DNA of 40,470 nt, from IMG/VR virus record IMGVR_UViG_3300025526_000061, positions 1-40,470 of that record. The stretch is one strand, 5' to 3'. Shown here in pieces: positions 1-40,470 of this stretch (the stretch's first letter is position 1; the number at the start of each line of letters is the position of its first letter). The notes under the pieces are model-generated. The model was given only the letters and a program-made list of their open reading frames with translations. It had not been told where the DNA came from and did no database searches. Position numbers and translations under genes: made by a program. The stretch is from a virus.

Positions 1-3000
1 TCAGTGACTCACCACCACCGCCAGCCCCTTCAGCCCCGGCCGGTACGGCGTCTCATTCCGCCGCATCGTGACCCGGATCTGCCACTGCTGGAACGTCCCC
101 AGCACCGCCGTCCCCGGCGCCTTGGCCACCCAGCTGCCCCACACGCTCCCGTTGTGCGTCCGCACCTCAAACTCCCACGCCTGGGCCGCGTCGCCCTCCG
201 CGGCCGTGTAGGGCGGCATCAGCATCCCGATCCGCGGCGGGCCCAGGCTCACGATGCCCCACGCGTCCGCCTCGAGGCTGGGCGCCGTGAGGTCCAGGTC
301 CTCGATCGCCAGGTCCTCCGCGTCGTTGCACGTCCCCGGCCGGAACGTCAGCTCGCGGGCCTCGAGGGTGGTGAGGTCCACCTCGGGCCCCAGGTACACG
401 CCGTCGATCGACGCGTCCACCAGCCGCAGCCGTGAGTCCTCCCACACCAGGTTCGTGAGCGTGCCCTCGCTGTCCAGCGCGAACACCTTGGTCGCCTCCA
501 CCGTGTGCCCGACGTGAACCGCCGGCGACGCCAGCGTCACCACCGCGGCCGCCTTGCTCAATCTCCCCGTCGCGTTGATCGACCGCACCCAGAACGTGCA
601 GCTCCGCCCCGGCGGCAGCTCCAGCCCCGCGATCGACGTGACGCCCGCGGCGACGCGCGACACCACCAGGCAGTCCTCCGCCCCGCCATTGACCGTGCCC
701 ACCACGGTGCCCCCGAACAGCACCTGGTACCCCGCGGCGCCCGTCACGGCCGTCCAGCCCAGCGTGTACACGTTCCCCGACGTCTGCGTGAGGCTCGCAC
801 TCGCCGGCGCCGCCAGGGCGGGGTTGCTCAGCCCGAACGCGATCGCCACGATCGGCGCGTCATCGTCATCGGGGCTCATCGCCGCCCCGGCCGTGCTCAC
901 CGCGATCACCGTGAACTCGTACGCGCGGTCCAGGTCGAAGACGTCCACCACGGTGCCGCTCATCGACACCACCTGCTCCGCGTAGCGGATCCACCCCAGC
1001 GTCCCCGCCGGCCGCCAGTACACCTTGAACCACGCCGTGTTGAACCGGTCCCCCGCCGCCTGCGTCCACGCCAGGCTCACGCGCGTGTCGCCATCGACCA
1101 CCACCTCGGTCGCCGTGAGGTTCTCAACCGGCCCGGGCGCCGACGTCGGCGCGTCCAGGCTGCTGAAGTCCGGCAGCTGCACGTCGTAGTCCTCACGGTC
1201 GTAGATCTGCGGGTCATACTCAACCCCCGAGATCTCCCACCGCTGCCCGCCCGTGTCAACCGCCCGCACCGACGTGCACATGAACGGCTTGGCCACCTTG
1301 TCCTCGGCCCCCAGCGAGTACTCCGAGTACGTCCCCGGGGCCGCCGCCAGGGGCGTGTCCAGCGTCAACGCCTCGCCCGCGGTGTACGTCCCCGCCGGCA
1401 TGTCGATCGCCCGGTCCTCCACCAGCCCATCGGCGATGTGCACGAGCTTGACGAAGTAATCCACGCCATCCTCGAGCGTGACGCTGCGGTCCAGCACCAG
1501 GGCCGCCGACGTGCTCCCGCTCTCGATCCGCCCGCTCGCCAGCCCCCAGCCCGGCAGGCTCATCGCCACGTCCGCGCGGTCCCCCGGCTGCGTCGCCACC
1601 ACCGGGCGAGTGGTCTCAAACGTCACCGCCTTGGTCAGGAACCGCTCCCGCTTCAGCATGTACACCAGCTCATCGAACACCTGCTCGGGGTTCGTGACGC
1701 CCTCCATCCGCACCGACCGGTTGTTGACCTGCTCCGCGTCGTCCCCGCCCAGCCACAGCTCGCCCACCTGCGGCCACGTGATGGCGTCGCCGCGGCCCTG
1801 CGTCTCTTCGTTCTCAAACTGCACCGTCATCTGGTTGGCGCGGTTGATGCCCCCCGTGCCCAGCTCGTACGCCACCTCAAAGACCGCCACCCCGTCCTGG
1901 TCCACCGCGATCGACCCGTCCGTGAACACCTCCACCGGCGTCTCGCGGGCCTTGTCGATCACGAACCGGAACAAGGACCCCACCGTCAGCACGCTGAACC
2001 GCCCGCAGCGGCCGATGATGGCCAGCCACTCACTGAGCCGGCGCTCCTGCTCGAGCTTGAGGTTGCACGCGAACTTCCGCCGCGTGCCCCCGCTGGTAGT
2101 GCTCACCAGCGTGTCCGACTCTTCCAGGCATTCGAACATCGCCGCCAGGTCGATGTTGCTGAGCGAGTACCGCGCGCCCATGCCCCACACCGTGTTGGTG
2201 ATCACCTCCATCGCGATCTCTGCGGGCGCGTCGCTCCAGGCGCGCGTGAACACCGGGGCCGCCGGCGAGCTGGCCCGGTCCCACCGCAGCACCTTCAGCC
2301 CGCGGATCTTCGCCGCCGGCGTCGGCTCGGTGGTCACCTGCTCGCTGGCGGGGATGTACAGCCCCAGCAGGGCGAACCCCTCATAGTTGTTGTCGTCGTA
2401 GGTCACCTCGGCCACGGTGTCCCACAGCAGCCGGTCGGCGATCAGCAGGCTGTCCGCGTCCTCGCTCACCCGCTCGACCTGCACGTCCATCCGCGCGGCC
2501 ACCCCGCCGTTGAGGTCATCCAGCCGCAACGCGGAAATGAACTCGCTCTGCTGGGCCTTGGTGATGTCCACCACCCGCCACGCCGACCAGCTCCCGGCGC
2601 CGCTCCCGACGTCCGCCGTGCGCGTACGCGCCCGCCACTTGACCCGCTGCGATTCGACCTGGCCCCCGCCGCTGGTGGTGTACAACCCCCCGGGCAGCCG
2701 CACCCGCACCCGCACCGCGTTGACTTCGTTGAGCGTCGTGAACGTGAACGCCTCGCTGCTCGCGTCGGTGCCCGTCCGCTCCGCCCCGTCCGTGTTCACG
2801 AGCTCGACCCCGCCGACGCCCACCTCCCGCAGCACCTCGACGTCCTCGAACCCCGGGATCACCGCCTGGCCGGCCCCGCCCATGCGTCCCCACGCCCGCA
2901 CGCCCGCGTACCCGTTGATCTGCTGATCGTTGAGGAAGACGTCCTCGAGGTCCTCCGCCGCGACGTCGTCAAAGTCCGCGCTCTGGTTGCCGATCGCGTC

Positions 3001-3576
3001 GATCGTCCCGGGCCCGTAGCAGATCAGCAGCCGCAGCGCGCTGTCCAGGTCCCCCGTTTCGTTTTCCACCGGGATCCTCGACACGATGTGCCCGCCGTCC
3101 CGCTGGGTCTCGCCGAAGCGCGGCGGGATCACCGCACCCGCGAACCCGCCCCGCGCGACCCTCGAGTACCCGAACCGCTTCTCCTCGGGCGTGTCCTGGC
3201 TGTGCGCGCTGGGTAGCCCGATGCTGCTGATCATCAGCGCCGACGCGGCCGCCGACGCCACCGCGATGGCGATCATGATCCACGTGGCCGTCGTGATCTC
3301 GCCCATCCTGGGCGCGAGCTGCAGCTCCGCCCCATCCTTCAGCTCATCGAACTCACGCCCCGCCGGCACCGGGTGCCCATCCAGCACCATCATCAGCTGG
3401 TTGACGGCGTGCTCCGCGCGGCCAGCATCCTTGAACCACGCGTGGGCCGCGGCCGCGGCGATCGACGTCCCCTTCAGGAAGTCGTGGTGCTGCACCGTCC
3501 GCCCCGACTTGGTCAGCAGGTCCTCATAGCGGATCACCCGCACGTTCATCAGCCCCGGGTCGATCGCGTGCGTCAT
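1..3576 (-). CDS. Tail tip / host-specificity protein (gpJ-like, with gpI-like N-terminus)
   Basis: Predicted 1191-aa central tail-tip protein, which should contact the host surface and nucleate tail assembly. Residues 1-95 look like the beta-grasp part of lambda gpI, followed by a strongly hydrophobic segment at about 98-120; the remainder resembles the gpJ family. Two fibronectin-III-like domains lie past the middle, the first starting near APGPVENLTATEV and the second near NPALAAPASASL. The ATG at 3576 gives an ATGA overlap with the upstream peptidase gene; a longer reading to 3615 would run back through that gene and is rejected. The stop codon is the first three bases of the window. Gene order (L-like, NlpC, this gene) matches lambda L-K-I-J. 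Family-level call is firm; the I/J fusion is inferred from length and order. Confidence 0.82.
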   Translation of the reverse strand: MTHAIDPGLMNVRVIRYEDLLTKSGRTVQHHDFLKGTSIAAAAAHAWFKDAGRAEHAVNQLMMVLDGHPVPAGREFDELKDGAELQLAPRMGEITTATWIMIAIAVASAAASALMISSIGLPSAHSQDTPEEKRFGYSRVARGGFAGAVIPPRFGETQRDGGHIVSRIPVENETGDLDSALRLLICYGPGTIDAIGNQSADFDDVAAEDLEDVFLNDQQINGYAGVRAWGRMGGAGQAVIPGFEDVEVLREVGVGGVELVNTDGAERTGTDASSEAFTFTTLNEVNAVRVRVRLPGGLYTTSGGGQVESQRVKWRARTRTADVGSGAGSWSAWRVVDITKAQQSEFISALRLDDLNGGVAARMDVQVERVSEDADSLLIADRLLWDTVAEVTYDDNNYEGFALLGLYIPASEQVTTEPTPAAKIRGLKVLRWDRASSPAAPVFTRAWSDAPAEIAMEVITNTVWGMGARYSLSNIDLAAMFECLEESDTLVSTTSGGTRRKFACNLKLEQERRLSEWLAIIGRCGRFSVLTVGSLFRFVIDKARETPVEVFTDGSIAVDQDGVAVFEVAYELGTGGINRANQMTVQFENEETQGRGDAITWPQVGELWLGGDDAEQVNNRSVRMEGVTNPEQVFDELVYMLKRERFLTKAVTFETTRPVVATQPGDRADVAMSLPGWGLASGRIESGSTSAALVLDRSVTLEDGVDYFVKLVHIADGLVEDRAIDMPAGTYTAGEALTLDTPLAAAPGTYSEYSLGAEDKVAKPFMCTSVRAVDTGGQRWEISGVEYDPQIYDREDYDVQLPDFSSLDAPTSAPGPVENLTATEVVVDGDTRVSLAWTQAAGDRFNTAWFKVYWRPAGTLGWIRYAEQVVSMSGTVVDVFDLDRAYEFTVIAVSTAGAAMSPDDDDAPIVAIAFGLSNPALAAPASASLTQTSGNVYTLGWTAVTGAAGYQVLFGGTVVGTVNGGAEDCLVVSRVAAGVTSIAGLELPPGRSCTFWVRSINATGRLSKAAAVVTLASPAVHVGHTVEATKVFALDSEGTLTNLVWEDSRLRLVDASIDGVYLGPEVDLTTLEARELTFRPGTCNDAEDLAIEDLDLTAPSLEADAWGIVSLGPPRIGMLMPPYTAAEGDAAQAWEFEVRTHNGSVWGSWVAKAPGTAVLGTFQQWQIRVTMRRNETPYRPGLKGLAVVVSH

Positions 3577-3962
3577 TGAACCTCCACCGCCGTCCGTACA
3601 AACCGCGCCACCCACAGCACCCTCTCGCCGGCGATAAAGGGCCCCACCGGATCCACCCGCACACCCGCGTCCCGCACACAGTGCATGAACCGGTACCCGT
3701 CGATCATCACGCCCACGTGCTGGCTGCCGTCGTCATTGAGCATCACCAGCACGTCCCCGCGGGCCACCCGTTCCTTCGCCAGCCGCCGCTGCCACCTGGT
3801 CCCCTCGCCGGCGAGCGCGTCCGCCTGGTGCTCCGGGATCTCGATATCCATCCGCGCCAGCACCTCCCGCGCGCAGTGGTAGCAGTTGAAGTCGGGCGCC
3901 CACGGCCGCCCCACCAGGTCCGTCATCAGCATCCGGTCAGCCGTGGGGGCGGGGGTCGTCAC
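3573..3962 (-). CDS. NlpC/P60-type cysteine peptidase of the tail tip (gpK-like)
   Basis: 129-aa protein of the phage NlpC/P60 family, which cleaves peptidoglycan stem peptides and is carried at the tail tip. With the GTG start at 3962 the likely nucleophile is Cys27 (context NCYHCAREVL), the general base His82 in QHVGVMID, and a third polar residue His94 (RFMHC). The GTG overlaps the upstream TGA as GTGA; an internal ATG at 3932 is a possible alternative start. The stop overlaps the next ATG by 4 bp. Placement directly before the gpJ-like gene matches lambda gene K. It lacks the extra MPN-type domain of full-length gpK. This is the only peptidoglycan hydrolase I can recognise in the window. 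Confidence 0.8.
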   Translation of the reverse strand: MTTPAPTADRMLMTDLVGRPWAPDFNCYHCAREVLARMDIEIPEHQADALAGEGTRWQRRLAKERVARGDVLVMLNDDGSQHVGVMIDGYRFMHCVRDAGVRVDPVGPFIAGERVLWVARFVRTAVEVQ

Positions 3963-4450
3963 GAGTTGATCCCCCCCTGCGGCAGCAGCTGGGGGAAGTT
4001 CACCCGGTTGTAGCGCAGGCTGGGCACCTGCTGATTCTCGGCCGCGTGCCCGCACGTCACCTGCACCGCCGGCTCGCGTGCCAGGGCCTTGAGGGCGGTG
4101 TGCTGCCAGCTCAGGATGGCCGAGAGGTCCTGCCCTTCGATGCACAGCCAGCACGTGATCGTCTGCCCCAGGATCTCTTTCTCTTCCAGCAGCTGCATCG
4201 GGATCCGCGACACGTTGGGCACCGCCAGCGTCAGCTGCCCCAGCGTGCCCTCGCTGTCCTCGTCCGGCACCTGGATCTCGATCGAGGAGGCCAGCCACAG
4301 CTTGTTGCTGGCCCGCTGGTGCCGCATCGACCGCACCAGGCGGTACTCGCCCCCGCTTCGCCGCGGGATCAGCACGTACAGCAGCCACGCCTTGTCGCTC
4401 ATCAGCGCGAAGCGGGCCACCTGCAACGGGTTGCTGAAGTCCCTCGCCAC
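3959..4450 (-). CDS. Minor tail protein, probable gpL/DUF1833-like
   Basis: 163-aa protein that starts with GTG at 4450, immediately after the TAA of the preceding gene with no intergenic base. The middle section (LTLAVPNVSRIPMQLLEE) resembles the region in DUF1833 and gpL-type tail-tip proteins where a series of beta strands ends in an N-x-x-R segment. Two cysteines in TITCWLC and one in VTCGH could bind metal (lambda gpL carries an iron-sulfur cluster), but the spacing is not diagnostic. Its position before the NlpC gene is what lambda gene L would occupy. The function is therefore inferred mainly from synteny. Confidence 0.55.
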   Translation of the reverse strand: MARDFSNPLQVARFALMSDKAWLLYVLIPRRSGGEYRLVRSMRHQRASNKLWLASSIEIQVPDEDSEGTLGQLTLAVPNVSRIPMQLLEEKEILGQTITCWLCIEGQDLSAILSWQHTALKALAREPAVQVTCGHAAENQQVPSLRYNRVNFPQLLPQGGINS

Positions 4451-5416
4451 TTACGTCCCCTCGCCAAAGAACGCCATCGCCTGGATCGACCCCTCGTCCG
4501 TGTCGCCGGCGTTCCTGACCCAGTAGAAGTCCCCGCTGGCCGTCTCCACAAACCGGAGGTAGAACCCCAGGTTGCTGTCGGGCCCCGTGGTCGAGTACTT
4601 CCACTCGACGATGATGTCCAGCGTCAGCCCGCCCACCAGCGGGTTGATGGTGGCCACCACCACGCTCGCGTCCGTGCCGGTGTCGCCGCCCGTCGCGTCC
4701 GCGTTCCACCGCCGCACCACGTACTCATCCTCGTCAAAGTCCGGGTACGCCACCCCGCCGCCGCCCTGCTTGATCAGCTGCCCGGTGATCCGCAGCACCA
4801 GCTCGCGCGGCACGCGGCCGACGTCGGTGTACGTGCCCGGCTGGCTCGCGAAGTCCTGCGTCACCACCGGCTTCCCGTTGCCCAGGGCGTCCCGGTTGTT
4901 CTGGGTCCAGTGCATCGCCGCGAAGGGCGGGATCAGGTCTTCGATCTGCCCCAGCGGCACCAGGTCATCGGGGTCCGTCGCCGTCCCTGAGTTGATCGCC
5001 TTGAAGCCGCCCAGGTCCAGGTCCCCGGTCATGGCGTTGTCGCCGCCCACCAGCATCACCTGCTCAAACCGCACGCTGTCCCCGTTGGCCGTGCCCGCCG
5101 CCAGCCCCGTCAGCTTGAACCCGCCCATCGGCTGATTGGCCGAGAACGCAACCGTGCCCGCCGCATTGATCTGCGCCTGTGCCGGGTCGCTGTACAGCGT
5201 CCAGTCGCTCCCGTTCCACCGCACCATCGCCTCGGTCAGCACCGTCCCGACGTCGGTGAGGATGGTGCCGTCGGTGCAGCACCACAAGAGCCCCACCGGG
5301 AGGTCCGTGGGCTCATCGCCGCCACGCTCAAAGGACCGGATCGCGGCGTCCTGAAGGTCGTGCAGCTCCTGCATCTCCGACAGGTTCGCCCCCAGGTCCA
5401 TCGGCTCGTAAATCAT
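4451..5416 (-). CDS. Tail fibre-like structural protein
   Basis: 321-aa protein. Two copies of a phage fibre shaft repeat are visible, at about residues 94-120 (NQPMGGFKLTGLAAG) and 126-157 (NAMTGDLDLGGFKAINSG); each has the pattern of an N-x-P/A-M start, a GG-F-K turn, and a V/L-x-x-x-Q end, as in short tail fibres and collar-type fibres. The C-terminal 150 residues are beta-rich and may form a knob or receptor-binding head. It lies between distal tail genes and tail-tip genes, as expected for a side or tip fibre. No chaperone or collar domain can be recognised. Confidence 0.6.
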   Translation of the reverse strand: MIYEPMDLGANLSEMQELHDLQDAAIRSFERGGDEPTDLPVGLLWCCTDGTILTDVGTVLTEAMVRWNGSDWTLYSDPAQAQINAAGTVAFSANQPMGGFKLTGLAAGTANGDSVRFEQVMLVGGDNAMTGDLDLGGFKAINSGTATDPDDLVPLGQIEDLIPPFAAMHWTQNNRDALGNGKPVVTQDFASQPGTYTDVGRVPRELVLRITGQLIKQGGGGVAYPDFDEDEYVVRRWNADATGGDTGTDASVVVATINPLVGGLTLDIIVEWKYSTTGPDSNLGFYLRFVETASGDFYWVRNAGDTDEGSIQAMAFFGEGT

Positions 5417-5442
5417 CGCGCGTTCCTCTCTGCCTGCCTCGT

Positions 5443-5946
5443 CTACCGGCTCTGGATCAGCTGCTCAACCTCCGCCTCCGCCACGTCAAACACCGGCCCG
5501 CCCGCCGCGGCCCTGAACACCTCCGCGGGGTCGCTCACAAACCGCACCACCACCGTGGTCCGCGTCCCCTCACCATCCACCTCGAGTTCCCACCCTCGCA
5601 GCGTCCCGTTCACGTCTTCGCGGGCCCAGCTCCGCAGCTCCGCCCGCTCCTCGCCCGTCAGCCCCGTCCACTTCACCCGCCACCGCGGCCGTGCCGTGCC
5701 CGCCACGTCCGCCGGCGACGTCGTGCGGTGCCCGCTGCGGCTCCACACCGCGCGGATGGGGTAGGGCACCGTCATCGCCCCCACAAAGTCCGGCGCCTTG
5801 GGCGGCGCCCCCGCGTTCAGCGGCTCGCTCACCGGCCCCAGCATGTGCAGCAGGTTGCTGGGCCGGATCGCCAGCTCCTGCGCGGGCAACGCCCACGCAT
5901 GGAACCCCACCGCCGGCAGCGTCACACCATGCACAGGCGACGTCAT
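5443..5946 (-). CDS. Distal tail protein candidate (minor tail, gpM position)
   Basis: 167-aa protein starting at an ATG that overlaps the tape-measure stop by 4 bp (ATGA). The central stretch contains RWRVKWTGLTGEERAEL followed by a Gly-rich turn and beta strands. An R-x-R/W-x-x-x-W then L-x-x-x-E-R-x-x-L pattern is common in distal-tail proteins that cap the tube below the tape measure. The same spot in lambda holds gpM. No catalytic motif is seen. The protein from 10733 to 11317 has a loosely similar segment (TLRNATGEEVERVRQ then a beta end), so both may share the tube-protein fold. Confidence 0.45.
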   Translation of the reverse strand: MTSPVHGVTLPAVGFHAWALPAQELAIRPSNLLHMLGPVSEPLNAGAPPKAPDFVGAMTVPYPIRAVWSRSGHRTTSPADVAGTARPRWRVKWTGLTGEERAELRSWAREDVNGTLRGWELEVDGEGTRTTVVVRFVSDPAEVFRAAAGGPVFDVAEAEVEQLIQSR

Positions 5947-8486
5947 GACCGCACCCCGATCGCCGCGCCCATCTGCCGGGCCTTGCTCGGGTTGGTCTGC
6001 ATCACCGCGATCACCGCCTCCGCCACCTGCCGCGCGGTGCTCTGCCCGATGCTGTCGGCATCCTTCCGGCCACGCTCACCACCGCCCATGACGTTCACCG
6101 TGGTGTTCACCGTCAGTGTGATCCCGCCACCGCCCCGCGCGGCGTAGTCCGGCACCAGCCGCCCGCCGTTGTTGCTGTACGCCCACGCCTCCGGCGACGT
6201 CGCGCGGCTGCCCCGCTCATTGACCATCCGCTCCCCCGGCGTCGCGAGCACCGGCACCGAGTCGCGGTGGTTCCGCGGCCCCGGCACCAGGCTCCCCATG
6301 TTGAACCGGTGGAAGTCCGTCATCGGGATCCGCACGATCGGCCCGCCCATGTTGCGGGTGAGCATCGACTGGTACCCCGCGCTGATGCCGGGCCCAAAGA
6401 TCCCCCCGCCCATGCCCGCCGCGCTGGCCCTGGCGGCGTTGCTCGCCCCCGACACGCCCGCCACCTGCCCGGCCGACGGCCCGCTGAACGCCCCCGCAAT
6501 CCCGCTGATGGCGCGCAGGATCAGGAACTGCATGATCAGCTGCGACACCTGCCGCAGCGTGCTCGACAGGAACTCACTGAACGCCGCCTTGAGGCTCTTG
6601 GCGCCACTCACGACATCCACCATCGCCCCCGCCAGCCCGCTGCTGATGGTCTGCGACAGCCCCAGCACCGCGTCCTTGGCGAACCCCACCACGTCGTTGG
6701 CCTTCTCCCGGATCTCGTCCAGCGCGTCCACCGCCCCCTGGCGAAGATCCGCGAAGCTGATGGCGTTCATCTTCTCGGGGATCTCCCCCAGCACCTCGCC
6801 GTAGCTCTCCATCGCGTACTTCGCTTCCAGCGTCGAGATCCTCGTCTTCTCCATCGCTGCACTGATCCCCAGCAGCCCGTCGATCTCCCCCGCCGCCGCC
6901 ACCAGCGCGGGCCGCAGGTCCTCGAGGGCTTTCTTCGCCGCCGCCAACGCCGCCGAGTCCCCCTTGAACGCCTCCTCCACCGCCTCGTCGATCATGCTAA
7001 AGCTGAGCGAATCCAGCGACTCCTGCACCGACGCCTGGGTCGCGACCGCCACGTTGGTCAGCGCCTGCGTCATCCCCGCCGCGGTGTCCAGGGCCTGCTG
7101 ACGGGCCGCCTCCAGCCCCGTGAGCTTGATGGGCTTCATCGCCTCCGCGCGGACCATCACGATCTTCTCGCGCAGCTCCTCCATCGCCAGTTCCTGCGTG
7201 CGGATCTCCTGCCCGATGACGTTGTGCGCGATGCTGAACTTGGTCGTCCCCGACAACATCGTCCTCATCTGGGTCGCGTGCCCCTCCGCCGCCTTCAGCC
7301 GCGTCTCCAGCGCGTGCAGCTCCTCCCCGGCCTTGGCCGTCTCGGCCAGCTTCACCCCCAGCGTGATCGTGCGGTGCAGGTTCGCCGCCGTGCTGACGAT
7401 GCTGTTCATCTCCTTCAGGACGTCCACGCCCGCCTCGTGCAGCGGCTTCACCCACACCTGCACCAGCGTCGCCTTCATCAGGGGCGCCACAAACCCCACC
7501 AGGAAGCTCATCAGGTCCAGCATCGACGCCGCCAGCACCTTGCCCAGCCCCTTGACCGACGTCACCAGCACGTTCTGCACCGAGTCCATGACGCCCGTCA
7601 GCCGGGCCCGCTGCGCGTCATCCAGCGTCCCCGTGAGCGACGCCTGAATCACCGTCCGCACATTGCCCAGCAGCTCCGGCAATGCCGCGATGAAGCCCGC
7701 CAGCTCATCGTTGATGGCCGCCAGGTCATCGCCGACGGTCGCGATCACCTTGGACTTGAGCCCCAGCCACGCCTCGCTGATGTGGTCCAGGCTGTCGTTG
7801 TACCGCTGGGCCGTCGCGATCATCTCGGGCGTGAAGACCACCCCCAGCCGCTCGGCCTGCTCCCCGTACATCCGCAGCTTGGTGGTGCCCTCGTTCAGGA
7901 ACCGCACGAAGAGGTCCCCGCTCTGCCCAAAGACTTTGGTCAGGTACTCGATCCGCTCGGCCGGGTCCTTCCGCGCGATGGCGTCCAGCAGGTCCGGCAG
8001 CAGCTCGCTCATCGACCGCACGTTCCCGTTGGCGTCCCGCAGCGGCACGTTCAGCCGCCGCAGCTGCTCGGCCGCCTTGCCGCCCCCGCTGTTGACGAAG
8101 ATGCTGATGTTCTTCCAGGCGGTCGTCATCCCGCTGATCATGCTCTGGAAGTCAACGTCGGCGAGCTTGGCCTGGTACCGCCACCGGCTCATCTCTTCCA
8201 CGGGCATCTGAAACTTGGCCGACGCCAGCCCGATGTCCTCCATCGTCTTGGCCGTCTCATTGAACTCGGTCCGCAGCCTGTTGACGGCCAGCCCCGCCAC
8301 CAGCGCCTTCACCGCGTTCGCGACGCTGAAGATCGACCCGCTGCTCTTCTTGGCCGCGCGGTCCACCTTGTCCGCCGTCGCGATGCTCACGCTGCCGATG
8401 TTGACCGTCTGGGCCGCGATGTTCCGCAAGGGCCCCGTGGCCTGGTCCACCGCCGACACGATGATGGAGAGCTGTTTCCCGGCCAT
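5943..8486 (-). CDS. Tail tape measure protein
   Basis: 847-aa protein that fixes tail length and is expected to be ejected into the cell envelope. It has long Ala/Leu/Glu-rich helical stretches and several hydrophobic segments (near FSVANAVKALVAGLAV, LDLMSFLVGFVAPLM and LIMQFLILRAISGIAG). The C-terminal part has the typical Gly-rich tape-measure ending with DSVPVLATPGERMVNE. Using the usual rule of about 0.15 nm per residue, the tail would be around 125 nm, which is an inference. It follows the G/GT-type chaperone genes directly, as in lambda. No lysozyme or peptidase insert is seen. Confidence 0.9.
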   Translation of the reverse strand: MAGKQLSIIVSAVDQATGPLRNIAAQTVNIGSVSIATADKVDRAAKKSSGSIFSVANAVKALVAGLAVNRLRTEFNETAKTMEDIGLASAKFQMPVEEMSRWRYQAKLADVDFQSMISGMTTAWKNISIFVNSGGGKAAEQLRRLNVPLRDANGNVRSMSELLPDLLDAIARKDPAERIEYLTKVFGQSGDLFVRFLNEGTTKLRMYGEQAERLGVVFTPEMIATAQRYNDSLDHISEAWLGLKSKVIATVGDDLAAINDELAGFIAALPELLGNVRTVIQASLTGTLDDAQRARLTGVMDSVQNVLVTSVKGLGKVLAASMLDLMSFLVGFVAPLMKATLVQVWVKPLHEAGVDVLKEMNSIVSTAANLHRTITLGVKLAETAKAGEELHALETRLKAAEGHATQMRTMLSGTTKFSIAHNVIGQEIRTQELAMEELREKIVMVRAEAMKPIKLTGLEAARQQALDTAAGMTQALTNVAVATQASVQESLDSLSFSMIDEAVEEAFKGDSAALAAAKKALEDLRPALVAAAGEIDGLLGISAAMEKTRISTLEAKYAMESYGEVLGEIPEKMNAISFADLRQGAVDALDEIREKANDVVGFAKDAVLGLSQTISSGLAGAMVDVVSGAKSLKAAFSEFLSSTLRQVSQLIMQFLILRAISGIAGAFSGPSAGQVAGVSGASNAARASAAGMGGGIFGPGISAGYQSMLTRNMGGPIVRIPMTDFHRFNMGSLVPGPRNHRDSVPVLATPGERMVNERGSRATSPEAWAYSNNGGRLVPDYAARGGGGITLTVNTTVNVMGGGERGRKDADSIGQSTARQVAEAVIAVMQTNPSKARQMGAAIGVRS

Positions 8487-8504
8487 CCCTGCCTCCCTCC
8501 GGCG

Positions 8505-8921
8505 TCACCGCTTCCGTGCGGCCGCCGCCATCGCCTCCCGCACACGCTCCGCCTGCTCGAGCCGGGCCAGCTCGCCCTCGAACACCGCCAGCCCATCGAT
8601 CAGCGCCTGGCTGGGCTCGCCGTAGACCTGCATCCACGCCAAGAGCCCATGCCGCTCAATGAACCCGCGGGCCTCAAGGAACTCCGCCAGCTCGCCCATC
8701 CACGCCGGCGGCTCGCCCGCCGCCAGCCCCGCGTCGATCGAGTCCACGAACCAGAACCGCGACACGAACCCCTGCCCGCCGCAGATCCCGCACTCGCGGT
8801 CCTGGTGCCCCCCGCACGCCGGGCACGGCTCCAGGTTCTCCGCCCTCGCCTCGGCCGCCGGCGTCGCCTGCACCGCCGCGCGGGCCCGGATGCCGTGCGC
8901 GTACGCCGCGGCCGCGATCAG
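8505..8921 (-). CDS. Tail assembly chaperone extension (gpT-like part of a GT fusion)
   Basis: Downstream frame of a probable programmed minus-1 frameshift. Read from CTG at 8921 it adds 138 residues to the 130 residues of the upstream gene, giving a 268-aa fusion (lambda gpG and gpGT are 140 and 279 aa). The frame stays open through the upstream stop and begins LIAAAAYAHGIRARAAV. It carries a four-cysteine zinc motif of DnaJ type (CPACG, then CGICGGQG) and then a helical, Glu/Ala-rich C-terminus ending just before the tape measure. A GTG at 8873 could act as an independent start, but it would discard the open N-terminal part. In lambda the T part binds the tape measure; the same role is inferred here. 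Confidence 0.72.
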   Translation of the reverse strand: MIAAAAYAHGIRARAAVQATPAAEARAENLEPCPACGGHQDRECGICGGQGFVSRFWFVDSIDAGLAAGEPPAWMGELAEFLEARGFIERHGLLAWMQVYGEPSQALIDGLAVFEGELARLEQAERVREAMAAAARKR

Positions 8922-9310
8922 TTTCCCCGCTGGGCCTCGGTGAGCGGCGTGCCCATGTACACGTACTTGAAGATCGCCGTCACGTCCTCGGTGGTGAGGG
9001 CGTCGTACACCGCCTCACTCGCGATCTTGGTTCCTGTCACCGCCACCGAGGGGCACGGCACCACGCCGAACTTCACGGGGTTGCCGTGCTCGTCCAGCAG
9101 CCCCTGCGCGTCGGTGATGCCCCACTGCACCACCCGCTGGGTCAGCTCCATCGTCGAGGACTGGTTGTTGAAGTCCCACTTGACGCTCGCCGCCAGGCGC
9201 GTCTGGTCGCTGGACTTCGCCTTCCGCAGCGTCAGCGTCGCCCCGTGCTCCGTCTTCATCACACCGCACGTCGCCGCCGTCTGCACCTGCCCGCCACTCG
9301 AATCACTCAT
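8918..9310 (-). CDS. Tail assembly chaperone, short form (gpG-like)
   Basis: 130-aa protein in the lambda gpG position between the tail tube and tape-measure genes. The ATG at 9310 is preceded by GGGAG seven bases upstream, so the longer reading from 9334 is not needed. The protein starts MSDSSGGQVQ and ends TEAQRGN, with its TGA stop at 8918-8920 placed directly after a GGGAAAC heptamer. The sequence is not close to named chaperones; the assignment rests on order, size and the slippery site. The short form would be the major product and the fusion the minor one. Confidence 0.65.
   Translation of the reverse strand: MSDSSGGQVQTAATCGVMKTEHGATLTLRKAKSSDQTRLAASVKWDFNNQSSTMELTQRVVQWGITDAQGLLDEHGNPVKFGVVPCPSVAVTGTKIASEAVYDALTTEDVTAIFKYVYMGTPLTEAQRGN
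8921..8927 (-). promoter_or_regulatory. Programmed minus-1 ribosomal frameshift site GGGAAAC
   Basis: In the gpG-like frame the last codons are CGG GGA AAC TGA. G GGA AAC fits the X XXY YYZ rule exactly; after a one-base slip back the codons are GGG and AAA and reading continues CTG ATC GCG into the open downstream frame. The lambda G/T site is GGGAAAG at the same place in the tail operon. The stop codon directly follows the heptamer, which would promote pausing. I did not identify a clear downstream pseudoknot by eye. Confidence 0.8.
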
Positions 9311-9334
9311 CACACAGCTCCCACGTTTGTACAC

Positions 9335-9450
9335 CCCGCCTCAAAGAGCGCTCATGCTCTACCGGGTGTGTTAAGATTCAGTTCCAAGCCCCACCGATTT
9401 GAGTGTCGCCACCCAGTTATTTCTTTGCGCGTCCTCCGTCCGCCCCGCGA
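9335..9450 (-). other. Intergenic gap between tail tube and tail chaperone genes
   Basis: About 116 bases without a credible gene. It contains a small inverted repeat, AGAGC at 9345-9349 pairing with GCTCT at 9356-9360, too weak to call a terminator. The Shine-Dalgarno of the chaperone gene lies just downstream of it in reading direction. Confidence 0.4.
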
Positions 9451-10677
9451 TCACGAAGCGAACACGTGCCAGATGTAGAGTTCATCATCCGATTGACCGG
9501 CGAGCTTCAGCCTGGGCTCGATGGTCGCGACACCCTCGCGGTCCCCCAGCTGCTGCTGCCCCACGATCTGCGCCTTGGGCGCGAACAGGGCCACCATCCC
9601 ATTGGTGTCGGTGGTCTTCCCCACGCTCCCGAACGCCTCGAAGGTGCTCCCGTTCACGTTCTTGGCGATGAAGTCAAACCCCGCCCCGGCCACGTAATCG
9701 GGGTCCAGCGCCAGCGAGAACTCGCGGCCGCTGATCCGCGGCCCCAGGTTGCCCGATTCCAGCACCGCCTGGTCGGTGATCGTGGGCCGGTCCGCGATCA
9801 CGTTCCCGAGGTCCAGCTCGAACTTGGTCAGCACCGGCGGCGCGTACGCCGTCCCCTGGGTGTTGAGCTTGATGGGCATCCCCTTGCACGCCGTGGGCGT
9901 GGCGCCCACCGCCGTCACGGTGCGGCGGCTGCCCGTCCGCGGCCGCCCCGGGTTGGTGTCGCTGCTCAGCTCCAGGTCCGGGATCCCGCGGTACTCACAC
10001 CGCAGCTTCGCCGGCATGTTGAGGTTCATCATCAGCGTCGCGCGGTTGTACGCGTCGATCGCCGTGTGCAGCTCGCCCCCCAGGAACCGCTGCACCGTCG
10101 CCGTCGCCGGGGCCGCGCTGTCCGTCTCGGTCAGCGGCCGGAAGCTGTACCCCGCGTTGCTCAGCGTCGAGCTCAGCGTCACGCTCGCCCCGACGCTGGC
10201 CCCATAGCTGTACATCACGTCGGTGTTGACGAAGGTGCTCAGGATCGGCATGAACACCAGCTTGCCGCTGATCCCCACGTGGACCACCCGCGCGGTCTTC
10301 GTCGCCGACGCCTGGCTGGCATGGTTGCCCACCAGCTCGCCCACCACGAAGGGCCCGTCCGTGTAGCTGCCGATCGACGCCACCTTGAGGGCCGACTCCT
10401 GGAACCCCGCACACTTGAGGTCCGTGTGCCAGGGGGCCGGCGTCGACGCCGCCCCGCCCACCAGCTCGGTGGTGAAGTGGACCTCCATCATCCGCGTGCC
10501 CGCCAGCTGCTCCTGGGCCGTCAGCGTGCCCAGCGTCAGCCCGCGGTCGATCGCCGCGACGTCGTACAGGTGGTTGTGCTCGCTGGCGTTGGCCAGGCAG
10601 TCCGCGTCGGCCAGCGTTTCCGCCGTGCCAACCACCGCCTGAAGCTTGCGGACGATCTGTGAGAACTTCTGCAGCAT
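9451..10677 (-). CDS. Major tail tube protein (by position)
   Basis: 408-aa beta-rich protein starting MLQKFSQIVRKLQAVV. It sits between head-tail completion genes and the tail chaperone pair, where the tail tube gene is found in siphoviruses. It is larger than lambda gpV (246 aa), so it may carry an extra surface domain. No Ig-like domain or enzyme motif is obvious. The ATG at 10677 has a GGGAG about nine bases upstream. It lies in its own segment, separated by about 55 bp from the preceding gene. I infer the role from position, size and lack of other candidates. Confidence 0.62.
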   Translation of the reverse strand: MLQKFSQIVRKLQAVVGTAETLADADCLANASEHNHLYDVAAIDRGLTLGTLTAQEQLAGTRMMEVHFTTELVGGAASTPAPWHTDLKCAGFQESALKVASIGSYTDGPFVVGELVGNHASQASATKTARVVHVGISGKLVFMPILSTFVNTDVMYSYGASVGASVTLSSTLSNAGYSFRPLTETDSAAPATATVQRFLGGELHTAIDAYNRATLMMNLNMPAKLRCEYRGIPDLELSSDTNPGRPRTGSRRTVTAVGATPTACKGMPIKLNTQGTAYAPPVLTKFELDLGNVIADRPTITDQAVLESGNLGPRISGREFSLALDPDYVAGAGFDFIAKNVNGSTFEAFGSVGKTTDTNGMVALFAPKAQIVGQQQLGDREGVATIEPRLKLAGQSDDELYIWHVFAS

Positions 10678-10732
10678 CGTGAATCACTCCCGTGGGCCGC
10701 GGCCCGTGTGTCTTGCCTTGATCTAAAACCGT

Positions 10733-11317
10733 TCAGACTTCCTCGAGCACCAGCTCCAGGTCCCCCAGCGCCCCGCCCGCGCGGCGCGTCACCTGAAAAC
10801 TCGACCCATCAACCCCCGCGTTGAGCACGCGGTATTCCTTCACCCCCGCGTCATCCACCGGGGCCCGGAACCGCACCGCGATCGCTCCCCCGCGGCTGGC
10901 CTCCAGCGCCTGCCTCACCCGCTCCACCTCTTCCCCCGTCGCGTTCCGCAGCGTGTAGCGGTACACACGGCCCGCCGTCCTCACCCGCTCGAACACCAGC
11001 CGCGTGTGCCGCTGCGGCCCATCGCTCGCCAGCACGCTCCCCCGGAAGGGCCGCAGCTCCGCGGAGTCGAACGCCAGGCCGCTGGTCGCGTCGGGCAGCA
11101 GCAGCGGGTCGGGCTCCCTGAACGCGGCCTCGAGCATCACCTGCGTCACCACCACGCCCGGGAAGGGGTCCGCCGCCACCTCCAGCATCACGTGCGTGAT
11201 CCCCACCGTGGTGAGGTTGGGCGACGCGATCTCCACGAACGTGGAGGTCAGCAGCATGCCCGTGCCCAGCAGCTTGCCGGCGGCCTCGAGGATGGTGTGT
11301 GTGTCGCGGATGGCCAT
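10733..11317 (-). CDS. Tail-associated protein of unknown function
   Basis: 194-aa protein beginning MAIRDTHTILEAAGKLLG. The C-terminal half has a beta-strand pattern with TLRNATGEEVERVRQ and ends in a hydrophobic strand (LGDLELVLEEV), loosely similar to the gpM-position protein at 5443-5946. Internal repetition is visible near the N-terminus: HVMLEVAADPFPG and QVMLEAAFREPDP. It starts 3 bp after the stop of the LamG-like gene and precedes the tube gene. It may be a tail completion or tube-related protein; no family is recognised with confidence. Confidence 0.5.
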   Translation of the reverse strand: MAIRDTHTILEAAGKLLGTGMLLTSTFVEIASPNLTTVGITHVMLEVAADPFPGVVVTQVMLEAAFREPDPLLLPDATSGLAFDSAELRPFRGSVLASDGPQRHTRLVFERVRTAGRVYRYTLRNATGEEVERVRQALEASRGGAIAVRFRAPVDDAGVKEYRVLNAGVDGSSFQVTRRAGGALGDLELVLEEV

Positions 11318-11320
11318 GGA

Positions 11321-12328
11321 TCAGGTCTCGTGCTTCACGCCGAACTCCGACGCGTTGAGGTCGCTCTGCACCCACGCCGCCGCCGTGTCGGGGTCCTTGG
11401 TCCAGCTCTCGGCCTTCCTGGCGTAGCTGCTGGGCACCGCCTGCACCGCCCCGTCGTGATTGGTGGACCCCGGCCGCGCGGTGAGCTTCACCTCCCGCGT
11501 CGCGCCGTCATCCTTCCGCACGAACGCCGACAGCTGCACCGCCTTGATCGCCCCGAGCCCCGCGAAGGGCGCGAAGCCGAAGAGCTGGCGGTCCCCCGGC
11601 GTCGTGCTGCTGATGTAATCGGTGTCCCCGTTCTGGGCCGCCTCGTCCACGGTCGCGAACTTGTCGCTGCCGGTGCTGGGCGTCCAGCTGTTGCCCGCCG
11701 CGCTGTCGCTGGTGGGCAGCACCGGGTACACCTTGACGTCCCCCCAGAAGTCGTTGTCCTCGGCCCCGCTGCCGTCGTTGATGTACACGTCGTCGATCAG
11801 CACGCCGCCGCTGCCCGCCGCCGCCAGCCGCACCGCGTTGGCGTACGCGTTGGCGGTGACCTTGGTGTCGATGCCCGTGAGCAACAGCCGCGTGATCCCG
11901 TTGACCAGCACCTCGATCGAGCCCGTGCTGTCGTGGATCGTGGCCTTGACCTCGATGTAGTAGTACGTGGCCACCGACAGCGTCACCCCCGTGCTCGTGC
12001 CCAGCAGGTTGCCCGTGCCCGTCCCGCGGTACGCCTTGATCGACCCATCGGTGTGGATGTCCACGTGGATCTGCACCGTGCCGGCGTCCACCAGCGCGAT
12101 GATGGGGTGCGTGGCGGACAACGCCTGGGGCGCGAACGCCCCGCCCACGATCCACGTCGCCTGGTTGTCAAAGGTCTCCTCCGCGTACCCGTTGTTGATC
12201 AGCATGCACCGCAGCCCCGTGCGCGGGCCGCTGGTGGTGATCTGCGTGGTCCCCGACTGCACGGTGAACACCGCGGACACGTCCGCCGAGAAGTACCCCT
12301 CAAAGCCGTGGATGCGCCTGTGTGCCAT
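11321..12328 (-). CDS. LamG/concanavalin-like virion protein
   Basis: 335-aa protein. Residues from about 1 to 190 have the jelly-roll pattern of phage LamG-like proteins: alternating strands, YYYIEVKATIHDSTG and then GSIEVLVNGI, ending with an Asp-rich VLIDDVYIND segment. This form is common in phage surface proteins that bind glycans or decorate head or tail. The C-terminal part has another beta region (FVRKDDGATREVKLTARP). It starts with ATG at 12328, a few bases after the preceding stop, and lies among tail completion genes. A carbohydrate-binding role is inference. Confidence 0.6.
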   Translation of the reverse strand: MAHRRIHGFEGYFSADVSAVFTVQSGTTQITTSGPRTGLRCMLINNGYAEETFDNQATWIVGGAFAPQALSATHPIIALVDAGTVQIHVDIHTDGSIKAYRGTGTGNLLGTSTGVTLSVATYYYIEVKATIHDSTGSIEVLVNGITRLLLTGIDTKVTANAYANAVRLAAAGSGGVLIDDVYINDGSGAEDNDFWGDVKVYPVLPTSDSAAGNSWTPSTGSDKFATVDEAAQNGDTDYISSTTPGDRQLFGFAPFAGLGAIKAVQLSAFVRKDDGATREVKLTARPGSTNHDGAVQAVPSSYARKAESWTKDPDTAAAWVQSDLNASEFGVKHET

Positions 12329-12332
12329 TGCT

Positions 12333-12815
12333 TTACACCGCCGTCTCCGGCGTCCCCCTCCTGAACCGGTAGTGCTGGCTGGCCAGCTGCACGATCGCCC
12401 GCGTGTTCTCTTCCGTCTGGTACGGCCCCGCGAAGAAGCTCTCGCACCGCGTCTCGATCACCAGCCCGCCAAAGCTGCCCTTGCCCTCGCCATCGTCGGT
12501 GTACACCCCGTACAGCTGGACCGCCAGCTCGTCGGCGAAGCCCGCGGGGTCGCCCTCAAACTCCTCCGGCAGCGTCGTGGGAAGGTGCCCCAGCAGCCCC
12601 ACCGCGTACTGGAACGCCTCCTGGCTGGTGTTCTGCTCGCCCCCCGCCGCCTCATCGGCGCCCATGAACAGGTCCACCACCGACTTCCCGCTCGCCAGGA
12701 CCTCCTGCATCCCATCGTCTTCCGCGTCGCCGTCAACGCGGACCAGCCCCACCATGCCGATGCCGGTGAGCCGCTCTACCCAGAGGTCCTGGATCGCCTT
12801 GCGGACGCTGCTCAT
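12333..12815 (-). CDS. Tail terminator / completion protein candidate
   Basis: 160-aa protein starting MSSVRKAIQDLWVERL at an ATG that overlaps the upstream TGA by 4 bp. A longer reading to 13070 is an overlap artefact. It has the length and placement (between a gp10-like gene and the tube-side genes) of tail terminator proteins such as lambda gpU. It is acidic, with GLVRVDGDAEDDG and strands near the C-terminus. Sequence alone does not identify the family; the role is from synteny. Confidence 0.45.
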   Translation of the reverse strand: MSSVRKAIQDLWVERLTGIGMVGLVRVDGDAEDDGMQEVLASGKSVVDLFMGADEAAGGEQNTSQEAFQYAVGLLGHLPTTLPEEFEGDPAGFADELAVQLYGVYTDDGEGKGSFGGLVIETRCESFFAGPYQTEENTRAIVQLASQHYRFRRGTPETAV

Positions 12816-13714
12816 GCCTTCCCCTTCGGTGTCAACGCCAACGCCCGCGCCGCCTTGGACGCCTGTCCCGCCACCTTGCGACGCTCCGCGCGGCTCATGC
12901 CCGAGCTGGCGAGCGACTTGTACGTGTCGTGGTACGCCCGGAACGCGGCGCTCTTCCCGCTCACCGCCCGCTGCATCTCGGCCACGATCTTGGCCTGCCC
13001 CGCCGCCGTCTGTGCCAGGTCCAGGGCCCGCGTCCACTTCCCCGCGTGGCGTGCCCACACACTGTCCCACTGCTTGTGGAACCCCAGCACCGGCCGCTGG
13101 GCGCGACGCTTCACCAGCCGCCCCACCAGCTCCGTCCTGCCACGCCGGCGGCTCCCGCCGATGGGCGCTGGGCCCACGCTGCTCAGGGCGTTGTCCCGCA
13201 CCAGGTACCCGCCCGGGGTCACAAAGAACGCGTTGCGTGCCAGCTCCTCCCGGAACTTCGCCGTCGCTCGCGTCCGTGCCATCCCTTCCAGCCCGATCGC
13301 CTTGAAGTTGACCGCCATGGGCACCCGCGAAGAGACGCTCGCCCCCCGCTCCAGCTGGGCAAAGAACTGGTCTCCGTACGTCTCGCCCGCCTCCGCCGCG
13401 GCGAAGCTCTCGCCCACGATGTCGCTCAGGCTCTGCGGGTCCTTCCGCTTGCGGCCGTAGCGGTGAAGCCGCGTCGCGATCATCGCGGTGGCCGACTGTT
13501 TCGCCGGCAGCCCGTGGTGCTTGAGCACGCTGCTGCGGTGGTGGCTCATCAGATCGAACATGAACTCGCCGAACACCCCCAGCACCGCCGGCGGCATATT
13601 GACGATCTGCCTCAGCACGTCCCCGGGGTTGACCGCCACGTCCAGCTTGATCGCCTGGCCACCCGCGGCCGCGGTGCTCGAGCTCGTGGATGTTGGACTG
13701 GCCGCGCGGCTCAT
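12812..13714 (-). CDS. Minor tail / head-tail connector protein (gpZ or gp10-like position)
   Basis: 300-aa basic protein starting MSRAASPTSTSSST, with ATGA overlaps at both ends. The central portion contains a helical, Arg/Lys-rich stretch (TRLHRYGRKRKDPQS) and the C-terminus is also basic (MSRAERRKVAGQASKAAR). Its position after the head-completion gene and before the tail terminator candidate corresponds to lambda Z or HK97 gp10. No domain is diagnostic. The Ser/Thr/Ala-rich first 15 residues are low complexity. Confidence 0.42.
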   Translation of the reverse strand: MSRAASPTSTSSSTAAAGGQAIKLDVAVNPGDVLRQIVNMPPAVLGVFGEFMFDLMSHHRSSVLKHHGLPAKQSATAMIATRLHRYGRKRKDPQSLSDIVGESFAAAEAGETYGDQFFAQLERGASVSSRVPMAVNFKAIGLEGMARTRATAKFREELARNAFFVTPGGYLVRDNALSSVGPAPIGGSRRRGRTELVGRLVKRRAQRPVLGFHKQWDSVWARHAGKWTRALDLAQTAAGQAKIVAEMQRAVSGKSAAFRAYHDTYKSLASSGMSRAERRKVAGQASKAARALALTPKGKA

Positions 13715-14190
13715 GCCATCACCTCCGCCGCCCACGCCACCCCGCTCACCGTCTGAAAGTTGCTCCCCACCGCCAGGATCACGGCGTCCGTCCCGGGCTT
13801 GCCGATCGCGGCCCCCCGAACCTCGAAGGTGTCCCCGCGCTTCAGCTCCCGCACGCCCAGGGCGTCGCTGTCCGCGATCCCCGCCGAACCAACGCCCGCC
13901 GCTTCGTCCGCCGTGGCCGCGGGGTCCATCATCAGGCACTGCAGGTACCACCGCTTGCCCGTGGTCTTCGCGGGCTCGCCCTTGGGCGCCATCGGCCGGA
14001 TCGTCCTGGGCGGCGTCTCACTCAGGTACACCCGCACCTCCGCCCCGTCCAGGGCCGCGTCCCCGGCCTTCCTGTACAGCGCGTCCACCCCGCACCCTTC
14101 GCCCGTGCCGAACCCGCCCCAGATATTCAGCAGGTCCCCGGCGATCATCGCCTGGGCCGCCGGTCGCTGGAATGCTGGAAGGCTGGTCAT
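13711..14190 (-). CDS. Head-tail joining / head completion protein candidate
   Basis: 159-aa protein starting MTSLPAFQRPAAQAMIAGDL. The C-terminal 45 residues (LKRGDTFEVRGAAIG and then the closing strands) form a beta-rich module like those of gpFII-type and other head-completion proteins, which have an RGD-like turn and short strands. It ends with a 4-bp overlap with the next gene. It follows the decoration-protein gene and a strong hairpin, so it probably opens a new transcription or translation unit for the connector and tail genes. Confidence 0.42.
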   Translation of the reverse strand: MTSLPAFQRPAAQAMIAGDLLNIWGGFGTGEGCGVDALYRKAGDAALDGAEVRVYLSETPPRTIRPMAPKGEPAKTTGKRWYLQCLMMDPAATADEAAGVGSAGIADSDALGVRELKRGDTFEVRGAAIGKPGTDAVILAVGSNFQTVSGVAWAAEVMA

Positions 14191-14271
14191 CCTGTTCCCT
14201 GTTCCCTGTCACTCACACTGATCTGCAATCCACTCACCGCGGGCTCTCGCCGCGCGGCGTGGGTAGAAGGG

Positions 14272-14310
14272 CGGCCCGGCGGCGGGGATGGTGGGTCCAC
14301 CGCCGGGCCG
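14272..14310 (-). terminator. GC-rich hairpin after the decoration-protein gene
   Basis: Perfect 11-bp stem, CGGCCCGGCGG at 14272-14282 with CCGCCGGGCCG at 14300-14310, and a 17-base loop. It lies 8 bases past the TAA of the gene that ends at 14319. There is no proper U-run, so it may be a weak intrinsic terminator or an RNA-stabilising hairpin. Confidence 0.5.
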
Positions 14311-14318
14311 AAAGGTGC

Positions 14319-14957
14319 TTAGGTGGGGGCCGCGCCGGTGGTCTCTTCAACCGAGATGTGCAGCACGTCATTGGTCACGACGTCCGTCTGCCCGATGCGG
14401 ATCTTGTTGGCCCCGCCAGGGCTGGGAATGACCAGCGTGGTGGGGGCCTTGCACGTGCCCGCCGTGTTGTGGAAGAGTGCCGTGACGGTCACGCTGCCGG
14501 CCACGACCGGGAAGCCCACGTCAACATCGACGTAGTTGTTGGTCGCGTCGGTCGCGTCGGTCGCGATCGCCTTGCGGAAGCTGCGCCGCCCGCCCGGGTT
14601 GAGGTTGCCGATGACGGTGGTGTCACCGGTGGCCGCGGCGTCGGTGACCTGGATGCACACGCCCCCCGAGAGGTCGGTGGTCACGTAGTTGTTGGCGAAG
14701 TCGTAGCCCAGCAGCTGCCCCACGGCGTACGTGACGCCGGTGTTCTTGGGGATCTCAACCCGCCCGCCCGTTTCGACGATGCCGGTCATCGTGTCGCCCG
14801 ACGTCGCCATCGCCGTCGCCGCGACGCCGAACCTGGCGCCGACCTTGACCACCGCCCCGCTCGCGATCGCCGCGGCCGCGCCGGTGCCGGCCCGCCCGTA
14901 CGTGTTGCTGAAGGGGAACGCCAGGGCCGCCACCAGCCCCATGATGAAGTTCTTCAT
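14319..14957 (-). CDS. Head decoration protein, DUF2190-like
   Basis: 212-aa protein. Residues from about 30 to 100 match the DUF2190 pattern: a V-K-V-G-A-R-F-G-V-A turn, then GDTMTGIVETGG, then an IPK-T-x-V-x-Y-x-x-G-Q-x-L segment. This family is found next to capsid genes and is thought to act as decoration or cement protein. The N-terminus is unusual because MKNFIMGLVAALAFPF looks like a signal peptide or membrane anchor. A Shine-Dalgarno GGAG lies 9 bases before the ATG. It has hairpins on both sides and so appears to be its own expression unit, as expected for an abundant capsid component. Confidence 0.62.
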   Translation of the reverse strand: MKNFIMGLVAALAFPFSNTYGRAGTGAAAAIASGAVVKVGARFGVAATAMATSGDTMTGIVETGGRVEIPKNTGVTYAVGQLLGYDFANNYVTTDLSGGVCIQVTDAAATGDTTVIGNLNPGGRRSFRKAIATDATDATNNYVDVDVGFPVVAGSVTVTALFHNTAGTCKAPTTLVIPSPGGANKIRIGQTDVVTNDVLHISVEETTGAAPT

Positions 14958-15010
14958 GACTCATTTCTCCGAGAGGTCGGGTTTCCCCGCCTGGTCTTCG
15001 TTCCTCTGAA

Positions 15011-15038
15011 ACCCCGCGGGCCACACGGCCCGCGGGGT
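15011..15038 (-). terminator. Strong 12-bp hairpin after the capsid gene
   Basis: Perfect stem ACCCCGCGGGCC at 15011-15022 and GGCCCGCGGGGT at 15027-15038 with an ACAC tetraloop. It lies about 70 bases beyond the capsid stop and before the decoration gene. Reading on the minus strand the stem is followed by only TTT. It can work in either direction; termination or mRNA 3' protection are both possible. Confidence 0.65.
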
Positions 15039-15108
15039 GTTGCTCTCTGTGATCCGGGGAACGCCGCCCCGCGTAGCTCTCCCAGTGGCTCAGCCGCTCC
15101 GCCGCGGC

Positions 15109-17661
15109 TTAGCCGCCGCCGCTGTTCATCGCGATGTTCTCGTGGTTGCGGGCGCCCACGCCGCAGCCCATGAGGGTCACCTGCCACTCCTGCTTCAGCG
15201 GATCGCCATCGGTGATGATGTCGATCCGCGGGACTTCCTGACCGCCCAGGAAGCTGACCTCGAGCGAGCTGTTGTTCTTCGTACCCGCACCCCACCAGCG
15301 GGTGGAGCTGGCCGTGAGGCGCGGTGCCACGATGGGCTTCATCTTGCCCTTGACCAGGTTGGCGTCGGACGTGGTGCCCGGCGCGTACTGGTTCTGGAAC
15401 AGCAGGTCCGCCGTGAACTGCAGGGCCGGCGGCACGATCACGTACGCGGGCTGCACAGGCTTGATGGTCGTGTCGTTCCCGTACCCACGCTGGGTGAGGA
15501 AGCTCGTGATCATCGTCTGCAGCGTGCCGTAGCCCAGGGCGGCAGAGCTCATCAGGTTGCGGTGGCCGCTGGTGATCAGCCGGGTGCTGTCGTACTCCAT
15601 CAGCGGGCCCGTGCCGGTGGCCAGCTCGAGCATCTGGTACACCAGGATCTCGGGCAGACGCCGCGCGGACGCGCCGAACAGCCCGGGGATCAGCGCGAAC
15701 GCGTTGACGTCGTCATTGATCATCATCTGCACGGTCATCGCGAACCGGATCCCGTAGGGGTTCACGCTGATGGTGCTGCCCCGCTCGTTGAAGCTCACCA
15801 GCTTGGCGGTGTCGCCCTCGAGGATCCGCAGCAGGTCCGGCGCGTCGCTCAGGTTGACCATCGTTCGCGGCTTGTAGTCGTTGTTGACGCCCTTGGACAC
15901 CCACTCCTTCCACGTGATGGGCTCCTCCTCGAACTGCACCAGCAGCGACTTGTTCGCCACGTTGGAGAGGATCGTGGGGAAGTCGCTGGTGGTGTGGGCC
16001 CCGCCCGCCAGTGCTCCGCGCTGGGTGGCCAGGCGGAACAGCTCGACGTCGTCATAGCCGATCCGCCCCGCGGCAGAGGGGTCGATCGCCGCGACGCACG
16101 CGCGGGCCATGTCGCTCATCCGCATGCCGCGGACACCCGACGATTCGGCTTCGCGGAAGCCCTTGAGGGCCACGTTCGCGGCCGAGAGGCCGCTGACCGC
16201 CTCGTACCCCAGCCGATTGGCCAGCCGGTCGGCGAGCTCGCCGCCGTTCGCCAGGTTCTCCCGCAGGTTGGGGCACGCCCGCGCGGCAAGCATGTTCTCC
16301 ATCGCGACCGTCTTGCGCTTGAAGCCCTCGGTGCCCACCTCGATCGTCCCGACAATGCCCAGCGGCTTGTTGCCGTTCAGCACCATGGTGGTGAGGTCCT
16401 TCTCGAACGCCTCGAGGCTGGTGGTGCCGGCCGCGGCCGCCTCCACCTTCTCCTTGACGCCCGCGATGTGGCCGTACTTCTCGCCCCACGCGCGGATCCC
16501 CGCGGCACGGGCCCGATCAGCCGCCACCGCGGCCTGGGCCGCCTGGTTCACCTGCTCCTGGGTGATCCCGCCCGCGGCCGCAGCGAGCGCCCCCGGAGTG
16601 GTGTTCCCGTTCCCGCCCGTCGCCGACCCGCCGCCGGCGCCCTGCTGTCCATTCTCCATGACTGACTCCTGGCCGGTACCGCCGGCAACCATCCCTGAAA
16701 CGACCACCGCCCCCGCGGCCGCGGACACTCCGCCGCCGCTGTTGCTCATCAGCCCCGGGTTCCGACCCGCGGCGTTCACCCTGTACGTCCTGTTCATCTC
16801 CGCCAGCACCTCGCCCAGCGGCTTGCTGCCATCGGTGAGCCCCTTGTCCACCGCGGCCTGCCCGATCCACATCTCGCCCGTCGCCAGGGCCTTGACCTGC
16901 TCGACGCTCATCCGACGGCCCGCGGCGACGCGCGTGACGAACTCTTCCAGCAGCGCGTTCATCTCGCCCTGCACCTTGTTCTTGAAGTCCTCGCCGATCC
17001 GCGTGCCCATCGTCCCGGCGCCCTTGACCCCGCCGGTCCCGATCACGATGACCTCGTACCCCTCGTTCTGGGCCGCGCGGCTCGCGTCCACCACCACGCA
17101 GTACACGCCGATGGACCCCACCTGGGCGCCGGCGCTCTGGTAGATCTTCAGCATCTGGCTCGCGAACGCGTACCCGCCGCTGGCCGCCAGGTCGCTCACG
17201 TACGCCCACCCCGGCTTCTGGCTTGCGGCCCCGCGGATGAAGTCCATCGCGTCCCACATGCCCATGACGCTGCCGCCCGGGCTGTCGATGTGCAGCAGCC
17301 AGCTCGCGACGTCCGGATCATCGATCGCCGCCTGCACCTGCGACTTGATCGACTGGACGCTGGTGCCGCGCGGCGAGCTGATGCCGTTGACCTGGCTGGC
17401 GTACTTGGCAATCACACCGCCCACCGGGATCACCGCGACGGACCCCACGACCTGGTACGGCTTGCCAGCACTGCCGGCGGTGCTCGCCGCGGCGTTGGCC
17501 GAATGCGTCACGGCGTCGATCTCGGCCTGGGTGAGCTTCACGCCGCTGTCGTGCCGCTGCACGATCGTGAGCATGTTGCCCAGGGCACGGTCGCCCATGA
17601 CCCACGCCGTCTCGGCGACGAAGTCGATCAGGCGGCTCGCACGGTCGGTCCCACTATTCAT
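15109..17661 (-). CDS. Fused prohead protease (S49/ClpP-like) and major capsid protein
   Basis: 850-aa single polypeptide. Residues about 70-300 are an S49-type (SppA / lambda gpC-like) serine protease: DSPGG at 126-130, the catalytic serine in LAASGGYA at Ser161, and the probable general base Lys213 in GGVKGAG, 52 residues later. Residues about 300-455 are Gly/Ala/Gln-rich followed by a helix-rich region, fitting a scaffold or delta domain. From about 455 to the end (MENMLAARACPNL onward) the sequence reads as an HK97-fold major capsid protein. The ATG at 17661 has GGAGG eight bases upstream; an ATG at 17676 lies upstream of that and is less likely. It overlaps the portal stop by 8 bp. Cleavage between protease and capsid is expected but unproven. 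Confidence 0.82.
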   Translation of the reverse strand: MNSGTDRASRLIDFVAETAWVMGDRALGNMLTIVQRHDSGVKLTQAEIDAVTHSANAAASTAGSAGKPYQVVGSVAVIPVGGVIAKYASQVNGISSPRGTSVQSIKSQVQAAIDDPDVASWLLHIDSPGGSVMGMWDAMDFIRGAASQKPGWAYVSDLAASGGYAFASQMLKIYQSAGAQVGSIGVYCVVVDASRAAQNEGYEVIVIGTGGVKGAGTMGTRIGEDFKNKVQGEMNALLEEFVTRVAAGRRMSVEQVKALATGEMWIGQAAVDKGLTDGSKPLGEVLAEMNRTYRVNAAGRNPGLMSNSGGGVSAAAGAVVVSGMVAGGTGQESVMENGQQGAGGGSATGGNGNTTPGALAAAAGGITQEQVNQAAQAAVAADRARAAGIRAWGEKYGHIAGVKEKVEAAAAGTTSLEAFEKDLTTMVLNGNKPLGIVGTIEVGTEGFKRKTVAMENMLAARACPNLRENLANGGELADRLANRLGYEAVSGLSAANVALKGFREAESSGVRGMRMSDMARACVAAIDPSAAGRIGYDDVELFRLATQRGALAGGAHTTSDFPTILSNVANKSLLVQFEEEPITWKEWVSKGVNNDYKPRTMVNLSDAPDLLRILEGDTAKLVSFNERGSTISVNPYGIRFAMTVQMMINDDVNAFALIPGLFGASARRLPEILVYQMLELATGTGPLMEYDSTRLITSGHRNLMSSAALGYGTLQTMITSFLTQRGYGNDTTIKPVQPAYVIVPPALQFTADLLFQNQYAPGTTSDANLVKGKMKPIVAPRLTASSTRWWGAGTKNNSSLEVSFLGGQEVPRIDIITDGDPLKQEWQVTLMGCGVGARNHENIAMNSGGG

Positions 17662-19276
17662 CGCTGCTCCCTCCATCCACCGCCTTGTCGCCCTTGTCCC
17701 CGCCAGCCTCGCCGGCCGCGGGTGCCGCGGGCTTGCTGCTCTGCATCACCGGCGCGGGGTCCAGCCCGGCCTTGGCCCGCATCTCGTTCCACGTCTTCTC
17801 TTCCTCAACCCGCTGGGCGAAGACGTCCTCCCAGTTCTGCCCCAGGCCAGCGCACACCACCGCGTGCGTCTTGGTCCCGCTCTCGAGGGCTGTGCGGTCC
17901 GCCGTTGCCTCCTGGGCGGGGTTCACCCACTCATACCCGCGGGCGATCACCATGCAGTTGAAGAACTGCCGCCGCTCCAGCTCGTAGAGGGCCCGCTCCT
18001 GCTCATCCAGCTCGAGCTCGCCGGTGAGGATGGACCAATCGACCTGAGCCTCCCACCACCCGCGCGTGTGCTGGTGCCAGCACAGCATCTGGATCTCGCG
18101 GTACTGCCCGCGTTCCTCGAGCAACCCCGACCGGTCGCTGCTGAACGTGCTCTTGCTGCGGTCCCCGCTGAAGTTGGGGTAGCTCATGCCCAGCCCCACC
18201 GCGATCAGCTGCTCGAGCATCGACACCGTCGCCTGCAAGCCCGCCCCCGGGGCGGTGTTGGCGTAGTGGTGTACCTTGGAGTTGAGGGGCACGTACCCGA
18301 TCATGCCCGGCTCGACGCGCGTCACCGTGTTGCCGTACGCGTCGCGGGCGCAGTTGGCGTTCTCGCCGGCCGTGCCCTTCAGCTTCGCGACCGGTCCGGC
18401 CGCCCCCTCGATCCACGTCGCCGTCGCGGCCTTGAGCCGCTGCAGCATCAGCTCCGATTCGATCAGCGCGTCCATGACCCGCATGCTGCCGGTCACGGTC
18501 ACGGGCCAGGGCACGCCGCGGATCTGGTTGACCCAGCGGTTCACAAACCCCAGCGTCGCGTTCTCCGCCGGGATCCGCGTCATCCCGGTGCTGCCCAGCA
18601 TGGGCACCCCGACGCCGAACGTCCCGCTCGACAGGTCCGCGTCGCGCGGGTCCTCGGCGTACACGTGGTACGCCACCCGCCGCCCCAGGCTGTCAAACTC
18701 AACGCCCTGCCGGACGCGGTTCTTCCCGATCGTGCCCGTGAGGCTCAGGTCCATCCGCGCGGCCGAATCGATCAGGTCGATCGCGGGCCCGGCGCTGTAG
18801 CCGCGGTGGGCCTCAACGATCGGGATGTGCGTGAGGCACTCGCCGGTGGGAAACAGCTGGTTGAACCACTGCCCCTGCGACAGGGCCATGCTCAGCTCAC
18901 GCCCGACGTCCACCGCCTCGCGGCGCTTCCACCACAGCGCGGTGAGCTTCTTGTTCAGCTCCGGCAGCCCCGTCTTGGGCTGGGGGTAGATGCCGTCCTG
19001 CCCGATGATGTTCCGCCGCAGCGAGTCGCGGGCGCCGCTCAGCAGCGAGCTGTCATCGATCAGAGCCGCCACCCGCCGCTGCACCAGGCTCAGGTACCGC
19101 GCGTTCTTGACGTTGACGCCCATCCCGGGCGGGATGAAGTCGGGGTCGCTGCGAGTGACTTTGCCGGCGTCGTACATCGACCCCGGCGTGGGCGTGAACG
19201 TGGTGAGGGTGGGGGAACGGCCCACGCGGCGACCAAGTCCGGACAATGCGCCAGCCAGGCGGGAACGCAGGCTCAT
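17654..19276 (-). CDS. Portal protein (lambda gpB family)
   Basis: 540-aa portal of the lambda family, which forms the dodecameric DNA gate at the capsid vertex. Recognisable elements are an N-terminal RDSLRRNIIGQDGIYP segment, RQGVEFDSLGRRVAYHVY in the middle, and the late SYPNFSGDRSKSTFSSDR motif that is typical of this family. The C-terminus is an Ala/Gly/Lys-rich tail (about 35 residues). The ATG at 19276 overlaps the gpW-like gene by 4 bp. It is followed by the protease-capsid fusion, the expected lambda-like order. Confidence 0.9.
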   Translation of the reverse strand: MSLRSRLAGALSGLGRRVGRSPTLTTFTPTPGSMYDAGKVTRSDPDFIPPGMGVNVKNARYLSLVQRRVAALIDDSSLLSGARDSLRRNIIGQDGIYPQPKTGLPELNKKLTALWWKRREAVDVGRELSMALSQGQWFNQLFPTGECLTHIPIVEAHRGYSAGPAIDLIDSAARMDLSLTGTIGKNRVRQGVEFDSLGRRVAYHVYAEDPRDADLSSGTFGVGVPMLGSTGMTRIPAENATLGFVNRWVNQIRGVPWPVTVTGSMRVMDALIESELMLQRLKAATATWIEGAAGPVAKLKGTAGENANCARDAYGNTVTRVEPGMIGYVPLNSKVHHYANTAPGAGLQATVSMLEQLIAVGLGMSYPNFSGDRSKSTFSSDRSGLLEERGQYREIQMLCWHQHTRGWWEAQVDWSILTGELELDEQERALYELERRQFFNCMVIARGYEWVNPAQEATADRTALESGTKTHAVVCAGLGQNWEDVFAQRVEEEKTWNEMRAKAGLDPAPVMQSSKPAAPAAGEAGGDKGDKAVDGGSSDE

Positions 19277-19479
19277 CCTGGCCTCCCGAAACTCACCGGC
19301 ACGAACATCCCCTGGCCGGCCGCGGTCTGCTGGGCCTCCTGGGTGAGTTCACGCCGCATGTTCTGGAGCACTTCCAGGTTCGCGCGGTCCACCGCGGTGC
19401 CATCGCTCAGGGTGTACCGCTGCCCGCCCGAAAGGACGTCGGTGATCGCTCGCTCAACTTGCTCAAGTGTCACTGCCAT
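19273..19479 (-). CDS. Head-tail joining protein gpW-like
   Basis: 68-aa protein, the same length as lambda gpW. The ATG at 19479 gives MAVTLEQVERAITDVLSGG, then RYTLSDGTAVDRANL, a small beta hairpin between two helices, as in the gpW fold. The upstream reading to 19539 has no supporting start. Its stop overlaps the portal ATG by 4 bp, which matches the lambda A-W-B order. It would sit in the connector below the portal and stabilise packaged DNA. Confidence 0.78.
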   Translation of the reverse strand: MAVTLEQVERAITDVLSGGQRYTLSDGTAVDRANLEVLQNMRRELTQEAQQTAAGQGMFVPVSFGRPG

Positions 19480-19578
19480 CGCGTGTGGTTCTAACCCGGA
19501 AACCCACGCGTGCGAGCTCGTTCCCCCGCGCGATCGCACAAAGCGTTCCGAGGTTCGGAAAACCAGTGCAGATTTCTT

Positions 19579-20175
19579 CTACTGCGGGACCAGCACCGCC
19601 GCGGGGAACGTCGCCACCACCAGCTCCCTCACCGTGACCGGCCCCGACAGCCGCGCGTCCAACGCGTCAAACCCCAGCGGCCAACGGGCCCGCGCACGTG
19701 GCGAGTACGCCGTCACGCGTCCCTGTCCCTCGTGCACACGGGCCCGCAGCGCCCGCAGCTCCAGCTCGCTGAACACCTGGTCCTCAACCATGATCACGAC
19801 CGAGTGCCCAGGCCGCAGCACCGCCCCCGCTTCAAAGAACGTCGCGACGGTATGGACGACGATCTGGGCCATCGCAAGGCCCGCCAGCAGCCCCTTGACG
19901 CCCAGCGCCTCACCGATCACCAGCACGGCCCGCTCTGAGTTGGCCGATGGCGGGATGGATTCTTCCGGGTAGTTGTTGGCCCGCATGTGCCGGACCAGCT
20001 CCTCCCGGCGGATCTTGCGGTACTTGCTCCCCGGCAGCTTGTGGCACGCGATCACGCCCCGGTTGCACAGCTGCACCACGTACGCCGTGCTGATGCCCAG
20101 CACCCGCGCGGCGATGGCCGTGCCGTACCAGTCCGCCACCGGGATGCGGTCCAGCTTGGGTGACAGCCGCAGCAT
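19579..20175 (-). CDS. Excisionase-type HTH protein with degenerate receiver-like domain
   Basis: 198-aa protein starting MLRLSPKLDRIPVADWYGTA. Residues about 18-65 form an HTH of the MerR/excisionase type (ARVLGISTAYVVQLCNRGVI then KYRKIRREELVRHM). Residues about 82-195 have the alternating alpha/beta pattern of a response-regulator receiver domain (RAVLVIGEALG, then FFEAGAVLRPGHSVVIMVED), but where the phospho-acceptor Asp should follow the third strand the sequence reads VIMVED, so the fold may be phosphorylation-independent. HTH plus receiver in this order is common in host regulators, not in head modules. It overlaps the zinc-ribbon gene by one base (TGATG). A role in late-gene control is inference. 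Confidence 0.6.
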   Translation of the reverse strand: MLRLSPKLDRIPVADWYGTAIAARVLGISTAYVVQLCNRGVIACHKLPGSKYRKIRREELVRHMRANNYPEESIPPSANSERAVLVIGEALGVKGLLAGLAMAQIVVHTVATFFEAGAVLRPGHSVVIMVEDQVFSELELRALRARVHEGQGRVTAYSPRARARWPLGFDALDARLSGPVTVRELVVATFPAAVLVPQ

Positions 20176-20465
20176 CAGATATCGACCACTTCCGGGCCGA
20201 GTTTGCCCCCGCCGATCCACCGCTGGATGGTGCTGAACACCCACCCGCAGTCCCCGCACTTGCGGTACCGCGTCCGGCCCGCCTTCAGGTTCTGCGTCCC
20301 GCCCGTCGCCGGGCACCTTTGCCGATGACACTTCGGGCACTCGATCGCACCGGGCCGTGGGTACTCAGACACCTTCGCAGGCGGCTGCTGGGAATCCACA
20401 GAAGTCTCCGCCGCCTTGCCCTCTTCACTCTTCGCGACTGCCTTGTTCACCTTCAAGCCCTCCAT
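20175..20465 (-). CDS. Small zinc-ribbon protein
   Basis: 96-aa protein, starting MEGLKVNKAVAKSEEG after AGAGGTGAT as a Shine-Dalgarno. A four-cysteine zinc ribbon occupies the C-terminal half: CPKCH near residue 43, then CGDCG about 28 residues later, with a KAGRTRYRK stretch between. A GTG at 20486 would overlap the terminase stop and adds little. It lies between the large terminase and the HTH-receiver protein. Zinc-ribbon proteins of this size in phages include Com-like translational regulators and host-factor mimics; I cannot choose between them. Confidence 0.55.
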   Translation of the reverse strand: MEGLKVNKAVAKSEEGKAAETSVDSQQPPAKVSEYPRPGAIECPKCHRQRCPATGGTQNLKAGRTRYRKCGDCGWVFSTIQRWIGGGKLGPEVVDI

Positions 20466-20470
20466 AGCGA

Positions 20471-22483
20471 TCACCTCTGACCCCACCAGCCACCACTGCG
20501 AATCCGTCCGCCATCAATCCAGCTCCGCCGCACCTCCATCGCCGGCACCTCCGCCGCCTGGTCCCCCTGCATCGCCGCCGCGCGGAAGTGGATCTCGTCC
20601 AGCTTGTACTCGAGCACCGCCCCGACCTCGTTGTACACCTGGGCCATCAGCCAGTCGTCCCGCCGGTCCTTGATCTTCACCCACTCCTCTTCCTGGGTGT
20701 CCTCGTACGTGGTCATGTTCTTGATGGGCACCAGCACGTTGCTCGAGCACTGATTGGCGAAGTCCCCCGGCGTCTCGCACAGCACCCGCACGCGGCCATC
20801 GGTCCACCGCCGCATGGCCCGATCCACGCACGTGTGCCGGTGCAGGTCGTAGCGGTCCAGGGCGCCCAGGTGGGGGCGGATCGGGTCCGTGCGTTTCTGC
20901 AGGGGCGGCATCACGGCCCACTCGGGCGGCCGGATATTGGGCCTGAACCGGACCGGCAGCATCTTGACGCGCCCCCCGGTCACCACCGAGTAGTTGCTGA
21001 TCCGCGAGTTGTCGAGCACCTGGCTGGTCCAGTTGCCGCAGTCGATCACGCACAGCTCCAGCCCCATCGCCTCGCCCTGGCGTCCCTCGTGATCGACCTT
21101 GTGCACCTTGTACTCGCGCAGGTACAGCCACAGCGCCGCCCAGCCCTTGATCTTCACCAGGTCCGTGATCAGCTGCATCCCGCTGCCGGTGTACGCCGCC
21201 GTCACCACCACCATCGCCGGGTTGTCGGGCGTGTTGCCCTTCTGCACGTCAACGCCGGCCACCAGGAAGTGGGCGCCCATCGGCCCCCCCGGCAGCAGGA
21301 TGTTGGGCATCCGCTGGAACCGCTGCTCGATCAGGCTCACCGTGATCGCCACGCTGGCGATGCGGTACACCTCGCCCAGCGTCTTATTGAAAAAGGACTG
21401 CAAGCCTCCCGCGGCCTTGGCGGACACGTACCCGCCCGCGATCTCCCGCACCGTGACGTGCGGGTCCGCCAACCGGTTGACGCCGCAGCCCAGGTACTCC
21501 CGCCGCGCGGCGACGTCATCGGGCAGCGGCGATCGGAAGTCACCCGTCCCGCCTTTCTCTGCCGGCCACGTCGCGCGGGCCCGCTCCGCGTCGCTGATCA
21601 CGCGGTTGCAGCAGGGGCAGCGGAACACCGCCTTGTCGGGGTCCAGCTCCTCATCATCTACCCCGTCCGCCTTCGTCCCCTCAAAGTGCAGGCACGCCAT
21701 CGACGGGAACACCACCTGCCCACACTCCGCGTGCGGGCACAGGAACGTCCACTGGGCCTGGTCGCTCAGGCTCTTGAACTTCGCGTCGATGTCCTCATCC
21801 GGGAACCGCGGGTGGCTGAAGCAATAGAGCCCGCTGGATTCCTTGTACTCGGGGAACCGCCCCAGGGCAGTGACCCACAGGTCCCCGCCCTTGCTCCCCT
21901 CGTGGTAGTTCTCCGCCGCCGCGGCGAACTCGTCCAGGAACACGTCCTGCCGCCCCTGGCTCGTGACGCCCGCCTCGGAGCCGGCGCCCACGAAGTCCAC
22001 CGCGCCGCCCGAGTACTCCGCGTGGCTCACCAGGTCGCGGCCACGCTTGCCGTCATCCCCCAGCAGCATCCCCCGCACCTCGGGGCAGTTGGCCACCAGC
22101 GGCGCGAACACGCTCAGCTTGTAGTCGATCGCCTTGGGCTGGATGTCGGTGACGTAGAGGATCGGCCCCGGCTTGTTGGCCATCAGCCACAGCAGCAGGA
22201 AGATCATCAGGTAGCTGAACCCGATCTGCGAAGGCTTGGGCGCGATGATGCCCTTCTTCTCCGGGTGGTCATACAGCCGGTCGGCGGCCTTGCGGCTCCA
22301 GGGCTTGTGGTCCATGTTGACCGGCCCCGGCCGCGACGTCTGTTTCGCGTCCAGCACGATGTTCTCCTCCATCCACGTGCTGGGCCGCCGCTGCTCGCGC
22401 GGCGCCACCGCCGCGGCGACTGCCAGCCAGATCTCCCGCTCCTGCGGGTGCGCGATGGTGGGGGTGTCAGACAGCGTGACCAC
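20471..22483 (-). CDS. Large terminase subunit, GpA family
   Basis: 670-aa packaging motor and nuclease of the lambda gpA type. The Walker A-like loop is KPSQIGFS at 83-90, the Walker B is VFLDE at 181-185, and a four-cysteine zinc region is present (CPHAEC at 249-254, CPCC at 289-292), as in many GpA proteins. The C-terminal half carries the acidic residues expected for the nuclease (for example VAGVDVQKGN). The GTG at 22483 starts inside the upstream gene (17-base overlap). It is followed by the zinc-ribbon gene and then gpW and portal. GpA terminases usually make cohesive ends, so a cos site may be near the small-subunit gene; I could not locate one. Confidence 0.9.
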   Translation of the reverse strand: MVTLSDTPTIAHPQEREIWLAVAAAVAPREQRRPSTWMEENIVLDAKQTSRPGPVNMDHKPWSRKAADRLYDHPEKKGIIAPKPSQIGFSYLMIFLLLWLMANKPGPILYVTDIQPKAIDYKLSVFAPLVANCPEVRGMLLGDDGKRGRDLVSHAEYSGGAVDFVGAGSEAGVTSQGRQDVFLDEFAAAAENYHEGSKGGDLWVTALGRFPEYKESSGLYCFSHPRFPDEDIDAKFKSLSDQAQWTFLCPHAECGQVVFPSMACLHFEGTKADGVDDEELDPDKAVFRCPCCNRVISDAERARATWPAEKGGTGDFRSPLPDDVAARREYLGCGVNRLADPHVTVREIAGGYVSAKAAGGLQSFFNKTLGEVYRIASVAITVSLIEQRFQRMPNILLPGGPMGAHFLVAGVDVQKGNTPDNPAMVVVTAAYTGSGMQLITDLVKIKGWAALWLYLREYKVHKVDHEGRQGEAMGLELCVIDCGNWTSQVLDNSRISNYSVVTGGRVKMLPVRFRPNIRPPEWAVMPPLQKRTDPIRPHLGALDRYDLHRHTCVDRAMRRWTDGRVRVLCETPGDFANQCSSNVLVPIKNMTTYEDTQEEEWVKIKDRRDDWLMAQVYNEVGAVLEYKLDEIHFRAAAMQGDQAAEVPAMEVRRSWIDGGRIRSGGWWGQR

Positions 22484-23354
22484 TCCCCTGCGCCATGATC
22501 ATCGCCTGCACCTCCGCGTCCCCCTCGCACATCCCGCTCACCACGAACCCCCGCGCGATCAGGTCCGGCACCCACGCCCGCAGCTCCGCGCGGTCCCAGC
22601 CCTTGCCGGAATCCTCCAGCCACACGTGTACTTCCCAGCCGGCCCTCGAGTACATCCGCCGCTGGGGATCAAACAGCGACCGCATCGACGTGCCCATCAC
22701 CAGGGCCGGCCCCTTGGGCGTGTGCGTCTGGTTCAGGTCAAACACCTCGCGGCCGTGACCGTCGCGTCCTACCCGCTCCACGCTCAGCGCCTCGTGCCCG
22801 ATCCACGCCGGCTTGCGGCCAACCTTGCTCGCCTGCCCAGCCAGCCACCCGCCCGCCCACGGCTGCGACAGGTACGCGTCACCCAGCGTGTCGAACATCA
22901 CCCAGTCAGCACCGGCGTCGATCCACGGCTGGATGGCGGCGTCCCAGTACTTGGGCGATCGCAGCAGCTTGCCGCCCTCCGCGATGTTCTCGGCCGATTC
23001 GATCGTGGCGGACCCGCCCGGGCTCACGTACAACCCCGAGTAGATGCTCACCTCGAGCCCCTCGTTCTTCGCAAACTGGATCCCGTGCAGCCACCCCGCC
23101 TGCGCCTTGGCCGGCATCGCCGCGAAGCTCGCCACCGGGTCGTTGGGCTTGTCACCCGCGCGGCCCGTGGGCTGCAGGAACATCACCCGCCGGTACCCGC
23201 GGGCCAGCGTCTCATCCACCCACGCCTTGACCGCCCCCTCGGGGTCCTGGTCATAGTCGCCGCGGTGGCGCAGGGGGTGACTGTCCATCGGCTTGTTGCT
23301 GAACACCAGCATCGGACGCCGGTCCGCCCTCCAGGTCTTCGTGGTCATGGTCAT
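22467..23354 (-). CDS. TIM-barrel-like orphan protein next to terminase
   Basis: 295-aa protein starting MTMTTKTWRADRRPMLVFSN. The pattern of short strands and helices suggests a TIM barrel, with strand ends at RVMFLQPTGR, LEVSIYSGLYVSP, DWVMFDTLGDAY and FVVSGMCEGDAE. Acidic residues at strand ends (FDT, CEGD) would suit a glycoside-hydrolase-like or other hydrolytic barrel, but no family signature is clear. It overlaps the large-terminase GTG by 17 bases, so the two are translated together. It is the only remaining candidate for a cell-wall glycosidase in the window; that role is a guess. Confidence 0.55.
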   Translation of the reverse strand: MTMTTKTWRADRRPMLVFSNKPMDSHPLRHRGDYDQDPEGAVKAWVDETLARGYRRVMFLQPTGRAGDKPNDPVASFAAMPAKAQAGWLHGIQFAKNEGLEVSIYSGLYVSPGGSATIESAENIAEGGKLLRSPKYWDAAIQPWIDAGADWVMFDTLGDAYLSQPWAGGWLAGQASKVGRKPAWIGHEALSVERVGRDGHGREVFDLNQTHTPKGPALVMGTSMRSLFDPQRRMYSRAGWEVHVWLEDSGKGWDRAELRAWVPDLIARGFVVSGMCEGDAEVQAMIMAQGSGHAV

Positions 23355-23356
23355 CG

Positions 23357-23731
23357 TCAGCCCCCCTGGAAGTCCACCACCTTGATCCGGTCCGTGTCCC
23401 CCTCCGGCTCGCGGTACTCCCCTTCGATGTCCAGCCCCGGTTCGTCCGTGCTCAGCCGCCGCAGCCGCCGGCCGCTCATGTCCCGATTGACCTTCTCAAT
23501 CGCGTCCCACAATCGCCCGAGCCACGGGCTCTGTTCCTTCTCCGGTTCCGCGGATGATGCGTACACCCGGACGATCTCCGCAAAGCGGGAATCCCCCTGC
23601 AGCTCCACGTAGTGCTGCTCAATCACCGCGATCAGGCTGTCGATCTCCCGCCGCATGAACGCCGAGTAGGCATCCAGCACCACCAACCCGCCTGGCTTGC
23701 TCACCGGCCGTCCCTGCCCACTACTTCCCAT
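23357..23731 (-). CDS. Hypothetical protein between terminase genes
   Basis: 124-aa protein starting MGSSGQGRPVSKPGG at an ATG that overlaps the upstream stop by 11 bases. It has a helical middle (LDAYSAFMRREIDSLIAVIE) and a charged C-terminus rich in Asp and Glu. Nothing in the sequence identifies a family. Its position between the small terminase candidate and the TIM-barrel gene could mean a role in DNA recognition or head assembly. Confidence 0.5.
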   Translation of the reverse strand: MGSSGQGRPVSKPGGLVVLDAYSAFMRREIDSLIAVIEQHYVELQGDSRFAEIVRVYASSAEPEKEQSPWLGRLWDAIEKVNRDMSGRRLRRLSTDEPGLDIEGEYREPEGDTDRIKVVDFQGG

Positions 23732-24581
23732 CGCTCTTCTCCGCTTTCTTTGCCACCTCGGCCCGGACCTTGTCCGCCAGCCGCTTCGCCACCTTGTCCC
23801 ACTGCACACGCCCCGCCGCATTCGCCAGTCTTCTCGCCTCGTCCATCCGCGCCGGGTCCACCATCTCCGCGATCGCCGCGATCACCGCCCGCGGCACCTC
23901 GACCGCCAGCGACTTCCCGTCCGATGCAAACAACGCCGACAAACTCACCAGCATCTGCACCGCGCGGTCCCGTTCGATCCACTGCCCGTTGCGTTTCTCC
24001 GCTTCGAAGGCCGCCTCATCCAGCGACACCAGGATCCGCCCGCACCGCTCCACGGCCGCCGTCCACTTCTCCTTGATCGCCACCGTTGACAGCTCGTGGG
24101 GCACGCTCTGCAGCAGCTCATCGAACGCGCGGCGGGCCTTGCCCTTCATGCCGGCGAAGTCCACGAACCCCGTCCGCAGCTGCATCTCCCGCTCAACTTC
24201 CTCCAGCAGCCGCGCCCGGAACAGCGGGCTGTCCCCCTCCGCGTCCCCGTCCTTCCCCGGCACCAGCTCCACGGCCACCGGCGCCGCCGCCTCTGATCCC
24301 TCCAACGCCCGCGACGCCATGTAGGCCTTGACGATCTCGAGCTGGCACAGCTTGACGCCCTGCTTGCCCGCCTTCACCGTCACCGCCGCGGGCCACTGGG
24401 CCTGGATGTCCTCCAGCCACTTGAGCACCACCCGCTTCTCCCGCTCCACCTTCGGAGCGAGCTGGGCCGCCGTCTCCCACCCGACTTTCTTCACCTCCGG
24501 CATCCACTCGGGCCGCGCGGCAACGCCCGCTCCGTCTGCGGGCGCGACAGAAGGGCCCTCCGTGGCCCCACGCGCATCCAT
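23721..24581 (-). CDS. Small terminase subunit candidate
   Basis: 286-aa mostly helical protein from the ATG at 24581 (a GTG at 24599 would add six residues). N-terminal MDARGATEGPSVAPADGAG is disordered; then KVGWETAAQLAPKVEREKRV followed by KWLEDIQAQW could hold a DNA-binding helical module; the C-terminus is helical and Lys-rich (KRLADKVRAEVAKKAEK). In GpA-type phages the DNA-recognition subunit (Nu1-like) is encoded just before the large subunit, here separated by two small genes. No clear winged-helix signature is visible, so the identification is positional. Confidence 0.38.
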   Translation of the reverse strand: MDARGATEGPSVAPADGAGVAARPEWMPEVKKVGWETAAQLAPKVEREKRVVLKWLEDIQAQWPAAVTVKAGKQGVKLCQLEIVKAYMASRALEGSEAAAPVAVELVPGKDGDAEGDSPLFRARLLEEVEREMQLRTGFVDFAGMKGKARRAFDELLQSVPHELSTVAIKEKWTAAVERCGRILVSLDEAAFEAEKRNGQWIERDRAVQMLVSLSALFASDGKSLAVEVPRAVIAAIAEMVDPARMDEARRLANAAGRVQWDKVAKRLADKVRAEVAKKAEKSDGK

Positions 24582-24627
24582 GCTGGTTGAAGTACTCACA
24601 GCCCCGCGGGGCGATCAGGCTCCGCGT

Positions 24628-25215
24628 CTACCTCCATCGCTGGTGCAGCGGCGCCACGCCGCAGTCGCTGTCAATCCACTTCACGATCCGCACCACCGCC
24701 ACCGCCTCACCCACGTCCTGGATCACGACGCACGCCCCCTCGATATCCGTGACCGGCTGGAACGTCACCCCGGTGAGCGCCTCCAGCAGCCCCGTGTCGC
24801 CCCCACTCGCCACCGCAACCCCCGCCGCGTCCTTGAGCGAGTTGTGCCCGCCCACCGCCGCGTCGATCTCCACCGCCCCGCGCGTCCACGTCAGCTCCCC
24901 CGCCTTCCGCAGCTCAATGCCCGCCTTGCCGCTCAGCCCCGTGGGGAACGCCAGCCAGATCTCTTCGCCGTCCGTCTCGGTGGCCGTGCCGTTGCTCGCC
25001 ATCGACAGGTTCAGCCGCAGCGGCTTGTCGGGCAGCTCCGCGTCCCGCATGTCGATCACGCTGCCGCGGTAGGTCTTGACCGCCGGCGCCCCGCTGGTGG
25101 GGTTGAGGGCCGCCTCGAGGGCCTCCACCGACGCGTACCGCCGCGCCAGCGTGGCGTAGTTCTCCTGCGTCACCAGCTCCCCGTCCGCAATCCCGAACAC
25201 TTGCCCTTCCTTCAT
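24628..25215 (-). CDS. Hypothetical virion-associated protein
   Basis: 195-aa protein starting MKEGQVFGIADGELVTQENY. The body is predicted beta-rich, with SVIDMRDAELPDKPLRLNLS, WTRGAVEIDAAVGG and a C-terminal hydrophobic strand set (CVVIQDVGEAVAVVRIVKW). It follows the LamG/SGNH fibre gene by 11 bp and may be a fibre partner or structural accessory. The 46-bp gap downstream contains a short CCCCGCGGGG palindrome. Confidence 0.45.
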   Translation of the reverse strand: MKEGQVFGIADGELVTQENYATLARRYASVEALEAALNPTSGAPAVKTYRGSVIDMRDAELPDKPLRLNLSMASNGTATETDGEEIWLAFPTGLSGKAGIELRKAGELTWTRGAVEIDAAVGGHNSLKDAAGVAVASGGDTGLLEALTGVTFQPVTDIEGACVVIQDVGEAVAVVRIVKWIDSDCGVAPLHQRWR

Positions 25216-25226
25216 CGCAGATCTCC

Positions 25227-27323
25227 TTACGGCCGCAGCCGCTGATTCCTGGTCCTGATCCCCCGCGCCCGCGACACCATCACCCGCCGCGACGTTTCAT
25301 CCGTCCACGCTTCGGCCTCTGCCAGCACATCCACCAGCGCGTCCGCCGCCTCCTGCATCCCCGTCTCGCTCATGTGCGTGGTGTCGATCAGGTCCAGCCC
25401 AAGCGACTCCAGGTCCCACAAGGCTTGCTTGTACGGCGTGGCCGCCAGCCAGGCGTTGTACAGGCCCTTGGCCGTGGTGTTGGTCAGTGTGCGGTGCAGC
25501 GTCACGGCGACAACGCGGTAGCCCTTGCCCCGCAGGTAGTCGTAGAAGTCGATGTAGTTGGCGATGAGCGTGTCCGCGCCCGCTTGGTCGTTGCTCACGC
25601 TGGCCAGGTCGTTGAGGTTGATCCACGCGATGGCGATCTTGGCCGGGTTGGAGAGGCCGAGGAAGTTACCCGCCGCCCCGATGGTGGCGTCCCGCCGCCC
25701 GGAGATGGTCGTGTAGTTCGCCCCGCCGGTGCCGTAGTTGACGAGGGTGGTGTTCCGCAGGGTGGACGTGGGCAGCCGCCGGAAGACGTGCCGGTTACAC
25801 AGCGAGCCGGGCCGTCCGTAGGCACTGCTGCTGCCCTCGATCGCCACCAGCCGCGTGCGGGCCTGCCACCCCCCGAGAATGGCGAAGTAGTCTTCAAGGG
25901 CCGCAAGGTCCGTGGTGTCGAGGTCGCGCTGGTAGACCAGCACCGCCTCCATGTCCGCATGGGCCTGGGACTGGTTGTAATCCGCATTCGCCCCGATCCT
26001 GACCCCCGCCGACTCTGACGCCGTGAGGGCCGCACCGGCGCTCACGATCTCACTCCCGCGGCTGACTTCAACGCCCGTGGATCGGAAGTGCCAGCCCATC
26101 AGGTTGGGCGAGCCGTCGGCCCGCAGCTCGCTCGTCCGCACGTCCGCCGGGGTGCTCCCGGTGTAGGCAAAGCCTTCCATCCGCCCCGCATTCGTCGCCG
26201 CCACCGCCGCGCCGCTGCCGGGCGTGCCCAGCTGGACCCAGAACTGGCGGTCGTTGTGGACGTACTTCGCCGCCCGCTGACTCCCCACCACCAGCACGCT
26301 CGCGTTGCGGTTGCTCCACGGCGTCACGCCCGCGCCCGAGAGCACCTTTGGGAGCCCGCTGGTCTGCCCCACGTCGTTGTAGTCGTCGGTCTCCTGCACG
26401 TTGAGAGCCCCGCCGAACGCGAGCCGGGGGTTGCCCACCGTGTTCGTGTACGCGGGCTGGTTGTCCGCGGTGGCCTGCGAGAGCGTGTTGCCGCACCCCG
26501 AAAGGTCGTTCCACTGCTCGATCAGGGTTTCGTCGTTCTCGACCAGGTTGGACCCCGCGTCGATGTACGCGCTGGTGGGGTCGTACCACGCCGCCAGGCC
26601 GGGGATGTTGGCGGGGTACGTGACATAGGTGACCTGGTTGGTGCTGGGTGCGACCGCCACGCCGCCCTGCCCCGAGGCGTTGCCGTCCGTGTCCAGATCG
26701 GCCTGGAGGTAAATGTCCGCCGGAACAACCGACCCGGGCATCCGCCCCGCCGCCAGCTCGGCGATCTCGCCGCTGGTGAACTGCCGGCGGATGATGAGCA
26801 GCTTGTGGAGCAGGCCGTGGTGGTTGTAGGCCGTGTCGTTGTGCCGCCCGGGGCCGCTGACCACGCCGCTGAGCGCCACCTGCGACCCCGACGAGGCCCC
26901 CGACGTGCCCATCAGGACCCCGTCCATGTACAGCGTGAGGGCGTTGTTGACGTTGCCCGCGCAGTTCCCGATGATCGAATACCACCGGTTGAGCTGCATC
27001 AGCTTCGTCCCGTCGGACGTGTCGGGCGCGGAGCGGGCCTGCTGCCAGAGGTTGGCGGTGTCGTTGCTCGTCTCGCCGTTCTTGCTGATCGCAAACTCAA
27101 CGATGCCGACGGACGACGCCCCCGCGTCGCTGCGGCGGAGCATCACGCCAAAGCCGCTCCCAGCCCCGCCGCCGATGCAGACCTGGTAGCGGGGGAAGCT
27201 CCCGGTGCTGGACTTCTGGAGGCCCCAGTAGGCGATGCCGAACGCGGCGTTGGTGAGCGCCCCCTGGTTGGCCCACGCAAGACGGTTGTAGTTGGACCCG
27301 TTGAGGGCTGCGACGGCTGGCAT
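25227..27323 (-). CDS. Tail fibre/spike with LamG domains and SGNH hydrolase domain
   Basis: 698-aa protein in three parts. Residues about 10-200 are a LamG-like jelly roll (LNRWYSIIGNCAG, then ALTLYMDGVLMG). Residues about 240-485 are a second ConA-like unit opened by IPGLAAWYDPTSAYIDAG and QWNDLSGCGNTLSQ. Residues about 490-680 are an SGNH-type esterase: block I is EGSSSAYG at 496-503 (Ser499 in the position of the GDS serine), a Gly turn GTGGA at 531-535, block III INLND around Asn571, and the D-x-x-H pair DTTH at 647-650. Such proteins deacetylate or cleave cell-surface glycans during adsorption. The GDS aspartate is replaced by Ser498. The ATG is 3 bp after the holin-like stop. The role is inferred from family architecture. 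Confidence 0.7.
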   Translation of the reverse strand: MPAVAALNGSNYNRLAWANQGALTNAAFGIAYWGLQKSSTGSFPRYQVCIGGGAGSGFGVMLRRSDAGASSVGIVEFAISKNGETSNDTANLWQQARSAPDTSDGTKLMQLNRWYSIIGNCAGNVNNALTLYMDGVLMGTSGASSGSQVALSGVVSGPGRHNDTAYNHHGLLHKLLIIRRQFTSGEIAELAAGRMPGSVVPADIYLQADLDTDGNASGQGGVAVAPSTNQVTYVTYPANIPGLAAWYDPTSAYIDAGSNLVENDETLIEQWNDLSGCGNTLSQATADNQPAYTNTVGNPRLAFGGALNVQETDDYNDVGQTSGLPKVLSGAGVTPWSNRNASVLVVGSQRAAKYVHNDRQFWVQLGTPGSGAAVAATNAGRMEGFAYTGSTPADVRTSELRADGSPNLMGWHFRSTGVEVSRGSEIVSAGAALTASESAGVRIGANADYNQSQAHADMEAVLVYQRDLDTTDLAALEDYFAILGGWQARTRLVAIEGSSSAYGRPGSLCNRHVFRRLPTSTLRNTTLVNYGTGGANYTTISGRRDATIGAAGNFLGLSNPAKIAIAWINLNDLASVSNDQAGADTLIANYIDFYDYLRGKGYRVVAVTLHRTLTNTTAKGLYNAWLAATPYKQALWDLESLGLDLIDTTHMSETGMQEAADALVDVLAEAEAWTDETSRRVMVSRARGIRTRNQRLRP

Positions 27324-27326
27324 GCT

Positions 27327-27746
27327 TCACTTCCCCCGCTTCATCAGGCTGCGGCCCAGCGTGTACACGCCCGTGCTGACCCCCGCCAGGGCACACCCGA
27401 TCTCAATCCACAGCGACTTGTCCGCCTCAACCCCGCGGACGATCAGGTACACGCCCGCGATCGACACCGCCAGCGACTTCCAGAACTCGCTGGTCTTCCA
27501 CCCCGCCCGCGCGGCCGCCAGCTCGACCTTGCACTCAACCAGCTCCGCCATGCTCCCCGGCTCCGCGCGGGTGTGGATCTGTGCCGGCACCACCTCGCCC
27601 ATCGGCGTGAGCGTCGCACCGTCTTCGAACACCACAACCGCGTCCGCGCGGCGATCGACGGGCGGCTCCTCACCCGCCGCCATCACGATCTTCACCGCCT
27701 TCGCGAGCGACACCGTCTCATCCCCATTCGCCTGATACAGCTTCAT
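27327..27746 (-). CDS. Holin-like membrane protein (two C-terminal TM segments)
   Basis: 139-aa protein. The first 85 residues are soluble and charged; two hydrophobic segments follow, at about 88-105 (FWKSLAVSIAGVYLIV) and 111-133 (LWIEIGCALAGVSTGVYTLG), with a basic end (RSLMKRGK). The ATG has a good GGAGGT Shine-Dalgarno. Two TM helices with a charged C-terminus are common in class II holins, although the long soluble N-terminus is unusual for one. It is next to the fibre gene and near the spanin-like pair. A membrane-anchored accessory protein is an alternative. Confidence 0.45.
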   Translation of the reverse strand: MKLYQANGDETVSLAKAVKIVMAAGEEPPVDRRADAVVVFEDGATLTPMGEVVPAQIHTRAEPGSMAELVECKVELAAARAGWKTSEFWKSLAVSIAGVYLIVRGVEADKSLWIEIGCALAGVSTGVYTLGRSLMKRGK

Positions 27747-27870
27747 CCAGCACCTCCCTGCAAACCACCCGCGTCTGATTCAACAACCGCGGGCAGCGGA
27801 TTGGTTCTTCTGTGTTCCACGAAACCTTCACTGCATCGCGATCACCCCCTCTCTCAAAGCAACATCGCAA

Positions 27871-27944
<74 letters not shown>

Positions 27945-27984
27945 AACAACGGTCACGGGCTGAGTCCACCCGTGACGCGTGCAG

Positions 27985-28233
27985 TTACTTCCCGGCCGGC
28001 CGCTTGTCGAAGCCCTTCTCAGCCAGCATCGCCTCAACGTCATCAACGTGCAGGCAATCACACAGGCATGCACCCTCGCTCGCGTTCTGGATGGGCGCGA
28101 TGTTGCCGTTGCAGTAGTCGTTCCCGGCCACGGCACTGTGCAGCACCCCGGCCGCCCTGATCTTCCCGTCGCTGCTCCCCAGCTGAATCACCTTGTCGCC
28201 ATTCACAGCAGGACGTCCATTCCGATAGTGCAT
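27985..28233 (-). CDS. Small conserved-type phage protein
   Basis: 82-aa protein from ATG 28233 (a GTG three bases earlier is possible), with AAGGA seven bases upstream. It begins MHYRNGRPAVNGDKVIQL and ends with CLCDCLHVDDVEAML; the MHY-NGR-x-A-x-x-GD opening and the LHVDD ending recur in small phage proteins of unknown function. The Cys-x-Cys and neighbouring His could bind a metal. It is the last gene before the tRNA in reading order. Confidence 0.6.
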   Translation of the reverse strand: MHYRNGRPAVNGDKVIQLGSSDGKIRAAGVLHSAVAGNDYCNGNIAPIQNASEGACLCDCLHVDDVEAMLAEKGFDKRPAGK

Positions 28234-28298
28234 CACTCGTTCCTTTCAAACTTCGATCGACCACCACGGGGAACGTCCCCGCGTTCATCCCGTCAAGC

Positions 28299-28613
28299 TC
28301 ACACCAGCGCGATCGCCAGGGCGCCCACGATGCCCTGACGCACCAGGCCCCAGCTCTCACGATCCGCCGCGTCCGCGTGGTCGATGGCCAGCCCCGCCGC
28401 ACGGAGCATCATCGTGTCACCCGCCACCACCAGCACCTTCTCGTACCCCGGCTCACCCGCCGCCAGCTCCAGCAGCAGCAGCTGCTCATCCGCGAGTTGC
28501 TGGAGGTTCTCGAGGCTCGCCCGCGCCGCCTTGCCCTGGGCCTTCAGCGTCGCCGTCACGTCCGCCGCCAGCTTCTTCGCCAGCTCCTGCCGTTTCTTGT
28601 CCTGCTCGCTCAT
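28299..28613 (-). CDS. Hypothetical helical protein
   Basis: 104-aa protein starting MSEQDKKRQELAKKLAAD. Two amphipathic helices (about residues 1-45 and 50-75) and a hydrophobic C-terminus ending GIVGALAIALV. AAGGA is present upstream of the ATG. The longer reading to 28769 runs over the lipoprotein end. It lies next to the spanin-like pair; a membrane-associated lysis accessory is possible but not shown. Confidence 0.5.
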   Translation of the reverse strand: MSEQDKKRQELAKKLAADVTATLKAQGKAARASLENLQQLADEQLLLLELAAGEPGYEKVLVVAGDTMMLRAAGLAIDHADAADRESWGLVRQGIVGALAIALV

Positions 28614-28680
28614 CGTCGCCGTTCCTTCCCGGGCCGCAGCCCGTCCATGCCAACGTGTTACGCCATCCCACCGGCCCAGA

Positions 28681-29130
28681 TCACCGCGACAGCTTGTCGA
28701 GCACGTCGCCGTATTCCTTGAGCCGCTTGTGCAGGATCTCGGCGCCCTTGGGCCCGATCTGTTTCTCATCCAGCTGCCGTGCGATCCCCGCCTCCGCCGC
28801 GGCCCTCACCTCCGGCCAGTACGTCTCCCGCGCGGCGATGATGCCCTGGACGTCCCCGCCCGCCACCGCCGCAAAGAACTTGCTGATCGCCAGCTCGCTG
28901 TGCTGGAGCTGCGTCTCACCCATCGACTGCAACCCCGCCAGGGCGTCCTCGCGAACCCCCTCCGCGCGGTGCCCCGACAGCGCCGGCACCGCCACGTGCT
29001 CGCGGGTCTTCGTTCCCGCACACCCCGCGACGGGCACGATGCCCACCGCCATCACCACGCACAAGAACGCCAGCATCCAGAACCGGAACGCCTTCGTACA
29101 CCCGCCACCGATCGCCGCCAGAATGCTCAT
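28681..29130 (-). CDS. Lipoprotein, outer-membrane spanin candidate
   Basis: 149-aa protein with a type II signal: a hydrophobic segment at about 17-34 and a lipobox ending PVAGC at Cys37. The mature part is helical and charged (KTREHVAVPALSGHRAEGVR and a C-terminal coiled-coil-like KRLKEYGDVLDKL). The ATG overlaps the stop of the membrane coiled-coil gene by 4 bp. A membrane-anchored coiled-coil protein followed by a lipoprotein is the gene arrangement of phage i-spanin/o-spanin pairs, although this lipoprotein is longer than most o-spanins. No other clue to function is seen. Confidence 0.5.
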   Translation of the reverse strand: MSILAAIGGGCTKAFRFWMLAFLCVVMAVGIVPVAGCAGTKTREHVAVPALSGHRAEGVREDALAGLQSMGETQLQHSELAISKFFAAVAGGDVQGIIAARETYWPEVRAAAEAGIARQLDEKQIGPKGAEILHKRLKEYGDVLDKLSR

Positions 29131-29603
29131 GACTCCACCTTCCCATCGCGCGGTGCAATGCCCGCGGCCTTACGAAGGTCGCCGGCCAGCTCCGCCACTT
29201 CCGTTTTGATCTCGCCCAGCGACTTCACGACCTGCACCTCGAGGCGGTGCCGGCTCTCGCGCTCTTCGCGGACGAACGCCATCAACTCTTTCGACAGCTC
29301 GCTGAACCGCGCGGCCTGGCGCGACTCGACCGCCGCCAGCTTGTCATTGACGTCCTGCCGGATGCCCCCGACCTCATCGCTCAGCTCGTTGTGGTCAGCC
29401 CGCAGCTGGTTGTGGTCATGCCGCAGACCCTTCTGCGACCGCTCCCGCGCCCCGTCGCCGCGGGCCCACTTCACCACCGGGGCGACGATGGCGATGGCGC
29501 CCACCACGATCCCCACCGCCGTGGCAATCCACGCCAGGCTGGGGGCACCAGGTTCACCCCCGCCCCCCTCCGCGATCACGATTGCAGCCAGCAGAAGTCC
29601 CAA
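29127..29603 (-). CDS. Membrane-anchored coiled-coil protein, inner-membrane spanin candidate
   Basis: 158-aa protein with a hydrophobic segment at about 23-45 (LAWIATAVGIVVGAIAIVAP), then a basic region and a long heptad-rich helix (about 55-140, for example DVNDKLAAVESRQAARFSEL). The only in-frame start is a TTG at 29603 with a weak G-rich Shine-Dalgarno. It overlaps the lipoprotein gene by 4 bp. Architecture and pairing fit an Rz-type i-spanin; a membrane-tethered regulator cannot be excluded. Confidence 0.48.
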   Translation of the reverse strand: MGLLLAAIVIAEGGGGEPGAPSLAWIATAVGIVVGAIAIVAPVVKWARGDGARERSQKGLRHDHNQLRADHNELSDEVGGIRQDVNDKLAAVESRQAARFSELSKELMAFVREERESRHRLEVQVVKSLGEIKTEVAELAGDLRKAAGIAPRDGKVES

Positions 29604-29678
29604 CGCGCATCGCCCCCGCCCCCTTCAGCGAACCACCCGCGCGGGAACAACCGCGGGGTGCGCACTGGGGCCACTTGC

Positions 29679-29705
29679 GGCCGCTGGCGGACTAAACCAG
29701 CGGCC
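29679..29705 (-). terminator. 9-bp stem hairpin, possible terminator
   Basis: GGCCGCTGG at 29679-29687 pairs perfectly with CCAGCGGCC at 29697-29705 around a 9-base loop containing the TAG of the 29692-30048 open frame. It lacks a U-run. It separates the sparse segment from the spanin-like genes. Confidence 0.45.
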
Positions 29706-30048
29706 AATGCACGTCGGAGAGCCCGGACCATACCGCCGGCCCCGACTCTGTCAAACGCCATTCCCCCGCACCCTCGATTCCAGCCCCCCAGGGCCGATCC
29801 GCGAACCCCAACGCGCGGCACGATGACCAGGCTGCGCGTTCCCGAAACCACGAATCGCGAATCTCAACGCCCAAAAACCTGGCAAGCTCAACCCCCGTCG
29901 CCTTGTCGCCCTCATAAGGGGTGGGGGGGTCTGGTAGTACCTTGGAAAAAAAATCCCAGGTCCCCTCAGTGTCCTGAAAAATCTGGCAGCCTCGACCTCG
30001 AGTTTTTTTAGGGTCGCGTTTGGCGCGTCCCGAATCGCTCCCTGGCAC
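29692..30048 (-). CDS. Uncertain small open frame
   Basis: 118-residue frame from a GTG at 30048 without a good Shine-Dalgarno. It reads like protein in places (GTWDFFSKVLPDPPTPYEG, then EWRLTESGPAVW, which resembles the end of a winged-helix fold). Codon choice is far less GC-biased than in neighbouring genes, and part of it (VELARFLGVEIRDSW) is the translation of a dispersed repeat found between other genes. It may be a recent arrival, a remnant, or not a gene at all. Confidence 0.25.
   Translation of the reverse strand: MPGSDSGRAKRDPKKTRGRGCQIFQDTEGTWDFFSKVLPDPPTPYEGDKATGVELARFLGVEIRDSWFRERAAWSSCRALGFADRPWGAGIEGAGEWRLTESGPAVWSGLSDVHWPLV
29851..29881 (-). repeat. Dispersed repeat R2, copy in the sparse segment
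   Basis: Plus strand CGAATCGCGAATCTCAACGC followed by CCAAAAACCTG. Twenty-odd positions match the copy before the ParB-like gene. It is part of the uncertain frame 29692-30048. Confidence 0.55.
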
Positions 30049-30225
30049 GGCTGGAACGCGTTCCTATAGCCCTAGTCCAGGCTGCAGAACATCAGTGATG
30101 ATGGAGGGTGATCACGGATCATCCACGAAAGTCTGCGCCTAAGCGGCGTATACCGCGAACGCGTGCCAGCCGTGCGATCGGTTCTGTTTGGGTTGGTGGG
30201 CGGGGCGGAAGGGTGCCGCGCGGCC

Positions 30226-32937
30226 TTACATCCCGACGTCGTCACGCCCGCCGGCATCGGGCATCCAGTTGCCCACCTCGCCGCGCGTCTGCTTCGCCCG
30301 CCACTTGCTCAGCTCGAGCTTCGCTTCGGCCTTGAGGTACGTGCCCTTGTACCTGCGATCCCGCCGCTTGTCCTCTTGCCTGGGTTGCCACAGGCTGGGC
30401 AGCAGGTACTTCGCCCTCATCTCAAACTTCCGCCGCCCCACGGGCTTCCTGTCCGCGATCACCGCACAGTGGCACACGTACGCCTCGTACGCCTCATCCA
30501 CCGTGAGCCCGTCCTGCGTGGGGTCGATCCCCATCCAATCCGTCTGGAAGGCCTTCACGTGGGCCGTCAGGCGCTCAAACTCCTCGCTCGCCTCCTCCGC
30601 CTCACCGCACAGCGAGATCGCCCTGGGCTTGCGCTTGGCCAGCCGCAGCGCCCCCATGATCGCGAACAGCATGATCCCCGCCGCCTCGCGCGGCACGCTG
30701 TCCTTGATGCTGGGGTCCTCCCGCCCGAACGCGCTCACCCGCATCGGGAAGAACACAAACCGCCCCGCCAGGGCCGTGCTCTCATCCTGCAGGTCCGGCT
30801 CCTCGTTCATGAACAGCACAATCCGGCACCCCAGCTTCACCGTCATCGACGGCTGATACAGGTCCCGCACCGGGATCCGGCCGCGGCCGCTGATCACCTT
30901 GAAGATCTCCACCAGCTTGGAGCTGCCCGCCATTCTGCCCACGTGCGCATCAGGCGCGATCGCCACGCTCTTGCCCACCAGCGGCGCCAGCGCGTGCCGG
31001 TCCTCCGCGAGCTGGTCGGGCAGGAACGCCGCCACGTTGTCCTCCCCGCACAACGCCGTGATGATGTCCTCTGTGTACCCCTTGCCGCTGCGGCGCTGCC
31101 CGACGTACGCGTAGATCTTCTCGATCGACCGGTCAGAGCTCACGATGTCCCCCAGCATCTCCTGATACTGGTCTTCCTTGTACTGATCCCCCTCGCACGC
31201 GTCCGCCAGCCACGCGTCAAACTTCGGGCACACCTCGCGGTACACCTCCGCCGGCACCATCGCCCCGCTCACGAGCCCCTGCAGCCGCGCGGTGTCCAGG
31301 TCGAATGGCAGGCACGTCGCCGTGAAGATCTCCGACGTGTGCGGCTGCAGCTGCACCCGGCCCGTGCTCAGCACCTCCGCCAGGTCCAGCACGCCGTTCC
31401 TGAACACCATCTTGTCCTTCAGCTCATCGACGCCGGCCGTGAACGCGGCCGCCACCTCGCTCAGCCGCGACGCCTTGCCCCACCAGGGCTTGCCCGTTTC
31501 GTCGATCGTGAGGGGCAGCCGCGCGGGCATCCGGTCCACCCGCGCGGCCGTGTCGATCGCCAGCGCCTTGACGATGTCCAGCACCTGCTTGTGCGTGGGC
31601 GTGTACTTGAGAATCGACGTGCTGCGCCCATGACCCTTCACGTACATGAACCCGTTGCACCAGTTCCACACGTCGCTCAAAATCTCCTCTTCCGAGATCT
31701 TGAGGTACCGCCCGCCGCCATAGACCCAGAAGGATGACCCCCACCGCACCAGCCCAAACCGCCGCTGCCCGTCGATCCGCCACTTCTCCCACAGGTACCG
31801 CCGCGCCTTCTCGATCGTCCCCTCGGGGATGATCGGCAGCTCGTCCCCCGCCTTGTGCGATGCCCAGGGCGGCGTCTCATCCCCTCCACCAGCCCCACCC
31901 TCTCCCCCCTCTGAACCACCCGCGGCGTCACCCTCGCCGGAACGCGTGCCATCCCCGCCGTTCTCCGGCTCACTGGGGGTTTGGGGCGAACTCTTAAGCG
32001 CCACCTGCCCCCGCATCAGCCCCCGCCACTCCGGGCTCGTCAGCAACCCCTCGCTCTTGCGCCCCGCCTTCGCGTCCGCGGCCCACACCATCGGCCACGT
32101 CACCTCATCCACGCCGTCAACGGGCTCACCCATCCAGACGTCGCCCGGCTTGACCAGCCCCGGCGCCGTCCTGCTGTCGGGCTCCTCGACGATGTAATCG
32201 ACCCTGGGGAACCTGCTCCACAGCTCGATCGACGCGATATGCCCCGCCCTGCACCCCTCGGCCATGCCGGCGACCTTGTCCGCCGACTGCCCCGCCGCGG
32301 GCTTCTTCTCCCGGATCCACTCCTCGAGCATCGCCCTGGCGTCCGCCTTGAGCTTGCGGCCGCTCACCGACGCCGCGATCACCACCGTGTGCACCGGTCC
32401 ATCGGGCGCGAGCACGCCCACGGGCGGCTGGATGCACGCCAGGCTCTTCGCCTCGTGGAACGCCCACACCGGCAGCCCCGTAGTCCGCATGATCGCCAGG
32501 GCGCTCTCAAGCCCCACCGTGAGCACCAGCACGCCATCGGGATACTCATTGCTCAGCCTGATCGGCCGCCCCCGCGCGGCGCCCAGCATCAGCTCCGCGT
32601 TGCCCAGCTCGACCCCCCGGGGAATGGGCTTCCCCTCCGGGTCCAGGAACAACCGGTACAGCCCCGCCAGCGCCCCGGTGGGCATGCTGAACGGCGCGAT
32701 GATCGCCGGTCCCCGCACCGTGCTCTTTTTCCCCGCCGCGTCCGTCTCCGCGCGCTCATAGCACGCCGGGTGGTACCGCAGCACATTGCCGACCAGGCCC
32801 GCCGGCAGCAGCGACGGCGTCAGCCCGGCACCACGCAGCCAGTCCGTCACCCTGGTGTGGTCACGCTCGGCCGCGTCCCGCCAGATCTCCAGGCAGATCT
32901 CCCGCCACTGCGCCTTGATCTCATCCTCGCGGCTCAA
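30226..32937 (-). CDS. Primase-helicase: degenerate TOPRIM-like module plus SF3 helicase
   Basis: 903-aa replication protein. Residues about 70-210 follow the phage Toprim_3 layout (APFSMPTGALAGLYRLFLDP, then LTVGLESALAIM at 139-150, then VHTVVIAASVSGR at 182-194). The E-G usually found before the LE-ALA segment reads VG, and the D-x-D that normally follows the VVIAA strand reads SVS, so the metal ligands are missing. A Gly/Glu/Pro-rich linker covers about 316-357. Residues about 560-770 are a superfamily 3 (D5/P4-type) helicase with Walker A GQRRSGKG at 613-620 and the motif C strand RIVLFMNEEP ending at Asn711. The start is a TTG in a TTGA overlap with the upstream gene; no in-frame ATG lies near. 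Confidence 0.78.
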   Translation of the reverse strand: MSREDEIKAQWREICLEIWRDAAERDHTRVTDWLRGAGLTPSLLPAGLVGNVLRYHPACYERAETDAAGKKSTVRGPAIIAPFSMPTGALAGLYRLFLDPEGKPIPRGVELGNAELMLGAARGRPIRLSNEYPDGVLVLTVGLESALAIMRTTGLPVWAFHEAKSLACIQPPVGVLAPDGPVHTVVIAASVSGRKLKADARAMLEEWIREKKPAAGQSADKVAGMAEGCRAGHIASIELWSRFPRVDYIVEEPDSRTAPGLVKPGDVWMGEPVDGVDEVTWPMVWAADAKAGRKSEGLLTSPEWRGLMRGQVALKSSPQTPSEPENGGDGTRSGEGDAAGGSEGGEGGAGGGDETPPWASHKAGDELPIIPEGTIEKARRYLWEKWRIDGQRRFGLVRWGSSFWVYGGGRYLKISEEEILSDVWNWCNGFMYVKGHGRSTSILKYTPTHKQVLDIVKALAIDTAARVDRMPARLPLTIDETGKPWWGKASRLSEVAAAFTAGVDELKDKMVFRNGVLDLAEVLSTGRVQLQPHTSEIFTATCLPFDLDTARLQGLVSGAMVPAEVYREVCPKFDAWLADACEGDQYKEDQYQEMLGDIVSSDRSIEKIYAYVGQRRSGKGYTEDIITALCGEDNVAAFLPDQLAEDRHALAPLVGKSVAIAPDAHVGRMAGSSKLVEIFKVISGRGRIPVRDLYQPSMTVKLGCRIVLFMNEEPDLQDESTALAGRFVFFPMRVSAFGREDPSIKDSVPREAAGIMLFAIMGALRLAKRKPRAISLCGEAEEASEEFERLTAHVKAFQTDWMGIDPTQDGLTVDEAYEAYVCHCAVIADRKPVGRRKFEMRAKYLLPSLWQPRQEDKRRDRRYKGTYLKAEAKLELSKWRAKQTRGEVGNWMPDAGGRDDVGM

Positions 32938-33575
32938 GCGTTCACCGCCTTCGCGGCCGCGTGGGGGGTGGGGGAGTTGGCCACCAGGAACAACCGCGGC
33001 GACACGCGCGGGTCCACCACCTCCCGCCGCACCGTGTACCCCGGCAGCTGCTCCAGGTCCTCCTTCAGCAGCTTCTTGCTCTCGCTGCTCAGCCCCACCG
33101 CCGCCATCAGCTCCCGGAACGTCATCCCCGGCCGCACCGTCAGCAGCTCCACCTCCCGCCGCCGCCGCTCGAGCACCCCCGCCACCCGCACGCTCACCAC
33201 CGCCTTCAGCCCCGCCTCGATCGCCGCCCCGTCCACCGTGTCCATCGCCGCCACCGCTGCCGCCCGCCGCAGCGACCCCGTATTCCCCTCGAGCAGCTCC
33301 CCCGCCTCCGGCTTCCCCACTCCCAGCCCGCCGCTCACGTACCGCACCCGCGCGAACTGCGCCATCGCCCCCGCCAGGTCCTTCACCGCCGGGTCCAACC
33401 CACAGCGGATCCTCCGCAGCACCACGCACGCCGCCCGGGCCCGCCGCTCAATCCCCCGCGCCGTCAACCCATCCAGCTCCCGGGGGTGGGGCTCCTTCCA
33501 CCCGCCCGCGCGGCACGCCAGCCACAGCCGCAGCCGCGCCACCTCATCCCCTGAAGACACGCTCACCCTGGCCAT
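32934..33575 (-). CDS. Hypothetical protein with winged-helix-like C-terminus
   Basis: 213-aa protein from ATG 33575 (MARVSVSSGDEVARLRLW); a longer frame to 33725 runs through the hairpin repeat region and is rejected. The C-terminal third (TFRELMAAVGLSSESKKLL, then LPGYTVRREVV) resembles a winged helix. The middle is Ala/Val-rich helix. It overlaps the primase-helicase TTG by 4 bp, so the two are probably translated as a unit; a loader or origin-binding role is inference from that. Confidence 0.5.
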   Translation of the reverse strand: MARVSVSSGDEVARLRLWLACRAGGWKEPHPRELDGLTARGIERRARAACVVLRRIRCGLDPAVKDLAGAMAQFARVRYVSGGLGVGKPEAGELLEGNTGSLRRAAAVAAMDTVDGAAIEAGLKAVVSVRVAGVLERRRREVELLTVRPGMTFRELMAAVGLSSESKKLLKEDLEQLPGYTVRREVVDPRVSPRLFLVANSPTPHAAAKAVNA

Positions 33576-33643
33576 CCCTGACCGCCCTTCCACGAACCAT
33601 CGCTGCCTGCGATCGCTCAAGCCCTGCCACACGCCATCCGCCA

Positions 33644-33667
33644 AACCACGAAACCAAACACGGCCGC
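33644..33667 (-). repeat. Dispersed repeat R2, copy next to hairpin H1
   Basis: AACCACGAAACCAAACACGGCC on the plus strand, a diverged member of the R2 family (consensus near AACCGCGAAMCWCAACGGCC). It overlaps the left arm of hairpin H1. Confidence 0.5.
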
Positions 33668-33692
33668 GGCGTTCCCGCCATCGCGGCCGTGT
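33658..33692 (-). terminator. GC hairpin H1 of the small-gene array
   Basis: ACACGGCCGCG at 33658-33668 pairs with CGCGGCCGTGT at 33682-33692, loop 13 bases. It starts 8 bases after the stop of the 33700-34086 gene. Sequence (GGCCGCGGCGTTCCC) is shared with hairpins at 34148-34173 and 34671-34704. Confidence 0.6.
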
Positions 33693-33699
33693 GGATCGA

Positions 33700-34086
33700 T
33701 CACACCTGGTGCGTGCCTTCAACACCGCGGGCCGCTCGTGCGTCCGTGCGTGACTTCAAGCACACCTGCGCCGCGCGGACGTGATAAAGGGCCTCTATGT
33801 TCTCGTTGCACGCGAACGCCCCAGCCTGGGCCGTGACCAGCCGATCCTCGAGGATGGCCAGGAACACCTCGTTGGTGACGCCGTTGATCCCATCAATCAC
33901 CGGCCCATTCTGAAAACGGATGTTGAGCCCAAACGACGGCGTCAACCCCACGCCGGCGACTTCCTTCCGCGGTCCGAACACGTCGTACCTGAACGGGATC
34001 CCGCCCGCGTTCTTCTCTTCACCGCTCGGCTGGATCTCGATCGCCGCATTGCACTCATTGACCTGGTGGCTCGTCAGTTTCCGCAT
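33700..34086 (-). CDS. Small phage protein with helical hairpin ending in RGVEGTH; possible sponge-type protein
   Basis: 128-aa protein starting MRKLTSHQVNECNAAIEIQ. Residues about 1-70 are a beta-like head with GLNIRFQNGPVIDGINGV. Residues about 72-128 form two helices with ILEDRLVTAQAGAFACNENI, then RTDARAARGVEGTHQV. This ending is one I associate with a widespread phage hypothetical family, and the helix-Cys-x-E-N-x-A-L-helix layout recalls the hairpin of Acb2/Tad1-type cyclic-nucleotide sponges; that link is from memory and not tested. The ATG is 8 bases after the GAGGAG in leader element A. It is followed by hairpin H1. Confidence 0.6.
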   Translation of the reverse strand: MRKLTSHQVNECNAAIEIQPSGEEKNAGGIPFRYDVFGPRKEVAGVGLTPSFGLNIRFQNGPVIDGINGVTNEVFLAILEDRLVTAQAGAFACNENIEALYHVRAAQVCLKSRTDARAARGVEGTHQV

Positions 34087-34094
34087 CGTCGATA

Positions 34095-34133
34095 CTCCTC
34101 AAACATCAGGGCGTCATTGCCCTGCAGGTTCCA
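34095..34133 (-). promoter_or_regulatory. Start-associated leader element, copy A
   Basis: 39-bp element immediately before the 33700-34086 gene. On the transcript it reads TGGAACCTGCAGG, then the hairpin CAGGGC-aatgac-GCCCTG (plus-strand 34107-34124), then ATGTTTGAGGAG carrying the Shine-Dalgarno. Copies B and C are the same length; copy D shares 30 bp. Placement 7-9 bases before a start codon in every case points to translational or transcriptional control. Confidence 0.8.
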
Positions 34134-34154
34134 ACCGCGAAACACAACGGCCGC
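34133..34154 (-). repeat. Dispersed repeat R2, copy adjoining leader A
   Basis: AACCGCGAAACACAACGGCC on the plus strand, identical over at least 22 bp with the copy at 34660-34681. It directly abuts leader element A and overlaps hairpin H2. Confidence 0.6.
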
Positions 34155-34173
34155 AGCGTTCCCACCGCGGCCG
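34148..34173 (-). terminator. GC hairpin H2 of the small-gene array
   Basis: CGGCCGC at 34148-34154 pairs with GCGGCCG at 34167-34173 around a 12-base loop. It follows the stop of the 46-aa gene by about 8 bases and precedes leader A. Confidence 0.5.
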
Positions 34174-34181
34174 CCTTGGGG

Positions 34182-34322
34182 TCATCCCTCGTCCGGCTCG
34201 CCATAAGTCATGCACAGGCCACAGCCGCACGGGCCTTCGTAACCCTCGGGGTGCTCAGTCATGCCGGTCGTTGCGGCGATTGCCTGCTGCTCATCCATCT
34301 GCTCGAGCTGTTGCTTTGTCAT
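34182..34322 (-). CDS. 46-aa Cys-rich orphan protein
   Basis: Short gene with ATG at 34322, 7 bases after the GAGGAG of leader element B. The protein begins MTKQQLEQMDEQQAIAAT and ends with GPCGCGLCMTYGEPDEG; three closely spaced cysteines could bind a metal. It is flanked by leader B upstream and hairpin H2 downstream, exactly like its neighbours, which is the main reason to accept so short a frame. No family recognised. Confidence 0.62.
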   Translation of the reverse strand: MTKQQLEQMDEQQAIAATTGMTEHPEGYEGPCGCGLCMTYGEPDEG

Positions 34323-34329
34323 CCCGCTG

Positions 34330-34368
34330 CTCCTCAAACATCAGGGCGTCATTGCCCTGCAGGTTCCA
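34330..34368 (-). promoter_or_regulatory. Start-associated leader element, copy B
   Basis: Identical over 39 bp to copy A. It begins directly after the TGA of the upstream gene (34369) and ends in GAGGAG, seven bases before the ATG of the 46-aa gene. The 6-bp hairpin is perfect. Confidence 0.8.
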
Positions 34369-34614
34369 TCACCGCTTTGCACGTTGCTTGAAGCGTTCCT
34401 TGACCGACGGGCAGAATGTGGATCCTGCCGCCGCGCGAACTCCAGCCACCGCACCAGGCCGCGAGCGTTCCACGTGCTCAACACGCTCCTCCAGCCCCAT
34501 GTTCCTGTTCCTCATCGCGTCATGCTCCGCCTGGGTGAGCTGCAGAAACTGCGACTTGTCCGGACGATTCAGAAGGTCGCTCAGCTTCACCACTTCACCC
34601 GTGTTCACGTTCAT
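34369..34614 (-). CDS. 81-aa orphan protein of the small-gene array
   Basis: ATG at 34614 is seven bases after the GAGGAG of leader C; an overlapping ATG at 34619 is out of frame and closes at once. The protein starts MNVNTGEVVKLSDLLNR, has a helical middle (QLTQAEHDAMRNRNMG) and a basic C-terminus (CPSVKERFKQRAKR). The stop is directly joined to leader B. No recognised family; nucleic-acid binding through the basic tail is only a guess. Confidence 0.62.
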   Translation of the reverse strand: MNVNTGEVVKLSDLLNRPDKSQFLQLTQAEHDAMRNRNMGLEERVEHVERSRPGAVAGVRAAAGSTFCPSVKERFKQRAKR

Positions 34615-34621
34615 CGCATTG

Positions 34622-34660
34622 CTCCTCAAACATCAGGGCGTCATTACCCTGCAGGTTCCA
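34622..34660 (-). promoter_or_regulatory. Start-associated leader element, copy C
   Basis: Differs from A and B at one base: on the plus strand ATTGCCCTG becomes ATTACCCTG, so the RNA stem has a U-G instead of a C-G closing pair and remains paired. GAGGAG ends seven bases before the ATG at 34614. Confidence 0.8.
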
Positions 34661-34681
34661 ACCGCGAAACACAACGGCCGC
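34660..34681 (-). repeat. Dispersed repeat R2, copy adjoining leader C
   Basis: Same sequence as the 34133-34154 copy, directly next to leader C and overlapping the arm of hairpin H3. Confidence 0.6.
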
Positions 34682-34704
34682 GGCGTTCCCACCGCGGCCG
34701 TTGT
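34671..34704 (-). terminator. GC hairpin H3 of the small-gene array
   Basis: Perfect 13-bp stem, ACAACGGCCGCGG at 34671-34683 and CCGCGGCCGTTGT at 34692-34704, with an 8-base loop CGTTCCCA. It follows the TAG of the 34712-34954 gene by 7 bases. The strongest hairpin of the three; no U-run follows. Confidence 0.65.
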
Positions 34705-34711
34705 CGATCGA

Positions 34712-34954
34712 CTACACGCGCGGCGGCCAGCTCCATCCACTCGTGCCGGCGGGCGCGTCAGCCGGCAGCTGCGACACCGACGTCGGCCGCAGCTGGCCGT
34801 CCTGCAGCGGGTAGCTGCCATCGTTCTGGACGCTGAGGTTCACGCACGTGTCGCTCCACACCTGCGTGATCACCGCCGGGTACCCACTGGGCTTCTGGGT
34901 GTTCCCGCTCGGCTGAAAAATCACGACCCTTCCAACACTCGGCTTCTGATCCAT
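34712..34954 (-). CDS. 80-aa phage protein with KOW/SH3-like pattern
   Basis: Starts MDQKPSVGRVVIFQPSGNT and continues with PAVITQVWSDTCVNLSVQND, a V-G-x-x-V-x-F then A-x-I-x-x-V-W-x-D-x-x-V-N-L pattern seen in many small phage proteins and suggestive of a small SH3-like barrel. The ATG at 54 in the 34901-34960 stretch follows a GGAGA in the modified end of leader D. It is terminated by hairpin H3. Function unknown. Confidence 0.65.
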   Translation of the reverse strand: MDQKPSVGRVVIFQPSGNTQKPSGYPAVITQVWSDTCVNLSVQNDGSYPLQDGQLRPTSVSQLPADAPAGTSGWSWPPRV

Positions 34955-34970
34955 CGCAAATCTCCACGAA

Positions 34971-35000
34971 CATCAGGGCGTCATTGCCCTGCAGGTTCCA
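34971..35000 (-). promoter_or_regulatory. Start-associated leader element, copy D
   Basis: Shares 30 exact bases with A and B including the hairpin; the Shine-Dalgarno end has diverged (GGAGA in place of GAGGAG). It begins directly after the TGA of the 35001-35309 gene, as copy B does for its upstream gene. Confidence 0.75.
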
Positions 35001-35309
35001 TCACCGCTGCCGACGTCCATCCGCGATCCCGCTGTGCGGACTGTGCGGCGCCTTCTCGGGGTCCGCTTCCCAGTTGGTTGGCTCGATGCCCATGGCCATC
35101 AGCAGCGCTACCGCGCGGTTCCGCAGTGCCACGCACTCTTGCGCGTTGTGCCGGATCCCGGGCAGCCTCCCGCCCTGGCACAACTGCTCAGCCAGGTCCT
35201 CGTACATCCTCGCGACCGCCACCAGCGAGTTGACCAACTCCATCGCCTCCATACCGGTGGGCTGTGTGAAAGTCAGCCCATCCGCACGCATCTCTTCCAA
35301 CGTCTTCAT
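35001..35309 (-). CDS. Hypothetical 102-aa helical protein
   Basis: ATG at 35309 overlaps the preceding stop by one base (TGATG) and has GGGAGG upstream. The sequence starts MKTLEEMRADGLTFTQPTG and consists mainly of helices (LVNSLVAVARMYEDLAEQL, then ECVALRNRAVALLMAMG). Its stop abuts leader D. No family recognised. Confidence 0.58.
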   Translation of the reverse strand: MKTLEEMRADGLTFTQPTGMEAMELVNSLVAVARMYEDLAEQLCQGGRLPGIRHNAQECVALRNRAVALLMAMGIEPTNWEADPEKAPHSPHSGIADGRRQR

Positions 35310-36001
35310 CACTCATCCCTCCCCAGCGCCGTCCGCAGCTCCGGCACCACCATCGGGTACCCGCACAGCTTGAAGTACTCCTCCTCGCTGCTCACCACGC
35401 GGATCTGCCCCTTGCTGTTCCCCGACGCGTACCGCACGTACCCGTCCTCCTGCACGTACACCCCGCGGGCCCGCAGGTCCGTCACCAGCTTCCTCGAGTA
35501 GTCCGCGGGCCCCGTCTTCAGCACCAGCAGCGGCACCCACCCGGCCTCATCCTGGCACGTGAAGATCTCGTGGAACCACAGCCCATCCTCACGCTTCGTC
35601 TCCGGCACGTGGTGCATCAGCCCGCGCGTCCTGGGCCCCCAGCAGTGCCCACCATCCGGGTACACGCCTTTAGTCACCACCCCCGCCGCCAGCAGCTCAT
35701 CGCACCGCCGCATCACCAGGCTCACCCGCGAAGTGCGAACCTCAACGGCCGCAACCTTGGCCGGCCCGACATCTCCGAACAGCCCGCCGCTCGAGGGGGC
35801 GGGGGTGTTGACATCAACCCCGCACGCCACCTCATCCACGAACCGCGGCAGCACCACGTGCTCAATGTCCCCCACATCCAGCTTCCGCCGCCGCAGCGAC
35901 CCCCCAAACTCCCACCGCTCATACGTCCCCTCAAACAACGCCTTCACCGCCTCCGCCGCATACCGCGCCGCGTACATCGACCGCTTGGGCAGTGCGCTCA
36001 T
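35309..36001 (-). CDS. Polymerase-X-like nucleotidyltransferase
   Basis: 230-aa protein with the palm and thumb features of family X polymerases. Residues 33-47 contain GGSLRRRK then VGDIE; in classical PolX this is GS-x-RR ... GDID, so the second catalytic acid is Glu47 in place of Asp. Residues near VPLLVLKTGPADYSRKL correspond to the TG-x-x-x-F-N-x-x-L segment, and the ending EEEYFKLCGYPMVVPELR matches the E-x-x-x-F-x-x-L-G-x-P-x-x-x-P-E-x-R signature of the PolX C-terminus. No helix-hairpin-helix lyase domain or PHP domain is present. ATG at 36001 overlaps the upstream stop (ATGA). DNA repair or nucleotidyl transfer are plausible; activity is uncertain. Confidence 0.68.
   Translation of the reverse strand: MSALPKRSMYAARYAAEAVKALFEGTYERWEFGGSLRRRKLDVGDIEHVVLPRFVDEVACGVDVNTPAPSSGGLFGDVGPAKVAAVEVRTSRVSLVMRRCDELLAAGVVTKGVYPDGGHCWGPRTRGLMHHVPETKREDGLWFHEIFTCQDEAGWVPLLVLKTGPADYSRKLVTDLRARGVYVQEDGYVRYASGNSKGQIRVVSSEEEYFKLCGYPMVVPELRTALGRDE
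35728..35760 (-). repeat. Dispersed repeat R2-like stretch inside the PolX-like gene
   Basis: Plus strand GCGAAGTGCGAACCTCAACG then GCCGCAACCTTGG, close to the intergenic copies at 37202-37233 and 39828-39859. It translates as AKVAAVEVRTS within the PolX-like protein. Confidence 0.4.
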
Positions 36002-36621
36002 TGAGCACCCCACAGACTGCCCCTGGGCGCCGACGTCCTCACGGCACTTCGTAGATCCGCGGGACGCCCTCCGTGGCTTCCGACACCACCTTGATCGCCC
36101 CGATCTTCACCAGCCGCTTGAGACTCTGCGCGACCGACGCCCCCTTCCTTCCCGTCATGCCCTTGCCCCACTTCATCAACACGCCGTGATTCATTTGTCC
36201 CCGCGGAATAGCCCTGTACACCTCCAGCGTTTCCCGACTCATCTGCCCTTCCAGAAGGCTGTTTGGACTCGCCATGCGATTGCTCCTCTGCGTTCCTCTG
36301 CGTCCTCTGCGTTCCACTCTCCGCCGCCAGCTCTCTCCCCACCTCCAGCCCGCTCAGCACGTACACCATCACGTCCCCCTTGACGTCTTCCTCAAGCCGC
36401 TCCAGCAGCTGCGCCCCACCGCGGGCATCCCCCGCCGCCACCAGCTCCGCCACCCTCGCCTGCGCGGCCTTGACCTTCCCCATGTACTCCGCCCCCCGCA
36501 TGACCGAGTAGTCGTGCAGCGCCTCCGCGATCGACGCCCCCCGGCACGCCGCCCGCGCAAAGCACCCCCGCCGCACCAGCCCACCATCCACCGGCATCTG
36601 TTCCAGGTCCTCACCGCTCAT
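35998..36621 (-). CDS. Hypothetical protein with repeat-encoded extension overlapping a second gene
   Basis: Frame of 207 residues from ATG 36621 (MSGEDLEQMPVDGGLVRRG). The first 100 residues look like an ordinary helical protein (EALHDYSVMRGAEYMG, then RVAELVAAGDARGGAQLLE). From residue 101 the frame runs through the CCTCTGCGT repeat (SGTQRTQRNAEEQ) and then overlaps the small winged-helix gene in another frame, where its composition becomes Gly/Arg/Gln-rich like a non-coding shadow. The natural C-terminus may once have been near residue 100. The start overlaps the upstream TGA by 4 bp and the end overlaps the PolX-like start. Confidence 0.5.
   Translation of the reverse strand: MSGEDLEQMPVDGGLVRRGCFARAACRGASIAEALHDYSVMRGAEYMGKVKAAQARVAELVAAGDARGGAQLLERLEEDVKGDVMVYVLSGLEVGRELAAESGTQRTQRNAEEQSHGESKQPSGRADESGNAGGVQGYSAGTNESRRVDEVGQGHDGKEGGVGRAESQAAGEDRGDQGGVGSHGGRPADLRSAVRTSAPRGSLWGAQ
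36039..36275 (-). CDS. Small winged-helix DNA-binding protein
   Basis: 78-aa protein from ATG 36275 with GAGGAG seven bases upstream. It starts MASPNSLLEGQMSRETLEVY and shows a winged-helix pattern: helices to about residue 50, recognition-type helix VAQSLKRLVKIGAI and a wing with KVVSEATEGVPRIYEV. It lies wholly inside the longer frame 35998-36621 but in the +1 frame relative to it. The good Shine-Dalgarno and domain-like sequence favour this frame. Likely an early transcription regulator, which is inference. Confidence 0.6.
   Translation of the reverse strand: MASPNSLLEGQMSRETLEVYRAIPRGQMNHGVLMKWGKGMTGRKGASVAQSLKRLVKIGAIKVVSEATEGVPRIYEVP
36285..36313. repeat. CCTCTGCGT(T) short tandem repeat
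   Basis: Three copies of CCTCTGCGT(T) at 36285-36294, 36295-36303 and 36304-36313. The repeat edge supplies the GAGGAG Shine-Dalgarno of the winged-helix gene. Related GC-rich 9-10-bp tandem arrays occur between genes of many bacteria, so it may be host-derived. Confidence 0.7.
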
Positions 36622-37178
36622 GGCTTCACCCCCAGCGCGTTCTCGGCCAGCCAATCGACGATCACGTCGCCGTGGCACGGCTCATCGCCCTTGACCTTGC
36701 ACCAGCACCCCAGCCGCTTGCCGCGGCACGCCATCAACGCCGACTCGATCGGCCCCTCGTCCGCCGCATGACCCCACAGCCACTGGCGGTACAGCCGCAC
36801 CGCCTGAGCCGCTCCACCCTCGCAGTCTTCGCCGCGGTACGGATTCCCCAGCACGCTGCCCTTGCGGACCCTGACGTCACGCGAGCGATGGATGGGCCGC
36901 CCGATGTAGACGTCAAAGCCGCGCGGGTCCTTCACGTTCACCACCGACGTCGGCCACGCGATCGGGCACACCTGCATCTGCGGCGGTTCCGGGTTGAACC
37001 ACCCAAACAACCCCGGCTTATCCGGGAACTGGACCGCGACCAGCATGGTGTTGGGATCGACCTTGCACACGGTCCCCGCCTGGCCGTTGCGGTGGTGCGC
37101 TGCGTCCGCGATCGCGACCAGGTCGCCCACCGTGAACGTCCGCCCCAGCTCGTCGATGATGCTCTGTCCCTTTGCCAT
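36618..37178 (-). CDS. DUF4326 protein with N-terminal KOW-like region
   Basis: 186-aa protein from ATG 37178 (GGAGG nine bases upstream). Residues about 12-70 have a beta-barrel-like pattern (FTVGDLVAIADAAHHRNGQ then GTVCKVDPNTMLVAVQF). Residues about 78-178 are a DUF4326 domain: VVNVKDPRGFDVYIGRP, KGSVLGNPY, GKRLGCWC at 153-160 and CHGD at 168-171. DUF4326 proteins are common in phages and mobile elements; the Cys/His-rich end suggests metal binding; function is not established. The N-terminal extension to 37271 is the R2 repeat in translation and is rejected. Confidence 0.75.
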   Translation of the reverse strand: MAKGQSIIDELGRTFTVGDLVAIADAAHHRNGQAGTVCKVDPNTMLVAVQFPDKPGLFGWFNPEPPQMQVCPIAWPTSVVNVKDPRGFDVYIGRPIHRSRDVRVRKGSVLGNPYRGEDCEGGAAQAVRLYRQWLWGHAADEGPIESALMACRGKRLGCWCKVKGDEPCHGDVIVDWLAENALGVKP

Positions 37179-37201
37179 CCGTGGCACCCTCCTGCGTCCC
37201 T

Positions 37202-37233
37202 GCGAACCGCGAACCTCAACGCCGCAAAACCTG
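37202..37233 (-). repeat. Dispersed repeat R2, copy in the leader of the DUF4326 gene
   Basis: Plus strand GCGAACCGCGAACCTCAACG followed by CCGCAAAACCTG. It lies between the stop of the winged-helix gene at 37240 and the Shine-Dalgarno of the DUF4326 gene. Nearly the same sequence precedes the ParB-like gene. Confidence 0.6.
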
Positions 37234-37239
37234 CCCGGC

Positions 37240-37833
37240 CTACAGCTGCGTGGCCTCACGCCACTGCACACCCATGGGCGTCAGCTCGATGTAGTTGGTC
37301 TGGAACTGCTCGCTGAGCTTGACCAGCCCCTCGGTCTCGAGGTCCCGCACCGCCGCGGCCGGGAACAGCTGCAAGCCCAGCTTGCTGGTGAGCTCCGCCC
37401 GCTTGATCCGGGCCCGGTCGATGGGCAGCTTGCCCAGGATCTTCCGCTGCTCACCCGTGGCCTTGAACCCCGCGCGGAGTGTGGGCGCCGGCGGAGCCGC
37501 CACCGCGGCGGGGCCCTTGCTTACAGCCCGGGGGGTGGGGGTGGGGGCCTGCTGGCCCTTGCTCTCATCCAGGTCCGCGTCCGCCACTTCCGCCGGCAGC
37601 GTGCTCGCGACGATCACCTGCTGATTGAGCCCTCGGTACGCCTCGACCTTCACACCCTGCTTCCGCAGCTTCGCGATGTGCACGCTGTAGCTCTTCGGAG
37701 CATCCGGCCACTCGAAGTACTCGCCGCCCTTGAGCTGCTCGGCCTGCTGGATCGCCTCCAGCACCTCGGGCTTCATCGCCCGCGACTTGCGAAACTTCAC
37801 CGGCTTCGGACCCTTCTTGACCACGATTCCCAT
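37240..37833 (-). CDS. Two-module winged-helix-like protein
   Basis: 197-aa protein with GGAGG upstream of its ATG. N-terminal MGIVVKKGPKPVKFRKSR is basic; residues about 20-75 (EVLEAIQQAEQLKGGEYFEW then HIAKLRKQGVKVEAYRG) and about 125-195 (RAELTSKLGLQLFPAAAVR then LETEGLVKLSEQFQTNY) each resemble a winged helix. A Pro/Thr/Ala linker (APTPTPRAVSKGPAAVAAP) joins them. Likely a DNA-binding regulator of early genes. It follows the ParB-like gene. Confidence 0.52.
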   Translation of the reverse strand: MGIVVKKGPKPVKFRKSRAMKPEVLEAIQQAEQLKGGEYFEWPDAPKSYSVHIAKLRKQGVKVEAYRGLNQQVIVASTLPAEVADADLDESKGQQAPTPTPRAVSKGPAAVAAPPAPTLRAGFKATGEQRKILGKLPIDRARIKRAELTSKLGLQLFPAAAVRDLETEGLVKLSEQFQTNYIELTPMGVQWREATQL

Positions 37834-37968
37834 ACCAGCCTCCTTGCCTTGTTTGCTAACCCGTCACCGTTCCCCGTCCCGCACACCGCCACCCGCCCTG
37901 GACGCCGGCCGCCATCGCACCCGCGGCACCCTTGACACGCCCAGGGCGGTCCACCCACCCACCCGCAG
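37834..37968 (-). other. 135-base gap after the ParB-like gene
   Basis: No credible gene. Contains the ribosome-binding site of the next gene near 37840-37850 (GGAGG) and a Pro/His-coding GC-rich stretch on the plus strand. No clear hairpin was found by eye. Confidence 0.35.
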
Positions 37969-39810
37969 TCACTTCTTCTTCTGTTTCTTCTTCCCCTTCA
38001 CCGCGGCCGCGGCCTTCGTCTTCCCGCCGCCCTTCGCCTTGTTCGCCGCGATCACCTTCCCCACCGGCGGGTGCACCTTCGCCGTCTCGGCGTTGGCCAG
38101 CTTCGACCGGCTCGCATGCACCTTCACGCCAGCGGGCAGATCGCCGGTCAAACAAGGCTTGCCGACACCCACCTTGCAGCTCGGGCACGCGTGGTTCAGC
38201 GGCCCGGCCTTCAACAGCTTCTCGGCCTTGGGCATGAAGTCCGCCAGCACCGGCGCCCGCGGCACCTTCAGCTCCCACGTCGCTGCCAGCTCGATCAGCA
38301 CTTCGGTGCTTACCTGTTCCAGCGAGTTCGTCACCGGGCAGTAGCTGCCCTCCACGTCCTTCTCAATCGCCGCGATGTCGGCGATGGTGGGGGCCTTGGT
38401 GCCCTTCAGCAGCTTCATCACCACCGGGGTGATGATCTTCTTGTCGTACCCGTTGGGCACCAGCTTGTTCTCGCCCAGCATTGCCGTTGCCGCGGCGCGG
38501 CCAGGCTTGCCGTACGCCGCATCCAGTACGACCTTGAAGATCTTGGTGCCGTACTCGCTCATCGCCCGCTCGAGCTCGCGATTGGCCTTCGTCTCCGGCG
38601 ACTCTTTCAGGTCCCCCGCCGCCAGCCGCTTCTTTGCCGCCGCGGGCTTCTTCTCAACCTGCTGCACCACCTGCTGTGCGAACGAATCCCCCCGCAGCCC
38701 CGCCGGCGCCTGCGCCTCCAGCGTCTTGGTGTTCATCGCCGACTTCTGGTCTTTCTTCGGCTCAGCCTTGATCTCCTTCGCCACCCGCGCGGCCTCCGCC
38801 TTGCTGATCCGCTCCGCCTCGGCGCGCTTGACGTCGAAGCACTGTTTGTTCAGGCACAGCCCCTCGGCCGCGGCCGCCAGGTCGCTCTTCTCGCCGCCGT
38901 CGAACAGCTTCAGATCGTTCTTGGAGTTGTGCGGGCACCCCACGCACGCCTGCCGGCCCGCGAAGGTCATGTCCAGCTTCCAGGGCACCGTCTTCAGCGT
39001 GAACATCAGCTCGCTGCACCGCTCCCGCACCTCTTCAATGTGCCGCGGCACCTCGTCCCAGTTGTACTTCCGCGTGAGGCACCACTCCGCCACCTCGTCC
39101 CGCACGGTGGGGTCCGCCAGCTTCGCGATCTCCCGCGCGTGCTGCTTGGGCAGCTTCACGAACGCCCCATCCGGCTGCTTCATCCCCTCGGCCATCAGCC
39201 GAAAACCCACGCTCTTCTCGCTGAACCGCCCCAGCCGCAGGTGATCCCGCACCCACGACACCGCGTGCCCCAACCGCTTCGCGATCGCCTGGCACACCTG
39301 CTCTTCGCTCAGGTCCTCGCCGCGCGTCTTCCCATCGGCCGTGAGGACCTCGCTCAGCTTGCACACCAGCCGGACGATCTCCGCCAGCTCGAGGTCCCGC
39401 CGCGCGAGGTTCTCGATCGCCCGCACGCTCTCGATCTCCAGGTCGCTCATGGGCCCGGAAACGAACGCCTTGATCGTCTTCCACCCCAGCTTGCCCGCGG
39501 CCGTGAACCGCCGCTCGCCGAACACCAGGCGGAAGGGCGTGTTGTGCGTCACGGGATGCACCTGCGTCACGCGGATCGGCTGCTGCTGCCCCTCGCGGGC
39601 CAGGCTCTCCGCCATCCGCGTCACGCCCTCGGCGTCCTCGAGCTCCTTCATCCGGTGATTGCCGCCGTCCAGGTAGATCCTCGACAGCTCAACCTCCTCG
39701 AGGTTCCCCAGCGGCACCGCGGCAACGGGCGCCGCCGGCACCACCGCCACCTTGCTCTTCACGATGCCCTCAACCTTGCCCGCCTTCTCCGCCACCATCG
39801 CCGTCGTCAT
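37969..39810 (-). CDS. ParB-like partition/regulatory protein with C-terminal zinc motif
   Basis: 613-aa protein. Residues about 38-120 are a ParB N-terminal domain with the box FGERRFTAAGKLG (GERR at 98-101). Residues about 165-195 hold an HTH (QVCQAIAKRLGHAVSWVRDH). A Cys cluster follows (ACVGCPHNSKND and GLCLNKQCFDVKRAEAE), as in ParB-type phage and plasmid proteins. The C-terminal part adds a second zinc motif, HACPSCKVGVGKPCL at about 540-554 with His565, and a very Lys-rich tail (VKGKKKQKKK). The ATG at 39810 has AAGGG six bases upstream; ATG 39816 is too close to it. It may segregate a plasmid-like prophage or act as a regulator/nuclease; no ParA partner is seen. Confidence 0.72.
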   Translation of the reverse strand: MTTAMVAEKAGKVEGIVKSKVAVVPAAPVAAVPLGNLEEVELSRIYLDGGNHRMKELEDAEGVTRMAESLAREGQQQPIRVTQVHPVTHNTPFRLVFGERRFTAAGKLGWKTIKAFVSGPMSDLEIESVRAIENLARRDLELAEIVRLVCKLSEVLTADGKTRGEDLSEEQVCQAIAKRLGHAVSWVRDHLRLGRFSEKSVGFRLMAEGMKQPDGAFVKLPKQHAREIAKLADPTVRDEVAEWCLTRKYNWDEVPRHIEEVRERCSELMFTLKTVPWKLDMTFAGRQACVGCPHNSKNDLKLFDGGEKSDLAAAAEGLCLNKQCFDVKRAEAERISKAEAARVAKEIKAEPKKDQKSAMNTKTLEAQAPAGLRGDSFAQQVVQQVEKKPAAAKKRLAAGDLKESPETKANRELERAMSEYGTKIFKVVLDAAYGKPGRAAATAMLGENKLVPNGYDKKIITPVVMKLLKGTKAPTIADIAAIEKDVEGSYCPVTNSLEQVSTEVLIELAATWELKVPRAPVLADFMPKAEKLLKAGPLNHACPSCKVGVGKPCLTGDLPAGVKVHASRSKLANAETAKVHPPVGKVIAANKAKGGGKTKAAAAVKGKKKQKKK

Positions 39811-39827
39811 GCCCATCCCTTTCAGTT

Positions 39828-39859
39828 GCGAACCGCGAACTCCAACGCCCAAAAACCTG
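39828..39859 (-). repeat. Dispersed repeat R2, copy in the leader of the ParB-like gene
   Basis: Plus strand GCGAACCGCGAACTCCAACG followed by CCCAAAAACCTG. Same place relative to the gene as the copy before the DUF4326 gene. The related copy at 29851-29881 is in the sparse segment. Confidence 0.6.
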
Positions 39860-39865
39860 CCCCGC

Positions 39866-39988
39866 TCAACCCCTCCGGTCGTTCCCGTTACCGATCCCCG
39901 CCACCGCCGGCCCGAACGTGCACACCCCCATCAGCAGCACCCCGCACACGCACGGGAACACCCACAGACACGTCTTGATCAGCTCCAT
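39866..39988 (-). CDS. 40-aa membrane peptide
   Basis: ATG at 39988 overlaps the upstream TGA by one base (TGATG). The peptide begins MELIKTCLWVFPCVCGVLLM and ends with a polar GIGNGNDRRG; one hydrophobic segment of about 20 residues contains four cysteines. Translational coupling and the clear membrane segment support a real gene, but shortness keeps confidence moderate. No family recognised. Confidence 0.5.
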   Translation of the reverse strand: MELIKTCLWVFPCVCGVLLMGVCTFGPAVAGIGNGNDRRG

Positions 39989-40470
39989 CACGCCCTCACC
40001 GCCTTCCGGTCCAGCTCCTCGAGGGCCCACGCCGCGGCCTTGCGTGTGATCAGCTCCAGGTCCGCGATGTTGATCTCCCAGCTCTCGAGCGTGCGGTTGC
40101 CACGCACCTCGTCCACGATCGACGTGTAGACCACGCCCACGGCCCCGCTGGTGGGGCAGAACCCGCGCGACACCGTCAGCGTCGCCGTGATCAGCGACGT
40201 CGCCGCGATCCTCACGGCCATCTGCTGCGGCTGCCACGCGGGGCTCAGCCGGTCCGGCCACTCCACCAGCTTCGGCGTCGCCGCGGGCGGGAACGGGTTC
40301 TGAATCCCCACGCCATCCAGCCGCTTCCGCAGCGACGCCTCCCGCGCGAGCCGCTTGAGCCTGGCACGCCGCACCCGCTTGTGCACGATGTCCGCGATCA
40401 TCAGCCCCGGCACGACCGACCCGACCACGGCCAGCACGATCACCGCCACCGACGTCAGCTCACTCAGCAT
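39988..40470 (-). CDS. Membrane-anchored hypothetical protein at the window edge
   Basis: 160-aa protein starting at the last base of the window with MLSELTSVAVIVLAVVGSVV; one TM segment at about 7-28, then a basic stretch (HKRVRRARLKRLAREASLRK), a Pro-rich middle, and a mixed C-terminal domain (AVRIAATSLITATLTVSRG). The N-terminal part may extend outside the window, although an ATG is present. No function is apparent. Confidence 0.5.
   Translation of the reverse strand: MLSELTSVAVIVLAVVGSVVPGLMIADIVHKRVRRARLKRLAREASLRKRLDGVGIQNPFPPAATPKLVEWPDRLSPAWQPQQMAVRIAATSLITATLTVSRGFCPTSGAVGVVYTSIVDEVRGNRTLESWEINIADLELITRKAAAWALEELDRKAVRA

Follow-up and report, generated by a model that had tools for sequence, protein, structure and literature searches.

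A repeated hairpin leader before small genes of a phage that probably infects planctomycete bacteria: a possible gene-start cassette

The window analysed here is the whole stretch of 40,470 bases from an IMG/VR virus record, with a G+C content of 68.5%; every gene predicted in it lies on the minus strand. It derives from a tailed phage, and encodes a GpJ-like tip protein, a tape-measure-like protein, an S49-capsid fusion, a GpA-type terminase, a ParB-like protein and a primase/helicase. An array of small genes (Table 1) separates the early genes from the primase, and in it a 38-nt leader, referred to below as element A, occurs four times, in part accompanied by a terminator-like hairpin (T) and an 18-nt motif (x). 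When the window was searched for known RNA families at gathering thresholds, only tRNA-Met was returned.

Table 1. Coordinates of the genes and sequence elements discussed in the text.
Feature	Position	Strand	Remarks
tRNA-Met (CAT) gene	27870-27945	-	in a 238-nt gap
Motif x	29795-29812	-	
Motif x	29851-29868	-	
T hairpin 2	33658-33692	-	11-bp perfect stem; directly 3' of the Tad1 homologue, without A
Tad1 (Thoeris anti-defence 1) homologue	33700-34086	-	128 aa
A copy 1	34095-34132	-	GGAACC, CAGGGC-AATGAC-GCCCTG hairpin, GAGGAG Shine-Dalgarno (SD); 8 nt 5' of the ATG of the Tad1 homologue
Motif x copy 1	34131-34148	-	18 nt, GTTGTGTTTCGCGGTTGG; between T and A
T hairpin 1	34148-34173	-	CGGCCGCGG-loop-CTGCGGCCG, terminator-like; 3' of gene 34182-34322, joined to A copy 1
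46-aa ORF	34182-34322	-	a gene in the syntenic array of prophage G951 is 60% identical over 30 aa
A copy 2	34330-34367	-	adjoins 34369-34614, whose stop codon lies in the shared block AGCGGTGATGG
81-aa ORF	34369-34614	-	no homologue found by search
A copy 3	34622-34659	-	C-to-U in stem, G-U pair kept; 5' of 34369-34614
Motif x copy 3	34658-34675	-	18 nt; between T and A
T hairpin 3	34671-34704	-	13-bp perfect stem; 3' of gene 34712-34954, joined to A copy 3
80-aa ORF	34712-34954	-	PHROG 2293, E = 1.4e-11; homologues near the primase in prophages G867 (43%) and G1038 (46%)
A copy 4	34962-34999	-	ends in TTCGTGGAG, a weaker SD; adjoins the stop of 35001-35309; 5' of 34712-34954
102-aa ORF	35001-35309	-	5' of the array, without its own A; stop codon inside the block of A copy 4
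Motif x	37203-37220	-	
Motif x	39829-39846	-	

The small genes, four in number, had originally been described as orphans, but at least three of them are not. The array closes with a Tad1 homologue: it matches Tad1 (PDB 8kbb) with E = 1.3e-7 over residues 56-127, the C-terminal half, and PHROG 2428 with E = 3.5e-23, and the Tad1 of SBSphiJ7 was recovered by tblastn. It is likely to be an anti-defence gene; gcADPR is among the signal nucleotides of Thoeris and CBASS systems that Tad1 sequesters (PMC12043709). Genes 34712-34954 and 34182-34322 both have homologues in related prophages. An origin of the array by gene duplication was considered and rejected, as the small genes show no paralogy, either in the window or in the related prophage G951.

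Element A reads GGAACCTGCAGGG[C/T]AATGACGCCCTGATGTTTGAGGAG on the minus strand. All four predicted copies were confirmed there, three with the starts originally given; the fourth predicted start, 34971, lies inside the last copy. A search of the whole contig with the 26-nt core, allowing up to three mismatches, matched these four sites and no others, while the same search on 100 dinucleotide shuffles gave no match (none expected by chance). Every copy is sense-oriented, lies 5' of an ATG and ends, as predicted, at an SD (GAGGAG or GTGGAG) that stands 7-8 nt from that ATG (4/4), with a gap of 6 nt between hairpin and SD. The repeats are bounded by the SD on one side and by a stop codon or T on the other in all four cases; similarity ends at these points, and no coding sequence was found to be duplicated along with A. 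Two copies had been thought to start just after a stop codon. They do adjoin one, but the shared block AGCGGTGATGGAACC itself includes the upstream TGA. The element is confined to a single cluster in the non-structural small-gene region.

The hairpin of A comprises the 6-bp stem CAGGGC/GCCCTG and the 6-nt loop AATGAC. It forms in its mRNA context, where pair probabilities are 0.9-1.0 save for the outermost pair of copies 2 (0.23) and 4 (0.73). However, among random 39-mers from the contig 4.5% have a stem of at least 6 bp, as do about 2% of dinucleotide shuffles, so that the hairpin by itself is only a little out of the ordinary; it is the fourfold recurrence that chance cannot explain. The accessibility of the SD in the folded context ranges from 0.2 to 0.6, with no clear "exposing" effect. 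The stem change in copy 3 was offered in the original prediction as a sign of retained base pairing, and a G-U pair is indeed kept. However, this C-to-U is one transition among the 48 stem positions of an element known from four near-identical copies only, and a claim of stem compensation built on one substitution has no weight.

Copies 1 and 3 of A sit in 79-nt repeats, 97% identical, which also include a T hairpin and motif x; copies 2 and 4 have no x. The T hairpin sequence is CGGCCGCGG TGGGAACG CCGCGGCCG. T3 folds at -35.6 kcal/mol (z-score -5.05), and T2 and T3 are set apart by a matched change, in which each arm has lost one base. Motif x (GTTGNGNTTCGCGGTTSG, up to one mismatch) occupies six sites in gaps of the contig against 0.01 expected. 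The copies at 37203 and 39829 lie in gaps of 55-61 nt 5' of a DUF4326 gene and the ParB-like gene, as part of a 39-45-nt repeat, CAGGTTTT(T)GCGGCGTTGAGGTTCGCGGTTCG. Another two fall within 29580-30225, a stretch of 646 nt that separates the primase from position 29579 and holds no confidently predicted gene.

In the direction of transcription the order is gene 35001, A4, gene 34712, T3 with x, A3, gene 34369, A2, gene 34182, T1 with x, A1, the Tad1 homologue, T2 and the next gene. The units are accordingly A-gene-T, A-gene-A-gene-T and A-gene-T, such that every T-bounded unit opens with A, and the array reads, on this layout, as a set of moron-like units. A search of the array region, confined to sigma-70-like promoters, found none.

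Outside the window, A was sought in several collections. In IMG/VR, the exact 24-mer had no match and a degenerate 18-mer had 30, single and chance-like; a pattern with a loose loop gave two, both attributable to chance. The nine matches of GCGGTTGGAACCTGCAGG in GTDB were unrelated, phage and plasmid records held no true match, and 400 genomes of the likely host order contained no copy of A with up to three mismatches. The T hairpin pattern, run against IMG/VR, retrieved only one coding segment, in five contigs. Nor was an A-like leader or hairpin present at the Tad1 homologues of 53 other viral contigs; we therefore rejected a leader linked to Tad1 and regard the element as belonging to the phage, not to the gene. 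Primase and terminase peptides identified no close relatives in IMG/VR. A profile search yielded 80 loci, all at 35% identity or less, which were used only for the survey of start repeats described below.

The terminase offers a route to the host. Full-length relatives (32-40% identity) occur in 6 of 163 genomes of one bacterial family, a family reached via the phylum of the MAG Planctomycetaceae bacterium UBA7805, and on this basis the virus probably infects planctomycete bacteria (Planctomycetota). A proteobacterial host, the phylum of a Rhizobium record, was not supported: none of 349 genomes held a terminase relative at E <= 1e-30. The peptidase-capsid protein, used as a further host probe, produced generic S49 matches only.

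Several of the six terminase-bearing prophages are collinear with the window. Element A is absent from the related prophages, including G867, G1038 and G951, which carry homologues of gene 34712 or 34182. In G951, the closest terminase relative (40%), six consecutive genes of 75-82 aa, mutually non-homologous, lie just 5' of the primase (G951:C61, locus L230, 14772-16710). Each is preceded by GAACCC[C/T]TCCC, followed by an SD and the ATG; the motif is placed at the upstream stop, just after it or, in one copy, within the last codons before it. This 11-mer has nine matches (up to one mismatch) against 0.62 expected, and six of the nine fall in the array at a spacing of about 290 nt. Leaders 3 and 6 are near-identical and the others have diverged. 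The G951 leaders share the sequence block and the SD but no common hairpin, which weakens the view of the A hairpin as the conserved feature. At the corresponding primase-side place, G1038 and G867 have no start-motif repeat, and an array with a phage-specific start motif thus recurs in one of the three relatives examined there; directly 3' of the G867 homologue of gene 34712 is a CGGCCGCG...CGCGGCCG hairpin. Leader arrays recur, then, but their sequence and hairpin are lineage-specific. The pentamer GAACC opens both A and the G951 motif; it may reflect common descent, a promoter part or chance.

Among known systems, the start-associated sequences (SAS) of mycobacteriophages were named in the original prediction as a resemblance, with the proviso that the sequence differed. 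Both halves of that statement stand, the likeness being one of anatomy. In cluster K phages, SAS are 13-bp repeats at the SD, of unknown function, with inverted repeats (ESAS) upstream (PMC3203893; PMC12699233). The ESAS of Adephagia are thought to contain SigA-like promoters with an operator-like repeat (PMC11373665), and Microbacterium phages of cluster EF carry an analogous but unrelated repeat pair (PMC7302621). As in these phages, where the repeat stands 3-9 bp before the starts, A accompanies the SD of several genes that are non-homologous, non-structural and for the most part small, in one orientation and with the SD ending 7-8 nt before the ATG in all four copies, with an inverted repeat just upstream, an upstream stop codon sometimes within the repeat, and a consensus which differs between sub-lineages. 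No copy contains the 13-bp SAS consensus GGGATAGGAGCCC (from PMC3203893) within two mismatches, the copies reading GTTTGAGGAG or GTTCGTGGAG at that point. ESAS are 17-bp imperfect inverted repeats with a variable spacer, whereas A has a 6-bp perfect repeat and a fixed 6-nt loop, its hairpin and SD forming one invariant 38-nt block of unrelated sequence. Where SAS are conserved at the same gene families in relatives, the G951 motif differs at the same place. There are only four copies of A, in one cluster, some of them joined to a terminator-like hairpin, and the host is probably a member of the Planctomycetota rather than of the Actinobacteria. Given the mismatch in sequence and repeat length, we do not class A with SAS/ESAS despite the like anatomy.

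A second comparison is with PeSLs, the promoter early stem-loops of T4-like phages (Arbiol 2010; Comeau 2014). These reportedly mediate gene shuffling, according to work cited in PMC4503421. As far as that second-hand account goes, A and T resemble them in combining a repeated terminator-like stem-loop with a gene-start signal between small variable genes, for which gene shuffling is proposed; they differ in that A also occurs without T and that no early promoter was recognised, the search having covered sigma-70-like promoters only. The 17-bp dyad repeats of cluster O phages are likewise short inverted repeats, present in many intergenic gaps and linked to the gain or loss of small genes, but they are not tied to starts and about a third lie inside genes (PMC4351075). 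By analogy, the best reading is that A would work like SAS/ESAS and PeSLs, with a sequence unrelated to SAS.

We also surveyed 166 other loci (1.85 Mb) for repeats at gene starts. The use of longest-ORF starts gives this survey a low sensitivity, such that it misses the window itself; seven loci nonetheless had such a repeat at the starts of at least three genes. One family among them, AAAGGCACAAGAGAAATGA, stands at the starts of several small genes in several freshwater phage contigs (L062, L063, L082, L085, L087, L091 and L113). Like A, it is common to the starts of small genes and overlaps the upstream stop; unlike A, it is AT-rich, has neither a 6-bp hairpin nor a terminator module, and often doubles as the C-terminus of the upstream protein (FARAILRKAQEK stop). 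Repeats of this kind are therefore not peculiar to actinobacteriophages. A separate observation concerns contig L072 (IMGVR_UViG_3300046010_005008), in which several copies of AGCACTGCTGATGAGGCCTNANTGGCCGAAACCCCGGCGACGGGGTCCAGTGC lie near gene starts (e.g. 1314-1372 and 3181-3257) and are laid out like a hammerhead ribozyme (CUGAUGAG, GAAAC, GUC), scoring 22-24 bits with Rfam HH9, below the cut-off. L082 holds a repeat of similar appearance.

The explanation we favour, with a confidence slightly short of even, is that A is a phage-specific gene-start cassette: its hairpin and SD would exert their effect in the mRNA, and recombination between its copies would allow gene exchange. A would then be the standard leader and ribosome-binding site carried 5' of each short accessory gene, forming moron-like A-gene-T units together with the T hairpin. 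Acting at the RNA level, the stem-loop would fold locally, shield the leader from upstream sequence and mark where a compact initiation site begins on its 5' side, and any gene spliced in behind A would be translated in the same way; the loop could be bound by a protein of the phage or of the host. Homologous recombination between copies, conceivable because unrelated genes share 38-79 identical bases, would add, lose or swap genes and also keep the copies identical. Turnover of the A sequence between relatives would be expected, as the module is internal to the phage and any consensus would serve if all copies share it. As a related prophage has an equivalent array in the same position, built on another sequence, the array looks like the phage's standard plug-in for small genes rather than a one-off.

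The main alternative, though one we hold in some doubt, is that A, or x and A together, forms a promoter-operator from which each unit is transcribed separately, the inverted repeat CAGGGC-N6-GCCCTG being the DNA site of a dimeric regulator. The GAACC start of A and of the G951 leaders, which may recall ECF -35 elements, would suit this reading, as would the recurrence of x in other gaps of the contig. T hairpins stand 5' of two A copies, and the genes downstream would need a new start; if T terminates, x or A must hold a promoter. For the ESAS of Adephagia, such a regulator site has been proposed, paired with a SigA-like promoter (PMC11373665). Set against this are the lack of a sigma-70-like promoter in the region, the anchoring of the block to the SD and not to a -10 box, the broken half-site symmetry of copy 3 and the missing x of copies 2 and 4.

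It seems improbable that the copies are mere traces of recombination, in which a leader was duplicated during gene gain, kept alike by gene conversion and has no role beyond that of an ordinary SD. The 79 nt, T included, common to copies 1 and 3 would be explained in this way, and so would the near-identity of G951 leaders 3 and 6 amid diverged ones and the gene-start repeats that the survey met in several unrelated phage contigs. Such traces would hardly be delimited by a stop codon (or T) and an SD in every copy, with no coding sequence duplicated alongside, or appear as independent arrays at the same place in two phages. Finally, it is very improbable that A is a coding sequence, either decayed or overlapping, whose frame (GWNLQGNDALMFEE) resembles part of an HNH nuclease. 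In favour of this, 29 nt match the HNH gene of PAJU2 at 90% by blastn, and of the four differences between copies three are synonymous in that frame. Against it stand E-values of 0.3 (blastn) and 0.3-3.6 (tblastn) and peptides without a Pfam or PHROG match at E up to 10, and an HNH-gene relic was rejected as a chance match.

Beyond this phage, a broader and rather unlikely proposition extends the gene-start cassette to a whole group: the phages of one Planctomycetota family would keep a primase-side cassette array, with a lineage-specific start module copied to each captured gene. If true, this would amount to a standing plug-in system in which the recognition sequence changes between phages while place and layout persist, and short accessory genes, anti-defence genes among them, would be captured and exchanged in the primase-side array. 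Start-associated repeats have so far been described mainly in actinobacteriophages. The occurrence of the unrelated A in a phage of another phylum, together with a second, lineage-specific version in the same position of a related prophage, suggests a recurrent phage strategy of repeated start modules running arrays of small swappable genes. In view of the Tad1 homologue within the array, such arrays are useful pointers to anti-defence genes yet to be discovered in Planctomycetota phages.
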